A DNA stretch of 46,385 nt from assembly GCA_017881905.1 (NCBI GenBank), contig JADGQI010000141.1, forward strand, positions 1 through 46,385, read 5' to 3'. Under the pieces are notes generated by a model. That model ran no database searches, was not told the origin of the DNA, and saw only the letters and a program-made list of their open reading frames with translations. Below, one piece after another: positions 1 through 46,385 of this stretch (position 1 is the stretch's first letter; every line of letters begins with the position of its first letter). This stretch comes from Chloroflexota bacterium (GTDB taxonomy: Bacteria; Chloroflexota; Limnocylindria; Limnocylindrales; CSP1-4). The position numbers were made by a program, and so were the translations under genes.

Positions 1-1313
1 GCCCGGGCGAGGACGTCCCGCTGGGCCTCGGGCGCGAGGTCCAGGCCGAGCAGACGCGTGACCCGTCCCGGGCGGAAGGCGACCGTCTGCTCGACCGGCT
101 CCTCCGGGGCGCTGTCGACCCGTCCGACGCCAAGGGTCCCGCCGGCCCAATCGAGGATCAGCTGGGCGCACCGATCCGCGCCGATCCGGGCAAGACGGTT
201 CTCCTGGCCCTTCTCGAAGCGCAGGCTGGCTTCCGACCGGAGCCCGTAGCGCTGCCCGGTCCGGCGGATGCTGATCGGATCGAAGATCGCCGATTCGACG
301 ATCACGGCGGTCGTCCCGTCCGAGATCTCGCTCGAGACGCTGCCCATGACCCCGGCGATGCCGATCGGGCCGGTCGCATCGGCGATGATGAGCGTGTCCG
401 GATCGAGCGTCCGGGCGACATGATCGAGCGTCTCGAGCCGCTCCCCCGCCGTCGCGCGCCGGACGACGATGCGGGCCTGTCCACCGTCGTCGCGCGCCAC
501 CGCCGCGGCATCGAACGTATGGATCGGCTTGCCCAGCTCGAGCATCACGTAGTTGCTTGCGTCCACGACGTTGCTCACCGGGCGCATCCCGGCGGCCAGC
601 AGTCGCGACTGGACGGTCCGCGGTGACGGTCCGATCCGGACGTCGCTCAGCCAGCGGCCGACGAACCGCGAGCAGAGCTCGGGTTCGAGCACCGTGACCG
701 CCAGGCGGGCCGCCGTCGGATCGGCGCTGTCCTCGAGCAGCTCGATGACCGGCGGGCGGACCGGCGCGCCGGTGACGATCGAGATCTCGCGAGCGAGGCC
801 GAGGATCGACAGAGCGTCGCCGCGGTTGGGTTTGACGTCGATGTCGAGCACGACGTCGCCGAACAGATCCGCCAGCGGAGTCCCGACGGGGGTATCGGCC
901 GGGAGGATGAGGATCCCATCGCCATCGGCGGTCAGCTCGAGCTCGTCGCCCGAGCAGAGCATGCCGTTGCTGACGATGCCCATCTTCTCGGTCCGCTCGA
1001 TCCGCCGGCCGCCCGGGAGGACGGCGCCCGGCAACGCGACCGGTATGCGCTGCCCGGGCGCGATGTTCGTGGCCCCGCAGACGATCTCGAGCGGGTCCCC
1101 GGGACCGACGGTGACCCGGGTCAGCGACAGGCGGTCGGCGCGCGGGTGCTTGTCGACGGCCAGCAGCTCGCCGACCACCACGTTCGACCACTCGGTCCCA
1201 CGCCGCTCGATCCCCTTGACCTCCATCCCGAGCATCGTCAGCCGCTCGGCCAGACGCTCGGGTTCGAGATCGACCTCGATGTAGTCGCGCAGCCAGGACA
1301 GCGGCACTCTCAC
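1..1313 (-). CDS. pheT: Phenylalanyl-tRNA synthetase beta subunit, C-terminus cut by window edge
   Basis: Beta chain of the (alpha-beta)2 enzyme that charges tRNA-Phe in the cytoplasm. About 437 codons are present of a usual ~800; the C-terminal half lies off the left edge. The protein opens MRVPLSWLRDYIEVD, the standard PheT start. An EMAP/tRNA-binding domain follows (about residues 40-155, including VGELLAVDKHPRADRLSL and ENGMLCSGDEL-like text, here SNGMLCSGDELEL). Next come the B3/B4 editing region (NVVDASNYVMLELGKPIH, then the FDPISIRRTGQRYGLRSEAS stretch) and the beginning of B5 (FRPGRVTRLLGLDL). The chosen GTG start overlaps the pheS stop as GTGA, so translation is probably coupled to PheS and subunit stoichiometry kept. 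A second in-frame GTG lies two codons downstream and cannot be excluded. The family call is certain; only the exact start is open. Confidence 0.96.
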   Translation of the reverse strand, partial: MRVPLSWLRDYIEVDLEPERLAERLTMLGMEVKGIERRGTEWSNVVVGELLAVDKHPRADRLSLTRVTVGPGDPLEIVCGATNIAPGQRIPVALPGAVLPGGRRIERTEKMGIVSNGMLCSGDELELTADGDGILILPADTPVGTPLADLFGDVVLDIDVKPNRGDALSILGLAREISIVTGAPVRPPVIELLEDSADPTAARLAVTVLEPELCSRFVGRWLSDVRIGPSPRTVQSRLLAAGMRPVSNVVDASNYVMLELGKPIHTFDAAAVARDDGGQARIVVRRATAGERLETLDHVARTLDPDTLIIADATGPIGIAGVMGSVSSEISDGTTAVIVESAIFDPISIRRTGQRYGLRSEASLRFEKGQENRLARIGADRCAQLILDWAGGTLGVGRVDSAPEEPVEQTVAFRPGRVTRLLGLDLAPEAQRDVLAR

Positions 1314-2350
1314 CGGAACTGGCCGAGGAAGCGCAGGTCGTCGTCCATGAACAGGCGCAGGTCGGTGATCGCGTGCTTGAGCATCTTCATCCGCTCGGGG
1401 CCCATCCCGAAGGCGAATCCCTGGTAGCGCTCGGGATCGAGGCCGCCGGACCGGAGGACCACCGGATGGACCATGCCCGCCCCGAGGATCGTCATCCAGC
1501 CAGTTCGCCCGCAGGCCGGGCAGCCGGCGCCGCCGCACACGAGACATTCGACGTCGAACGCGACCGACGGCTCGGTGAACGGGTAGTAGCCCGGCCGGAA
1601 GCGCGTCTTCCGACCGGCGCCGAACATCGCCCGGGCGAACTCGTCGAGCAGGCCGCGCAGGTCGCCCATCGTCGTGCCCTCGTCGACCATCAGGCCCTCG
1701 ACCTGGAAGAACTCGAAGTCGTGCGAGGCATCGACCGCCTCGTAGCGGAAGCAGCGGCCCGGAAGGAGCGCCCGGATCGGCGGTCGGGTTGCGCGCATGA
1801 CCCGGATCTGACCCGGCGAGGTGTGGGTCCGCAGGAGGTGACCCGGGAGGTCGACGTAGAGCGTGTCCCATAGGTCGCGAGCTGGGTGATCCGGCGGGAT
1901 GTTGAGGAGCTGGAAGTTGGTGACGTCGTCCTCGATCTCGGGCGACTCGTAGACCGTGAACCCGAACCTCGCGAAGATGTCCGCGATCTCGCGCATCGCC
2001 TCGAGACTGGGGTGGAGGGTCCCGCGGGCGACCGGTCGGCCGGGCGTCGTGACATCGACCGTCTCGGTGCGCAGACGGTCCTCGAGTGCCCCGGCGTGGA
2101 GCACGGCGTCCCGCTCGGTGAAGGCGGCTTCGATCGCCTGTCGGACGGGGTTGGCGATCGCGCCGACCTTCGGACGGTCCTCCACCGGGAGGGCGCCGAT
2201 GCCGCGCGAGACGAGCGTCAGGCGGCCCTTCTTGCCGAGGATGTCGACCTCGAGCGCCTGGAGCGACGCTCGATCCGACGCGGTCGCGATCGCCTCGAGC
2301 GCGTCGTCGCGCAGCGTCTCGAGGTCTCGGGTGAGGTCGGCCAGGTCCAC
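1310..2350 (-). CDS. pheS: Phenylalanyl-tRNA synthetase alpha subunit
   Basis: Catalytic class II synthetase subunit, 346 aa, of normal length. The N-terminal coiled coil (about 1-90) contains EVDILGKKGRLTLVSRGIGAL. The class II core includes GTLHPSLEAMREIADIF, HTSPGQIRVM (motif 2 region), FQVEGLMVDEGTTMGDLRG and the motif 3 stretch FGMGPERMKMLKHAITDLR. A Cys-rich insert (CLVCGGAGCPACGRTGW) precedes ILGAGMVHP; this type of insert is common in bacterial PheS. The start is placed at a GTG 10 bp after the rplT stop because the protein then begins DLADLTRDLETLRDDALEAI, as in homologues. No clear Shine-Dalgarno sequence is visible, so readthrough coupling from rplT is likely. It lies in the infC-rpmI-rplT-pheST operon. 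Confidence 0.96.
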   Translation of the reverse strand: MDLADLTRDLETLRDDALEAIATASDRASLQALEVDILGKKGRLTLVSRGIGALPVEDRPKVGAIANPVRQAIEAAFTERDAVLHAGALEDRLRTETVDVTTPGRPVARGTLHPSLEAMREIADIFARFGFTVYESPEIEDDVTNFQLLNIPPDHPARDLWDTLYVDLPGHLLRTHTSPGQIRVMRATRPPIRALLPGRCFRYEAVDASHDFEFFQVEGLMVDEGTTMGDLRGLLDEFARAMFGAGRKTRFRPGYYPFTEPSVAFDVECLVCGGAGCPACGRTGWMTILGAGMVHPVVLRSGGLDPERYQGFAFGMGPERMKMLKHAITDLRLFMDDDLRFLGQFR

Positions 2351-2360
2351 CGGGCGGGAT

Positions 2361-2711
2361 CTAGGCGGTGCGCGCGGCCTCGGCGATCTTCCCGAAGGTC
2401 GCGGCATCGCGGACGGCAAGGTCGGCGAGGATCTTGCGGTCGATCTCGATGTCCGCCCGCTTCAGCCCGGAGATGAGCGCGCCGTAGGTCAGACCGTTGA
2501 GGCGTGCGGCCGCGTTGATCCGGACGATCCACAGCTCGCGCATCTGACGCTTGCGCTGCTTCCGGTCGCGGGTCGCGTACGCGAGCGCGTGAAGGGTCGC
2601 CTCGCGCGCCGGCTTGATCAGGCGCGACTTGGTGCCCTTGCGGCCCTCAGACGCGTTCAGGAGGCGCTTGTGGCGCTTGTGGGCCGTTACGCCCCGCTTG
2701 ACTCGTGCCAT
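2361..2711 (-). CDS. rplT: 50S ribosomal protein L20
   Basis: Large-subunit protein L20, 116 aa, needed for early 50S assembly through 23S rRNA binding. The sequence matches the family along its whole length: basic N-terminus [18 protein letters not shown], the [20 protein letters not shown] segment and the C-terminal globular part [20 protein letters not shown]. It sits directly downstream of rpmI with 15 bp between. In several bacteria L20 represses its own operon by binding the leader mRNA. No mimic of the 23S site was recognised here, so autoregulation is only a possibility. Confidence 0.98.
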
Positions 2712-2726
2712 GAGGTCGGTGTGCTC

Positions 2727-2930
2727 CTACTTGCCGAGATACGGGAGGAGGCGTCGGACCTGCTTCGCATGCTCGGTCCCGATGACCGTCTTGCCGGCGT
2801 AACGTCGGGTCCGCCGCGACGACTTGATCTCGAGGTGGTGGCCGCGCCAGCTGTTGACCCGGAACGCCTTGCCGCTTCCGGTCACGCCGATCCGCTTGGC
2901 AGCCGCCTTGTGTGTCTTCATCTTCGGCAC
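2727..2930 (-). CDS. rpmI: 50S ribosomal protein L35
   Basis: L35, 67 aa. It begins (V)PKMKTHKAAAKRIGVTGSGK, the invariant start of the family, and ends VRRLLPYLGK. The GTG codon at position 2930 is taken as the start because homologues begin MPKMKTHKA and because a GTGAGG ribosome-binding sequence, formed over the infC stop codon, lies 5 nt upstream. The ATG three codons later is the alternative. The gap to infC is only 7 nt, so the two are probably translated in tandem. In the middle is the conserved SWRGHHLEIKSSRRTRR segment that contacts rRNA. Confidence 0.97.
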   Translation of the reverse strand: MPKMKTHKAAAKRIGVTGSGKAFRVNSWRGHHLEIKSSRRTRRYAGKTVIGTEHAKQVRRLLPYLGK

Positions 2931-2937
2931 GGTGGCC

Positions 2938-3894
2938 TCACTCTCCCGCTGTGGCCGGGGCGGCTGCCCCGGGTTCGGTCGTCTTCCTGGTTCGAGCCGG
3001 CCGCGCTGCCGGCGTGGCCCCTGCCGCGCCCACTGCGGCCGGGCTGTCCGTCGTCCTGGTCTTCGGTTCGGCCTTGGCTCGTGGTGTCTTCGGTTCGGCG
3101 GCCACGCGGGCCGCGCCGGTCGGCGCCGGGGGCTTCGTCGGCTTCGGCTCCGGGATCGGGGTCGGAGCCTCGACCTCGGTCTCGGCCTCGGTGGCGGGAG
3201 CCGTGGATCGCGGAGCATCGGGCTCGGCCACCGGAGCCGGAGCCGCAGCTGCGGCCGGCGCTTCGGCTGTGGCCGCGGCCGGCGCCGGGCTTGCAGCTGC
3301 GGCCGGGGCCGTAGCCTCGTCCGGGGCCGACGAGTCGGCCTCGGTCTCGGTCGGGTGCTTCGAAACGTGCTCCACGACCTTCGGCTTGTGGGTCGATGCC
3401 ACGGTGATGTGCATCGACTTGCCCTCGAGGAGCGGTGCCCGTTCGACGGTGCCGTGGTCCTTGATCTGGTCGGAGAACCGCGCCAGGAGGGCCCGCCCGA
3501 TCTCCGGGTGGGTCAGCTCACGACCGCGGAACTGGACGGCGACCTTGATGCGATCCCCCTCCTCGAGGAACTGGATCGCTCGCCGGACCTTGGTGTCGAA
3601 GTCGCCCACGCCGATCTTCGGCTTGAGCCGGACCTCCTTGAAGGTCACGGAGCGTTGCTTCCGCTTGGCCTCCTTGTCCCGCTTGGTGAGCTCGTACTTG
3701 TACTGCCCGAAGTCGAGGAACTTGACCACCGGCGGCGATGCCATCGGCGCGACCTCGACGAGGTCCAACCCCCGTTCCTGCGCCATCTCAAGGGCCTGTG
3801 GCGTCGGCATGACGCCCAGCTGGGCTCCCTCTTCATCCACGACCCGGACCTGAGGGATCCGGATCATCTGATTGACTCGCAGGTCTCGGCTGAT
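2938..3894 (-). CDS. infC: Translation initiation factor IF-3 with long Ala/Pro-rich C-terminal extension; probable AUC start
   Basis: IF-3 binds the 30S subunit, keeps it free of 50S and proofreads the start codon. Residues 1-172 are a complete IF-3. The N-domain has RDLRVNQMIRIPQVRVVDEEG and GLDLVEVAP, the linker is KRDKEAKRKQ, and the C-domain has RLKPKIGVGDFDTKVRRA and GRELTHPE. About 145 further residues are almost only Ala, Pro, Glu, Thr and Lys and probably disordered. No ATG, GTG or TTG lies at the homologous start. An ATC codon does, with AAGGGG 7 nt upstream, recalling the rare AUU/AUC starts by which IF-3 limits its own translation in other bacteria. The next upstream in-frame canonical start (GTG, 3987) would add 31 residues with no resemblance to IF-3 and precedes a candidate promoter -10 box. 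Confidence 0.93.
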   Translation of the reverse strand: MSRDLRVNQMIRIPQVRVVDEEGAQLGVMPTPQALEMAQERGLDLVEVAPMASPPVVKFLDFGQYKYELTKRDKEAKRKQRSVTFKEVRLKPKIGVGDFDTKVRRAIQFLEEGDRIKVAVQFRGRELTHPEIGRALLARFSDQIKDHGTVERAPLLEGKSMHITVASTHKPKVVEHVSKHPTETEADSSAPDEATAPAAAASPAPAAATAEAPAAAAAPAPVAEPDAPRSTAPATEAETEVEAPTPIPEPKPTKPPAPTGAARVAAEPKTPRAKAEPKTRTTDSPAAVGAAGATPAARPARTRKTTEPGAAAPATAGE

Positions 3895-3977
3895 GGTCGA
3901 ACCCCTTCGTGCGTGCTCGGTCGGTGCGCGGATGCTCGCGCGGGCGCGGCTCGGCAGGGCCGACGTCGCAAGCGGCG

Positions 3978-4007
3978 AGGATAGCACAGGGGTTCTGCGG
4001 CGGCCAA
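3978..4007 (-). promoter_or_regulatory. Candidate promoter for infC-rpmI-rplT-pheST
   Basis: On the minus strand TTGGCC (4007-4002) is followed after 18 nt by TATCCT (3983-3978), preceded by TG in the extended -10 position. This would start transcription near position 3971 and give infC an untranslated leader of about 75 nt. It lies in the 120-nt gap after the thrS stop. It fits a bacterial housekeeping sigma factor only loosely; high-GC genomes give chance matches, so this is a suggestion. Confidence 0.35.
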
Positions 4008-4014
4008 CCGCGGG

Positions 4015-5850
4015 TCAGAGCTGCCGGCTGGCGGCCTCCGCGGCGAGACGGTCGGCGAGGACCTCCCAGCCGATCGCCTCCTGCTGCTCGCCGCGCGCTG
4101 CCCCGCGTGCCCGGGGTGCGGCCGTCCGGGCCTCGACCTCTCGGTCGCCGAGGACGAGCATGTACGGGACCTTCTGCTCCTGCGCCAGACGGATCTTGTT
4201 CTGCATCCGGTTGTCGGACTCGTCGACCTCGACACGCAGCCCGCGGCCGCCCAGGATCCCCGCCAGCTCGGTGGCCGCCGGGATGTGCCGGTCCGCGATG
4301 GGAATGAGGACGGCCTGGACGGGCGCGACCCACAGCGGCAGCGCACCGGCGAAGTGCTCGATCAGGATCCCGATGAACCGCTCGAGCGAGCCATAGATCG
4401 CCCGGTGGATCGCGATCGGCCGCTGTGGCTGGCCGTGCTCATCGACGTAGGTCAGGTCGAACCGCTCCGGGAGCATCGTCAGGTCTGCCTGGATCGTGGC
4501 CATCTGCCACTCCCGGCCGAGCGCGTCGTCGATGTAGATGTCGATCTTCGGCGCGTAGAAGGTGCCGTCCTTCGGCTTGACCGTGTAGCTCACGCCGGAA
4601 TCGTCCAGGGCCGATCGAATCAGCGCCTCGGCACGCTCCCAGAGCGCGTCGTCGCCGATCGCCCCATCCGGCCTCGTGGCGAAGGTGTAGCGGGGTTCGA
4701 GCCCGAACCAGCCGTACGACTCCTTGACCATCGACAGGAGCGCGCCGATCTCCTCGGCGAGTTGATCCGGCCGCACGTAGATGTGGGCGTCATCCTGGAT
4801 GAACTGCCGGACGCGGGTCAGGCCGTGCAGCACGCCGCTCCGTTCGTTCCGGTGGAGCCGGCCGTACTCCGAGAGCCGCAGTGGCAGATCCCGGTACGAC
4901 CGGGTCCGGGCGCGATAGATGAAGGTGCTCTCCGGGCAGTTCATCGGCTTGAGCGAGTAGGCCTGTCCCTCGATATCGAGGATGAACATGTTGTCGCGGT
5001 AGTGATCCCAGTGGCCGGACTGCTCCCACAGCCGATGGTTGACCAGGATCGGCGTGGCGACCTCCTGATAGCCGTGCCGGTCCTGCAGCTCGCGCATCGC
5101 GCTCTCGAGCGTGCGCCAGATCCGCTGGCCCTTCGGGTGCCAGAAGGCCGAACCAGGCGAGACGTCGTGGAAGCTGTACAGGTCGAGTTGGACGCCGAGC
5201 CGGCGATGGTCGCGCTTCTTCGCCTCGGCCCGTCGCCACAGGTACCGGTCGAGCTGGTCCTGCGTGGCCCACACCGTGCCGTAGATGCGCTGGAGCATCG
5301 GCCGCTTCTCGTCGCCGCGCCAGTACGCGCCGGCCACGCTCAGCAGCTTGTACGGGCCGATCCGCCCGGTGCTCTGGACATGCGGTCCCTTGCACAGGTC
5401 GACGAACGGCCCGTGCCCGAAGGTCGACGTCGGGGGCATCGGCTCGCCGCTCGCCGCGGCCTTAGCCGCCAGGTCGTCCAGGATCTCGACCTTGAACGGC
5501 TGGTCGCGCTCGGCGAAGAAGGCCCGGCCCTCGGCCGGCGGGAACTCGCGCCGGACGATCGGGTGGTCGGCCGCGATGCTCGACGCCATCCGCTCCTCGA
5601 TCGCCGCGAGATCGTCCGGGGTCAGCGGGCGGGGTAGCTCGAAGTCGTAGTAGAAGCCGTCGGCGATCGCCGGTCCGATCCCGAGCTTCGCGCCCGGGAA
5701 CAGGTCCATCACCGCCTCGGCCATCACGTGGGCCGCGGAGTGGCGCATCGGCCCGAGCTCGTCGACGGCGCCGGCGTCGAGCAGCTCGTCCGCCGAGCCG
5801 CGTTCCGGCGCCTCGAGGACCTCCTCCTCGTCGTGTGCCTCGTCCGTCAT
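4015..5850 (-). CDS. thrS: Threonyl-tRNA synthetase lacking the N-terminal TGS domain
   Basis: Charges tRNA-Thr; class II synthetase, 611 aa. The protein begins with about 33 acidic residues and goes straight into the editing domain (HSAAH at 37-41, CKGPH with Cys153 and His157, which clear Ser-tRNA). The usual ~60-residue TGS/N1 domain is therefore missing. The catalytic core has FWHPKGQRIWRTLESAMREL, MNCPEST with the zinc Cys, RNERSGVLHGLTRVRQFIQDDAHIY-type motif 2 with a zinc His, and the motif 3 region IHRAIYGSLERFIGILIEH with the second zinc His. The anticodon-binding domain (PVQAVLIPIADRHIPAATEL to the end) is complete. The ATG at 5850 is chosen for its GGAGGG site about 7 nt upstream. 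A T-box leader precedes it, so expression should respond to uncharged tRNA. Confidence 0.96.
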   Translation of the reverse strand: MTDEAHDEEEVLEAPERGSADELLDAGAVDELGPMRHSAAHVMAEAVMDLFPGAKLGIGPAIADGFYYDFELPRPLTPDDLAAIEERMASSIAADHPIVRREFPPAEGRAFFAERDQPFKVEILDDLAAKAAASGEPMPPTSTFGHGPFVDLCKGPHVQSTGRIGPYKLLSVAGAYWRGDEKRPMLQRIYGTVWATQDQLDRYLWRRAEAKKRDHRRLGVQLDLYSFHDVSPGSAFWHPKGQRIWRTLESAMRELQDRHGYQEVATPILVNHRLWEQSGHWDHYRDNMFILDIEGQAYSLKPMNCPESTFIYRARTRSYRDLPLRLSEYGRLHRNERSGVLHGLTRVRQFIQDDAHIYVRPDQLAEEIGALLSMVKESYGWFGLEPRYTFATRPDGAIGDDALWERAEALIRSALDDSGVSYTVKPKDGTFYAPKIDIYIDDALGREWQMATIQADLTMLPERFDLTYVDEHGQPQRPIAIHRAIYGSLERFIGILIEHFAGALPLWVAPVQAVLIPIADRHIPAATELAGILGGRGLRVEVDESDNRMQNKIRLAQEQKVPYMLVLGDREVEARTAAPRARGAARGEQQEAIGWEVLADRLAAEAASRQL

Positions 5851-5864
5851 CGCCGTCCCTCCGA

Positions 5865-6057
5865 GAATCATGAAGCCTCTCGCCTTCGACAGGACGAGAG
5901 GCTCAGCTCCCGCGGTCCCACCCGCCTTCACGCCGCCGGACCCGGACGGTCCCGGCGGTCGCACGCTCATGCCGCGCTAACGGGCGGATCCCGGGCCGGT
6001 TCTCCGGCCGCTCGCGGGTGGTGCCTCCCGGGTTCGGACGCCGCGGCTCTCAGCGTT
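5865..6057 (-). promoter_or_regulatory. T-box leader controlling thrS
   Basis: The minus-strand leader of thrS holds GGGTGGGACCGCG (5923-5911), an almost exact copy of the universal T-box core (AGGGTGGNACCGCG) that pairs with the NCCA end of uncharged tRNA. Just downstream, AGCCTCTCG (5903-5895) and CGAGAGGCT (5882-5874) form a perfect 9-bp hairpin that would compete with the antiterminator. No U-tract follows it, and the thrS ribosome site lies 10-20 nt later, so control could be at transcription or translation. A possible base of stem I pairs CGCTGA (6055-6050) with TTAGCG (5980-5975). An ACC (Thr) triplet at 6000-5998 is a candidate specifier. The core motif is seen directly; the stem I fold and specifier are inference. 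Confidence 0.8.
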
Positions 6058-6117
6058 GCAGCGGCTCTCTGGCGGCCCGTTGGCCCCGGGTGCGTGTCCC
6101 GCTCGAAGCGTTCGATC

Positions 6118-6194
6118 TGGTGGGCGACACTGGGCTCGAACCAGTGACCTCTTGCATGTCAAGCAAGTGCTCTAACCAACTGAGCTAGCCGCCC
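6118..6194 (-). tRNA. tRNA-Val (GAC)
   Basis: A complete cloverleaf can be drawn: acceptor GGGCGGC pairing to GTCGCCC, D-arm with GCTCAGTTGGTTAGAGC, anticodon stem CTTGC/GCAAG closing the 7-nt loop TTGACAT (anticodon GAC, Val), and a T-arm with GGTTCGAGCC. Discriminator A is at 6121 and the CCA end is encoded (6120-6118). The gene lies about 60 nt upstream of the probable thrS T-box on the same strand, so the two may be co-transcribed. Confidence 0.96.
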
Positions 6195-6244
6195 ATGCGG
6201 CGCGGTTCCGTCGCGCCGCCCGGGAATGATACCGCAGGGTCGTT

Positions 6245-6277
6245 CGGGAGCGCCGACCCCCGTCGACGGCGCTCCCG
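6245..6277 (-). terminator. Hairpin downstream of the lipoprotein gene
   Basis: An 11-bp perfect inverted repeat, CGGGAGCGCCG / CGGCGCTCCCG, with an 11-nt loop lies 20 nt after the stop of the 6297-6860 gene and before tRNA-Val. No T-run follows on the minus strand, so it would be a terminator of the U-less type or an RNA 3'-end stabiliser. Confidence 0.5.
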
Positions 6278-6296
6278 GACGCGTGCGGTCGGCTCC

Positions 6297-6860
6297 TTAC
6301 GGAGCCGCGATGAACCAGATCCCACCGACACCCTGGCCCTTGCTGTCGCCGGCCTTCGTATCGGCGGCGAAGTAGTAGAGCGGCGCTCCGTTGTAGGTGA
6401 CCTGGTCGGTCCCGTCGTCGCGCTTGATCGTCCCGAGCTTCCCGGTCACTCCGGCGCCGGCCTTGAGGGCGGCAGCGGCGGTCGTCGTGAACGGCGGCCA
6501 GTTCGTCGCGCAGTTGCCGGTGCAGGCGCTGGTCCCCGGCGTCGTGTCCTTCTTGAAGACGTAGAGGGTCTTGCCACCGTCGCCGACAAGGGTCGCCCCG
6601 GCGGCGACCGTGGCCATGTCGACCTCGTTCGACCCGCCGGCGGCAGCCGACGCCGGAGCAGCGGAGGCGGGGGCGGCGGATGCGGGAGCCGATGCGGGAG
6701 CGACCGATGCGGGAGCCTCGGTCGGGGCGGCGGTCGGTGCCGTGGTGGCGACCGGGGTCGGGGTCGCTCCGCTGCTCGAACAGGCGGCGACGAAGACGAG
6801 GGCGGCCGACGCGAGGGCCAACCCCCGGACGAACCGGCCTGGGCGGTCGATCGTGATCAT
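6297..6860 (-). CDS. Secreted-repeat (COG4315/Lipoprotein_15) lipoprotein
   Basis: Putative outer-surface lipoprotein of 187 aa with unknown function. A signal sequence ends in a lipobox (VAAC, Cys27). A low-complexity Thr/Pro/Ala/Ser linker of about 50 residues follows, with repeats of PASAAPASA. The C-terminal domain (about 80-187) carries the hallmarks of the family: [15 protein letters not shown], a Cys pair in [14 protein letters not shown], then a second copy of the fold with [29 protein letters not shown]. Family members have been linked to periplasmic or cell-surface metal or redox roles, but no activity is established. The gene stands alone on the minus strand and diverges from the methyltransferase at 6983. 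Confidence 0.88.
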
Positions 6861-6982
6861 GCGTGTGTTCTCCGCTGCGTCGCCGGACCTGGAGCGCCGG
6901 CGGATGACAGCGGTACGTCGTCAGCGCTCTGGCGGTTCCCGGACGGGCATCACCGTTCGCCGGCTTCGGTCACCATGTCCGG

Positions 6983-7927
6983 ATGGATGACGCGGCCGGC
7001 TACCGCCTGCTCGATATCGGCGACCTGCGCCGGTTGGAACGATTCGGGCCACGGACCGTCGACCGACCGGCCATCGCCGAGGGTGGCTTCCCCGTCCGAG
7101 ACCCTGGGGCGTGGACCACGGCCGATGTTCGGTTCGAACGCGACGACGACACGGGCACGGGTCGATGGATCGCGGTCGACCCGGCGGTGGAGACGCCCTG
7201 GTGCGCGTCGGTCGGCGGGCTGACCTTCGAGCTCCGACTGACACCCTCCGGCGGGATCGGTTGCTTCCCGGAACAGGCGCCGATCTGGGCCTGGCTGACC
7301 GACCGGGTGCGCGACGCCCGACAGGACTCCGGCGATCCCCCGTCCGCCGAAGCCGCCATCGAAGCCCCCGCCGGAGCCTCGACGGGTGATCCAGGATCGA
7401 CTCGAGGGCGGCCGGTCGAGATCCTCAACCTGTTCGCCCACACCGGCGGCTCGACGCTCGCCGCGGCCGCGGCCGGGGCGCGCGTCGTCCACGTCGACGC
7501 CGGGCGGCCGTCTCTCGCCTGGGCGCGCCGGAACGCCGAGCTCAACGACCTTGCCACCGCGCCGATCCGCTGGCTCGCCGACGACGCCGCGGCCTTCGTC
7601 CGGCGGGAGGCCCGGCGCGACCGGCGCTACGACGGCATCGTCCTCGATCCGCCGAGCTTCGGACACGGGCCCGGCGGCAACGCCTGGCGCCTGGCCGACG
7701 ACCTGCCGGACCTCCTGGCGGGGTGTGTCGGCGTCCTCGCCGGGGGTCCGGCGTTCGTCGTCCTGTCGGCCCACACCCCAGGTTTCGGTGCGGAACGGCT
7801 CGGTCAGGCCCTGGCGGACGCGCTCGGTCCGAGCCGCGCGGGGTCGATCGAGGTCGACGAGCTCGGCATCCCGTCCGATAGCGGTCGCGTCCTCGGGCTC
7901 GGCGCGGTCGCCCGGTGGACCCGATGA
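6983..7927 (+). CDS. SAM-dependent methyltransferase, RlmI/RlmK-like
   Basis: Class I methyltransferase of 314 aa, probably acting on 23S rRNA. The N-terminal half (to about residue 125) resembles the region before the SAM fold in RlmI-type enzymes. The Rossmann core has motif I EILNLFAHTGGSTLAAAAAG, the acidic loop VHVDAGRPSLAWARRNAELN and the catalytic-loop motif VLDPPSFGHGPGG. The C-terminus is FVVLSAHTPGF and ELGIPSDSGRVLGLG. It lacks a clear PUA domain, so the target base is uncertain. The next gene starts inside its stop (ATGA), giving a two-gene unit of RNA-modifying enzymes. Confidence 0.85.
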   Translation: MDDAAGYRLLDIGDLRRLERFGPRTVDRPAIAEGGFPVRDPGAWTTADVRFERDDDTGTGRWIAVDPAVETPWCASVGGLTFELRLTPSGGIGCFPEQAPIWAWLTDRVRDARQDSGDPPSAEAAIEAPAGASTGDPGSTRGRPVEILNLFAHTGGSTLAAAAAGARVVHVDAGRPSLAWARRNAELNDLATAPIRWLADDAAAFVRREARRDRRYDGIVLDPPSFGHGPGGNAWRLADDLPDLLAGCVGVLAGGPAFVVLSAHTPGFGAERLGQALADALGPSRAGSIEVDELGIPSDSGRVLGLGAVARWTR

Positions 7928-8742
7928 CGGGCCCGCGCGATCCGATCGCCAGCCCGACGAACCCCCGGGTCAGGGCCGCGGCTGCGCTGCGTGATCGCCG
8001 CGAACGGGACCTGACCGGACGGATCCTCATCGACGGCGCCCGGGAGCTGCTGCGCGCGCTCGATGCCGGGGTCGCGCTCGAGACACTGTTCGTGTGCCCA
8101 TCGCTGTGCCGATCGGCCGACTGCCACGAGCTGCTCCGACGGGTGGCTCCGGTGGATCGACGTCACGTGCCAGTGACAGAGGCCGCTTTCGCGAAGCTCG
8201 CCTTCGGGGATCGGGCGGAAGGCGTCGTCGGGGTGGCGCTCCGACCGGGCCTCGACCTCACGACTCTCGACCCGCCGGTCGCTCCGCTGCTGGTGGTCGT
8301 GGAGGCGGTGGAGAAGCCCGGGAACCTGGGCGCCATCCTCCGGACCGCCGATGCCGCCGGCGCGGACGGGCTGATCGCGGCCGATCCGATGACCGACCTG
8401 TTCAACCCGAACGCGATCCGCGCGAGCCTGGGCACGATCTTCAGCGTCCCGGTCGCGGCGGCGACGACCGCCGCCACGCTGGCCTGGCTGCGGTCGCGGG
8501 CGATCCGGGTCGTGGTCGCCCGGGTCGACGGACCGGAGCTCTACACGGAGACCGACCTCAGCGGGCCGATCGCGCTCGTCCTCGGCAGCGAGGCCGACGG
8601 GCTGACCCCGGCCTGGTCCGGTCCGGACGTCCAGGCGATCCGGCTGCCGATGAACGGCGTCGCCGACAGCCTGAACGTCTCGACCGCGGCGGCGGTCCTC
8701 CTGTACGAGGCTTGCCGACAGCGGTCGACGGTTCGGGGCTGA
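7924..8742 (+). CDS. TrmH/SpoU-family RNA 2'-O-methyltransferase
   Basis: SPOUT-fold (trefoil-knot) ribose methyltransferase, 272 aa. An N-terminal substrate-binding region contains SPTNPRVRAAAALRDRRERD and LIDGARELLRALDAG, typical of the 23S rRNA-type TsnR/RlmB group. The three SPOUT motifs are all visible: motif 1 VEKPGNLGAILRTADAAGAD, with the catalytic Arg of NLGAILRT; motif 2 ALVLGSEADGL; motif 3 IRLPMNGVADSLNVSTAAAV. The ATG at 7924 overlaps the preceding stop; an in-frame ATG three codons earlier (7915) is the alternative. The gene converges on the amidohydrolase with only 7 nt between stops. Confidence 0.93.
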   Translation: MTGPRDPIASPTNPRVRAAAALRDRRERDLTGRILIDGARELLRALDAGVALETLFVCPSLCRSADCHELLRRVAPVDRRHVPVTEAAFAKLAFGDRAEGVVGVALRPGLDLTTLDPPVAPLLVVVEAVEKPGNLGAILRTADAAGADGLIAADPMTDLFNPNAIRASLGTIFSVPVAAATTAATLAWLRSRAIRVVVARVDGPELYTETDLSGPIALVLGSEADGLTPAWSGPDVQAIRLPMNGVADSLNVSTAAAVLLYEACRQRSTVRG

Positions 8743-8749
8743 GCCCGGG

Positions 8750-10405
8750 TCAGGCTTCGAAGACCGTCCGACCATCCATCAGGACCAGGCGCGGCCGCGC
8801 CGTCGCGAGCGGTCCTCCGACGACGACCGGCTCGTCGAGGGCCCGAGACGGCAGGACGACGAGGTCCGCCCGATGCCCCGGCGTGAGCCGCCCCCGGTCC
8901 GCCTCGCCCGCGGCGAGGGCAGCGTCGAGGCAGGCCGCTCGGAGCGCCCGGGCAAGGGTCAGCGACTCGTGGATGCCGAAGGCCGGCGTGCCGGACGGCC
9001 ACGAGGTGTCTGCCCGGGTCACCGCGATCGCGATCCCGGGCCATGGATCGAACGGCTCGACCGGTGCGTCGGTCCCGAACGGGATAAGGGCGCCCGAGTC
9101 GGCCAGCGACCGCCAGCGGTAGCTCGACGGCTCCGCCCGCGAGCCCCACAGGCGACGGGCCTGCGCAGCGTCGCTCCGAAGGTGGACCGGTTGGATCGAG
9201 GCCGCGATGCCGAGCCGCGAGAACCGCGGCAGGTCGGCCGGATCGATGAGCTGGACGTGCTCGACACGCGGGATGAGGGGATGACGCCCGGCGTGCGGTC
9301 CAAGAGCGTCGAGCGCCGCCCGCAGGCCCGCGTCACCGATCGCATGGATCTGTGTCGCGATCCCGGCGTCGGCGGCCCGGGCGGCCAGATCCGCGAGGAC
9401 CGACGGCCGGGTGGTGAAGATGCCTCGCTCGCGACCGCGACCGAGCGGTCGGTCGGGTTCGACGCTGAAGGGCTCGAGCAGGGCGGCCGTCCTCGACCCG
9501 AGCGAGCCGTCGGCGAACAGCTTCAGCCAGCCGACTCGCGCTCGACCGTCCGGTGCCGAGCCTAGGGGCATCCCGCTTCGAAGCCCTCGGTCCTTGGCCG
9601 TCTCGAGCGCGTCCTGGCGCAGGCTCGCGTGGACCCGGAGCGGGAGTCCTCCGGCGTCGTCCAACCGCGCGTAGGCGGCGAAGGCGCGGCTCAGTGCGGC
9701 ATCCGCGACGAGGTCGCCCGGATCGTGGACCGCCACCACCCCGAGTGACAGCAGTTCGCGTGCGACCCGGGGGATCACGGCGACAAGGTCGTCCGCGGAG
9801 GGTGGAGGGATCCGTCCGGCGACCATCCCCGCGGCGGCCTCATTGACGACGCCGGTCGGCGTGCCGTCAGGCCGGCGCCGGATCTCGCCGCCGTCCGGGT
9901 CGGGCGTCCCCGGACCGATCCCGGCTAGCTCGAACGCGGCTCGACTGGTCCACAGCGAGTGGTGGTCGTGCGCCCAGAGCGCGATCGCGCGACCGGGAGC
10001 GGTCTCCTCGAGGTCGTCGGCGGTCGGCCAGCCACCCCACCGATCCGAGTCCCAGCCGTGGCCGAGAAGCCATGCCGCTGGGTCCGCCAGCGCGAGGTGT
10101 GCTTCCCGGATCCGCGCGAGACCGACGGCGATGGTCTGGTCGCGCGACAGATCCAGCTGCGAGGCCGCGACCGACGTCTCGGCGAGATGGAGATGGGCGT
10201 CGGTCATGCCGGGGATCGCGACCTCATCGGGTCCGAGGACGAGCCGTCCGGTCCGATGGTCGACCGCCGCCTGAACGTCGGCGCGTGAGCCGGCCGCCAC
10301 GACCCGGCTCCCCGCGATCCCGATCGCCTCGACCCAGCCGAACCCGGCGTCGCCGGCCAGTGTGGCGATCCGCCCCTCCACGATCAGGTCGGTCCGGCCG
10401 CTCAT
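8750..10405 (-). CDS. Amidohydrolase, YtcJ-like (Amidohydro_3)
   Basis: Metal-dependent hydrolase of the amidohydrolase superfamily, 551 aa, cytoplasmic, substrate unknown. An N-terminal beta-sandwich piece (DLIVEGRIATLAG) precedes the metal site MTDAHLHLAETS (HxH). Further ligands are likely in WLKLFADGSLGSRTAALLEP (carbamylated Lys region), ATQIHAIGDAG, RVEHVQLID and FGTDAPVEPFDPWPGIAIAV (Asp). The end, GHRADLVVLPSRAL, returns to the sandwich. The start ATG at 10405 overlaps the asparaginase stop (ATGA), so the two are translated together, which suggests a shared amide or amino-acid catabolic job. YtcJ relatives are often annotated as exoenzyme regulatory proteins without evidence. Confidence 0.9.
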   Translation of the reverse strand: MSGRTDLIVEGRIATLAGDAGFGWVEAIGIAGSRVVAAGSRADVQAAVDHRTGRLVLGPDEVAIPGMTDAHLHLAETSVAASQLDLSRDQTIAVGLARIREAHLALADPAAWLLGHGWDSDRWGGWPTADDLEETAPGRAIALWAHDHHSLWTSRAAFELAGIGPGTPDPDGGEIRRRPDGTPTGVVNEAAAGMVAGRIPPPSADDLVAVIPRVARELLSLGVVAVHDPGDLVADAALSRAFAAYARLDDAGGLPLRVHASLRQDALETAKDRGLRSGMPLGSAPDGRARVGWLKLFADGSLGSRTAALLEPFSVEPDRPLGRGRERGIFTTRPSVLADLAARAADAGIATQIHAIGDAGLRAALDALGPHAGRHPLIPRVEHVQLIDPADLPRFSRLGIAASIQPVHLRSDAAQARRLWGSRAEPSSYRWRSLADSGALIPFGTDAPVEPFDPWPGIAIAVTRADTSWPSGTPAFGIHESLTLARALRAACLDAALAAGEADRGRLTPGHRADLVVLPSRALDEPVVVGGPLATARPRLVLMDGRTVFEA

Positions 10406-11412
10406 CCCGAGTCGGCGGGGGTCGGCGGTCCGGCCACGAACCGCGCGAGTCGGTCGCCCCGCAACCCTGCCCCCAGACCGACGGCGAGGGCGATCCGCGC
10501 CTTGGGTGCGGTCAGCGTCCCGGCGAGCATGGCGCCCGCCCGGATCCAGGTCGCGCCGCCACCCGGGAACGCATACCCGGTCCCGGCCGGTCCCGCCGGG
10601 GCCCGACTCGCCAGCACCACCGGGATCCCGGCCGCGATCGCCCGCTGACCGGCCGCCAGGAGCTCCGGGGACGTGTTCCCCGAGCCGGTCGCCGCGACCA
10701 CGATCCCGGCCGGACGCAACCCGATCGCGGCATCGAGGATCGCCGCATCCATCCCGACGGTCGCGGTCACGATCGGGATCGGCTCGGCAAGGGATGTCGC
10801 GCCGACGGGCTCGCGACGAGGACCGCGCGGCCGCTCGACCACGACGGTTCCAGCGTCGATCCGGCCCAGTCGGCCGAGGTTGAGGCTGCGGAACGTATCG
10901 ATCGCCGTGGCATGCGTCTTCGTGACGTCGTCGGCGGGCTCGATCGTCGCGGCGAGCACGACGACCACGCCCATCCCGACGAGGTCGGTCGACGCGGCAG
11001 CCGTCACGGCGTCGCGGAGGTTGGCGGGGCCGTCGTAGTCGGGGGCGGACGCGTTGCGCATCGCGCCGGTCACCACGATGGGTTTGGGCGAGTCGACCAG
11101 GAGATCGAGGGCGAACGATGTCTCCTCGATCGTGTCGGTGCCCTGGACCAGGACCAGCCCGTCGTTCCGGTGGTCGGCCAGGAGCCCTTCGACTACCCGA
11201 GCGATCGCGGACACGTCGGTGAAGGTCCAGTGACTCGCCGGCTTTCGCCCGTGATCGATCGCGACGACGTCCGCGATGGCATCGAGCCCCGGCGTCCGGG
11301 CCAGGATCGCCGCGCCGTCGAGTGCCGGCACGGCGCCGCCCGCCACCGGATCGACGACCATGCTGATCGTCCCACCGGTGAACACGACGGCAAGCCGCCT
11401 CAGCGCACCCAC
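10402..11412 (-). CDS. L-asparaginase family protein
   Basis: Hydrolyses L-asparagine to aspartate and ammonia; 336 aa, normal for the bacterial type I/II family, and with no signal peptide, so probably cytoplasmic. The first active-site motif is VVFTGGTISM (nucleophilic Thr in TGGTI). The second is LVLVQGTDTIEETSFAL with the Thr-Asp pair, then PIVVTGAMRNASAPDYDGPANL. The C-domain has GIVVAATGSGNTSPELL and VVLASRAP. The GTG at 11412 overlaps the upstream glycosyltransferase gene by 13 bp and has AGGGAG very close to it, so the start is not secure, but no other start gives a full N-terminal strand. Confidence 0.92.
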   Translation of the reverse strand: MGALRRLAVVFTGGTISMVVDPVAGGAVPALDGAAILARTPGLDAIADVVAIDHGRKPASHWTFTDVSAIARVVEGLLADHRNDGLVLVQGTDTIEETSFALDLLVDSPKPIVVTGAMRNASAPDYDGPANLRDAVTAAASTDLVGMGVVVVLAATIEPADDVTKTHATAIDTFRSLNLGRLGRIDAGTVVVERPRGPRREPVGATSLAEPIPIVTATVGMDAAILDAAIGLRPAGIVVAATGSGNTSPELLAAGQRAIAAGIPVVLASRAPAGPAGTGYAFPGGGATWIRAGAMLAGTLTAPKARIALAVGLGAGLRGDRLARFVAGPPTPADSG

Positions 11413-12749
11413 TCTCCCTGGCCACCTCCGACATGCGGCATCTTCTCGTAGCCGACGCTCCCCCGCCGGGACGCCAGGCGCCACATCGCGCCCGGGATCG
11501 CGCCGAGCCAGATCGCGTCGAACAGGCCGACGCGAAGCGCCCGCCGGGCGCGCGGGCCGGGCGGGATCGGTTCGCCGCCCGCGTCGGCCTCCCAGCGGAG
11601 GCCGTCCCACGCCAGGACGCTGCCGACGGCCAGGTACGTGCCGACGAGGACGATCGCCGGTGTCGGGCGACGGCGGAGGAGCCCACCACCGACCGCGCCG
11701 AGGATGAGGGGTGCGATCGCGAGCTGACCGGCGTACGTCGCGAAGTCGGCGCGCGCATACCAGCCGAGGCGCCGGCTGCGCAGGACCGCCGGGCCGTGCT
11801 CGAAGACCCGGCGCAGGCCGCCCTCCGCCCAGCGCAGTCGCTGCTGCCACAACGCGGCGACGCTGCGGACCGGCTCCTCCCAGACCTCGGCGTCGATCGC
11901 CCAGGCCACCCGGACGCCGGCTCGAGCGGCGAGCCGGCTCGACAGGTCGAGGTCCTCGGTCAGCGCCTCCGCCCGCCATCCTCCGACCGAGGCGAGCAGA
12001 TCGCGTCGGACCACGATCCCGTTGCCACGGAACTCCGAGCAGCCGCCGAGCGCCCAGCGTCCGCGCTGGATCACCCCATCGAGGGTCTGCTCGTCCGCCT
12101 GCGCGCCGGCCAGCCAGCCGGCGTCCGCGTCGATCACCCGGCGGCGGGCGGTGACCGCACCGGCGCCGGCCTCGACGTACGTGGCCAGCCGGCGCAGGAA
12201 CGGCGGGCCGATGCGTGCATCCGCATCGAGCACGACGATCACGTCACCGCGACAGGCCTCGGGCTGGACGGCGGTCAATGCGGCGCCCTTACCGTCGGGC
12301 AGGTCCGGCCCGTCACGCCGAACGACCGTCGTGATGGCCCCGATCCCAGCTTCGTGCGCCGCCGCGAGCACCGCGGCTCCTGTCCCGTCGTCGGACCGGT
12401 CGTCGATGACGACGAGGTCGAACAGGGGCGATCCGTCGGTCGCTCGATGGTCCTGGGCGGCGACGTCGCGAACGAGCGCACCGACCACGCCGGCCTCCGC
12501 GCGGGCCGCGACGAGGACCGTGAACGTGCAGCTCGCCGCGCCCGGATCGAGCGGCGGCGCACCGGGAGCGATCGGCGGTCGGCGACTCGCCAGCGCCAGC
12601 GGCAGGACGTAGCCACCCGCGATCGTCGCCGCCAATGCGACCAGGCGCCGAGCCCCGCCGACGGACCCGGCCGCGGTCCCGCAGGCGATCCCTCCACCGA
12701 GGACCCCGAGGGACACCAACCGCCAGGCGGTCGGCGTCCGATCAGGCAC
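11400..12749 (-). CDS. Membrane-bound family 2 glycosyltransferase
   Basis: Processive-type GT2 enzyme, 449 aa, that probably polymerises or exports a cell-surface sugar. Two N-terminal membrane segments (about 12-55) precede the GT-A domain: TFTVLVAARAEAGVVGALVR, DLVVIDDRSDDGTG (nucleotide site), GKGAAL, VIVVLDADARIGPPFLRRL (DxD metal site), ALTEDLDLSSRLAARAG and QQRLRWAEGGLRRVFEHG (QxxRW acceptor motif). At least two further membrane helices follow (ATYAGQLAIAPLILGAVGG, AIVLVGTYLAVGSVLAWDG). The arrangement is that of poly-GlcNAc or cellulose-like synthases, but the donor and acceptor cannot be told. Its gene overlaps the MFS gene by 8 bp. Confidence 0.9.
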   Translation of the reverse strand: MPDRTPTAWRLVSLGVLGGGIACGTAAGSVGGARRLVALAATIAGGYVLPLALASRRPPIAPGAPPLDPGAASCTFTVLVAARAEAGVVGALVRDVAAQDHRATDGSPLFDLVVIDDRSDDGTGAAVLAAAHEAGIGAITTVVRRDGPDLPDGKGAALTAVQPEACRGDVIVVLDADARIGPPFLRRLATYVEAGAGAVTARRRVIDADAGWLAGAQADEQTLDGVIQRGRWALGGCSEFRGNGIVVRRDLLASVGGWRAEALTEDLDLSSRLAARAGVRVAWAIDAEVWEEPVRSVAALWQQRLRWAEGGLRRVFEHGPAVLRSRRLGWYARADFATYAGQLAIAPLILGAVGGGLLRRRPTPAIVLVGTYLAVGSVLAWDGLRWEADAGGEPIPPGPRARRALRVGLFDAIWLGAIPGAMWRLASRRGSVGYEKMPHVGGGQGEWVR

Positions 12750-14235
12750 TGGCGTCGGCGGACGCTGCCGGGTGGGGACGGTGGGCGACGACCGACACGA
12801 CTCCGGTCAGCGTCACGGCCAGACCGACGACCACGAGCACGACCGTCGTCCCGAAGTTATCCGACAACGGGCCGACGATGATGATCGGCACGAAGCTGGC
12901 GACCGAAACGAGCATGTTCAAGACGCCGAAGACCCGGCCCCGGACCTCCTCCGGGAGTTCCTCTTGCAGGCCGACCTGGGCCGGGATCGCGACGAGGGCG
13001 TAGGCGATCCCGGCCAGGAACCCGATCCCGACGACGACCGCCAGCAGGGACACCATGCCCGAGACGTCGACCGGGCTGATGGACTCGGCACGCTGGAGGA
13101 AGCGGGTGATCGGACCGGCGGCGGACAGGGCGGTCAGGAGGACCCCGAGTCCGACCAGACCGCCCTCCATCACGCGGCGTCGCGGGAAGTACTTGCCGTA
13201 GCTGTTCAGCAGCAGGATGCCCGTCACGATCCCCATCCCGAGCGGGAGGACGACGACCACGAAGTCCTTGGGGGCGAGACCCAGGGCGTCCGTGGCGAAG
13301 GCCGGGCCGAGGACCCCGAGAACGCCGATGAGTGACGCCGTGACCCCCAGGTAGATCAGGGACCAGCTGATGTTCCGATGCGCCCGGATGTAGCTGAACC
13401 CCTCGCGCAGCTCGGCCACGATGGTGGCGACGGCCCGCTCGGTGTCCCTGGCGGCCAGCCCGGACTTCGTGCCGGGGACGGACGGCAGGATGATCGTGAA
13501 GACCGACGCCACGAGGTACAGGCCGGCCACGGTCAGGATCAGCGCCTCGGGCCCGGCCAGGTTGACGACGAGCGGGCCGAGGAACGCGAAGCCGAGCGCG
13601 AATGCCGCGTTCTGGGTGAACGTGAACAGGCCGTTCGCGGCCAGCAGCTGTCGCCGCTCGACGAGGACCGGGATCATCGCGGCCTCGGCCGGAGCGAAGA
13701 ACGTCGTGACCGTCGAGATGGCGATGTTCAGGATGAAGATCGCCAGGACGTTCCCCGAGGCGACGTAGACGAGGGCGAAGAAGACCGCCCGGAGCAGGTT
13801 GGTCACGATCAGGATCACCCGGCGATCGAGCCGGTCGACGTAGACGCCGGCGATCGCCGAGAAGAACACCGCCGGCGCCAGGAAGGTGAGCAGCAGCAGG
13901 CTGACCGCGGAGTTCGACTTCGTGGCGGAGTAGATGAGGACGGTCAGGCCGTACACGACCATGTTGCCGCCGATCTGGGTCGATGCCTGCGACAGCCACA
14001 GGAGGAGGAAGTTGCGGTTCCTCAGGACGGCCAGCGCGTTCGAGCTGCCGCCGTCGGCCGGCTCATCCTCCGCCGGGTCGTAGTGGGCGCCCTCGCGGTT
14101 CGTCGTCGCGTCGTCGTCGGGCGCCATCAGACCGTGCCCGTCCGAGGCCGGGGGCGTCCCGATCGACGACAGCGGCGGCGGAGGGATGGTGGAGCGCTCG
14201 GGCGGGTGCAGGAGCTCGGCGTCCCGTTCGGTCAC
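12742..14235 (-). CDS. MFS transporter (DHA3-like multidrug efflux type)
   Basis: Twelve-helix major facilitator of 497 aa. A soluble acidic N-terminus (about 1-65) leads to LRNRNFLLLWLSQASTQIGG, the typical start of the DHA3 (macrolide/enterobactin efflux) group. The loop 2-3 motif is reduced to GVYVDRLDRRVILIVTNLLR. The segment FFAPAEAAMIPVLVERRQLLAANGL is the characteristic second signature of this group. The second half carries QEELPEEVRGRVFGVLNM, also typical. Substrate unknown. The GTG start overlaps the DUF951 stop as GTGA, and its end overlaps the GT2 start. Confidence 0.9.
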   Translation of the reverse strand: MTERDAELLHPPERSTIPPPPLSSIGTPPASDGHGLMAPDDDATTNREGAHYDPAEDEPADGGSSNALAVLRNRNFLLLWLSQASTQIGGNMVVYGLTVLIYSATKSNSAVSLLLLTFLAPAVFFSAIAGVYVDRLDRRVILIVTNLLRAVFFALVYVASGNVLAIFILNIAISTVTTFFAPAEAAMIPVLVERRQLLAANGLFTFTQNAAFALGFAFLGPLVVNLAGPEALILTVAGLYLVASVFTIILPSVPGTKSGLAARDTERAVATIVAELREGFSYIRAHRNISWSLIYLGVTASLIGVLGVLGPAFATDALGLAPKDFVVVVLPLGMGIVTGILLLNSYGKYFPRRRVMEGGLVGLGVLLTALSAAGPITRFLQRAESISPVDVSGMVSLLAVVVGIGFLAGIAYALVAIPAQVGLQEELPEEVRGRVFGVLNMLVSVASFVPIIIVGPLSDNFGTTVVLVVVGLAVTLTGVVSVVAHRPHPAASADASA

Positions 14236-14483
14236 GTCGCGGTGTCCCGTGGGCGCGGGATGACGGCCTCGCTCCGAGCGATGTCGCCCCGTGACTCGAA
14301 GCCCACCAGCCGACGCTCGACCGCGGACCGGGCGAAGAGGACATGGCGTGCGCATGTCGTGCACCGCAGGCCGAGGTCCGCGCCGAGGCGGTCGATCAGC
14401 CAGGTCGACCCGCCGCACGGGTGCGGCCGGCGCAGCCTGACGACGTCACCCAGCAGGAACGGGATCGGCCGGCGCTCAGTCAT
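14232..14483 (-). CDS. DUF951 family small protein
   Basis: An 83-aa protein whose first 60 residues match the DUF951 fold: LLGDVVRLRRPHPCGGSTW (compare the family's GD-V-x-KKPHPCG), DRLGADLGLRCTTCARHVLF and RSAVERRLVG. The three conserved cysteines (HPCG and CTTC) could bind metal. The family is found mainly in Firmicutes and relatives and has no known function; in other genomes it often lies near the chromosome-partition or ychF region. Here it lies 27 nt downstream of a DUF881 gene and its stop overlaps the MFS start. A tail of about 20 residues is unlike the family. Confidence 0.85.
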   Translation of the reverse strand: MTERRPIPFLLGDVVRLRRPHPCGGSTWLIDRLGADLGLRCTTCARHVLFARSAVERRLVGFESRGDIARSEAVIPRPRDTAT

Positions 14484-14510
14484 CTGCGGTTCGCATCGGC
14501 CGGGAGGGTA

Positions 14511-15185
14511 TCAGAGCCGGGGCGTGCCGTGCGCCGGGAGGAGGTCCCGGGTCGTCCCCGGGATCTCGACGACGTCGACCGGCAGCACGGTGATCTGGAC
14601 CTGCGGATACGTCGCCGCGAGCTGGGCCACGATGCCGCCGGCACGGGTGAGCGAGCCGGTCAGCGTCGCGGGGTTGCCGAGCGCGGTGATCTCGAACCCG
14701 TCGGACAGGGCGGTGTTCTCGACGGACAGCGCACCGGGCGGCCCCGCCACGACCGTCCCGGGCACGACCCGGGTGTCGGCGACCGCCAGCGCCTCGGCCC
14801 CGGCGTTGTGCAGCTCGTTGAGCAGGTCCTGGACGCCGGCCCCGGCGATCATCCCGTCGACGGTCACCCGGACCCCCGTGCCGGTCACGGCGTCGAGCCC
14901 CGTCCAGGCTCGAACGCGCGCGAGGTCGAGGCGGAGCTGGTCCACGGACGACTCGCCGCGCGACCGGGCGCCCTGGAGGTCCGCCAGCTCGCGCTCGGTC
15001 GTGGCGATCTCGGTCCGAAGCTGATCGTTCCGGGTGTTGAGGTTGGCGACGAGGACCGTCAGGTTCTGGGCGGACAGCGCCTCGAGTCCGGTCCCGATCG
15101 ACTGCGATCGGAGCTGGACGACGACCAGCAGCCCGAGCAGCATCGTGACCGCAGCGATCGTGAGCTGGCTGTTGCGTTTGCGCAT
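14511..15185 (-). CDS. DUF881 family membrane-anchored protein (second copy)
   Basis: A 224-aa protein with one N-terminal membrane segment (LTIAAVTMLLGLLVVVQLRS) and a coiled coil (about 40-75, TRNDQLRTEIATTERELADLQ). The DUF881 globular domain follows (TGTGVRVTVDGMIAGAGVQDLLNELHNAGAEALAV in pieces, then DGFEITALGNPATL). The family (YlxW/YlxX in Bacillus) lies near cell-division genes in many Gram-positives and is thought to act outside the membrane, but the mechanism is unknown. The start ATG is 4 nt after the stop of the paralogous gene upstream, so the pair is co-translated. The C-terminal VQITVLPVDVVEIPG matches the predicted ACT-like end. Confidence 0.88.
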   Translation of the reverse strand: MRKRNSQLTIAAVTMLLGLLVVVQLRSQSIGTGLEALSAQNLTVLVANLNTRNDQLRTEIATTERELADLQGARSRGESSVDQLRLDLARVRAWTGLDAVTGTGVRVTVDGMIAGAGVQDLLNELHNAGAEALAVADTRVVPGTVVAGPPGALSVENTALSDGFEITALGNPATLTGSLTRAGGIVAQLAATYPQVQITVLPVDVVEIPGTTRDLLPAHGTPRL

Positions 15186-15189
15186 GGCG

Positions 15190-15951
15190 TCAGGGACCCG
15201 GGCTCGGCGCCGGGACGACCGGTCGCGAGTAGCGCAGGTTGATGGTCCCGGCGTAGGCCGGGATGAGCACGTCCTTGGGCTCGGCGAAGCCGACCTGAAG
15301 ACCGAACGCTTCGACCCGCATCCGGATGAAGTCCCGGAAGCCGGCCGAGCCGTTGACCTGGTCGAACAGGTCGGACGGCCCGATGGCCGAGATCTGGTAC
15401 GGCGGCGACAGGTACGCGGCGTTGAGCAGCACCGACCCACCGATGTCGATGATCGCCGTCGCCGACGTCACCCGCTCGCCGTTGACGGAGACCGCCTCAG
15501 CGCCGGACAACCAGAGCTCCTCGACGACGGTCCGGATGTCCCGCGCGGAGACGAGGTAGTCGGTCGGGTTGCCGCCCGGTGGCACGACGTTGGTCGAGTC
15601 GCGGAGCTGGAGGACGAGCCCGGGCCCCTGGAGCGCCGTCAGGCCCGCCTCGATCCGTGCCTGCCGCAGTTGGTCGTCGAGCTGCTGGACGGCCGCGGCG
15701 CTGCCCTGGCCCTGCGTCTCCACGCCCTGGATCGACGCGCGCAGGTCGAGCAGGCGCTGCTTGAGCGCGTCCTGCTGGGTCTGGAGACCCTGCGCCGTCT
15801 CGACCAGCGGCACCCGTTCATTCGTGGCGTAGCTGACCCGGGGCGTCTCGCTCCTGAGCTGGGCCGCGATCAGGAAGCCCAGCGACAGGAGTGCGACGCC
15901 GAGGGTGATCTGCCAACCCGCGATCGATCGGAATCTGGTCGCGACACTCAC
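15190..15951 (-). CDS. DUF881 family membrane-anchored protein (first copy)
   Basis: A 253-aa paralogue of the downstream gene. The layout is an N-terminal membrane helix (WQITLGVALLSLGFLIAAQL), a long coiled coil (about 45-95, QGLQTQQDALKQRLLDLRAS), and a DUF881 domain with GLTALQGPGLVLQLRDS, DIRTVVEELWLSGAEAVSVNG, QISAIGPSDLFDQ and the C-terminal VGFAEPKDVLIPAYAG. It is extracytoplasmic by topology. Its ATG overlaps the stop of the HExxH peptidase gene (ATGA). Tandem DUF881 genes of this kind are usual in Actinobacteria and Chloroflexota; the two proteins may form a heteromer. Confidence 0.9.
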   Translation of the reverse strand: MSVATRFRSIAGWQITLGVALLSLGFLIAAQLRSETPRVSYATNERVPLVETAQGLQTQQDALKQRLLDLRASIQGVETQGQGSAAAVQQLDDQLRQARIEAGLTALQGPGLVLQLRDSTNVVPPGGNPTDYLVSARDIRTVVEELWLSGAEAVSVNGERVTSATAIIDIGGSVLLNAAYLSPPYQISAIGPSDLFDQVNGSAGFRDFIRMRVEAFGLQVGFAEPKDVLIPAYAGTINLRYSRPVVPAPSPGP

Positions 15952-17327
15952 GGTTGGTCCCCGCTCCCGGGCGTCGTCTTCGACCGGCGTCGACGGACCA
16001 GCGCGACCCCGAGGACCACGAGGACGACCGCCACGACGACGAGCAGTCCGAGGCCGACCTGGTCACCGCTCGACGGCGGCGACGGGGCGGACGACGGCGT
16101 CCCGGGAGCCGTGGGGCCCGGGAGTGGTGCCGTCGGTTGGTCGGGTGCGCCGCTCCAGCCCGACGGCAGGGGCCCGACCGGACCGGGACGGGGCCCGACG
16201 GCGGCGGGCGTCTTCGCTCCGAGGTCGTGCAGCCAGCCGGTCTGGAACGTGGCCACGTCCTGACCGATCCCGGCCGTGAACGCCTCGTCGTCGGTCACTC
16301 CGTCGGCATACGACCGGACGAGTTTGACCAACGCATCGCGTCCGAACGTCCGGACGAGGTAGTCGACGGCGGAGACGCTCTCGCCGTACGCCAGGAAGAA
16401 CTGGTCGCGGGTGGTGGGAAACTGTGCGGTCAGGCCGTCGAGCGGGATGATCCCGTCGCCCCGGATGGCATCCTCGACCGCGGATCGCCACGAATCGGTG
16501 TACCCCTCAGACAGGTAGACAGCGAGGCCCTCGTTGAGCCAACGGGGTGGGAAGTGATACGGGTTCTTGACCGCGGTATCGAAGACCAGGTGGGTCAGCT
16601 CGTGCGGGACGACCGTCGAGACCCATGTCGCGTCGATCTCGTCGGGCTTGATCAGCGCGAACATCGTCCGGATGTCCGCGTGCGCCTCGCCCCCGACGTT
16701 CTCGCGGGTCCCCGGACCGAGGGCATCGTAGAAGGCCTTCTCGTCGGAGTAGATGTAGAAGTCCACCGGCTCGGTCTCGGTCACGCCGAGCAGCTTGGCC
16801 GCGTCGTCGATGCCCTTCTCCCCGATGTCGAGGGCGCGCTTGCCGAAGTCCGTCGGACCGTCGTACCAATGGACGCGAACGACCGGACCGGCCACGGTCT
16901 TCCAGTCGAACCGGGTGTCCTTGTAGAGGACCGACGTCGGCTCGCCGAGGCGGACGGTGCCGTCGGCGTCGGTCACCCGCCACTGCGCCGTGAACCGCGT
17001 GTTCGGGACGAGGTGCTCGTCGGCGTCGAGGAGGTCGAAGGTGAGCGTCGTCGGCTGACAGCACGACGGCGGCTTCACCGAGCTCACGAACGGCCCGACG
17101 GTCCCAGGCGTGGTGACCAGCACCTCGACGCGCTTGACCTCGCTGGTCGGGGTGAACGGTTGCTCGAACGTGACCCCTTTGCCGTACTCGGCCGATGCGG
17201 TCGGCGTCCCGAACGCAGGATCCGCCGCCGACGCTGGGCCGGGCACGCCGGGCAGCAGCCAGAGCAAGGACGACGCGAACACGATCCCAAGGACCCAGCC
17301 CGCTCGACCGAGCCGTCGCCCCGGCAT
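15948..17327 (-). CDS. Secreted, membrane-anchored metallopeptidase (peptidase MA-like)
   Basis: A 459-aa exported protein. A signal peptide (WVLGIVFASSLLWLLPGVP...ASA) is followed by a beta-rich region (about 40-160) with a CC pair (PPSCCQPTT). The metallopeptidase domain has the gluzincin motif VVPHELTHLVFDTAV (HExxH variant HELTH) and the distal Glu in PPRWLNEGLAVYLSEGY, the hallmark of the MA-like family. After a Pro/Gly-rich stalk a C-terminal membrane helix ([19 protein letters not shown]) and an RRRR stop-transfer anchor the protein with its active domain outside. The ATG overlaps the solute-binding protein stop (TGATG). Substrate unknown; its neighbours suggest a role in envelope protein turnover. 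Confidence 0.9.
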   Translation of the reverse strand: MPGRRLGRAGWVLGIVFASSLLWLLPGVPGPASAADPAFGTPTASAEYGKGVTFEQPFTPTSEVKRVEVLVTTPGTVGPFVSSVKPPSCCQPTTLTFDLLDADEHLVPNTRFTAQWRVTDADGTVRLGEPTSVLYKDTRFDWKTVAGPVVRVHWYDGPTDFGKRALDIGEKGIDDAAKLLGVTETEPVDFYIYSDEKAFYDALGPGTRENVGGEAHADIRTMFALIKPDEIDATWVSTVVPHELTHLVFDTAVKNPYHFPPRWLNEGLAVYLSEGYTDSWRSAVEDAIRGDGIIPLDGLTAQFPTTRDQFFLAYGESVSAVDYLVRTFGRDALVKLVRSYADGVTDDEAFTAGIGQDVATFQTGWLHDLGAKTPAAVGPRPGPVGPLPSGWSGAPDQPTAPLPGPTAPGTPSSAPSPPSSGDQVGLGLLVVVAVVLVVLGVALVRRRRSKTTPGSGDQP

Positions 17328-18940
17328 CACTTGTTCGCCCAGTCGAGGCCGGCCAGGCGCATGATCCCGAGCCCGCTCTCGGTCGCGCCGAGCAGGCCGT
17401 CGCGCGCCAGGGCATAGCCGTCGCCGTAGGCGAGCGGGACGACGGGGACGTCGCGCTGGACGATCGACTCCGCTCGGTCGTAGGCGGCGCGGACCGCGAT
17501 CGGGTCGGTCGCAGCGGCGGCGTCGGCGATGGCCTGGTCGAACTCGGGCGACTCCCATCGACCGTAATCGTTGGTGCTGCCCTTGCTCAGCAGGAGGCCC
17601 AGGAAGTCGTTCGGGCCCGGATAGTCGGCGACCCAGCCGAGGGACCAGAAGGCGGGCGGATCGGTCCCGAGCCGATGGAAGTAGTCGTCCCAGGTCTCGG
17701 ACTTGAGGTGGATGCCGAGCTCCCGCTCGAGATCGGCGATGACGGCCTGATCGTAGCCTGAACCATTGACCAGGGTGACCTCCGGGAACCCGGCTCCGCC
17801 GGGGAACCCCGCCGCCGCGAGGGCTGACCGGGCGGCCTCGGGATCGTGCTTCGGGCTGAAGTCCTTGTCGCTCCGTCCAGGGATCCCGGGAGGGACCATG
17901 CTCGTGGCCGGGGTCGAGCTCGCGCCGTCGGCCAAGGCGACGATCCGCTTCCAGTCGACGGCCCAGGCGAATGCCTGGCGGACGCGCACATCGTCGAACG
18001 GCGGCTTGCTTGCGTCGAACCCGAAGTAGGTCAGACCGGCCGAGGGGACCGTTCGCAGGGCCGGCCCCAACGCCTTGTCGTAGCGGATCCAGTTGGCGTC
18101 GTAATCCCCGATCGGGGCGTAGTCGATGTCGCCGTCCTCGAAGGCCTGGACGGGGCTCCGACCGCCGAGGCTCGTGATGAGGTGGACGGTCCCGATCGCG
18201 GGCTTGCCCGCCCAGTAGCGGTCGTTGGCCGTCAGGGTCAGCTCGGTCGCGGTCTGATCGCTCAGCCGGTAGGCACCGCTCCCGACGAAGCCGTCGCCGG
18301 GCTGGATCGCATCGGCCCCGGCGCCGAGGCTCGGCGGGACCACCGCGAACGTCGGGCCGGAGGCGATCGCCGGGAAGTCGGTGGCCGGTCGGCTCAGCCG
18401 GACTTCGACGTCGTTGCCGCTAGCCGTCAGCCCCACGCTCGATGGATCCGTCGACCTGCCGTGAAGGTAGGCGTCGGCACCGGCGACGTCCGACATCAGC
18501 GACGCGAGCGGAGACGGGCGCTTCGGATCGATGATCCGAAGCCAGCTCCGGACCACATCGGCCCCGGTCAGGGGCGTGCCGTCGGAGAAGGTCAGACCAT
18601 CGCGAAGATGGAAGACGATCCGGCGTCCGCCGTCGAGGACGTCCCATGACTCCGCGAGCGCGGGACGAAGGACCAGTCCAGGGTCGAACGCGGTCAGGCT
18701 CTCGTACAGCTGGGAGCCGACCACCGCGCTGGCGATGTCGCCCTGGAGCGCGGGATCCAGGTCGGCCGGCGTGCCGACGAGGATCTTGACGTCATCCCTT
18801 GCTGCGGCCGCGACCGCCGACGGTCCACCGGCCGGACCCGGCCCAGTGCCGACGACGAGGCCGAGCAGGACGGCAGCGGCCAGTGGCCCGAGGCGCCTGA
18901 CCGTGGAGCGGCGAATGAGGCGGCCCCCCTGGCGGCGCAT
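17327..18940 (-). CDS. ABC transporter substrate-binding protein, family 5 (peptide/nickel type)
   Basis: Periplasmic or cell-wall binding protein of 537 aa with a signal sequence (LGPLAAAVLLGLVVGTGPG; no clear lipobox Cys). Family 5 landmarks are DLDPALQGDIASAVVGSQLYESLTAFD, RPALAESWDVLDGGRRIVFHLRDGLTFSDGTPLTGADVV, GSGAYRLSDQ, YFGFDASKPPFDDVRVRQAFAWAVDWKRI and GWVADYPGPNDFLGLLLSKGSTND (here given in stretches of the protein). Such proteins feed oligopeptides or other small molecules to DppBCDF-like permeases, yet no permease or ATPase gene lies in the window. It may serve a distant transporter or act as a sensor or chaperone. It heads a run of genes that overlap or nearly abut. Confidence 0.9.
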   Translation of the reverse strand: MRRQGGRLIRRSTVRRLGPLAAAVLLGLVVGTGPGPAGGPSAVAAAARDDVKILVGTPADLDPALQGDIASAVVGSQLYESLTAFDPGLVLRPALAESWDVLDGGRRIVFHLRDGLTFSDGTPLTGADVVRSWLRIIDPKRPSPLASLMSDVAGADAYLHGRSTDPSSVGLTASGNDVEVRLSRPATDFPAIASGPTFAVVPPSLGAGADAIQPGDGFVGSGAYRLSDQTATELTLTANDRYWAGKPAIGTVHLITSLGGRSPVQAFEDGDIDYAPIGDYDANWIRYDKALGPALRTVPSAGLTYFGFDASKPPFDDVRVRQAFAWAVDWKRIVALADGASSTPATSMVPPGIPGRSDKDFSPKHDPEAARSALAAAGFPGGAGFPEVTLVNGSGYDQAVIADLERELGIHLKSETWDDYFHRLGTDPPAFWSLGWVADYPGPNDFLGLLLSKGSTNDYGRWESPEFDQAIADAAAATDPIAVRAAYDRAESIVQRDVPVVPLAYGDGYALARDGLLGATESGLGIMRLAGLDWANK

Positions 18941-18958
18941 GGCCCGGAGTGTAGCCCG

Positions 18959-19957
18959 TCAGGCTCCCATGGGCCCGGGGGCGCCCTCCGAAACGACGAT
19001 CAGGTCCTGCCGACGGCCGAACCGGTCGACCAGCCGGTAGAAAGCTCGCTTATCGAGGCGGCTTCGCTCGTCCGGCCCGAAGCCGTCGTCGTTCGGCCGG
19101 TCGTGACGGACGAGCGGCAGGTCGACGAGTCGGATGGCGCGCCGAGAAGCGGTCCCCTCCCCCGCATCGCGCAGGACGAGACTCCACCACGCCTCGAGGT
19201 GCCGTCCCGTTCGGAACGCCGCGTCGAGCGGTCCTCGCGCGAGCACGTCCTCCCGCCGGAAGGCGAGCACGCCCCCGTCGACCGCCGTGACATCCCCCGG
19301 AGGCGCCGCCGTGAAGCGTCTGAGGTCGGTCGTGGTGCTGCCCCAGGCACCCGCCACCGCGACGGTCGGATCGTCGAGCGCGCGGATCAGCGGCGAGACG
19401 GCGTCTCCGACCGGCTCGACCCGGGCGTCCAGCAGGATCACGACGGCGGCTCGAGCCCGGCGCACGCCCGCATTGAAGGAGCCCGCTTCACCGAGCCGAG
19501 TCGCTATCCAGACGCATTCGGGATCGATCCCGCCGATGGGACCGAGGCCGGGACTCGACGGATCCTCGAGTCGCCCGGACTGCGACCGGGACGGCGCATC
19601 GGCGACGACGACCGTCTGCGTGCCAGCAGGAGCGTGCGCGCGTAGGCCGGCGAGCGCCCGGTCGACATCGTCGGGATGATCGGTCGCCCGGAGGATCACC
19701 GTCGCGCCGACGGTCGCGGGTTCTCCAAGCCGCGACGGTACCGACGTGCTGGCTCCGTAACGGACCCGTCCCGACTCGACCACGTCGGCCGGAGTGGCAC
19801 GCGACAGCCGGAAGCTCGTCCCAGCGTCGACGACCTTCCAGCCCGCACCTTCGATCCCCGCCCGCAACCGGTCCGCCTCGTCCCAGTCGGCGACTGCCCG
19901 GGCCGCCGCTCGCGCCTCGGCCATCTCCTGGATCTCGGTCGGCACCGCATCGCTCAC
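18959..19957 (-). CDS. Fusion of a CysRS C-terminal helical domain with a GT2-like domain
   Basis: 332 aa with GTG start. Residues 1-46 (AEARAAARAVADWDEADRLR, then GIEGAGWKVVDAG) copy the C-terminal helical hairpin of cysteinyl-tRNA synthetase. The rest looks like a family 2 glycosyltransferase: ATVILRATDHPDDVDRALAG, GSFNAGVRRARAAVVILLDARVEP (position of the DxD, here DAR), TAVDGGVLAFRREDVLARGP, EAWWSLVLRDAG and a basic tail KRAFYRLVDRFGRRQDLIV. The incomplete metal motif suggests altered or lost catalysis. No membrane segment is seen. It lies 18 bp upstream of the solute-binding protein gene. The fusion is seen in one uninterrupted frame; the function is unknown. Confidence 0.75.
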   Translation of the reverse strand: MSDAVPTEIQEMAEARAAARAVADWDEADRLRAGIEGAGWKVVDAGTSFRLSRATPADVVESGRVRYGASTSVPSRLGEPATVGATVILRATDHPDDVDRALAGLRAHAPAGTQTVVVADAPSRSQSGRLEDPSSPGLGPIGGIDPECVWIATRLGEAGSFNAGVRRARAAVVILLDARVEPVGDAVSPLIRALDDPTVAVAGAWGSTTTDLRRFTAAPPGDVTAVDGGVLAFRREDVLARGPLDAAFRTGRHLEAWWSLVLRDAGEGTASRRAIRLVDLPLVRHDRPNDDGFGPDERSRLDKRAFYRLVDRFGRRQDLIVVSEGAPGPMGA

Positions 19958-20187
19958 GATCCAAGGCTAGCAGTCGAGGCGGCCAGCGAGGTCGCGTCGG
20001 GGTGGGGCGTCCGTGCACCGCCTTATCGGGACCGTGTCGCCGGACGAGGTCCCACGGGATGGACACTCGCGCTATCGTCGTCGCACCAGGACCGGACGAC
20101 GTTGTGCCCGCTCGTCGCCACCTGGCGCCAGCGAGCGGTCGGGACCCACCCGAGCACCGCCGAGCAAGGTTGGGAGGGTCTTCTGTC

Positions 20188-20469
20188 GTGTGCGTCATCC
20201 TGAGCGCGGCCATCCTTGGACCGCGCGCCGTGGCCATCATCTGGTGGCTGCTCGATCCGGCCCGTTGGAGCACGGCATTCAACAACGGCCTGTTCGCGAT
20301 CCTGGGCTTCCTGTTCCTGCCCTGGACGACGCTCGCCTACGTCCTGGTGTCGTCCCCGACGGGGATCACCGGGTTCGGGATCGTCGTGGTCATCATCGGC
20401 CTGTTCATCGATATCGGGACGTACGGCTCGAGCGCCTACACCCGGAAGGACGACCTCGGCTTCCGCTGA
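20188..20469 (+). CDS. Small three-helix membrane protein
   Basis: A 93-aa protein of unknown function. It has three hydrophobic segments (ILGPRAVAIIWWLL; GLFAILGFLFLPWTTLAYVLV; FGIVVVIIGLFIDIGTY) and a basic C-terminus (TRKDDLGFR). The pattern LPWTTLAYxL followed by a last helix with IDIG is common to short uncharacterised membrane proteins of Actinobacteria and Chloroflexota. The GTG at 20188 is selected because GGGAGGG lies 9 nt upstream and the sequence before it has no protein-like character. The gene diverges from the CysS-GT fusion and converges on the PH-domain protein. Confidence 0.7.
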   Translation: MCVILSAAILGPRAVAIIWWLLDPARWSTAFNNGLFAILGFLFLPWTTLAYVLVSSPTGITGFGIVVVIIGLFIDIGTYGSSAYTRKDDLGFR

Positions 20470-20491
20470 TCGTCACCGGCCCGCGCATCAC

Positions 20492-20517
20492 GCGAGGATC
20501 CTGCGAGGGGTCCTCGC
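20492..20517. terminator. Shared hairpin between convergent genes
   Basis: The inverted repeat GCGAGGA / TCCTCGC with a 12-nt loop lies in the 60-bp gap between the convergent genes ending at 20469 (+) and 20530 (-). It could end transcripts from both sides. There is no T-run on either strand, so function is uncertain. Confidence 0.4.
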
Positions 20518-20529
20518 TTCGCGTCCCGG

Positions 20530-21222
20530 CTACATCCGGGCGAGGAGCTCCGCCTTCTTCGCCTCGTAGTCCTCGGGCGTGATGGCACCCCGGTCACGCA
20601 GATCTGCCAGGCGGACCAGGGCGTCCGCCGCGTCGGTCGCGGTCGCGGTCGCGGTGGCCAGGGCCGGCGCAGCGGCGGCGGTCGCGACCTGCGCCGGGGC
20701 CGTCGGCCGCACATCGGCAGCCTTCGCCAGCTCCATCTTGTGGGTCAGGATGGCGTTGCGGAAATCCTCGGGCTTCGTGATCGTCTTGAAGTGGTCCGAG
20801 CCGGCCGCGCCCGATTGCGTGTAGATCGCCAGGTCGCCGTAGTGGAGCGACTTGCCGAGGAGTCCGACCCTCGACTGGACGTCGCTGATCGAGGCGAGCA
20901 GCGTCGCCGACGAGCGCCGGGAGATGAACCCCTCCTCGCGGACGACGCGCAGGTTGGTGACCGCGAACTCTGCGGTCCGCCAGACGATGACGTTGTAGAC
21001 GATCCAGCCGACGGCGGCCACGACGAGCCCGAGGCGGACGAGGTCGAGCAGGTTCCCCACGGCGCCGACGATCCCATCGCCGTTCGGTGAGATCCAGCCG
21101 ACGACGTAGGCGGCGATGAGCATGAGGATGGCCCACGCCGAGTCGCGCAGCGGAGCCATCCAGTGCTTCTCGGAGCTGAAGACGATCGCCTCATCAGCGA
21201 TGAGGTTCTGGGCGACGGGCAT
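20530..21222 (-). CDS. Membrane PH-domain (bPH2/YdbS-like) protein with C-terminal SHOCT domain
   Basis: 230 aa. Two N-terminal membrane helices (DSAWAILMLIAAYVVGWI; LVRLGLVVAAVGWIVYNVIVW) lead into a bacterial PH-like domain: AEFAVTNLRVVREEGFISRR, SISDVQSRVGLLGKSLHYGDL and SDHFKTITKPEDFRNAI. An Ala/Thr-rich linker precedes a SHOCT segment, LVRLADLRDRGAITPEDYEAKKAELL (about 200-230). SHOCT pieces are short helical hairpins that often sit at the end of membrane or surface proteins and probably mediate oligomerisation. Overall function unknown; YdbS-like proteins are linked to envelope stress and quality control in other bacteria. Confidence 0.87.
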   Translation of the reverse strand: MPVAQNLIADEAIVFSSEKHWMAPLRDSAWAILMLIAAYVVGWISPNGDGIVGAVGNLLDLVRLGLVVAAVGWIVYNVIVWRTAEFAVTNLRVVREEGFISRRSSATLLASISDVQSRVGLLGKSLHYGDLAIYTQSGAAGSDHFKTITKPEDFRNAILTHKMELAKAADVRPTAPAQVATAAAAPALATATATATDAADALVRLADLRDRGAITPEDYEAKKAELLARM

Positions 21223-21376
21223 GACGACAGACTCCTGGACGATGGCGGCGCGAGGGACGGGCGACGTCCGGCGCCGGACACGATGACGCGAAGCGACGGC
21301 TCACGTCGCCCGTAGCGTAGCCCGCACCGCGCCCGCCCGTCGGGCCTCACCGGCGGCCGCGGGGGTCGCTGGCCGG

Positions 21377-22984
21377 CTACCCGCCGAACATCGACGCCGA
21401 CCCGGTCCGTTCGTCGCTGTGGTCCCACACCGTGGTCAACGGATCCCGACGGCCCAGCATCGCCCAGGCGATCGGCGCAGCCACGAGTGTCACGAGACCT
21501 GTGCCAAGCAGCGCCTGACGGAGCGCATCGGTGAACGCCGCGCTGTAGGCGGTCAGATCGTTCGGTGCGATCGTGAGGGCGATCGGACCCATCGCCGGCG
21601 TCCCGATCGCCTTGAGGACATCGGCGAATGCCGCGACCGCCGCGTCCCGCTGGCCTGGATCGGCCGCTCCGAGCGACGACCCGAAGGCGTCGAGCGCGAG
21701 GCGCGTGGTCACGACGGTCAGGACGACGAGACCGATCCGGCTGCCGACCTGGACCGACGCCTGGTTGAGCGCCGCGGCGGTGCCGGGCAGGCCGCGTGGC
21801 ACGCTGGCGAAGATGATCGCCGTCCGCACGGTCGTCGTGATCACGAAGCCGGTCCCGATCAACGCGAACGACAGGGCCATCGCGATGTACGGCGCCTGCG
21901 GGCCGAGGACGAGCGCCGCCACCACGTTGCCCATCCCCACGGCCGCCAGACCGCCCGAGATCAGCGCCCGGGGGCTGTACCGGACGAGCAGCATCCCGGC
22001 GACCGGACCGGCGACGATCAGCGCCACGATGAACGGCGCCGTGGCGACCGTCGCGCCGAGCGTTCCGTAGCGGAGGACGATATTGAAGAACAGCGTCAGC
22101 TGGAAGAGCGGACCGGCCTGCGCGAACCCGATCACCAGCCCGACCGCGACGGCGATGGTGACGGCCCGCCGCTCGACGTGCAGGTGACCGGCCTCAGGTT
22201 CCCCGCCCCGCTTCCGGGCCCAGACCAGGTATCCGGCCGCCATCACCGCTCCGATGCCGATGAGCGCGACGCGGACCGGATCGTTCACCCCGTTGCCGGT
22301 GCCGACGATCCCCGACGTGACGATGACGATGGCGAACGCCCACACGGCAGTCGCCACGACGTACGACCGCTCGTGGCGAAGCATGGCGGGCAAGTCGGGC
22401 GTGCGGGGCGCGGCGATCCACAGGGCGACCGCCGCGGCCGCGGCGGCGACCGCGAATGCCGGCCAGGTCGATCCGCCGGGGCCCAGCAGGGTGACCAGCA
22501 CGGGGGCGAGGGCGACAGCACCTCCGTAGACCGCGTAGACGATCCCGATCGCCGTCGCCCGGGTGATCCCGTGATACATCGTCGCCACCAGCGCGAGCGC
22601 GAACGGCACCACCGCGTTGGCTGCGGCCGTGCCGGCCAGCCGACTCGTCAGGAAGATCGGACCCTCGGTCGCGACCAGCCCGAGCAGGCCGGTGACGACG
22701 AGCAGGGCGAGCGCGCCGAGAAGGATCCCCCGGCGTCCATCGCTGTCGCTGAGGATGCCGCCGACGAAGAGGAGTCCGGCACCGATCAGCGTCGCCAGCA
22801 GGAGCAGGATCTCGACGTCCGGCTCCGACCGGAGCGCCGCCTGGACCGACGGATAGCCTGGTGAGAAGACCGTGGGGTTCAGGCCGGCCGCCCCGATCGC
22901 GGCCGACGCGGCAACCAGCGCCCGGATCGCCCGCGGCTCCGCGGCGAGATCGGTCAGGAAGCTCGGGATCGTCAGGCGCTGCAC
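21377..22984 (-). CDS. MFS transporter (DHA2-like, 14-helix type)
   Basis: 535 aa, GTG start, with 13-14 predicted hydrophobic segments, consistent with the DHA2 drug/H+ antiporter group. The segment GAGLLFVGGILSDSDGRRGILLGALAL contains the conserved loop 2-3 motif (G-x-LSD-x-x-GRR). GTAAANAVVPFALALVATMY and GIVYAVYGGAVALAPVLV fit helices 4-5. The C-terminal half has TTVRTAIIFASVPRGLPGTAAALNQASVQVGSRIG (in part), which matches the late-loop signature of this group. It stands alone between the PH-domain gene (154 nt away) and a lipoprotein gene. Substrate unknown; export of a toxic small molecule is the usual role. Confidence 0.88.
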   Translation of the reverse strand: MQRLTIPSFLTDLAAEPRAIRALVAASAAIGAAGLNPTVFSPGYPSVQAALRSEPDVEILLLLATLIGAGLLFVGGILSDSDGRRGILLGALALLVVTGLLGLVATEGPIFLTSRLAGTAAANAVVPFALALVATMYHGITRATAIGIVYAVYGGAVALAPVLVTLLGPGGSTWPAFAVAAAAAAVALWIAAPRTPDLPAMLRHERSYVVATAVWAFAIVIVTSGIVGTGNGVNDPVRVALIGIGAVMAAGYLVWARKRGGEPEAGHLHVERRAVTIAVAVGLVIGFAQAGPLFQLTLFFNIVLRYGTLGATVATAPFIVALIVAGPVAGMLLVRYSPRALISGGLAAVGMGNVVAALVLGPQAPYIAMALSFALIGTGFVITTTVRTAIIFASVPRGLPGTAAALNQASVQVGSRIGLVVLTVVTTRLALDAFGSSLGAADPGQRDAAVAAFADVLKAIGTPAMGPIALTIAPNDLTAYSAAFTDALRQALLGTGLVTLVAAPIAWAMLGRRDPLTTVWDHSDERTGSASMFGG

Positions 22985-23047
22985 TTGCGGCCGATCGTAG
23001 CAGCCACCCCTGCCTCGCCGGACGTCATTCCGGCGGATCCCCGCGGG

Positions 23048-23461
23048 CTAGGGTCGGTCGAGTCCGACGCTCCAGGCACCGCACTTGGTCGACTTGACGA
23101 CGAGCCGATAGGACGCCGGGAACAGGCCCGTCAGCGCGACGGACGTCTGCGTGGTTCCGCTGCTCGCGTTCGATTCGACCAGGGGCGGCTCACCTTCGAG
23201 GCGGACGGACCAGACACAGCCGGACTTGCCCTTCACCTTCATCGTGAGGGTGTAGTCGCCCGACAGCTCGGTGTCCGGGCTCGTCTTGCCGGCGGTGCCG
23301 GACATCGTGAACGTGTCGACACCGCCGGCCCCGGCGACGCTCGCGCCCGCCGACGGGCCCGGCGCCGTGGGACTGCCGGTCGGGCTCGCGTCGCCCGAGC
23401 CGCAGCCGACGACGATCAGCGCGACGAGCGAGACCACGGTCGCGAGCAGGACGGATCGCAT
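23048..23461 (-). CDS. Putative lipoprotein of unknown function
   Basis: 137 aa. It begins with a lipoprotein signal (LLATVVSLVALIVVGC, lipobox VVGC with Cys20), then a Gly/Ser/Pro linker, then a compact beta-rich domain of about 85 residues (DTFTMSGTAGKTSPDTELSG, TLTMKVKGKSGCVWSVRLEG, GLFPASYRLVVKSTKCGAWSVGL). Two Cys (in SGCVW and TKCGAW) may form a disulphide across the sheet. The domain was not recognised as a named family. It is separated from the secreted phosphodiesterase gene by 80 bp, which contain a terminator-like hairpin. Confidence 0.75.
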   Translation of the reverse strand: MRSVLLATVVSLVALIVVGCGSGDASPTGSPTAPGPSAGASVAGAGGVDTFTMSGTAGKTSPDTELSGDYTLTMKVKGKSGCVWSVRLEGEPPLVESNASSGTTQTSVALTGLFPASYRLVVKSTKCGAWSVGLDRP

Positions 23462-23512
23462 GGACGTCAGCCTACCAGCCAGCCGCCCGAGAGGACCGGC
23501 CGTCGCGTCGAC

Positions 23513-23529
23513 CGTGGTCCCCGACCACG
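23513..23529 (-). terminator. Hairpin after the secreted EEP gene
   Basis: CGTGGTC / GACCACG, a perfect 7-bp stem with a 3-nt CCC loop, lies 13 nt beyond the stop at 23542 on the minus strand. No T-tract follows. Terminator function is plausible only from the position. Confidence 0.35.
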
Positions 23530-23541
23530 CCCCACGGCGAT

Positions 23542-24600
23542 CTAGTGGAGTCGGATCTCCGCAACGAGACCGGCGTGGTCCGAGGTCCACAAGGGGGCGG
23601 TCGCCTCGAAGGGCGCATCGCCAACGAGCTCGATCCTCGCCGCGCGAGCGTCATGCGTGAGCACGAGGTCGATCCGTCTGCCCAAGCTCGAGGACAGATT
23701 CGACAGGGTCTCGTTCTGGCAGCAGGAATATCCTGGGTCGTGGCGGTTGATCCGCCAGGCGTCGTCGAAGAACGAGTGCGTCAGCTTCGCGTAGCTCAGC
23801 GTCGAGCTTCCGTCGGCCGCGGAGTTGAAGTCGCCCGCAGCGATGACCGATCCCCGGCCCCGCGCTGGACCGGCGAGGAACTCCATCGCCTGTGCCTCCT
23901 GGATCGCGGGGTAGGCATCGGTCTCCAGGTGCGTCGTGACGAAACGGAAGCGGTCGCCGGCGAACATGCCGTCGATCGAGGCCCAGCCACGGTCGAAGTC
24001 CAGACCGCCGACCGCCGTGGGCACGATCTGCTGGGCGGCGTAGTGTCCGCTTTGCGGGTTCGAGACCTGGAGACGGCGGCTGTCATCGTTGACGAGGATC
24101 ACGTCGCGGTCGTGGTAGGTCACGAGACACGTTCCGACCGGCCCCGGGCAGAGGAGCAACGGGAGCGGACCGACCGTCAGGTTGTCGGAAACGGAGGCGA
24201 CCGAGTAGTGGAGGCCTCTGGCGGCGAGCTTCTGCAGGACGATCTGTAGGAAGTCGAAGCTCGGTGGTGCACCCGTGCCCGTCACCGTCCAATCCGAGAC
24301 CTCCTGGAGACCGACGAGGTCAGCGCCGCCGGCGTCGATCTCCTTGGCGATCGCCGCGGCGCGCGCGGGGAAGTCCGAGCCGATGACGGTCGCATAGAAG
24401 GCGGCCCCAGCGATGAGGAAGTCCGTGGGTGTCGCTGCCCCGAGCAGCCGGTTGAAGTCCGCCCCGGTGTAGAGGTTCTGGGTCATGACGGTCAGCCCAT
24501 CTCGATGCCTGCCGTGGGCCGTGGCCGGCATGACGACGGCGAAGGTGAGGAGCAGCGCGACGACCACTGCGAGCGGTGTGCGGAAGACAGGTCGGGACAT
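23542..24600 (-). CDS. Secreted endonuclease/exonuclease/phosphatase (EEP) family protein
   Basis: 352 aa with an N-terminal signal peptide (TPLAVVVALLLTFAVVMPATAHG), so the enzyme acts outside the cytoplasm. The DNase I-like fold has all the usual steps: VMTQNLYTGADFN (Asn of site I), ADLVGLQEVSDW (metal Glu), FVTTHLET, VIAAGDFNSAADG (GDFN), GRRIDLVLTH and the C-terminal catalytic SDHAGLVAEI. Such exported members hydrolyse phosphodiesters in nucleic acids, sphingomyelin or phosphoinositides; the substrate here cannot be told. The insert CLVTYHDRDVILVND is common to the secreted subgroup. It lies 200 bp downstream of tRNA-Arg. Confidence 0.9.
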   Translation of the reverse strand: MSRPVFRTPLAVVVALLLTFAVVMPATAHGRHRDGLTVMTQNLYTGADFNRLLGAATPTDFLIAGAAFYATVIGSDFPARAAAIAKEIDAGGADLVGLQEVSDWTVTGTGAPPSFDFLQIVLQKLAARGLHYSVASVSDNLTVGPLPLLLCPGPVGTCLVTYHDRDVILVNDDSRRLQVSNPQSGHYAAQQIVPTAVGGLDFDRGWASIDGMFAGDRFRFVTTHLETDAYPAIQEAQAMEFLAGPARGRGSVIAAGDFNSAADGSSTLSYAKLTHSFFDDAWRINRHDPGYSCCQNETLSNLSSSLGRRIDLVLTHDARAARIELVGDAPFEATAPLWTSDHAGLVAEIRLH

Positions 24601-24802
24601 CGATCTTCTCCGATCCTCGGGGGGAGCACGGCGCGGGGCGATGCTAGACCCCGCCCGTCTCGTCAGCGTCGCCGGGTCTCGTGCACTGTGTGGACCCGAC
24701 CGCGGTCGCCGGAGCCGCCAGTCAGCGACCTCGTGGGCGGGGTCGTGCAGTGCGTCGTATGGTTGTCGCCTGGTCGACCGATGTTGCCCACATCCGCGGC
24801 TG

Positions 24803-24878
24803 TGGTGCCCCTGGAGGGAATCGAACCCCCGACGCAGGCCTTAGGACGGCCTCGCTCTATCCGCTGAGCTACAGGGGC
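24803..24878 (-). tRNA. tRNA-Arg (CCT)
   Basis: Cloverleaf: acceptor GCCCCTG with its pair CAGGGGC, D-arm with GCTCAGCGGATAGAGC, anticodon stem AGGCC/GGCCT around the loop GTCCTAA (anticodon CCT, reading AGG) and T-arm GGGGTTCGATTCCC. Discriminator A is at 24806 and CCA is encoded (24805-24803). It reads the rare AGG codon in a genome that mainly uses CGN for Arg. Confidence 0.96.
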
Positions 24879-24974
24879 GGTGCGCCGAAGGGCATGGTAC
24901 CGCGACCCGAAGTGGCTATCGACCGCCGGCCCGGCCGCATGGTTCCATGAGGCCCGCCCGAACGAGGAGATCCC

Positions 24975-26195
24975 ATGGGACCGTCGCTCCGACGAACGCG
25001 TCGCCCCGTCGCCGCCATCACGGCCGCCCTGCTCGCTCTCGCCGCACTCGTCGGCACGGCCGGTTCGGCCGGCGCGGTCGCGCCGCCGCCCGACTTCAGT
25101 AACGTCAGCATCAACCTGAACTCGATCGCCGGCGGGCTCAGCGGGCCCGTCCAGGTCACGAACGCTCACGACGGGTCACATCGCCTGTTCATCGTCGAGC
25201 AGCGCGGGGTGATCAAGATCTGGAAGAGCGGCAAGGTGCTCGGCCCGGCGTTCCTGGATATCCGCTCGAAGGTCAAGTTCAGCGGCGAGGAGGGTCTCCT
25301 CGCCCTGGCCTTCCACCCGGACTACAAGCACAACCACAAGTTCTATGTCCTGTACACCGCGAAGGGCACCGGGGATGTGACGGTCGCCGAGTTCCGGTCG
25401 AGCTCGACCAACAAGAACCATGCCTCGGCGACGACGTATCGACGACTCCTGTCGATCCGTCACCGTGCCAACACCAACCACAACGGCGGGATGCTCGCGT
25501 TCGGCAAGTACAACGGCTACCTGTACATCTCGGTCGGCGACGGCGGTGGGGCCGGTGACGTCGACAACCACGCCCAGTCGCGAGGCAGCCTGCTCGGCAA
25601 GCTGCTCCGGATCGACGTGAACGGCCGGGCGCCGGGCAAGGCCTATCGGATCCCGTCGAACAACCCGTACGCCAAGAGCACCGTGGCGCGACGCGAGATC
25701 TGGTCCCGTGGGTTGCGCAACCCGTGGCGCTTCTCGTTCGACCGCGCGAACGGCGACCTGTGGATCGGCGACGTCGGCCAGGGCGCCTGGGAAGAGGTCG
25801 ATCGGGCGACGCTTGCCAGCGGCGGCGGGCGCGGGCTCAACTTCGGCTGGCACGTCATGGAAGGCGACGCCTGCTATCAGCCGTCGTCCGGTTGCGTGAC
25901 CACCGGGCTCACCACGCCGATCGCCGTCTACGACCACGGCCAGGGGTGCGCGATCATCGGTGGCTATGTGTATCGCGGGCCGCAGGCCATCCTGACCGGC
26001 GCGTACCTGTTCTCGGACGTGTGCTCGGGGACCATCTGGTCGATCGTGGCGGCCGGACCGAAGCCGCAGACCCCGACCGTGATGGCGTCGACCGGACTCG
26101 GGATCACGTCGTTCGGGGAAGGCGAGAGCGGGACCGTCTACGTCACGGCCCAGGACGGTCACGTCTACCGGTTGTCGGCCGCACTCCGTCCGTAA
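24975..26195 (+). CDS. Secreted PQQ-dependent sugar dehydrogenase-like protein
   Basis: 406 aa; signal peptide about 1-33 (AAITAALLALAALVGTAGSAGA). The rest is a six-bladed beta-propeller of the GSDH/HHIP type that oxidises aldose sugars with PQQ. Visible landmarks are LFIVEQRGVIKIWKSGKVLG, EEGLLALAFHPDYKHNHKFY, NHNGGMLAFGKYNGYLYISV (the HNGG with the catalytic-base His), GSLLGKLLRIDVNG, IWSRGLRNPWRFSFDRANGD and the blade-six YVYRGPQ. A GAGGAGA ribosome site lies 6 nt before the ATG. No PQQ synthesis gene is in the window. The electron acceptor is unknown. Alternative: a non-PQQ member of this propeller family. Confidence 0.87.
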   Translation: MGPSLRRTRRPVAAITAALLALAALVGTAGSAGAVAPPPDFSNVSINLNSIAGGLSGPVQVTNAHDGSHRLFIVEQRGVIKIWKSGKVLGPAFLDIRSKVKFSGEEGLLALAFHPDYKHNHKFYVLYTAKGTGDVTVAEFRSSSTNKNHASATTYRRLLSIRHRANTNHNGGMLAFGKYNGYLYISVGDGGGAGDVDNHAQSRGSLLGKLLRIDVNGRAPGKAYRIPSNNPYAKSTVARREIWSRGLRNPWRFSFDRANGDLWIGDVGQGAWEEVDRATLASGGGRGLNFGWHVMEGDACYQPSSGCVTTGLTTPIAVYDHGQGCAIIGGYVYRGPQAILTGAYLFSDVCSGTIWSIVAAGPKPQTPTVMASTGLGITSFGEGESGTVYVTAQDGHVYRLSAALRP

Positions 26196-26200
26196 CGACA

Positions 26201-26227
26201 ACCCGGCGGGCGCTCGACCCGCCGGGT
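26201..26227 (+). terminator. Perfect hairpin after the sugar dehydrogenase
   Basis: ACCCGGCGGG / CCCGCCGGGT, a perfect 10-bp stem with a 7-nt loop (CGCTCGA), begins 5 nt after the TAA stop of the preceding gene. No T-run follows. It would separate the dehydrogenase from the thiol-relay operon starting at 26285. Confidence 0.6.
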
Positions 26228-26284
26228 CCCCGCTCGATCGACCCCGGCCGGCCGGGTCGGGAGGGTCGACTACAATCCCGGCGT

Positions 26285-26587
26285 ATGGATGACGCCACCC
26301 CGATCGGGGCCGACGGCGGCGCCCCGACCTCGGTCGTCCTCTACACCCGACCCGGTTGCGGTCTGTGCACCGAGACGCGCGCCTACCTGAGGGCGGCCCT
26401 GGACCGCCGCACCGCCGATGGGCGGCCGCCCGTCACCCTGATCGAACGAGATATCGAGTCCGATCCAGCCTGGGAACGGGCGTTCTTCGCGGAGATCCCG
26501 GTGATCGAGCTCGGTGATCGCCGCCTGCCGCTGGCGACGAGCCCGGCGCGGATCGAGCGACTCCTGCGCGAGGTCCTCGACGCGTGA
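26285..26587 (+). CDS. Glutaredoxin-like thiol protein
   Basis: 100 aa, thioredoxin fold of the glutaredoxin/DUF836 kind, cytoplasmic. The active site is the CxxC of VVLYTRPGCGLCTETRAYL (Cys25, Cys28). The cis-Pro region AEIPVIELGDRRLPLATSP and the last helix ARIERLLREVL complete the fold. The stop overlaps the CcdA start (GTGA), so it probably hands electrons to the membrane protein CcdA, a role taken by thioredoxin in other bacteria. This coupling is inferred from gene order. Confidence 0.9.
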   Translation: MDDATPIGADGGAPTSVVLYTRPGCGLCTETRAYLRAALDRRTADGRPPVTLIERDIESDPAWERAFFAEIPVIELGDRRLPLATSPARIERLLREVLDA

Positions 26588-27408
26588 CCGGCGGCACGGA
26601 TCTCACCTTCCTGGTCGCCGTCGCGGCCGGTCTGCTCAGCTTCCTGTCGCCGTGCGTGCTGCCCCTGGTCCCGGCGTACCTAGGCCAGCTGACCGCAGTC
26701 GCCGTCGCCGGCTCGCCGGCGGGAACGGAACCGTCCCGCTGGCTCGCGATGCGCCACTCGCTCGCCTATGTCCTCGGGTTCGGATCGGTGTTCACGATCC
26801 TCGGCATCAGTGCGACCTATGCGGGGGGCGCGCTCGGGCAGTGGCTCCCACTCCTGCGCCAGATCGGTGGGATCGCGCTCATCGTGATGGGCCTGAGTCT
26901 CGCCGGCTTCCTCGACATCGCGCGGTTGCAGCGAACATGGCGCCCGCTCGACCTCGGGGCCAGCACCACGGTGGCCGGCGCCACCGGCGGGATCGTCCTG
27001 CAGGATCCGAGCCGATCGACGCCCGGCTTCGGCGATCGCATCGGGGGCCGCCTGGTCGGCGACGGACGCGGCCTCGTGGCCTCGTTCGGGCTCGGGACGA
27101 TCTTCGCCATCGGTTGGACACCGTGCATCGGGATCATCCTGGGCGGGATCCTTACCCTGGCCGCGACCTCGGGCTCGACCGCACAGGGCGCGATCCTGCT
27201 CGTGGGCTACACGCTCGGGCTGGGCATCCCGTTCCTGGCCATCGGCGCGCTGTACGACCGTGCTCCGGCGGTCCTTCGGCCACTCCAGCGTCACGCTCAC
27301 ACGGTGTCGGTCATCGGGGGCTTGCTGGTCTCGGCGATCGGTGTGGCGATGCTGTTCGACCTGCTCTCGCTGATGCCCCGCTACTTCACGTTCCTGACCG
27401 GGATCTGA
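26584..27408 (+). CDS. ccdA: CcdA-type transmembrane thiol-disulphide transporter
   Basis: 274 aa, six hydrophobic segments. CcdA (a short DsbD) carries reducing power across the membrane to periplasmic TlpA/ResA-type proteins, mainly for cytochrome c maturation. The two redox cysteines sit in SFLSPCVLPLVPAYLG (Cys24, helix 1) and FAIGWTPCIGIILGGIL (Cys181, helix 4). The loop between helices 3 and 4 is long (about 115-165) and hydrophilic, with a Gly/Asp-rich stretch. GTG start overlaps the glutaredoxin stop, and its stop overlaps the TlpA start (TGATG). Confidence 0.94.
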   Translation: MTGGTDLTFLVAVAAGLLSFLSPCVLPLVPAYLGQLTAVAVAGSPAGTEPSRWLAMRHSLAYVLGFGSVFTILGISATYAGGALGQWLPLLRQIGGIALIVMGLSLAGFLDIARLQRTWRPLDLGASTTVAGATGGIVLQDPSRSTPGFGDRIGGRLVGDGRGLVASFGLGTIFAIGWTPCIGIILGGILTLAATSGSTAQGAILLVGYTLGLGIPFLAIGALYDRAPAVLRPLQRHAHTVSVIGGLLVSAIGVAMLFDLLSLMPRYFTFLTGI

Positions 27409-28112
27409 TGTCCGACCTGTCTCCCGGATTCGAGCATCGACCCGAACGTCACGGCCTGATCGGTCCGTTCAGCGGCCGCCAGCTCGGGGTGGTCCTGGCG
27501 ATCGTCGTGGTGGTGGCGGTGGTGCTCGTCGCGGCCACGCGTCCGCTCGGGACGACCGGCGGGACCGGACCGGGCGATCCCCATCCAACGGCCTACCTGG
27601 TCGGTTCGCCGACGACCGGGCTGGCGGTCGGAAGTCTGGCCCCGGAGCTCGCCGGCACCCGCCCGGACGGGACGGCCTGGCAGCTCACCGACGTGAACGG
27701 GAGGCCGGTCCGGCTCGCCGATCTGCGCGGCAAGGGCGTCTGGCTGAACTTCTGGGCGAGCTGGTGTCCACCATGCCAGTCGGAGACGCCGACCCTGCGC
27801 GACACCTATTCGGCATACAAGGATCGCGGGCTCGAGCTCATCGGGATCAGCGTCCAGGAGACGAACCCGGCCGACGTCGGCGCATACGCCGCGAAGTACG
27901 GGCTCGACTACACGATCGCCGCCGACCTGTCGGCCGACGTTTTCCACCTCTACCAGGTCTACGGATTGCCGACCCAGGTGTTCATCGGACCGGACGGCCG
28001 GATCCGAAAGGTCATCGCCGGGCCGCTGTCCGCCGCCGAGGCCGCCGCGAACGTCGAAGCGATCCTGCCGGCTTCGCCGCCGGCGGCGCCCAGCGCCTCG
28101 CCTTCGCCGTAG
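27408..28112 (+). CDS. Membrane-anchored TlpA/ResA-like thioredoxin
   Basis: 234 aa. A membrane anchor (about 27-43, [15 protein letters not shown]) places a thioredoxin domain outside. The fold starts at [15 protein letters not shown] and has the catalytic motif [17 protein letters not shown] (Cys120, Cys123), [20 protein letters not shown], and the cis-Pro [16 protein letters not shown]. It would reduce apocytochrome c or similar substrates, receiving electrons from the adjacent CcdA. The C-terminal 25 residues are Ala/Pro/Ser-rich. The gene converges on the MBL hydrolase with 3 nt between stops. Confidence 0.92.
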
Positions 28113-28115
28113 CGC

Positions 28116-28976
28116 TCAGTCCGCCTCGAACCGGAACCGGTCGCGATCGCGGACGAGGCGGCCGACGGGGTGGATCGCCTCATGCGACAGCACGACGATC
28201 CAGCCCTCGTCCGCGGCCTGCGCGAAGAGTGACGCCTTGACCAGGACCGAATCGAGCGGGAAGTCGTCGAACGCCGTGACCCAGCGCGGATTGGCGCTCC
28301 ACGGTCGCATGCACAGGTCGCCGAAGAAGGCGAGCGTCCGCCCACCCGGACCGGCAGCGCGGACGACGATCGCCTGGTGCCCCGCCGAGTGCCCGCCGGT
28401 CGGCACGACGGTCACCCCGGGCAGGATCTCGCGCTCGCCCTCGGCCCAACCGGCCTCGCCCCAGTCGCGGACGAGCCGGAGCTCCGGCTGGACGTAGCTC
28501 GCCACGAGCCGGGGATTGTCGCCGAGCGCGATCTCCCATTCCGCTCGCTGGGCGACGATGGCTGCCCGCGGGAAGGCACGCTCCCCTTCCGGGGTCAGCA
28601 ACCCGCCGGCGTGGTCGAAGTGGAGGTGGCTCATCGCCACGACGTCGACCGAGTCGGGCATGAATCCGGCGCGCTCGAGCGCGGGGACGATCCACGGACC
28701 GTCATAGCCGCGCATCGCGCGGCCCTTGTCGTCGATCCGCCCCCCGATGCCCGTCTCGACCAGGACCCGTCCGGCGGGTGTCTCGACGAGCAGACAGTTG
28801 AGCGCCTGGAGGAGCCGGTTGTCCGGGTCGATCTCGTCGACGACCAGCCGATCCCAAAGGAGTCGCGGGACCGGACCGAACAGGGTCCCCGCATCGGACC
28901 GGAAGGTCCCCGCCTGGACGAGCGCCACGTTCGTCCGACCGCCGAGCGAGGCGGACCAGTGGACGGCCTCGTTCAT
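28116..28976 (-). CDS. MBL-fold metallohydrolase
   Basis: 286 aa, cytoplasmic, metallo-beta-lactamase fold of the lactonase-like (AttM/AiiA) group. The dinuclear metal site has SHLHFDHAGG (His117, His119, Asp121, His122), TGGHSAGHQAIV (His), FFGDLCMRP (Asp) and VLSHEAIHPVGRL (His). Before it, LLVETPAGRVLVETGIG is the typical opening strand pair. Substrate unknown; acyl-lactones or other esters are possible. The ATG at 28976 is used; a GTG two codons upstream is an alternative. It lies 40 bp downstream of dcd on the same strand. Confidence 0.9.
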   Translation of the reverse strand: MNEAVHWSASLGGRTNVALVQAGTFRSDAGTLFGPVPRLLWDRLVVDEIDPDNRLLQALNCLLVETPAGRVLVETGIGGRIDDKGRAMRGYDGPWIVPALERAGFMPDSVDVVAMSHLHFDHAGGLLTPEGERAFPRAAIVAQRAEWEIALGDNPRLVASYVQPELRLVRDWGEAGWAEGEREILPGVTVVPTGGHSAGHQAIVVRAAGPGGRTLAFFGDLCMRPWSANPRWVTAFDDFPLDSVLVKASLFAQAADEGWIVVLSHEAIHPVGRLVRDRDRFRFEAD

Positions 28977-29016
28977 GCCCACGGTCGGCCGCCCATCACC
29001 CGATGCCGCGGTCCGG

Positions 29017-29610
29017 TCAGGACCGGGACCGCTCCTCGGACCGGCCGGTGAAGTCGCGATGGAAGGCCGAGGCGGTCGGCTCCGACTGGCCCTGGTACTT
29101 CGAGCCGAGCGTCGGCGAGCCGTACGGCCGTTCGACCGGGCTGGACATCCGGAAGAAGCTGATCTGCCCGATCCGCATCCCGAAGTACAACGCGATCGGC
29201 AGGTTGGCGACGTTGCTCAGCTCGAGCGTCAGATTGCCCTTCCAGCCCGGATCCACGTACCCCGCGGTGGAGTGGATGAGCAGGCCGAGCCGGCCGAGCG
29301 AGCTCTTGCCTTCGAGCCGGGCCACGAGGTCGTCGGGCAGCTCGACCCATTCAAGCGTCTGCCCCAGGACGAACTCGCCCGGGTGGAGGATGAACGGCTC
29401 GTCGTCGTCGATCCGCAGGAGCTCGGTCAGGTCCGGCTGCGGGGCGCGGACGTCGATGTAGGCGTAGCGGTTGTTGCGGAACACCCGGAAGCTGCGGTCG
29501 AGGTGGAGGTCCACCGAGGACGGCTGCAGATCGCTCGGGTCGTACGGGTCGATCCGTACGTCGCCCGCCTCGATCGCCGCCCGGATGTCGCGGTCCGCCA
29601 GGACGCTCAC
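29017..29610 (-). CDS. dcd: dCTP deaminase (possibly bifunctional Dcd-Dut)
   Basis: Deaminates dCTP to dUTP (or directly to dUMP in the bifunctional form) for thymidylate synthesis; 197 aa, normal for the trimeric family. Landmarks are ILSDRDIR-like [88 protein letters not shown] with the catalytic Glu130, and a C-terminal [10 protein letters not shown] lid. [10 protein letters not shown] resembles the bifunctional enzymes of Mycobacterium and Methanocaldococcus (HSTAG) more than the E. coli enzyme (THRIDPG). The ATG overlaps the nrdR stop. Confidence 0.95.
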
Positions 29611-30074
29611 CGGTCATCCCCACGGCTGTCGAACAGCGTGTCGACCTCACGCTTGAGATCCTCGAGGTCCTCGAAGCTCTGGTACACGCTGGCGAACCGG
29701 ATGTAGGCGATCTGGTCGATCCCGCGCAACTTGTCCATGGCCATCGCTCCGATCCGGGAGGACGGGATCTCGCTCGCCCCGGCAGAGCGGAGCTCCGCCT
29801 CGATGGCATCGGCCGCCGCCTCGGCAGAGCCGTCGGGGACCGGTCGTCGGGTCAGCGCCTTGCGCAGCCCGCTGGCGAGCTTGTCGCGGTCGAACTCCTG
29901 ACGAACGCCGTCGCGCTTGACGACGACCAGCCGCGCCGCCTCGACCCGCTCGTACGTCGTGAACCGCGTCGCGCATGCGGCGCATTCGCGGCGGCGTCGA
30001 ATCGTCGCCGAGTCGTCGAGGTCGCGGGAGTCGACGACCCTGGTCTCGCGTTCACCGCATTGCGGACAGCGCAT
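29607..30074 (-). CDS. nrdR: Transcriptional repressor NrdR
   Basis: 155 aa. NrdR senses ATP/dATP and represses ribonucleotide reductase genes. The zinc ribbon is [15 protein letters not shown] with CAAC (Cys3, 6, 31, 34), the RRRREC motif follows, then the ATP-cone (about 49-139, [49 protein letters not shown]). The start ATG is supported by GGGAGA 4 nt upstream. Its stop overlaps the dcd start (ATGA), coupling the repressor to another deoxynucleotide enzyme. Two likely NrdR boxes lie just upstream, so it probably regulates itself. Confidence 0.97.
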
Positions 30075-30111
30075 CGGTCTCCCGGTCTGGGGCCCGGGCG
30101 GCGGGCCACCT

Positions 30112-30160
30112 ACCACTACCGCTAGTGGTGTGACCCGATGGTACCACTACATACGGTGTC
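30112..30160 (-). promoter_or_regulatory. Tandem NrdR-box-like operators upstream of nrdR
   Basis: Box 1 (30112-30129) reads ACCACTACCGCTAGTGGT, a perfect 7-bp inverted repeat with a 4-nt spacer. Box 2 (30143-30160) reads ACCACTACATACGGTGTC and shares ACCACTAC and GTG with it. The starts are exactly 31 bp apart, three helical turns, which is the usual spacing of paired NrdR boxes. They lie 38-86 bp before the nrdR start. Position, pairing and spacing support NrdR binding, although the cores differ from the enterobacterial consensus. Confidence 0.65.
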
Positions 30161-30201
30161 CACCGGGCCCAGGTGGCGGAGCGGACCGGAAGCGCGACGG
30201 G

Positions 30202-30759
30202 TCATCCCTGCCGCCGCGACCGCCACTGACGTTGCTCGGCCGGCCGGCTCGAGGCGAGGTCGTCGGCGTGTCGGGCGATCGCCTCGCGGGCGTGCAGGGT
30301 GTTGAGGTAACCGCGCTTGATCGCCGTCTGGGCCTCGAGCTCGCGATGCCGACCCCCCGAGGCCGCCAGCAGCGTGCAGCCGTGGGCGACCATCTCGAGG
30401 GCCCGCGCCGCCCGATCGAGCTCCTCGAGCAGGCTGGCCCGAACATCGTCGGCGGGGACCGGTCCGCGGAGGCCACTCGCCTCCTCGGCGTAGCGTCCCA
30501 CCGCATCGTGGGCCGCCTCGAGGTTCGGCGCGATCGCGTCCGCGTCGAGTTGATGCCGGCGGACCGCGTCGATCCGCTCGATGACACCGGCGAGCGACTC
30601 GTCGATCCGCTTCGCCAGGTCCTCGACCGCGTTCCGGAAGCGCTCCTCCTCGCGCGTCCGAGTCAGCGCTCGGGACGCGCGCCGGAACAGGACGATGAAC
30701 GCCGCCGCGAGGACGACGAAGGCGACGAGCGGGATCACCAGCGCCAGGATCGTTCCCAC
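30202..30759 (-). CDS. Single-pass membrane protein with coiled coil, unknown function
   Basis: 185 aa, GTG start. The N-terminal membrane segment (ILALVIPLVAFVVLAAAFIVLF) is followed by an acidic/basic heptad-like helix (TRTREEERFRNAVEDLAKRIDESLAG) and a second helical region to the end. No domain was recognised. It comes 15 nt after the etfA stop on the same strand and so is the last gene of the Moco-ETF run. It could be a structural partner of the membrane electron chain or unrelated. Confidence 0.75.
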   Translation of the reverse strand: MGTILALVIPLVAFVVLAAAFIVLFRRASRALTRTREEERFRNAVEDLAKRIDESLAGVIERIDAVRRHQLDADAIAPNLEAAHDAVGRYAEEASGLRGPVPADDVRASLLEELDRAARALEMVAHGCTLLAASGGRHRELEAQTAIKRGYLNTLHAREAIARHADDLASSRPAEQRQWRSRRQG

Positions 30760-30774
30760 GGACCGTCGCTCGCC

Positions 30775-31743
30775 TCAGGCCGAGCGGACGCGGAGGGCGT
30801 CAAGGAGGGCCGGGACGACCTCGAACAGGTCGCCGACGACGATCACATCGGCGAAGTCGGCGATCGGCGCGTCCGGGTCCCGGTTGATCGCGACGATCGT
30901 CTCGGCCGTCTGCATCCCGACCTTGTGCTGGATAGCCCCCGAGATGCCGAGCGCCAGGTACAGGGCCGGCTTGACGATCTTGCCCGTCTGCCCGATCTGC
31001 TGGCTGTACGGGACCCAGCCGGCATCGACCGCCGCGCGAGACGCGCCGATGGCGCCGCCAAGCGCGCTCGCCAGCTCCTCGGCGATCCGGAACCCGTCGG
31101 GGCCGCCCATCCCGCGGCCGCCCGCCACGATGATCCGGGCCTCCTCGATCGGTGCCGCACCGCCGGCCTCGACGATCCGCTCGAGGACGCGGATCGGCGG
31201 GATCCCCGCGGCCGGAGCGGTCGCGCCGACGGTCACCGTCCCGACCTCATCGGCAGGGACCGCCGTGACGACGTTGGGCCGGACCGTCACGATGCCGCCG
31301 CCGGCCGTGAACCCGGACCACGTGTCGAGTCGCCCGCCGAACACGCTCATCTCGACGACCGGACCGTCATCCCAACTCACGCCGGTCGCGTTGGCGAGGA
31401 TCCCGCGACCGAGCAGCGCCGAGACGTAGCCGGCGACATCCCGCCCGTCGGGCGAGGCGCCCATGAAGATGACCTCGGCCTGGGCGCCCGCCCGGACGGC
31501 TTCGGCCGCGACCCACTGCGGAGCCACGTGATCGCGGAGCTCCGGCACGGTAACGGCCTCCACGACGGGGAGGTAGCGAGCCAGCTCAGCCGCTGGGAGC
31601 GAGGGATCGGCTGCGACCACGAGGCCGCGCACGTCGTGCCCGCCGGCCTCGGCAAGTCCCCGGGCGAGGGTCGCGACTTCGGTGCTGATCCGGGCGAGGC
31701 TGCCGTCGGCGAGGACCTCGGCCACGACGAGCAGGACCCCCAT
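30775..31743 (-). CDS. etfA: Electron transfer flavoprotein, alpha subunit
   Basis: 322 aa. EtfA carries the mobile FAD domain that takes electrons from acyl-CoA dehydrogenases. The N-domain ([27 protein letters not shown]) is followed by the C-terminal FAD site: [80 protein letters not shown] and [19 protein letters not shown]. The ATG overlaps the etfB stop (TGATG). With EtfB, the dehydrogenase and EtfD in the same run, it is placed in quinone-linked fatty-acid oxidation. Confidence 0.97.
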
Positions 31744-32525
31744 CAGATGAGCCTCCGCTCGACGAGGAACTCGACCAGCTGCGCCGCCGCGACCGGAGCC
31801 GGTTCGCGGATGACCCGCGTGGCCGCTCGCGCTGGCGGCGCTTCCGCCCTGAGGACGCGGGTCGTCGCCACCGTCCCGCCGACCGTCGAGCCATCGATCC
31901 CGAGATCGGCCAGCGACCAGGTCACGATCGACTTCGACCGGGCTGCCATGATCCCCCTGAGCGAGGGGTAACGCGGCTCCCCCAGGGCCTGCGTCGCGAC
32001 GACCAGGGCGGGCAGCGGTGCCTCGAGCAGGTCGTACCCGGTCGGGCTGATCCGGCGCACCCGGACGGACGCTCCGTCGGGCTCGATCTTCGCCGCATAG
32101 GACAGGTACGGGAGTCCCGTCAGCGCGGCGATCCCGGCGGCCACCGTCCCGCTCCCGCCGTCGGATGTGTCGGCGCCCGCCAGGACCAGGTCGTGATCGA
32201 TCCGGCCAAGGGCAGCCGCGAGGACGCGGGCGGTCGACAGCGCGTCCGAGCCCGCCAGCGCGGGATCGGACACGAGGTAGCCCGCGTCGGCGCCCATCGC
32301 CAGCGCCTTGCGCAGGGTGTCCGGAGCCGTGTCGGGCGCCATCGACAGGAGCGTGACCGAGCCCTCGCCGGCGGCCTCCCGGAGCTTGAGCGCCGCCTCG
32401 AGCGCGTACTCGTCGTTGGCGTTGACGACCGTCGGTGACGCGGCGCGGTCGACGCGCAGGTCCGGACCCAGACGTTCCTGGCCGGTGGTGTCCGGGACGG
32501 GCTTGACGAGGACGACGATCCGCAC
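31743..32525 (-). CDS. etfB: Electron transfer flavoprotein, beta subunit
   Basis: 260 aa, GTG start. EtfB holds the AMP or second FAD. The N-terminus [20 protein letters not shown] and [20 protein letters not shown] are typical, as are [37 protein letters not shown] and the family signature at [29 protein letters not shown] marks the non-bifurcating or general class loosely; whether this ETF bifurcates cannot be read safely from sequence alone. It follows the acyl-CoA dehydrogenase by 26 bp. Confidence 0.96.
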
Positions 32526-32551
32526 CTGCGGGCAACCTCCGGTTTCGGGCG

Positions 32552-33706
32552 TCAGCGGTGGGCGGCGAGCAGCGATCGGGCGACGACCAGGCGCTGGATC
32601 TGCTGCGTCCCTTCGTACAACTGGGTGATCTTCGCGTCGCGCATCATCCGCTCGACCGGGAACTCGTCGAGGTAGCCGTACCCGCCGAGGACCTGGACCG
32701 CGTCGGTGGTGACCCGCATCGCGGCGTCGCCGGCGACCAGTTTACAGACCGCGGCCCAGCGTCCGGCGTCCCCGTCGCCGGCCTCGATCGCGGCACAGGC
32801 GGTGTACAGCAGGCTGCGAGCCGCCTCCGTGGCGGCGTCCATGTCGGCGAGCAGCCCCTGGACCATCTGGAACTCGCCGATCGGCCGGCCGAACTGGATC
32901 CGCTCGGTCGCGTATTTCGCCGCGATGTCGATCGCGCCCTGGGCGATGCCGACGGCCTGTGCGGCGATCCCCGGTCGGGAGCGCTCGAACGTCCGCATCG
33001 CGAGGGCGAACCCCTCCCCTTCTGCGCCGATCAGATTCGTCGCCGGGATCCGCACGTCGTCGAACATGAGCTCGGCCGTCGGCGAACCGCGGATGCCCAT
33101 CTTGTGCTCGAGGCGACCCACGCTGAACCCGGCGGTCCCGCGTTCGACGACGAAGCACGACAGGTTGCGATTCCGCTTGCCGGCCGGATCGGTGACCGCA
33201 AAGACGGTGACGAGGTCGGCCACGCTGCCGTGGCTGATGAACCGCTTCGTCCCGGTCAGGACGTAGCCGTCGCCGTCGCGCACGGCCCGGGTCGCGATGG
33301 AGCCCGCATCCGAGCCCGCGCCGGCTTCGGTGAGGGCGAACGCGATGAGGGTCCGGCCCGCCGCCAGATCGGGCAGCCAGCGTGCCTTCTGCTCGTCGGT
33401 GCCGGCCATCACGATCGGGAGAGACGCCAGCTCGTGGACCGCCAGGATCAACCCCGTCGTGGCACACGCCGCGCTGAGCGCCTCGATCGCCAGACAGCAG
33501 GTCAGGAGGTCGCCGCCGAGTCCGCCGTACTCGGCGGGATAGGGCAGGCCGAGGATGTCCTGGGTGGCCAGGAGCTCCTTCAGGTCCCACGGGAATTCTG
33601 CGCTCCGGTCGATCTCGGCCGCCCGTGGAGCGATCCGTTCCCGGGCCAGCTCGCGGACGGCGTCGCGCAGCTCGCGCTGCTCGTCGGAGAGCCGGAACGA
33701 GGTCAC
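32552..33706 (-). CDS. Acyl-CoA dehydrogenase
   Basis: 384 aa, FAD-dependent, oxidises acyl-CoA to enoyl-CoA and passes electrons to ETF. Landmarks are [40 protein letters not shown], the FAD signature [75 protein letters not shown] and the C-terminal [20 protein letters not shown] and [16 protein letters not shown] with catalytic Glu365 (short-chain/butyryl type). The GTG start overlaps the EtfD stop (GTGA). The substrate chain length cannot be fixed; short chains are likely from the Glu position. Confidence 0.96.
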
Positions 33707-35823
33707 TGGATGACCGGCAGCTGACGGCCGCTGGGGGTCGGCGCCAGGCTGTCCGCCAGCAGCTCGGCGATGTCGACCGCGCTGACCGTCCCAGCGCCGT
33801 CGGCCATCGCGGAGTCCAGTCCGTCGCGCATCATCGTCATGCAGAACGGGCAGTTCGTGGCGACGGTCCCGGCGCCCGTCTCGAGGGCCTGGCGCGTCCG
33901 CTCCGCGTTGATCCGGGTGCCACGGGTCTCCTCCATCCACATCCGCCCGCCGCCGGCCCCGCAGCAGAACGAGTTCTTGCCGCTCCGCTCCATCTCGACC
34001 AACTCGAGGCCGGCCACCGATTCGAGGACGGCCCGAGGTTGGGCGACGACGTCGTTGTAGCGAGCCATATAGCACGAGTCGTGGAAGGTCACGGTCCGCG
34101 GCGCGGTGTCCCCAACGGCGTCGGCGTCGATCGTCCGGAGCCGGCCCTCGGCCAGGAGCCGCTGAAGGTAGACCGAGTGGTGGACGACCTCGTAGTGCCC
34201 GTCGAGCTGACCATACTCGTTGCCGATCGTGTTGAAGCAGTGCGGGCAGGCAGTGACGATGCTCTTGAGCTTGTAGCGGTCGAGCGTGGCGACGTTCTCC
34301 GCCGCGAGCATCTGCCAGACGTAGTCATTGCCCATCCGCCGCGCGGGATCGCCCGTGCACGATTCCTCTTGGCCGAGGATGGCGAAGCGGATGCCGGCGG
34401 CGTCGAGGCAGGTCGCGAACGACCGCGCCACGCGGCGGTTGCGCTCATCGAACGCGGCCGCGCACCCGACCCAGTAGAGGACCTCGATCTCGTCGAGTCG
34501 CCCTTGGGCGGCCAGCTCGGCGACGGTCGGGACGACGAACGGGAGGCCCTTCGTCCAGTCCGTGCGAGCGCTCTTCGGCTGGCCCCATGGGTTCCCGGCG
34601 CGCTCCATGTTCGTGAACGCCGCGGTCAGCTCCGCGGGGAAGCGAGAGTCCTCGAGGACGAGGTTGCGACGGACGCCCACGATCTTGTCGACGTGCTCGA
34701 TGAGGACCGGGCAGGCTTCCACGCAGGCGCCACAGGTCACGCAGTCCCAGACGGCGTCGTACGGGATCGCGCCGTCGACCAGCGGCGCCGCCAGGGCGGT
34801 CGCGGCGGGCTGCGTGTCCTCCAACCCATAGGCGTCGCGGACGATGGGCGAGTTGGGGATGAGGTCGATGCCGTGCTCCGCGTCCACCGCCATCTCCCGG
34901 ATGCCCATGATGAACGCCTTGGGGTTGAGCGGCTTCCCGGTCGCGTTGGCCGGGCAGGCGGCCTGGCAGCGGCCGCATTCGGTGCAGGTGAACCCGTCGA
35001 GGAGATCCTTCCAGCCCAGGTCCTGGAGGGTCCGCAGCCCGAACGTCGCCGTCTCATCCTCGAGGTCCATCGCCGGGAGCTCGCCGCGCGGCGTCAGCTT
35101 CCGGAAGTAGATGTTGAACGGGGCCGTGGCGATATGCAGGTGCTTGCTGTATGGCAGGTAGACCAGGAACGCCGCGACGATCGCGATGTGCGCCCACCAC
35201 AGCACGGCGAATGCCGTCTCGGTGGCCTGGGTGCCGAGCGAGCGGAGCGGGACCGCCAGCGCGTTGGCGATGAACGCTCCGGGGATATCCCCGTAGCTGG
35301 CCGCCTGGAACGCCTGGGCGAGCAGCTCGGTGCCGACGACCCCGCCGATCATCGCCAGGATGAGCAGCCCCGAGGCGCTCAGCGTCAGCCGGGCGGGCTT
35401 GATCACGAGGCGCCGGAAGAAGGCGTACGCGATGGCCACCAGGACGATGACCGCCAGCACGTTCTGCATCACCGAGACGGCCGTCCACAGCAGCCCGTCG
35501 AACGGCACCGAGATGATCGCCTCGACGAGCCCGCCGGTGACGATGTTGGCCGTCCCGATCGTCAGCAGGACGAAGCCCCAGAAGATCCCGAAATGCATCA
35601 GGCCGGCGCGTCGGTCCTTGAACATCTTGGTCTGGACGAGGGCGTAGCGAACGAGGCCCGCCGTTCGGCGCGGGACCTGGCTGAACGGGCTCGGGCCCTC
35701 GGCACGGGCCGCCGCGAAGATCCGGAGGTGGCGGGCCATGACCAGACCGAACACGACGACCGCGCCCCAGAACAACGGGAAGACCAGCGGATAGGCCGGG
35801 ACCTCGGCGAACGCCGGGAACAT
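33703..35823 (-). CDS. etfD: EtfD-type membrane Fe-S oxidoreductase (ETF:quinone oxidoreductase, HdrD/GlpC-like)
   Basis: 706 aa. The N-terminal third has five to six membrane helices of the NarI type (such as LVFPLFWGAVVVFGLVMARH, LAVIVLVAIAYAFF, LLILAMIGGVVG and VLWWAHIAIVAAFLVYLPYS) with helix histidines that can hold hemes b. Then come two [4Fe-4S] motifs (CTECGRCQAACP at 280-290; CVTCGACVEACP at 361-371) and two CCG domains (Cys454, 489, 526, 529; Cys584, 620/621, 658, 661). This is the layout of the EMO/EtfD proteins (Rv0338c type) that move electrons from EtfAB to menaquinone. It sits beside acyl-CoA dehydrogenase, EtfB and EtfA. The start abuts the MoaB stop without a gap. Confidence 0.92.
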   Translation of the reverse strand: MFPAFAEVPAYPLVFPLFWGAVVVFGLVMARHLRIFAAARAEGPSPFSQVPRRTAGLVRYALVQTKMFKDRRAGLMHFGIFWGFVLLTIGTANIVTGGLVEAIISVPFDGLLWTAVSVMQNVLAVIVLVAIAYAFFRRLVIKPARLTLSASGLLILAMIGGVVGTELLAQAFQAASYGDIPGAFIANALAVPLRSLGTQATETAFAVLWWAHIAIVAAFLVYLPYSKHLHIATAPFNIYFRKLTPRGELPAMDLEDETATFGLRTLQDLGWKDLLDGFTCTECGRCQAACPANATGKPLNPKAFIMGIREMAVDAEHGIDLIPNSPIVRDAYGLEDTQPAATALAAPLVDGAIPYDAVWDCVTCGACVEACPVLIEHVDKIVGVRRNLVLEDSRFPAELTAAFTNMERAGNPWGQPKSARTDWTKGLPFVVPTVAELAAQGRLDEIEVLYWVGCAAAFDERNRRVARSFATCLDAAGIRFAILGQEESCTGDPARRMGNDYVWQMLAAENVATLDRYKLKSIVTACPHCFNTIGNEYGQLDGHYEVVHHSVYLQRLLAEGRLRTIDADAVGDTAPRTVTFHDSCYMARYNDVVAQPRAVLESVAGLELVEMERSGKNSFCCGAGGGRMWMEETRGTRINAERTRQALETGAGTVATNCPFCMTMMRDGLDSAMADGAGTVSAVDIAELLADSLAPTPSGRQLPVIQ

Positions 35824-36384
35824 CTAGGTCGCGTCCGGGTCGGGTGTCGGGAGGTCCGGCCGGGCCGCCCCAGCCGTGGCACGGCCATGGTCGAACGGGC
35901 CGTCGAGCGTCTCGAGGGCGTGCCCCAGGACCGGGACGATCGCCTCGAGCGACTCGAGCGCCCCACGTGGGCTGCCTGGGACGTTGACGATCAGGGTCCC
36001 GGCACGGACGCCGACGACGCCGCGCGACAGGGCCGCCATCGGCGTCGAGCGCCGACCCTCGGCGCGGATCAGCTCGGCGAGTCCGGGCACTTCGTAGTCG
36101 AGCGTGGCCGCCGTCGCCTGCGGAGTCACGTCGCGCGGCGTCAGGCCCGTCCCGCCGGTCGTCAGGACGAGGGCTCGCCCGGGAGTGCCGGCGACGAGCG
36201 CTTGCTCGATCTGCCAGCCCTCGTCGGGGACCGCCGCACGCCCGACCTCGAACCCGAGCCCGATGAGCCGCTCCGTCAGCCGGTCGCCCGAGTCGTCGTC
36301 CCGGACTCCGGCCGCGACGCCATCGCTGACCGTGACGACGAGGGCCCGCCGACCGTCACCTGGCCCTCGATCGGATCCGCTCAC
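35824..36384 (-). CDS. moaB: Molybdopterin adenylyltransferase-like protein (MoaB/Mog)
   Basis: 186 aa, MoCF_biosynth fold. Adenylylates molybdopterin before metal insertion. Landmarks: ALVVTVSDGVAAGVRDDDSG, GFEVGRAAVPDEGWQIEQAL, LVLTTGGTGLTPRDVTPQAT (the MPT site) and IVNVPGSPRGALESLEAIVPV. A Pro/Asp tail of about 20 residues follows. MoaB and Mog cannot be told apart here by eye. The GTG start overlaps the MoaC stop (GTGA). Confidence 0.92.
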   Translation of the reverse strand: MSGSDRGPGDGRRALVVTVSDGVAAGVRDDDSGDRLTERLIGLGFEVGRAAVPDEGWQIEQALVAGTPGRALVLTTGGTGLTPRDVTPQATAATLDYEVPGLAELIRAEGRRSTPMAALSRGVVGVRAGTLIVNVPGSPRGALESLEAIVPVLGHALETLDGPFDHGRATAGAARPDLPTPDPDAT

Positions 36385-36986
36385 CCGCCGCCCTTCTTGC
36401 GTCCGCCCCCGATCCGTCCGGCGGTCCGGTCGCCCGGTCGCACCGCCGGTCCCGTCACGGACGCGGTCTTCGGCTTGTCGCCCGGCCGGACCCAGTCGCC
36501 GCTCTTGCCACCGCTCTTCGACATGAGCCGGACCGACCGGATCTCGACCCCGCGTTCCACGCCCTTGACCATATCGTAGACGGTGAGCGCGGCCACGGAG
36601 GCGGCCGTGAGCGCCTCCATCTCGACGCCGGTGGCCCCGACCGTCGCGGCCTCGGTCCGGATCCGGAGCCCGCCGGCAGCCCGGTCGGGCACGACCTGGA
36701 CGAGCAGGTCGGTCAGCGCGATCGGGTGGCACAGCGGGATCAGCTCGCTCGTGCGCTTGCCGCCCATGACCCCGGCCAGCTCGGCGACCGACATCACGTC
36801 GCCCTTGGGGTTGGCGCCGTCGATGATCAGGCTGAGCGTCTCCGGCGAGCAGGCCACGAACGCCTCGGCGACGGCCCGCCGGGCGGTCGGCGGCTTGGCG
36901 CTGACGTCGACCATCCGCGGCCGTCCCATCCGATCAACGTGGGTCAGACGACGGCGCTCGGAGCGCGGGGCAGGCTTGCGATCCAT
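36381..36986 (-). CDS. moaC: Cyclic pyranopterin monophosphate synthase
   Basis: 201 aa. MoaC with MoaA makes cPMP from GTP, the first step of Moco synthesis. The family text is LTHVDRMGRPRMVDVSAKPP, KGDVMSVAELAGVMGGKRTS, LIPLCHPIALTDLLVQV, ATVGATGVEMEALTAASVAA and VYDMVKGVERGVEI, ending in the KSGGKSGDW motif. A further 35 residues, rich in Gly, Pro and Lys, are extra. The ATG at 36986 has GGAGG 7 nt upstream and is preferred; an ATG at 37031 overlapping the MoeA stop (ATGA) would add 15 residues. MoaA is not in the window. Confidence 0.93.
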   Translation of the reverse strand: MDRKPAPRSERRRLTHVDRMGRPRMVDVSAKPPTARRAVAEAFVACSPETLSLIIDGANPKGDVMSVAELAGVMGGKRTSELIPLCHPIALTDLLVQVVPDRAAGGLRIRTEAATVGATGVEMEALTAASVAALTVYDMVKGVERGVEIRSVRLMSKSGGKSGDWVRPGDKPKTASVTGPAVRPGDRTAGRIGGGRKKGGG

Positions 36987-37027
36987 CGGTGGCCTCCAGG
37001 GCTGGTCTTCCGGCGGCTTCGACCCGG

Positions 37028-38341
37028 TCATCCGCGATCGACCCAGATGAGCTCGATCGGCGAGCCCGCGGGCAGGGCGTCGACGGTCTCGGGGATGACG
37101 GCCAGGACGTCCGCGGCTGCCATGGTGCTCAGGACGTGGCTCCCCTGGCGTCCGGCCAGGACGACCGGGACACGGCCCTCGGCGTCGCGCACGGGGGTGT
37201 CCGCCGCGTCCCGGCGGGCCACGGCGCGGATGAAGGCGCGCCGACCGGGCGCCTTCGTGACGGGTTCGAGCAGCACGCCGCGGTCGGACGGGCGGAGCAG
37301 GCGACGATGACCGCCGAGGCGCCGGATGGCGGGTCGGACGAACAGCTCGAAGGTCACGAACCCGCTGACCGGGTTACCGGGCAGGCCGAACAAGACGGAC
37401 CCATCGGGCGTGATGCCGAATGCGAACGGCTTGCCGGGCTGGACGGCGACGCGCCACAGGTCCACCCGGCCCACGCTCTCGAAGGCGCGCTTGACCACGT
37501 CGTACGGGCCGACCGACACACCGCCGGCGACGATGACGGCATCCGCCTCCGCCAGACCACGATGCAGGCGTGCCAGGACGTCCTCCAGCCGATCACGGGC
37601 GATGCCGAGGTCGACCACCGTCGCGCCGGCCGCGGCGACCATCGCCCGCAGGCCCGGGCCGTTGGCGTCGGGGATGCCCGCGTCGCCGAGCGCCTCACCC
37701 GCAGCGCGGATCTCGTCACCGGTCGCAAGGACGGCGATCCGCGGGCGCCGGTGGACCGACACGCTGGCGGCTCCGGAGCCCGCGGCCAGGGCGATCGCCG
37801 CCGGCGTCATCGTCGTCCCGGCGTCGAGCACGGTGATCCCGGCTCGAACGTCCTCGCCCCGCCGACGGATCGAATCCCCCGGTTTCACGGCGAGGTGGAC
37901 CGCACAGCCCGCGGGCAGTGGCCCTGCAGCGTCTCGGCCACGCGGGCCGGCCGCGGCGCCCGACGGGCCGAGCGGCGTCGTCTCCTCGACCGGCACGACG
38001 GCGTCCGCGCCGGCAGGGAGCGGCGCCCCGGTCGCGATCCGGACGGCGGTCCCCGCCCCGACCTCGACCGTTGCGACACCGCCCGCGGGCACCTCCCCGA
38101 CGACTCGCAGGCCGACCGGCGTGTCGTCCGAGGCGGCGGCCACGTCCACCGAGCGGATCGCGTACCCGTCCATCGCGCTGTTGTCCCACGGCGGCAGGTC
38201 GGTCGCCGCGACGACCGGCTCGGCGAGGACGAGGCCGAGAGCCGCCTCCGGGCTGTGTGTCTCGGCCGGCAGCGGACCCCGGATCGCGGCCAGGACGCGC
38301 TCCCGCGCCGCCTCGACCGACAAGAGGTCGGCGCCGCTCAT
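37028..38341 (-). CDS. moeA: Molybdopterin molybdenumtransferase
   Basis: 437 aa. Inserts molybdate into adenylylated molybdopterin. Domain order is usual: domain 1-3 with DLPPWDNSAMDGYAIRSVDV, GEVPAGGVATVEVGAGTAVRIATGAPLP, and VPVEETTPLG; central MoCF fold with RIAVLATGDEI, DANGPGLRAMVAAAGA, VIVAGGVSVGPYDVVKRAFE, KPFAFG, and VLFGLPGNPVSGFVTFELFV; C-terminal domain to the end. A Gly/Arg/Ala-rich insert of about 20 residues lies near 140. Its ATG overlaps the DUF1461 stop and its stop overlaps the alternative MoaC start. Confidence 0.95.
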   Translation of the reverse strand: MSGADLLSVEAARERVLAAIRGPLPAETHSPEAALGLVLAEPVVAATDLPPWDNSAMDGYAIRSVDVAAASDDTPVGLRVVGEVPAGGVATVEVGAGTAVRIATGAPLPAGADAVVPVEETTPLGPSGAAAGPRGRDAAGPLPAGCAVHLAVKPGDSIRRRGEDVRAGITVLDAGTTMTPAAIALAAGSGAASVSVHRRPRIAVLATGDEIRAAGEALGDAGIPDANGPGLRAMVAAAGATVVDLGIARDRLEDVLARLHRGLAEADAVIVAGGVSVGPYDVVKRAFESVGRVDLWRVAVQPGKPFAFGITPDGSVLFGLPGNPVSGFVTFELFVRPAIRRLGGHRRLLRPSDRGVLLEPVTKAPGRRAFIRAVARRDAADTPVRDAEGRVPVVLAGRQGSHVLSTMAAADVLAVIPETVDALPAGSPIELIWVDRG

Positions 38342-39039
38342 CGATCCGCCCGCGGACGGAGCGCCCAGAGCGAGACGATCGCGCAGAGCAGGAGGATGAC
38401 GGCCCCAACCGCGAGCGAGGTCTCCTCCCAGAACTGGATCGGGAACAGCTGGACGAGCCGATCCGAGAGCGGGTCGAAGGTGTACGTCCCGCCGGCGAAG
38501 AACAGCTCATGGAAGGTCTCGAAGGCCTGGTCGAACGCCACGGCCGAGATCAGCCCACCGATCACGATGCCCGCGGCGAGGATCAGCGCCCCGACCCCGG
38601 CACCGCGCCGGAACGCCCGCCCGCCACGGGTCGCCAGCCCGACCGCGATCAGGATGATCGCGCCGATCAGCACGAGGAGCCCGAACCCGCCGAAGACGGA
38701 CCGGACGTCGACCAGATGCGACCGCTCGCGCTCATTGAAGACCGCCTGTCCGGCCACGGTCTCGGCGAACGCCGGCGGACCGACGACGAGGTCGTGGAGG
38801 ACCTCCCCGGTCACCCGGTCCACTTCGGCGGTCGGGTACCCGGTCAGGGTCGCCGCCCCACTCCTCGCCTGCTCGAACGCGACCCATTGCGGCGTCAGGA
38901 ACAGCGCGACCGACACGCCGGCGATGACGACGATGGTCGCGACCGCCACGACGATCGACACGATCGCCTCGCGGACCGGCGACGGTCGGACCATCTCGTC
39001 GGGGCCACCTCCCGGCGCCACCGGCTCCGGGTCCCCCAC
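38338..39039 (-). CDS. DUF1461 (TIGR01906) integral membrane protein
   Basis: 233 aa. Four to five hydrophobic segments: IVSIVVAVATIVVIAGVSVALFL, GLLVLIGAIILIAVGLA, AGVGALILAAGIVIGGLISAVAF, and LAVGAVILLLCAIVSLWAL. Between helices 1 and 2 the family signature is present in a changed form: NERERSHLVDVRSVF (usually ERxHMxDV). Function unknown. The GTG at 39039 has GAGGA about 8 nt upstream and lies 1 nt after the previous stop. An ATG at 38994 is an alternative that removes 15 residues. Its stop overlaps moeA. Confidence 0.83.
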   Translation of the reverse strand: MGDPEPVAPGGGPDEMVRPSPVREAIVSIVVAVATIVVIAGVSVALFLTPQWVAFEQARSGAATLTGYPTAEVDRVTGEVLHDLVVGPPAFAETVAGQAVFNERERSHLVDVRSVFGGFGLLVLIGAIILIAVGLATRGGRAFRRGAGVGALILAAGIVIGGLISAVAFDQAFETFHELFFAGGTYTFDPLSDRLVQLFPIQFWEETSLAVGAVILLLCAIVSLWALRPRADR

Positions 39040-39040
39040 G

Positions 39041-39430
39041 CTACTCGTCCTCGAGCGTCCGGGCCTGGTCCCACCAGCCCTCGAGCCGCAGGTCGTCCGG
39101 TGGGTCGGTCCCGAGCTCGGCGGACGCCTTGGCGATCCGTGCACGGAACCCGTCGAGATCGAGGTCCAGGATGTCGCGCAGACCCTCGATGCCCGCCTGG
39201 ATCATCAGCTGGTGCTCGTCCGACCCGAAGCTGGCGAGGTTCAGCATCAATCCCTCGTCGCGCCACGTGCCGACCTCGTTGATCGTGGCGCCGACGTGAT
39301 CGGCGAGGTACTGACGCCGGGTCGGCGTCTCCGACACCTCGAGCAGGATCCCGGTCGTGAAGATGCCCTGCTTCTCGAGGCGCCCGAGGTAGACGGGCTC
39401 GATCCTGGTCAGCTCGGTGATCGGCGGCAC
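39041..39430 (-). CDS. DUF4332-like helix-hairpin-helix protein
   Basis: 129 aa. The text ITELTRIEPVYLGRLEKQGI, TTGILLEVSETPTRRQYLAD, HVGATINEVGTWRDEGLMLN, LASFGSDEHQLMIQAGIEGL and RDILDLDLDGFRARI follows the double helix-hairpin-helix plan of DUF4332. These proteins may bind DNA or nucleotides, but no function is shown. It heads the ten-gene minus-strand run that continues into the Moco and ETF genes. The 200-bp gap upstream (39431-39630) diverges to the receiver-like gene and holds no other gene that I can support. Confidence 0.8.
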   Translation of the reverse strand: MPPITELTRIEPVYLGRLEKQGIFTTGILLEVSETPTRRQYLADHVGATINEVGTWRDEGLMLNLASFGSDEHQLMIQAGIEGLRDILDLDLDGFRARIAKASAELGTDPPDDLRLEGWWDQARTLEDE

Positions 39431-39630
39431 GGGCGGTGAGCTCCTCTTCGGGGCCTCATTGTCGGTCGCGGCCCATTATCGGGCCTCGGCGCAGTCCTCC
39501 GCTCGGGTCACGCGATTCCAGGCCGTTCGGCACTGGCCGTGCGATCCGTCGCCGCCACCATTAGCCGACATCGGGGCGCGGTCACGGCCGGCCACCGGTC
39601 GGAGCGCGGCCCACGGTGGAGTGCAGTGCC

Positions 39631-40020
39631 ATGGTCCGAGTACTCGTCGTCGATCATGATGTGGACCTTGCCGATCTCAAGGTCGACACGCTCCGACGTG
39701 CCGGGTTCGAGGTCGATCAATGCGGCGGGCCCACGCATGCGCGTGGCGCCTGCCCGGTCCTCAACGGGATGCCGTGCTGGCAGGTCGAATGGGCAGACGT
39801 CCTCGTCTACGACGTGTGGGCCGCCGGCTACTCGGGCGAGGAGATGACCAAGGACTTGATCGAGCAGTATCCCGGCAAGGCGATCGTCTTGACCTCGCCC
39901 GGCATGGACGTCGAATGGGTCCAGAGCGGCGTGGGCGCGACCGTCTCCGGTACGCAAGCACCCGGCTCCCTCGTCGCGGCCGTCGAAGCCGCGTATGCCG
40001 CACGGACCCCGCCGAGCTGA
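39631..40020 (+). CDS. Degenerate receiver-like protein with a Cys-pair insert
   Basis: 129 aa. The start MVRVLVVDHDVDLADLKVDT and the alternating strands and helices resemble a response-regulator receiver. Asp8 and Asp10 sit at the acidic pocket. Asp61 (ADVLVYDVWAAGYSG) is near the phosphoacceptor position, and Thr88 follows in AIVLTSPGMD. The usual Lys of strand 5 is missing (VGATVSGTQAP). Between strands 2 and 3 is an insert ACPVLNGMPCWQVEWAD with two Cys (41, 49). No output domain. It may be a phosphorylation-independent or redox/metal-responsive pseudo-receiver. The ATG is favoured over a GTG 5 codons upstream; GGTGGAG lies 9 nt before it. Confidence 0.65.
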   Translation: MVRVLVVDHDVDLADLKVDTLRRAGFEVDQCGGPTHARGACPVLNGMPCWQVEWADVLVYDVWAAGYSGEEMTKDLIEQYPGKAIVLTSPGMDVEWVQSGVGATVSGTQAPGSLVAAVEAAYAARTPPS

Positions 40021-40022
40021 CG

Positions 40023-40868
40023 TCAGGGCAACGCGATCAGGGCGATCGCGACGAGCGCGAGGACGATGCCGGCGACATGCGTCGGCGCGAGCCGCTCGTC
40101 CGCGAGCACCCGCGCAAGGACGGCGGTGACGGCCGGGTACTGCGATGCCACGACCGCACTGACGCCGAGGGCGCCCAACCCGGTCGACGCGACGAACAAC
40201 GCGGTCCCCAGCATGTCCCCGATGCCGATGACCGCCATCAGCGGGGTCGCACTCCGGACGGTCGTCCCGGCCCGACGCAAGCCGATCGTCGTGATCACCG
40301 CGAGGCCGAGCACGATCCCCCGGCTGATCGCCACCGGCCACCACGTCTCGCCGCCCGCCGCGGTGCTTCGACCCATCGCGATGAAGAACACGCCGGCTCC
40401 GAGTCCCGCCAGGAGGGCGAACGGCAGGCTCCCTCGTCCGATCCCGATGTCGTTGGCCGGCCTGGCCACGAGCACGACCGCGACGAGGGCGACGGCGATC
40501 CCGAGCACGTCCGTCGGCCGGAGCCGGTCGCCCGTGATCGCGCCGATCACGACCGGGAACCCCGCGCCGATCACCCCGGTGAGCGCGGCGGCGAGGCCCA
40601 TCGCCCCGAACGTCAGGCTGCGATAGAAGCTGACGAGGGAGACGAAGGCCGCGACTCCGGCGACGATGGCCCAGCCGATCGGCTCGCCGCCCGGGTACTG
40701 CTCGCCGAGCAACCCGAGGGCGACGATCGCGACGGTCACCCCGACCGTCTGCGAGACCACGACCGTGGACAGCGGGGTCGCGCGGCGGCTCGCCAGGCCC
40801 GCGTTGAAGTCGCTGACCCCCCAACTCAGCGCGGCACCCACCCCGAACCCGACGCCAGTCGGGGTCAC
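40023..40868 (-). CDS. EamA/DMT-family transporter
   Basis: 281 aa, GTG start, ten hydrophobic segments in two EamA repeats. Characteristic text: VGAALSWGVSDFNAGLASRR at the start, SLVSFYRSLTFGAMGLAAAL in helix 3-4, and LGALGVSAVVASQYPAVTAVLARVLADERL in the second repeat. Members export amino acids or other metabolites; no substrate can be named. The gene converges on the receiver-like gene with 2 nt between the stops. A 21-codon leader frame (40930-40865) ends on its start codon; see the separate entry. Confidence 0.9.
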   Translation of the reverse strand: MTPTGVGFGVGAALSWGVSDFNAGLASRRATPLSTVVVSQTVGVTVAIVALGLLGEQYPGGEPIGWAIVAGVAAFVSLVSFYRSLTFGAMGLAAALTGVIGAGFPVVIGAITGDRLRPTDVLGIAVALVAVVLVARPANDIGIGRGSLPFALLAGLGAGVFFIAMGRSTAAGGETWWPVAISRGIVLGLAVITTIGLRRAGTTVRSATPLMAVIGIGDMLGTALFVASTGLGALGVSAVVASQYPAVTAVLARVLADERLAPTHVAGIVLALVAIALIALP

Positions 40869-40930
40869 GCTCGCGGTTCGACGCGGATCCGGCCGGGATC
40901 GAAGGGCGCGCGGGAAGGCGATCGGGTCAT
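40865..40930 (-). other. Possible 21-codon leader ORF coupled to the EamA gene
   Basis: An ATG at 40930 opens a frame of 21 residues (MTRSPSRAPFDPGRIRVEPRA) whose TGA overlaps the GTG of the EamA gene (GTGA). No clear ribosome site lies in front. The same overlap is the norm for coupled genes in this window. Chance is a good alternative, as short high-GC frames are frequent. Confidence 0.2.
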
Positions 40931-41042
40931 GCCCGGAGCGTACAGGAGTCCGATCCGGCCGATCCGGTCGTTGCAGCGGCCGACGCGTCGGGCGTCCCGC
41001 GTCGTCCCGCGGCGACCTCGCTACGTCCCCTGGGCGATCCGG

Positions 41043-41441
41043 TCAGCGCTCGGCGTCACCGATGACGTCAAGCGAGCCTTGCCAGCAGTCGGTGGTGATG
41101 CCGTCGTGGTCGCACTTGATCTCGGCGTACCGACCCTTGACGGGGCTGCCCTTTCCCCATCCGTCGGTGACCACGCCGGTGATCACCGCCTCGAGGCCGG
41201 TCTGCTCGACATGGACGAGCGCCGTGAACGGATGAGTCGAACCCTTGAACTGGTATCTCGCCTCGATGACCGTGGTCGGACCCGGGCTGTAATCGAGGAC
41301 CTTCCCCGCGTAGGCGCCTTCGCCGGCGGCTCCGCCGACCACGCCGGCCATCTCGGGCCCCTCGCCGACCATCCACTTCGTGAAGGTCGCGGTGTCCGGG
41401 TTGGTCGCGGTCCCCGTTGTCCCCCTGACGGCGGTCTCCAT
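41043..41441 (-). CDS. Hypothetical protein, about 130 aa
   Basis: 132 aa, no signal peptide or membrane segment. The text has a beta-rich look: GTATNPDTATFTKWMVGEGP, AGEGAYAGKVLDYSPGPTTV, IEARYQFKGSTHPFTALVHV, AVITGVVTDGWGKGSPVKGR and KCDHDGITTDCWQGSLDVIG, with two Cys near the end. It looks like a single small beta-barrel. I recall similar uncharacterised proteins in high-GC bacteria but cannot name a family. The ATG at 41441 has AGAGGA 6 nt upstream; a GTG directly before is also in frame. It is transcribed alone. Confidence 0.6.
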   Translation of the reverse strand: METAVRGTTGTATNPDTATFTKWMVGEGPEMAGVVGGAAGEGAYAGKVLDYSPGPTTVIEARYQFKGSTHPFTALVHVEQTGLEAVITGVVTDGWGKGSPVKGRYAEIKCDHDGITTDCWQGSLDVIGDAER

Positions 41442-41579
41442 CACAGATCCTCTCCACGACGTCCGAGGCGGGTCCTCGAGGAGTCCTGCGTCCGGCCGTC
41501 GACCGTGGACAATGTAGTCCTGCCCCGTATCCGCGCCGTCTCGTGACGAGCTGGATCCCCGGTGTCCGATCGAGGCCGC

Positions 41580-41840
41580 CTAGCTGCCCGTGGGCTCCGG
41601 CTCCGGTTGCCAGACGTAGATCCGGGCTTCGACGTTCGCGGTCCACTGGTCGGTCCGGAGGTAGCGACCCACGATCGCTTCGCGGCTGGTCAACGGACCC
41701 TCGGTCGAGGGCCATCGATGGACGACATACTCGGCCGGCCACAGGCCCGCGGTGGACTCCCCGAGATCCTTCTGGACGCCATCTCGAGGACCGCCCCGGA
41801 AGTCGAGCAGGATGCGCTGATGCCGGGTCATGCGTTGCAT
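41580..41840 (-). CDS. Hypothetical small protein with a GGPRDG motif
   Basis: 86 aa. LLDFRGGPRDGVQKDLGEST is the notable element. GGPxDG at the N-terminus followed by aromatic and Tyr-rich strands (AEYVVHRWPSTEG, NVEARIYVWQPEPE) occurs in short phage-like or accessory proteins of unknown role. Gly/Pro-rich text and W/Y in the last strand suggest a small beta domain. A run of six or more G in front may be a weak ribosome site. Confidence 0.5.
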   Translation of the reverse strand: MQRMTRHQRILLDFRGGPRDGVQKDLGESTAGLWPAEYVVHRWPSTEGPLTSREAIVGRYLRTDQWTANVEARIYVWQPEPEPTGS

Positions 41841-41930
41841 CCTAATCCCCCCCCGGGGCCCGCGGTCCTCCCGGCCGATGCCCGCCTTTGGAGGCCGCGG
41901 CCTGTTCGGTCACCTGGCCGGCGCGCTGGG

Positions 41931-42158
41931 TCAATCGTGCTTGGCACTCCGATCGACCGATTCGTAGCTCGTGGTCCCCTTCCCGTCCGGGGACATCTGG
42001 GACTTGGCCCGGAGGACCGACTGCCGATAGGCCGTGTCCGTGTCGCGCTTGCCGTCGATGTCCGGGGCGGATCCCTCGGTGCCGATGCCGCCGTCGGGAA
42101 GGAGGCCGACGACGCCGTCGACCAGTCGCCGGAGCAGACCCTTCTTCTCGCTGGCCAT
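41931..42158 (-). CDS. Hypothetical small hydrophilic protein
   Basis: 75 aa, rich in Lys, Asp, Gly and Ser. An amphipathic N-terminus (KKGLLRRLVDGVVGLLPDGG) could lie on the membrane; the rest (DTDTAYRQSVLRAKSQMSPD, SYESVDRSAKHD) is polar and probably unstructured. The ATG is well supported by GGGAGGA about 5 nt upstream, which argues that this short frame is a gene. No family was recognised. Confidence 0.5.
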   Translation of the reverse strand: MASEKKGLLRRLVDGVVGLLPDGGIGTEGSAPDIDGKRDTDTAYRQSVLRAKSQMSPDGKGTTSYESVDRSAKHD

Positions 42159-42292
42159 GGTTCCTCCCCGATCTCTCGAGTCAGGGTGTGCCGGAGATCG
42201 CGTCTAGTCTCGGCCGGCACGACAGGTCCGGCCAGAGCCACTCGGCACATCGGTCGGCCGACGCTCCGTGTGAGGTGGAATGCGGACACGCT

Positions 42293-42326
42293 GGGCGTCG
42301 AGCGACCATCAGGGCGTCGAGCGACC
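42293..42326. repeat. 15-bp direct repeat in a divergent intergenic region
   Basis: GGGCGTCGAGCGACC occurs twice, at 42293-42307 and 42312-42326, start to start 19 bp. It lies in the 229-bp gap between the genes at 41931-42158 (-) and 42388-42993 (+) and could be an operator pair or a simple local duplication. Confidence 0.6.
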
Positions 42327-42387
42327 TCGCCGTCGCGGTACGTTCGGGTGATACCGAAATATCGGATCGACGCACAGACTCCGCACC

Positions 42388-42993
42388 ATGCTGCCGACGG
42401 TACCGTCGAATCGACTTCGGGTCACCCTCCAGCCCACATCCGAGGAGGTCTACGAGCCTGAGGCCGTCTCGGAGACGCCCCTCGTTCAGTTCGTCGCCTA
42501 CGGCGTTCATCAGCGGGTCTTCGGCTGGGTGAGGCTCCGTGCCGACCGACTGACGGATCTGCTGAATGCTCACGAGGAGCTCCACCTCACCGACGTCGAG
42601 ATCGAGAGTCTCCTCGATGGGACAACCCGCGCGGCCGAGGAGATCGTGGTCAGCTGCCGCGAGCTGGTCGCCGTGCTTGCCTCCGGACCAAGGGGCGATC
42701 TGGCTCTGCGCCAGAGGACTCGATCTCACCCGATCGCGATCGAGTCGGGCAACTACCTGATCGGGGGACGCCTCCACACCGATCAGGACGCGGATCCGAT
42801 CGGGAGCATCGGCGCCCGCCCGGCGATGGTGCCGCTCACCGACGCATGGATCGAGTACTGGTCGGGCGGGGAGTGCAAACACCAGTCCAGTGGAACGATC
42901 ATCGTCAATCGCGCTGCCACGGACTTGATCCGGGTCGTCACCGACGAGGACCTGATCGAGGACGGGCTGCGTCCGCTCACGCCAAGGGTTTGA
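42388..42993 (+). CDS. Hypothetical protein, about 200 aa
   Basis: 201 aa, soluble. A compact N-terminal part (about 30-130) reads TPLVQFVAYGVHQRVFGWVR, ADRLTDLLNAHEELHLTDVE, LLDGTTRAAEEIVVSCRELV, and QRTRSHPIAIESGNYLIGGR. The middle of the protein with HPIAIESGNYLIGGRLHT and the later WIEYWSGGECKHQSSGTIIVNR suggest repeated beta strands. No enzyme motif is seen. Codon use fits the neighbours and the sequence is far more protein-like than the long frames on the opposite strand. The ATG at 42388 has no strong ribosome site. Confidence 0.6.
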   Translation: MLPTVPSNRLRVTLQPTSEEVYEPEAVSETPLVQFVAYGVHQRVFGWVRLRADRLTDLLNAHEELHLTDVEIESLLDGTTRAAEEIVVSCRELVAVLASGPRGDLALRQRTRSHPIAIESGNYLIGGRLHTDQDADPIGSIGARPAMVPLTDAWIEYWSGGECKHQSSGTIIVNRAATDLIRVVTDEDLIEDGLRPLTPRV

Positions 42994-43325
42994 CCGGGAT
43001 GGCACTGGTGGGGCCGACGGCGTCGGCGCGGTAGTTCTCGCCGGCAGCGTCGCCGAGTGCCCGCCCAAGGGTGGCCCGGAGGCGACGAGCGCTACCGAGG
43101 TCCCCGTTCGCCGTCCGTTTCGCTGTGGCGAGGGAGCGAACGCGGGGAGCCGAGTCGTCGAGGCTGCCGCTCGCCGCTGAGCCGCGACTTCGCCTGCGAC
43201 CCAGGACCATCCGCCGGTGTCGGCCGACACCGATTCAATGGTGCCGCGAATGCCGGGCTGGTAGACCACCTTGCAGGACCGGTGCGCCTGACGAGGCGCG
43301 ACCTCGAGCCTCAGGAGGATCGTTC
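42994..43325. other. Gap with one doubtful minus-strand ORF
   Basis: No gene can be supported with confidence in these 332 bp. A minus-strand frame at 43210-42977 (77 codons) ends SARRLRATLGRALGDAAGEN and then YRADAVGPTSAIPVKPLA, with high third-position GC and a plausible protein texture. It could be a small gene or the remnant of a longer one, and it overlaps the stop of the preceding plus-strand gene by 17 bp. The last 60 bp hold the leader and ribosome site (GGAGG) of the gene at 43326. Confidence 0.3.
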
Positions 43326-43772
43326 ATGAACCACGACGACCCGGGCGTTCGCAGGCTTCTCGGTCGAGCTCTGATGCTCGGAGCGATGATGGCCGTCCTG
43401 TCGGTATCGACGGCACTCGCCGCCAACGGCAACAAAGGCACGGTCAAGGTCCACGAAGGAGCGACGGACGTCGGGCGGATCGTGAGCGAGGACTCGCACG
43501 TCTGCACGTTCCACCTCCACTTCTTCTTCGCCGACGCCGGACAGGCCGGTGACTGGACGATCGACCAGACGGCCCCGACCGGCGACGCTGCGGCGGTGAT
43601 CAGCGGCAGCTACCTCACGGACGGGAACGGCGAGTATCAGACCGTCGAGTACGGTCTCCCGATCGGACACTACAGCCTCAGCTGGGACGGGCGGAGCGAC
43701 CAGAACGCCAAGCACAAGACCTTCTGGGTCACCTGCGCCAACTCACCGGGTCCGATCGGCGGGATCGGCTGA
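43326..43772 (+). CDS. Secreted protein of unknown function
   Basis: 148 aa with a signal peptide (RALMLGAMMAVLSVSTALA, cleavage about residue 33). The mature part reads KGTVKVHEGATDVGRIVSED, SHVCTFHLHFFFADAGQAGD, WTIDQTAPTGDAAAVISGSY and GHYSLSWDGRSDQNAKHKTFW, ending with a Cys (WVTCAN). CxFHLHF followed by W and GxY strands recurs in exported proteins of Actinobacteria and Chloroflexota, probably a beta-sandwich with one disulphide. Function unknown. GGAGG lies about 8 nt before the ATG. Confidence 0.75.
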   Translation: MNHDDPGVRRLLGRALMLGAMMAVLSVSTALAANGNKGTVKVHEGATDVGRIVSEDSHVCTFHLHFFFADAGQAGDWTIDQTAPTGDAAAVISGSYLTDGNGEYQTVEYGLPIGHYSLSWDGRSDQNAKHKTFWVTCANSPGPIGGIG

Positions 43773-43853
43773 CGCCAGGGGGCCTACATACCACGGCTGG
43801 GCCTGCAGGAACGCTAGATCCGCTTTGCTCGGACCTCCAGCGGACCCAGGAGC

Positions 43854-44149
43854 TCAGGGCTGTGACGCCGATGACGGCATCATCGCGTCGTCCGCGTAAT
43901 CCCACGCATCGACGTACGGCCGGCGGATCCCGAGCCCGATGTCGTCGTAGCCGTCACGGGTCATGCGGACGCGACCGCGGCCTCGATCGCTCGGGGTGGG
44001 TGAGCGTCTTCGGCGAGCACCACCGTCGCCCGGGGATCCACTTCGAGGATTTGGATCTGGCGATCGCCGGCGGGGAACCGGAAGACGAACCGACCAGCGA
44101 CGAACCGATGCCAGATGGCCGGCTGAAGACCCGGCCGTCCGGATCCCAC
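43854..44149 (-). pseudogene. Decayed pyridoxamine 5'-phosphate oxidase (PPOX)-like gene
   Basis: Two consecutive pieces in different frames look like one FMN- or F420-binding PPOX-type protein. The upstream piece (44149-43961) reads GLQPAIWHRFVAGRFVFRFP and QIQILEVDPRATVVLAEDAHPPRAIE, matching the beta-barrel strand and the LExDPRxxVxVxxxxxPxRxIE helix-strand of the family. It then stops at 43961. The second piece, in the -1 frame, continues GRVRMTRDGYDDIGLGIRRP and YVDAWDYADD to a stop at 43854. The N-terminus and an internal segment are missing, so this is a frameshifted, shortened remnant. The rest of 43773-44177 holds nothing I can identify. Confidence 0.5.
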
Positions 44150-44177
44150 CCGAACGGTCTGGTCGTCCTACCTCGGG

Positions 44178-44564
44178 TCAGGCGCCTGGCGGCGTCATGC
44201 CCAGGAGCTGCCCGAGATCGGGCCTCGTGAACGGGTCGTCTTCGACGATCTTGCCATCGACGAGGCGGTAGTAGGTGAGACCTTGGGCCGGCAGCTTCTC
44301 CCCATCGGCACGAGTGACCTCGACGGTGAAGCGAGCGACCACCGCATCATCGTCCGCGACGAGGTCCTGGATGGTGAACCGCATGCCGACCGCGGCAGCC
44401 GCCATCCCGGTCAAGATCGCCTTGAAGCCCGCCAGGTCGGCACCGCCCATCGCGGGGTTGACATAGGTCGGGCCCAGCACCTCGTCGAGCACGTCGAGGT
44501 TGCCTCCCTGCAGAACCTCGGTCATGAACCGGCGGACGACCGCCTCGTTCTGCTCCGTTGACAT
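44178..44564 (-). CDS. SnoaL-like (ester cyclase/NTF2 fold) protein
   Basis: 128 aa. It has the SnoaL-like opening NEAVVRRFMTEVLQGGNLDVLDEVLGPTYVNP and the later AGFKAILTGMAAAAVGMRFT, IQDLVADDDAVVARFTVEV and YYRLVDGKIVEDDPFTRPDL typical of this alpha+beta cone. These proteins bind small hydrophobic molecules or catalyse ring closure; without an enzyme partner no role can be set. GAGGAGGG about 6 nt upstream supports the ATG. It lies 106 bp from the aldehyde dehydrogenase stop, same strand. Confidence 0.85.
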   Translation of the reverse strand: MSTEQNEAVVRRFMTEVLQGGNLDVLDEVLGPTYVNPAMGGADLAGFKAILTGMAAAAVGMRFTIQDLVADDDAVVARFTVEVTRADGEKLPAQGLTYYRLVDGKIVEDDPFTRPDLGQLLGMTPPGA

Positions 44565-44670
44565 GTCGGGCCCTCCTCGGGGAACTGGATGGGCGGCAAG
44601 TATGCTCGCGGCCGAGGCGAGCTTAGCCGTTCGGGCGACGTTGAACCCGGCTGACGCTCCTGCCGCCCCG

Positions 44671-46188
44671 TCACTCCGGCTTGTCGCCGAAGATCGTGTA
44701 GTGCCAGGGCTTCTCGGGCTCGCCGGTGAGCTCGATCATCACGTGCTTGACCTGGGTGTACTCGTCGAACGAGTAGCTCGACATGTCCTTCCCGAAGCCC
44801 GACTGCTTGAACCCGCCGTGCGGCATCTCCGAGGTGACCATCAGGTGATCGTTGACCTGGACGTGGCCGAAGTTCAGGCTCCGTGCGGCCTCCATCGCCC
44901 GGAAGACGTCGCGGGTCCAGATCGAGGCGGCCAGGCCGTACTTCGTATCGTTGGCCATGGCCAGTGCCTCCTCGTCGGTGTCGAACGGCAGGACCGCCAG
45001 GACCGGCCCGAACACCTCGTTCTGGACGATCTCGCTGTCCTGGGCGCAGTCGGCGACGATCGTCGGGCGGTAGAACGCACCGTTCGGGAAGCCAGGCACG
45101 TCGGGTCGACAGCCACCTGCGGCGATCGTCGCGCCGGCCTGCTCCGCCCGCCGCACGAACCCGTCGACCCGCTCGACCTGGGCCTGGCTGATGAGCGTGC
45201 CGAGATCGGTCGACGGATCCATCGGATCGCCGACTCGGACGCCGTCGAACAGGACGGCCGTCCGGGCGAGGAACGCGTCGTACACGGACCGATGCACGTA
45301 GGCCCTGGTGGCCGCCGTGCAGTCCTGGCCGCCGTTGATCAGCGTGCCGGCGGTCGCCCCGCGGGCGGCCGCCTCGAGGTCGGCGTCCGCGTGGACGATG
45401 AACGGCGCCTTGCCACCGAGCTCGAGATGGACCCGCTTGACGTTGTTCGCCGCGAGCGTCTGGATCCGCTTGCCGGTCTCGGAGTCGCCCGTCAGCGAGA
45501 TGAGGTCGACGTCCATGTGCCCCGCCATCGCCGCCCCGACGACGTCCCCTCGACCGGTCACCACGTTGAGGACTCCGGCGGGAACGCCGGCCTCGGCGGC
45601 CAGCTCAGCCAGCCGGATCGTCGTGATCGGCGTCGCGCTGGCCGGCTTGAGGACGATCGAGTTCCCGGCCGCCAGCGCGGGCCCGATCTTCCAGATCGCC
45701 ATCCAGAACGGGTAGTTCCACGGCGCCACCTGGGCCACCACGCCGATCGGTTCGCGCCGGATCATCGACGTGTGGCTGCCGCTGTACTCGTACGCGGCCT
45801 TGCCCTCCAGATGGCGGATCTGGCCGGCGTAGAAGCGCAGGTTGTCCGAGGCGAAGGCGAAGTCCGACTCGCGCCGGAGCTTGTAGGCGGTCCCGGTCTG
45901 GTGCGTTTCGATGAGCGCCAGCTCGTCGGCGTGCGCGTCACACAGATCGGCCAGGCGGTTCATCGCCGCGACGCGGTCGGGCAGGCCCATCCGCGACCAG
46001 CGGCCGTCCCGGAACGCCGCCCGGGCGGCCGCCACCGCACGGTCCACGTCCGCCTCGGTCCCGGCCGGGACCCGTCCAACGAGGTCGCCGGTCGCCGGAC
46101 TGTGGACCTCCAGCCATGCGCCGCTCACCGAGGTGGCGGCAGCGCCATCGATGAACATCGGGTAGTCGGTGGCGACCTTCACGGCCAT
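44671..46188 (-). CDS. Aldehyde dehydrogenase (aminobutyraldehyde/betaine aldehyde type)
   Basis: 505 aa, NAD(P)-dependent. Landmarks: VAQVAPWNYPFWMAIWKIGP (substrate channel), AAGNSIVLKPASATP (Lys of the cofactor site), LTGDSETGKRI, HLELGGKAPFIVHADAD with the general base Glu256, GTLINGGQDCTAATRAYVHR with the nucleophile Cys290, and NEVFGPVLAVLPFDT. The C-terminal MPHGGFKQSGFGKDMSSYSFDEYTQVKHVM is complete. NGGQDCTAATR resembles 4-aminobutyraldehyde dehydrogenases (PatD) best; other omega-amino or betaine aldehydes are possible. GAGGAGAT lies 6 nt before the ATG. Confidence 0.95.
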   Translation of the reverse strand: MAVKVATDYPMFIDGAAATSVSGAWLEVHSPATGDLVGRVPAGTEADVDRAVAAARAAFRDGRWSRMGLPDRVAAMNRLADLCDAHADELALIETHQTGTAYKLRRESDFAFASDNLRFYAGQIRHLEGKAAYEYSGSHTSMIRREPIGVVAQVAPWNYPFWMAIWKIGPALAAGNSIVLKPASATPITTIRLAELAAEAGVPAGVLNVVTGRGDVVGAAMAGHMDVDLISLTGDSETGKRIQTLAANNVKRVHLELGGKAPFIVHADADLEAAARGATAGTLINGGQDCTAATRAYVHRSVYDAFLARTAVLFDGVRVGDPMDPSTDLGTLISQAQVERVDGFVRRAEQAGATIAAGGCRPDVPGFPNGAFYRPTIVADCAQDSEIVQNEVFGPVLAVLPFDTDEEALAMANDTKYGLAASIWTRDVFRAMEAARSLNFGHVQVNDHLMVTSEMPHGGFKQSGFGKDMSSYSFDEYTQVKHVMIELTGEPEKPWHYTIFGDKPE

Positions 46189-46266
46189 GTCGGATCTCCT
46201 CGTGGCGCGGGCCCTCGATGAGCGGCGCGGTGGGCGTCTGACGATCCGATCGAGTCTAGCCCACGC

Positions 46267-46385
46267 TCAGTCGCGGGAGCGCTCTGCTTCCACCAGCGTC
46301 TTCGCGAAACCGGCCAGCAGGACGTCTTCGAGCGGCGGATTGATCAGCCCGGCGCGCGCGTCGCGGAAGGCGCGTTCGAGCGGAC
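46267..46385 (-). CDS. C-terminus of a probable acyl-CoA dehydrogenase-like protein, cut by window edge
   Basis: Only the last 39 codons are present. The text PLERAFRDARAGLINPPLED then VLLAGFAKTLVEAERSRD resembles the final helices of acyl-CoA dehydrogenase-family proteins (xxERxFRDARAGLxxPPxxD). The rest lies beyond the right edge. It is the next minus-strand gene upstream of the aldehyde dehydrogenase. The call rests on this short piece and is tentative. Confidence 0.5.
   Translation of the reverse strand, partial: PLERAFRDARAGLINPPLEDVLLAGFAKTLVEAERSRD

Follow-up and report, generated by a model that had tools for sequence, protein, structure and literature searches.

Aminoacyl-tRNA synthetases (aaRSs) with appended domains, together with free-standing relatives of such domains, are an established theme, and GluQRS and HisZ are known free-standing paralogues of aaRS domains. 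Joining of a synthetase to another enzyme is represented by the MetRS-AGAT fusion (PMC13215547). In the E. coli complex of cysteinyl-tRNA synthetase (CysRS) with its tRNA (1U0B), G34 of tRNA-Cys is hydrogen-bonded by Arg427 and Asp436 and stacked on by Trp432, while Arg423 acts via a water network (PMC12684709). For glycosyltransferases of the GT-A fold, four core elements have been defined, including the xED motif, and some GT-A families have lost the DxD motif yet stay active, metal-free (PMC7185993). The queuosine glycosyltransferases of animals are described as modifying Q34 in tRNA-Tyr and tRNA-Asp (PMC12518689). Our literature search, limited to open-access papers, returned no description of a fusion between CysRS, or any other aaRS, and a glycosyltransferase, and as far as we found, no synthetase with an appended glycosyltransferase fold has been described.

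The window analysed here is the whole 46,385-nucleotide stretch of contig JADGQI010000141.1 from a Chloroflexota metagenome-assembled genome (MAG) that is 78% complete. On its reverse strand, at 18959..19957, it carries a gene for a 332-aa protein in which a CysRS C-terminal domain (CysS_C) is followed by a GT-A (GT2-like) domain. The ORF has a GTG start, with an in-frame stop three codons before it, and its 3' end is separated by 18 bp from a gene for an SBP_bac_5 solute-binding protein (17327..18940, reverse strand). Judged from the ORF itself, the family orthologues and full-length profile matches across Chloroflexota, it is a real coding sequence. The search for the same architecture in other genomes that the initial annotation had proposed was productive: a full-length search recovered homologues in 92 of the 107 genomes of the window's GTDB family and in all 34 near-complete (≥90%) ones. 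Full-length orthologues are 36-59% identical, N-terminal CysRS piece included, and in the family alignment the first ~55 residues are conserved to the same degree as the remainder. The AF2 model of the full-length protein (pLDDT 94.1, pTM 0.89) places a helix-helix-hairpin before the GT-A domain, and the pTM and the confidently modelled linker (pLDDT 92-98) indicate a two-domain unit with confident relative placement. This conserved linker (residues 54-82; 19712..19798, reverse strand) has the consensus RYGSSxxVPSRLxEP, and its G68 and V73 P74 S75 are invariant or nearly so in the family alignment.

The N-terminal piece corresponds to the C-terminal anticodon-binding subdomain of CysRS, as indicated by PDB profile searches, PF23493 and the AF2 model. 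It spans residues ~6-53 (19799..19942, reverse strand) and comprises helices 7-21 and 25-37 and a hairpin, 40-45/48-53. PDB searches with the single sequence gave nothing useful and profiles were required; with a profile of 21 free-standing N-termini, CysRS chains from five structures were the only significant matches (3tqo, 4e-10; 1li5, 5.6e-8; 8qhp, 7e-6; also 6ujd and 3sp1), rather than the unrelated proteins that a generic helix hairpin would recover. Of 34 family members, 27 match Pfam PF23493 (CysS_C, Cysteinyl-tRNA ligase anticodon binding domain) at E ≤ 0.01, and the homologue at locus L146 reaches 25.7 bits (cut-off 23). For the window protein alone, PF23493 is not among the matches at E ≤ 1, and the one CysRS match is weak (PRK14536 443-482, E 0.26). 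The initial annotation had matched residues 1-46 to the end of CysRS as a helical hairpin; the relationship is real, and the extent is corrected to ~6-53, a helix pair plus a beta-hairpin. The class I catalytic core (PF01406, HIGH, KMSKS, Zn ligands) is absent from the window protein.

The N-terminal profile aligns gaplessly to E. coli CysRS 414-457 (E. coli number = window number + 407), and in this alignment R16, R20, W25 and D29 (19871..19912, reverse strand) are the equivalents of Arg423, Arg427, Trp432 and Asp436. All 65 free-standing homologues have R16, R20 and D29 and an aromatic residue (W, F or Y) at position 25. Six CysS_C positions are at least 97% conserved in these 65 sequences, and the probability of at least three G34 contacts out of four falling among six near-invariant positions by chance is P = 0.005. 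The free-standing forms have not kept the equivalent of E. coli W458, a residue of the terminal TTW motif of CysRS. Because the G34-contact residues are kept in every free-standing form (65/65), tRNA-Cys binding by the CysS_C-GT protein is probably retained, and we consider it likely, with the contacts being the E. coli ones transferred by alignment. Their invariance could partly reflect folding, as the same residues are conserved in CysRS generally, and tRNA binding by CysS_C on its own (~50 aa) may be only weak. No recurrent tRNA gene occurs near the CysS_C-GT genes. Of the two roles that the initial annotation had offered for the CysRS piece, the tethering of a sugar-transfer-like domain to RNA finds support, at the level of sequence, in this pattern of kept R/R/aromatic/D equivalents and lost W458, whereas reuse of the helix hairpin for oligomerisation fails to explain it.

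The rest of the protein, ~285 residues that had been read as GT2-like, is indeed so. Residues 83-313 (19019..19711, reverse strand) are assigned to a GT-A fold, GT2-like domain by PF00535, which scores 23.5 bits against the window protein (cut-off 23.3) and matches 32 of 34 family members, by Foldseek with the AF2 model (E 1e-9), which retrieves GalNAc-T2, PcManGT and the Leptospira glycosyltransferase 6p61, and by a sequence profile of the domain, which matches 2z86/2z87, 6p61 and 6yv7. The weakened DxD (DAR) noticed earlier proves to be a family trait: in the degenerate motif D177-A-R179-V-E181 (19415..19429, reverse strand; family consensus D-T-S-V-E), position 179, the third DxD residue, at which the metal-binding Asp would stand, is never Asp in 51 aligned sequences. 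D177 is present in 44/51 rows and E181 in 46/51, and position 177 is degenerate as well in seven free-standing forms. The catalytic-base position of the xED motif, located by alignment to 2z87, is residue 255 (19193..19195, reverse strand), which is Asp in 49/51 rows and Glu in the window copy, and the C-His equivalent is H285 (19103..19105, reverse strand; His in 45/51 rows, by alignment). The window copy may be inactive, with a third DxD residue that is never Asp in the family, an Arg there and a Glu at the base. Because other GT-A families without DxD work metal-free (PMC7185993), its loss is no proof of inactivity. An ordinary, separate GT2 protein is also encoded in the window (11400-12749, reverse strand; PF13641, 95.5 bits).

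A profile search across 400 Chloroflexota genomes also gave matches within ORFs that measure 720-1100 codons from stop to stop. Among 40 loci examined outside the window's family, the CysS_C-GT pair stands alone at 19, and at 21 it is the C-terminal half of an ORF of 734-896 aa whose first ~470 residues are CysRS. These fused proteins score 363-464 bits against TIGR00435 (cut-off 340; 10/10 scanned) and 292-341 bits against PF01406 (9/9 scanned), and all 21 retain the Zn ligands together with the HxGN and KMSKS motifs. The fusion is an accessory paralogue, since at least 18 of the 21 genomes hold an additional unfused CysRS, and some genomes (e.g. G361 and G218) have both fused and free forms. 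The negative control was one other Chloroflexota class, where matches at E ≤ 1e-20 occur in 2 of 60 genomes, and no fusion was found in plasmid records from outside the phylum. A Prevotella match covering 79% was rejected as a fusion, since cysS and the GT2 gene behind it are two genes there. At this locus (L236:2486-5014, Prevotella sp. oral taxon 299) the GT2 gene lies 60 bp after cysS and resembles dolichol-phosphate mannose synthases, and an independent cysS-GT2 neighbourhood is possible. Several fused proteins carry His-rich tails past the GT domain, e.g. HSHNHQHWPEHSHEHPHYH, which have a metal-binding look (C-termini at L132, L133, L135, L138-L142 and L165).

Because the CysS_C-GT pair ends full CysRS proteins in many other Chloroflexota, the window gene is regarded as a split form, and descent of the 332-aa protein from a CysRS fusion appears highly probable. 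Every free form starts with CysS_C, which makes splitting of a fusion the simplest origin of the free forms, the direction not being proved. The CysS_C-GT tree requires two changes for the free forms and two for the fused ones, and therefore splitting or joining happened more than once. A quick-search tree of 99 CysRS-like proteins, with SH-aLRT support values, unites the fused CysRSs in a single clade (98) nested in a paralogue clade (99) that we label CysRS2. The CysRS2 clade also holds the unfused CysRS2 of the window's family (f1) and of the GTDB families f3, f21, f22 and f83, all of them families in which the free-standing form occurs.

Within the window's family, CysRS2 occurs in about 27 genomes. 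Its scores are 694-990 bits, apart from two lower-scoring partial genes at contig ends, and the housekeeping CysRS reaches at most 383. CysRS2 and the free-standing gene are both present in 24 genomes; in 17 of them they share a contig and are always convergent, within 61 bp in 12 cases. The 18-bp gap next to the window gene (18941..18958) is empty here and holds a convergent unfused cysS2 in L035 and several relatives. Near-complete family genomes have CysRS2 in 8/34 cases versus 34/34 for the free-standing form, and therefore in most of the family the free form operates in the absence of CysRS2, presumably alongside the housekeeping CysRS. The window genome, at 78% completeness, has the housekeeping CysRS only, on contig C136, with no CysRS2 detected; this is the genome's only CysRS match, and it confirms the earlier remark that no cysS lies in the window. 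Many Chloroflexota have up to three PF01406 proteins (L166-L235), namely CysRS (HIGH or HxGN), CysRS2 (HxGN, fused or not) and an MshC-like ligase of ~400-450 aa without an anticodon domain.

The neighbourhood gives no general inference on the sugar, because the neighbours are family-specific only. In the window's family they are SBP_bac_5, Peptidase_MA and DUF881 genes, or TPR-rhomboid. The downstream SBP_bac_5 gene adjoins the target gene in 19 of 33 family loci and is not thought to be part of the CysS_C-GT function. In the window it belongs to a conserved block at 12742-18940 (reverse strand) of SBP_bac_5, Peptidase_MA_2, two DUF881 proteins and an MFS transporter, and this SBP_bac_5/Peptidase_MA_2/DUF881/MFS block adjoins the target gene in 16-19 of the 33 loci. 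In f21, which we take to be Ktedonobacteria-like, the free-standing gene is preceded on its own strand by a mannose-1-phosphate guanylyltransferase-like gene at nine loci (L146-L151, L158, L160 and L164), and in most of these an oligoendopeptidase F-like gene lies downstream of it. The guanylyltransferase is a hint at most as to the sugar, and apart from it, no conserved neighbour making or using a particular sugar was found at the loci examined. Genes for MshC-like cysteine ligases co-occur with CysS_C-GT in many Chloroflexota genomes, and none was found in the genomes of the window's family examined or in two f90 genomes; a mycothiol link through MshC was rejected as a general explanation on these grounds. 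In genome G191, CRISPR-like arrays at C3:889035-892831 and C5:383343-386781 contain TTCAATCCCTCATAGGTAGG about every 66 bp.

Our best guess is that the protein binds tRNA-Cys and that its GT domain transfers or senses a sugar there, with tRNA-Cys binding the strong inference and transfer the weaker one. In the reading that we tentatively prefer, at a little short of even confidence, the protein is a free-standing form of a CysRS-GT fusion that docks on tRNA-Cys, binds a nucleotide-sugar through its GT-A domain and, most probably, transfers the sugar. CysS_C would dock on the anticodon loop and bring the GT domain there, in trans in the window organism or in cis on the charging enzyme in the fused forms. 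The GT domain would bind the nucleotide-sugar without a classical DxD-metal site, and E181, H285 or basic residues might compensate, as in metal-independent GT-A families. The sugar would then be moved onto tRNA-Cys, in or near the anticodon loop, in a manner comparable to the enzymes that glycosylate queuosine-34. Of these steps, nucleotide-sugar binding seems slightly favoured over its absence, and sugar transfer to tRNA is possible rather than probable. tRNA-Cys, whose anticodon is GCA, does not belong to the Q tRNAs. We know of no glycosylated nucleoside in tRNA-Cys, which counts against transfer. More speculative still, and on balance unlikely, is a new class of tRNA-Cys-directed glycosyltransferases that would add an undescribed sugar to the anticodon arm in Chloroflexota without a classical DxD metal site, in cis on CysRS2 or in trans.

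The main rival, which we rate as possible but doubtful, is a non-catalytic tRNA-Cys binding factor, in which a dead pseudo-GT fold would add RNA, nucleotide or protein contacts and the free form would serve CysRS or tRNA-Cys in trans, either as cofactor or as regulator, as other stand-alone relatives of appended aaRS domains do. It accords with the invariant G34 contacts, the DxD lost in 51/51 aligned sequences, the seven free-standing forms degenerate at position 177, and the many invariant arginines (R234, R263, R272 and R308) that could contact RNA. However, the xED-Asp (49/51) and C-His (45/51) are conserved beyond what a dead enzyme would need, and other GT-A families are active despite a lost DxD (PMC7185993). 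It is improbable that the GT domain is an active glycosyltransferase whose acceptor is something other than RNA, such as a thiol, a glycolipid head group or a protein. CysS_C would then be no more than an inherited folding or oligomerisation unit, for which the conserved linker and high pTM would fit a structural role, and the MshC-like ligases of many genomes make cysteine-sugar chemistry probable there. Yet those ligase genes were not found in the genomes of the window's family examined or in the two f90 genomes, and retention of the G34-contact positions in 65/65, against the loss of other CysRS-conserved positions, would go unexplained. That the gene is a vestigial, functionless remnant of a fused gene is very improbable: the lack of a detected CysRS2 in the window genome and the Arg at the third DxD position would suit it, but full-length conservation in 34/34 near-complete family genomes and a free form more widespread than CysRS2 (8/34) speak against it. 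An assembly artefact or chance resemblance, conceivable for an incomplete MAG and weak single-sequence matches, is refuted by recurrence of the architecture in over 90 independent assemblies, significant profile matches and a confident fold.

The preferred reading, docking on tRNA-Cys with a sugar-related role, suggests an undescribed sugar-related event on cysteine tRNA in Chloroflexota, and makes such an event a concrete prediction. The GT fold appended to a synthetase occurs here phylum-wide, in cis and in trans, with the anticodon-contact residues in every free-standing copy. It accounts for one extra CysRS copy in many Chloroflexota and is also an annotation trap, as such proteins would be labelled CysRS or glycosyltransferase alone.

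Compared with known aaRS fusions and free-standing paralogues (MetRS-AGAT, MshC, GluQRS and HisZ), an aaRS domain is likewise joined to, or split off with, an enzyme, whereas no aaRS-glycosyltransferase fusion is named in the literature searched. Unlike MshC, the window protein has no ligase core, and the fused CysRSs score 208-242 bits against MshC (cut-off 485) and fall outside the MshC-like clade. The queuosine glycosyltransferases act at the anticodon loop, as the window protein would, a likeness by analogy only; their targets are Q34 in the tRNA-Tyr and tRNA-Asp of animals, whereas the candidate target here is tRNA-Cys, not a Q tRNA. The C-terminal domain of E. coli CysRS (PF23493; residues 414-457, 1LI5/1U0B) has the same helix-helix-hairpin and G34-contact residues, but in the window protein it stands apart from any catalytic, DALR or zinc-binding region, lacks the terminal TTW motif and stands N-terminal to a GT-A domain. 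With GT2 GT-A glycosyltransferases (PF00535; 2z86/2z87, 6p61 and 6yv7) the window family shares the fold, D177, the xED-Asp position and the C-His, and it differs from them in a third DxD residue that is never Asp and in being joined to a putative tRNA-binding module.
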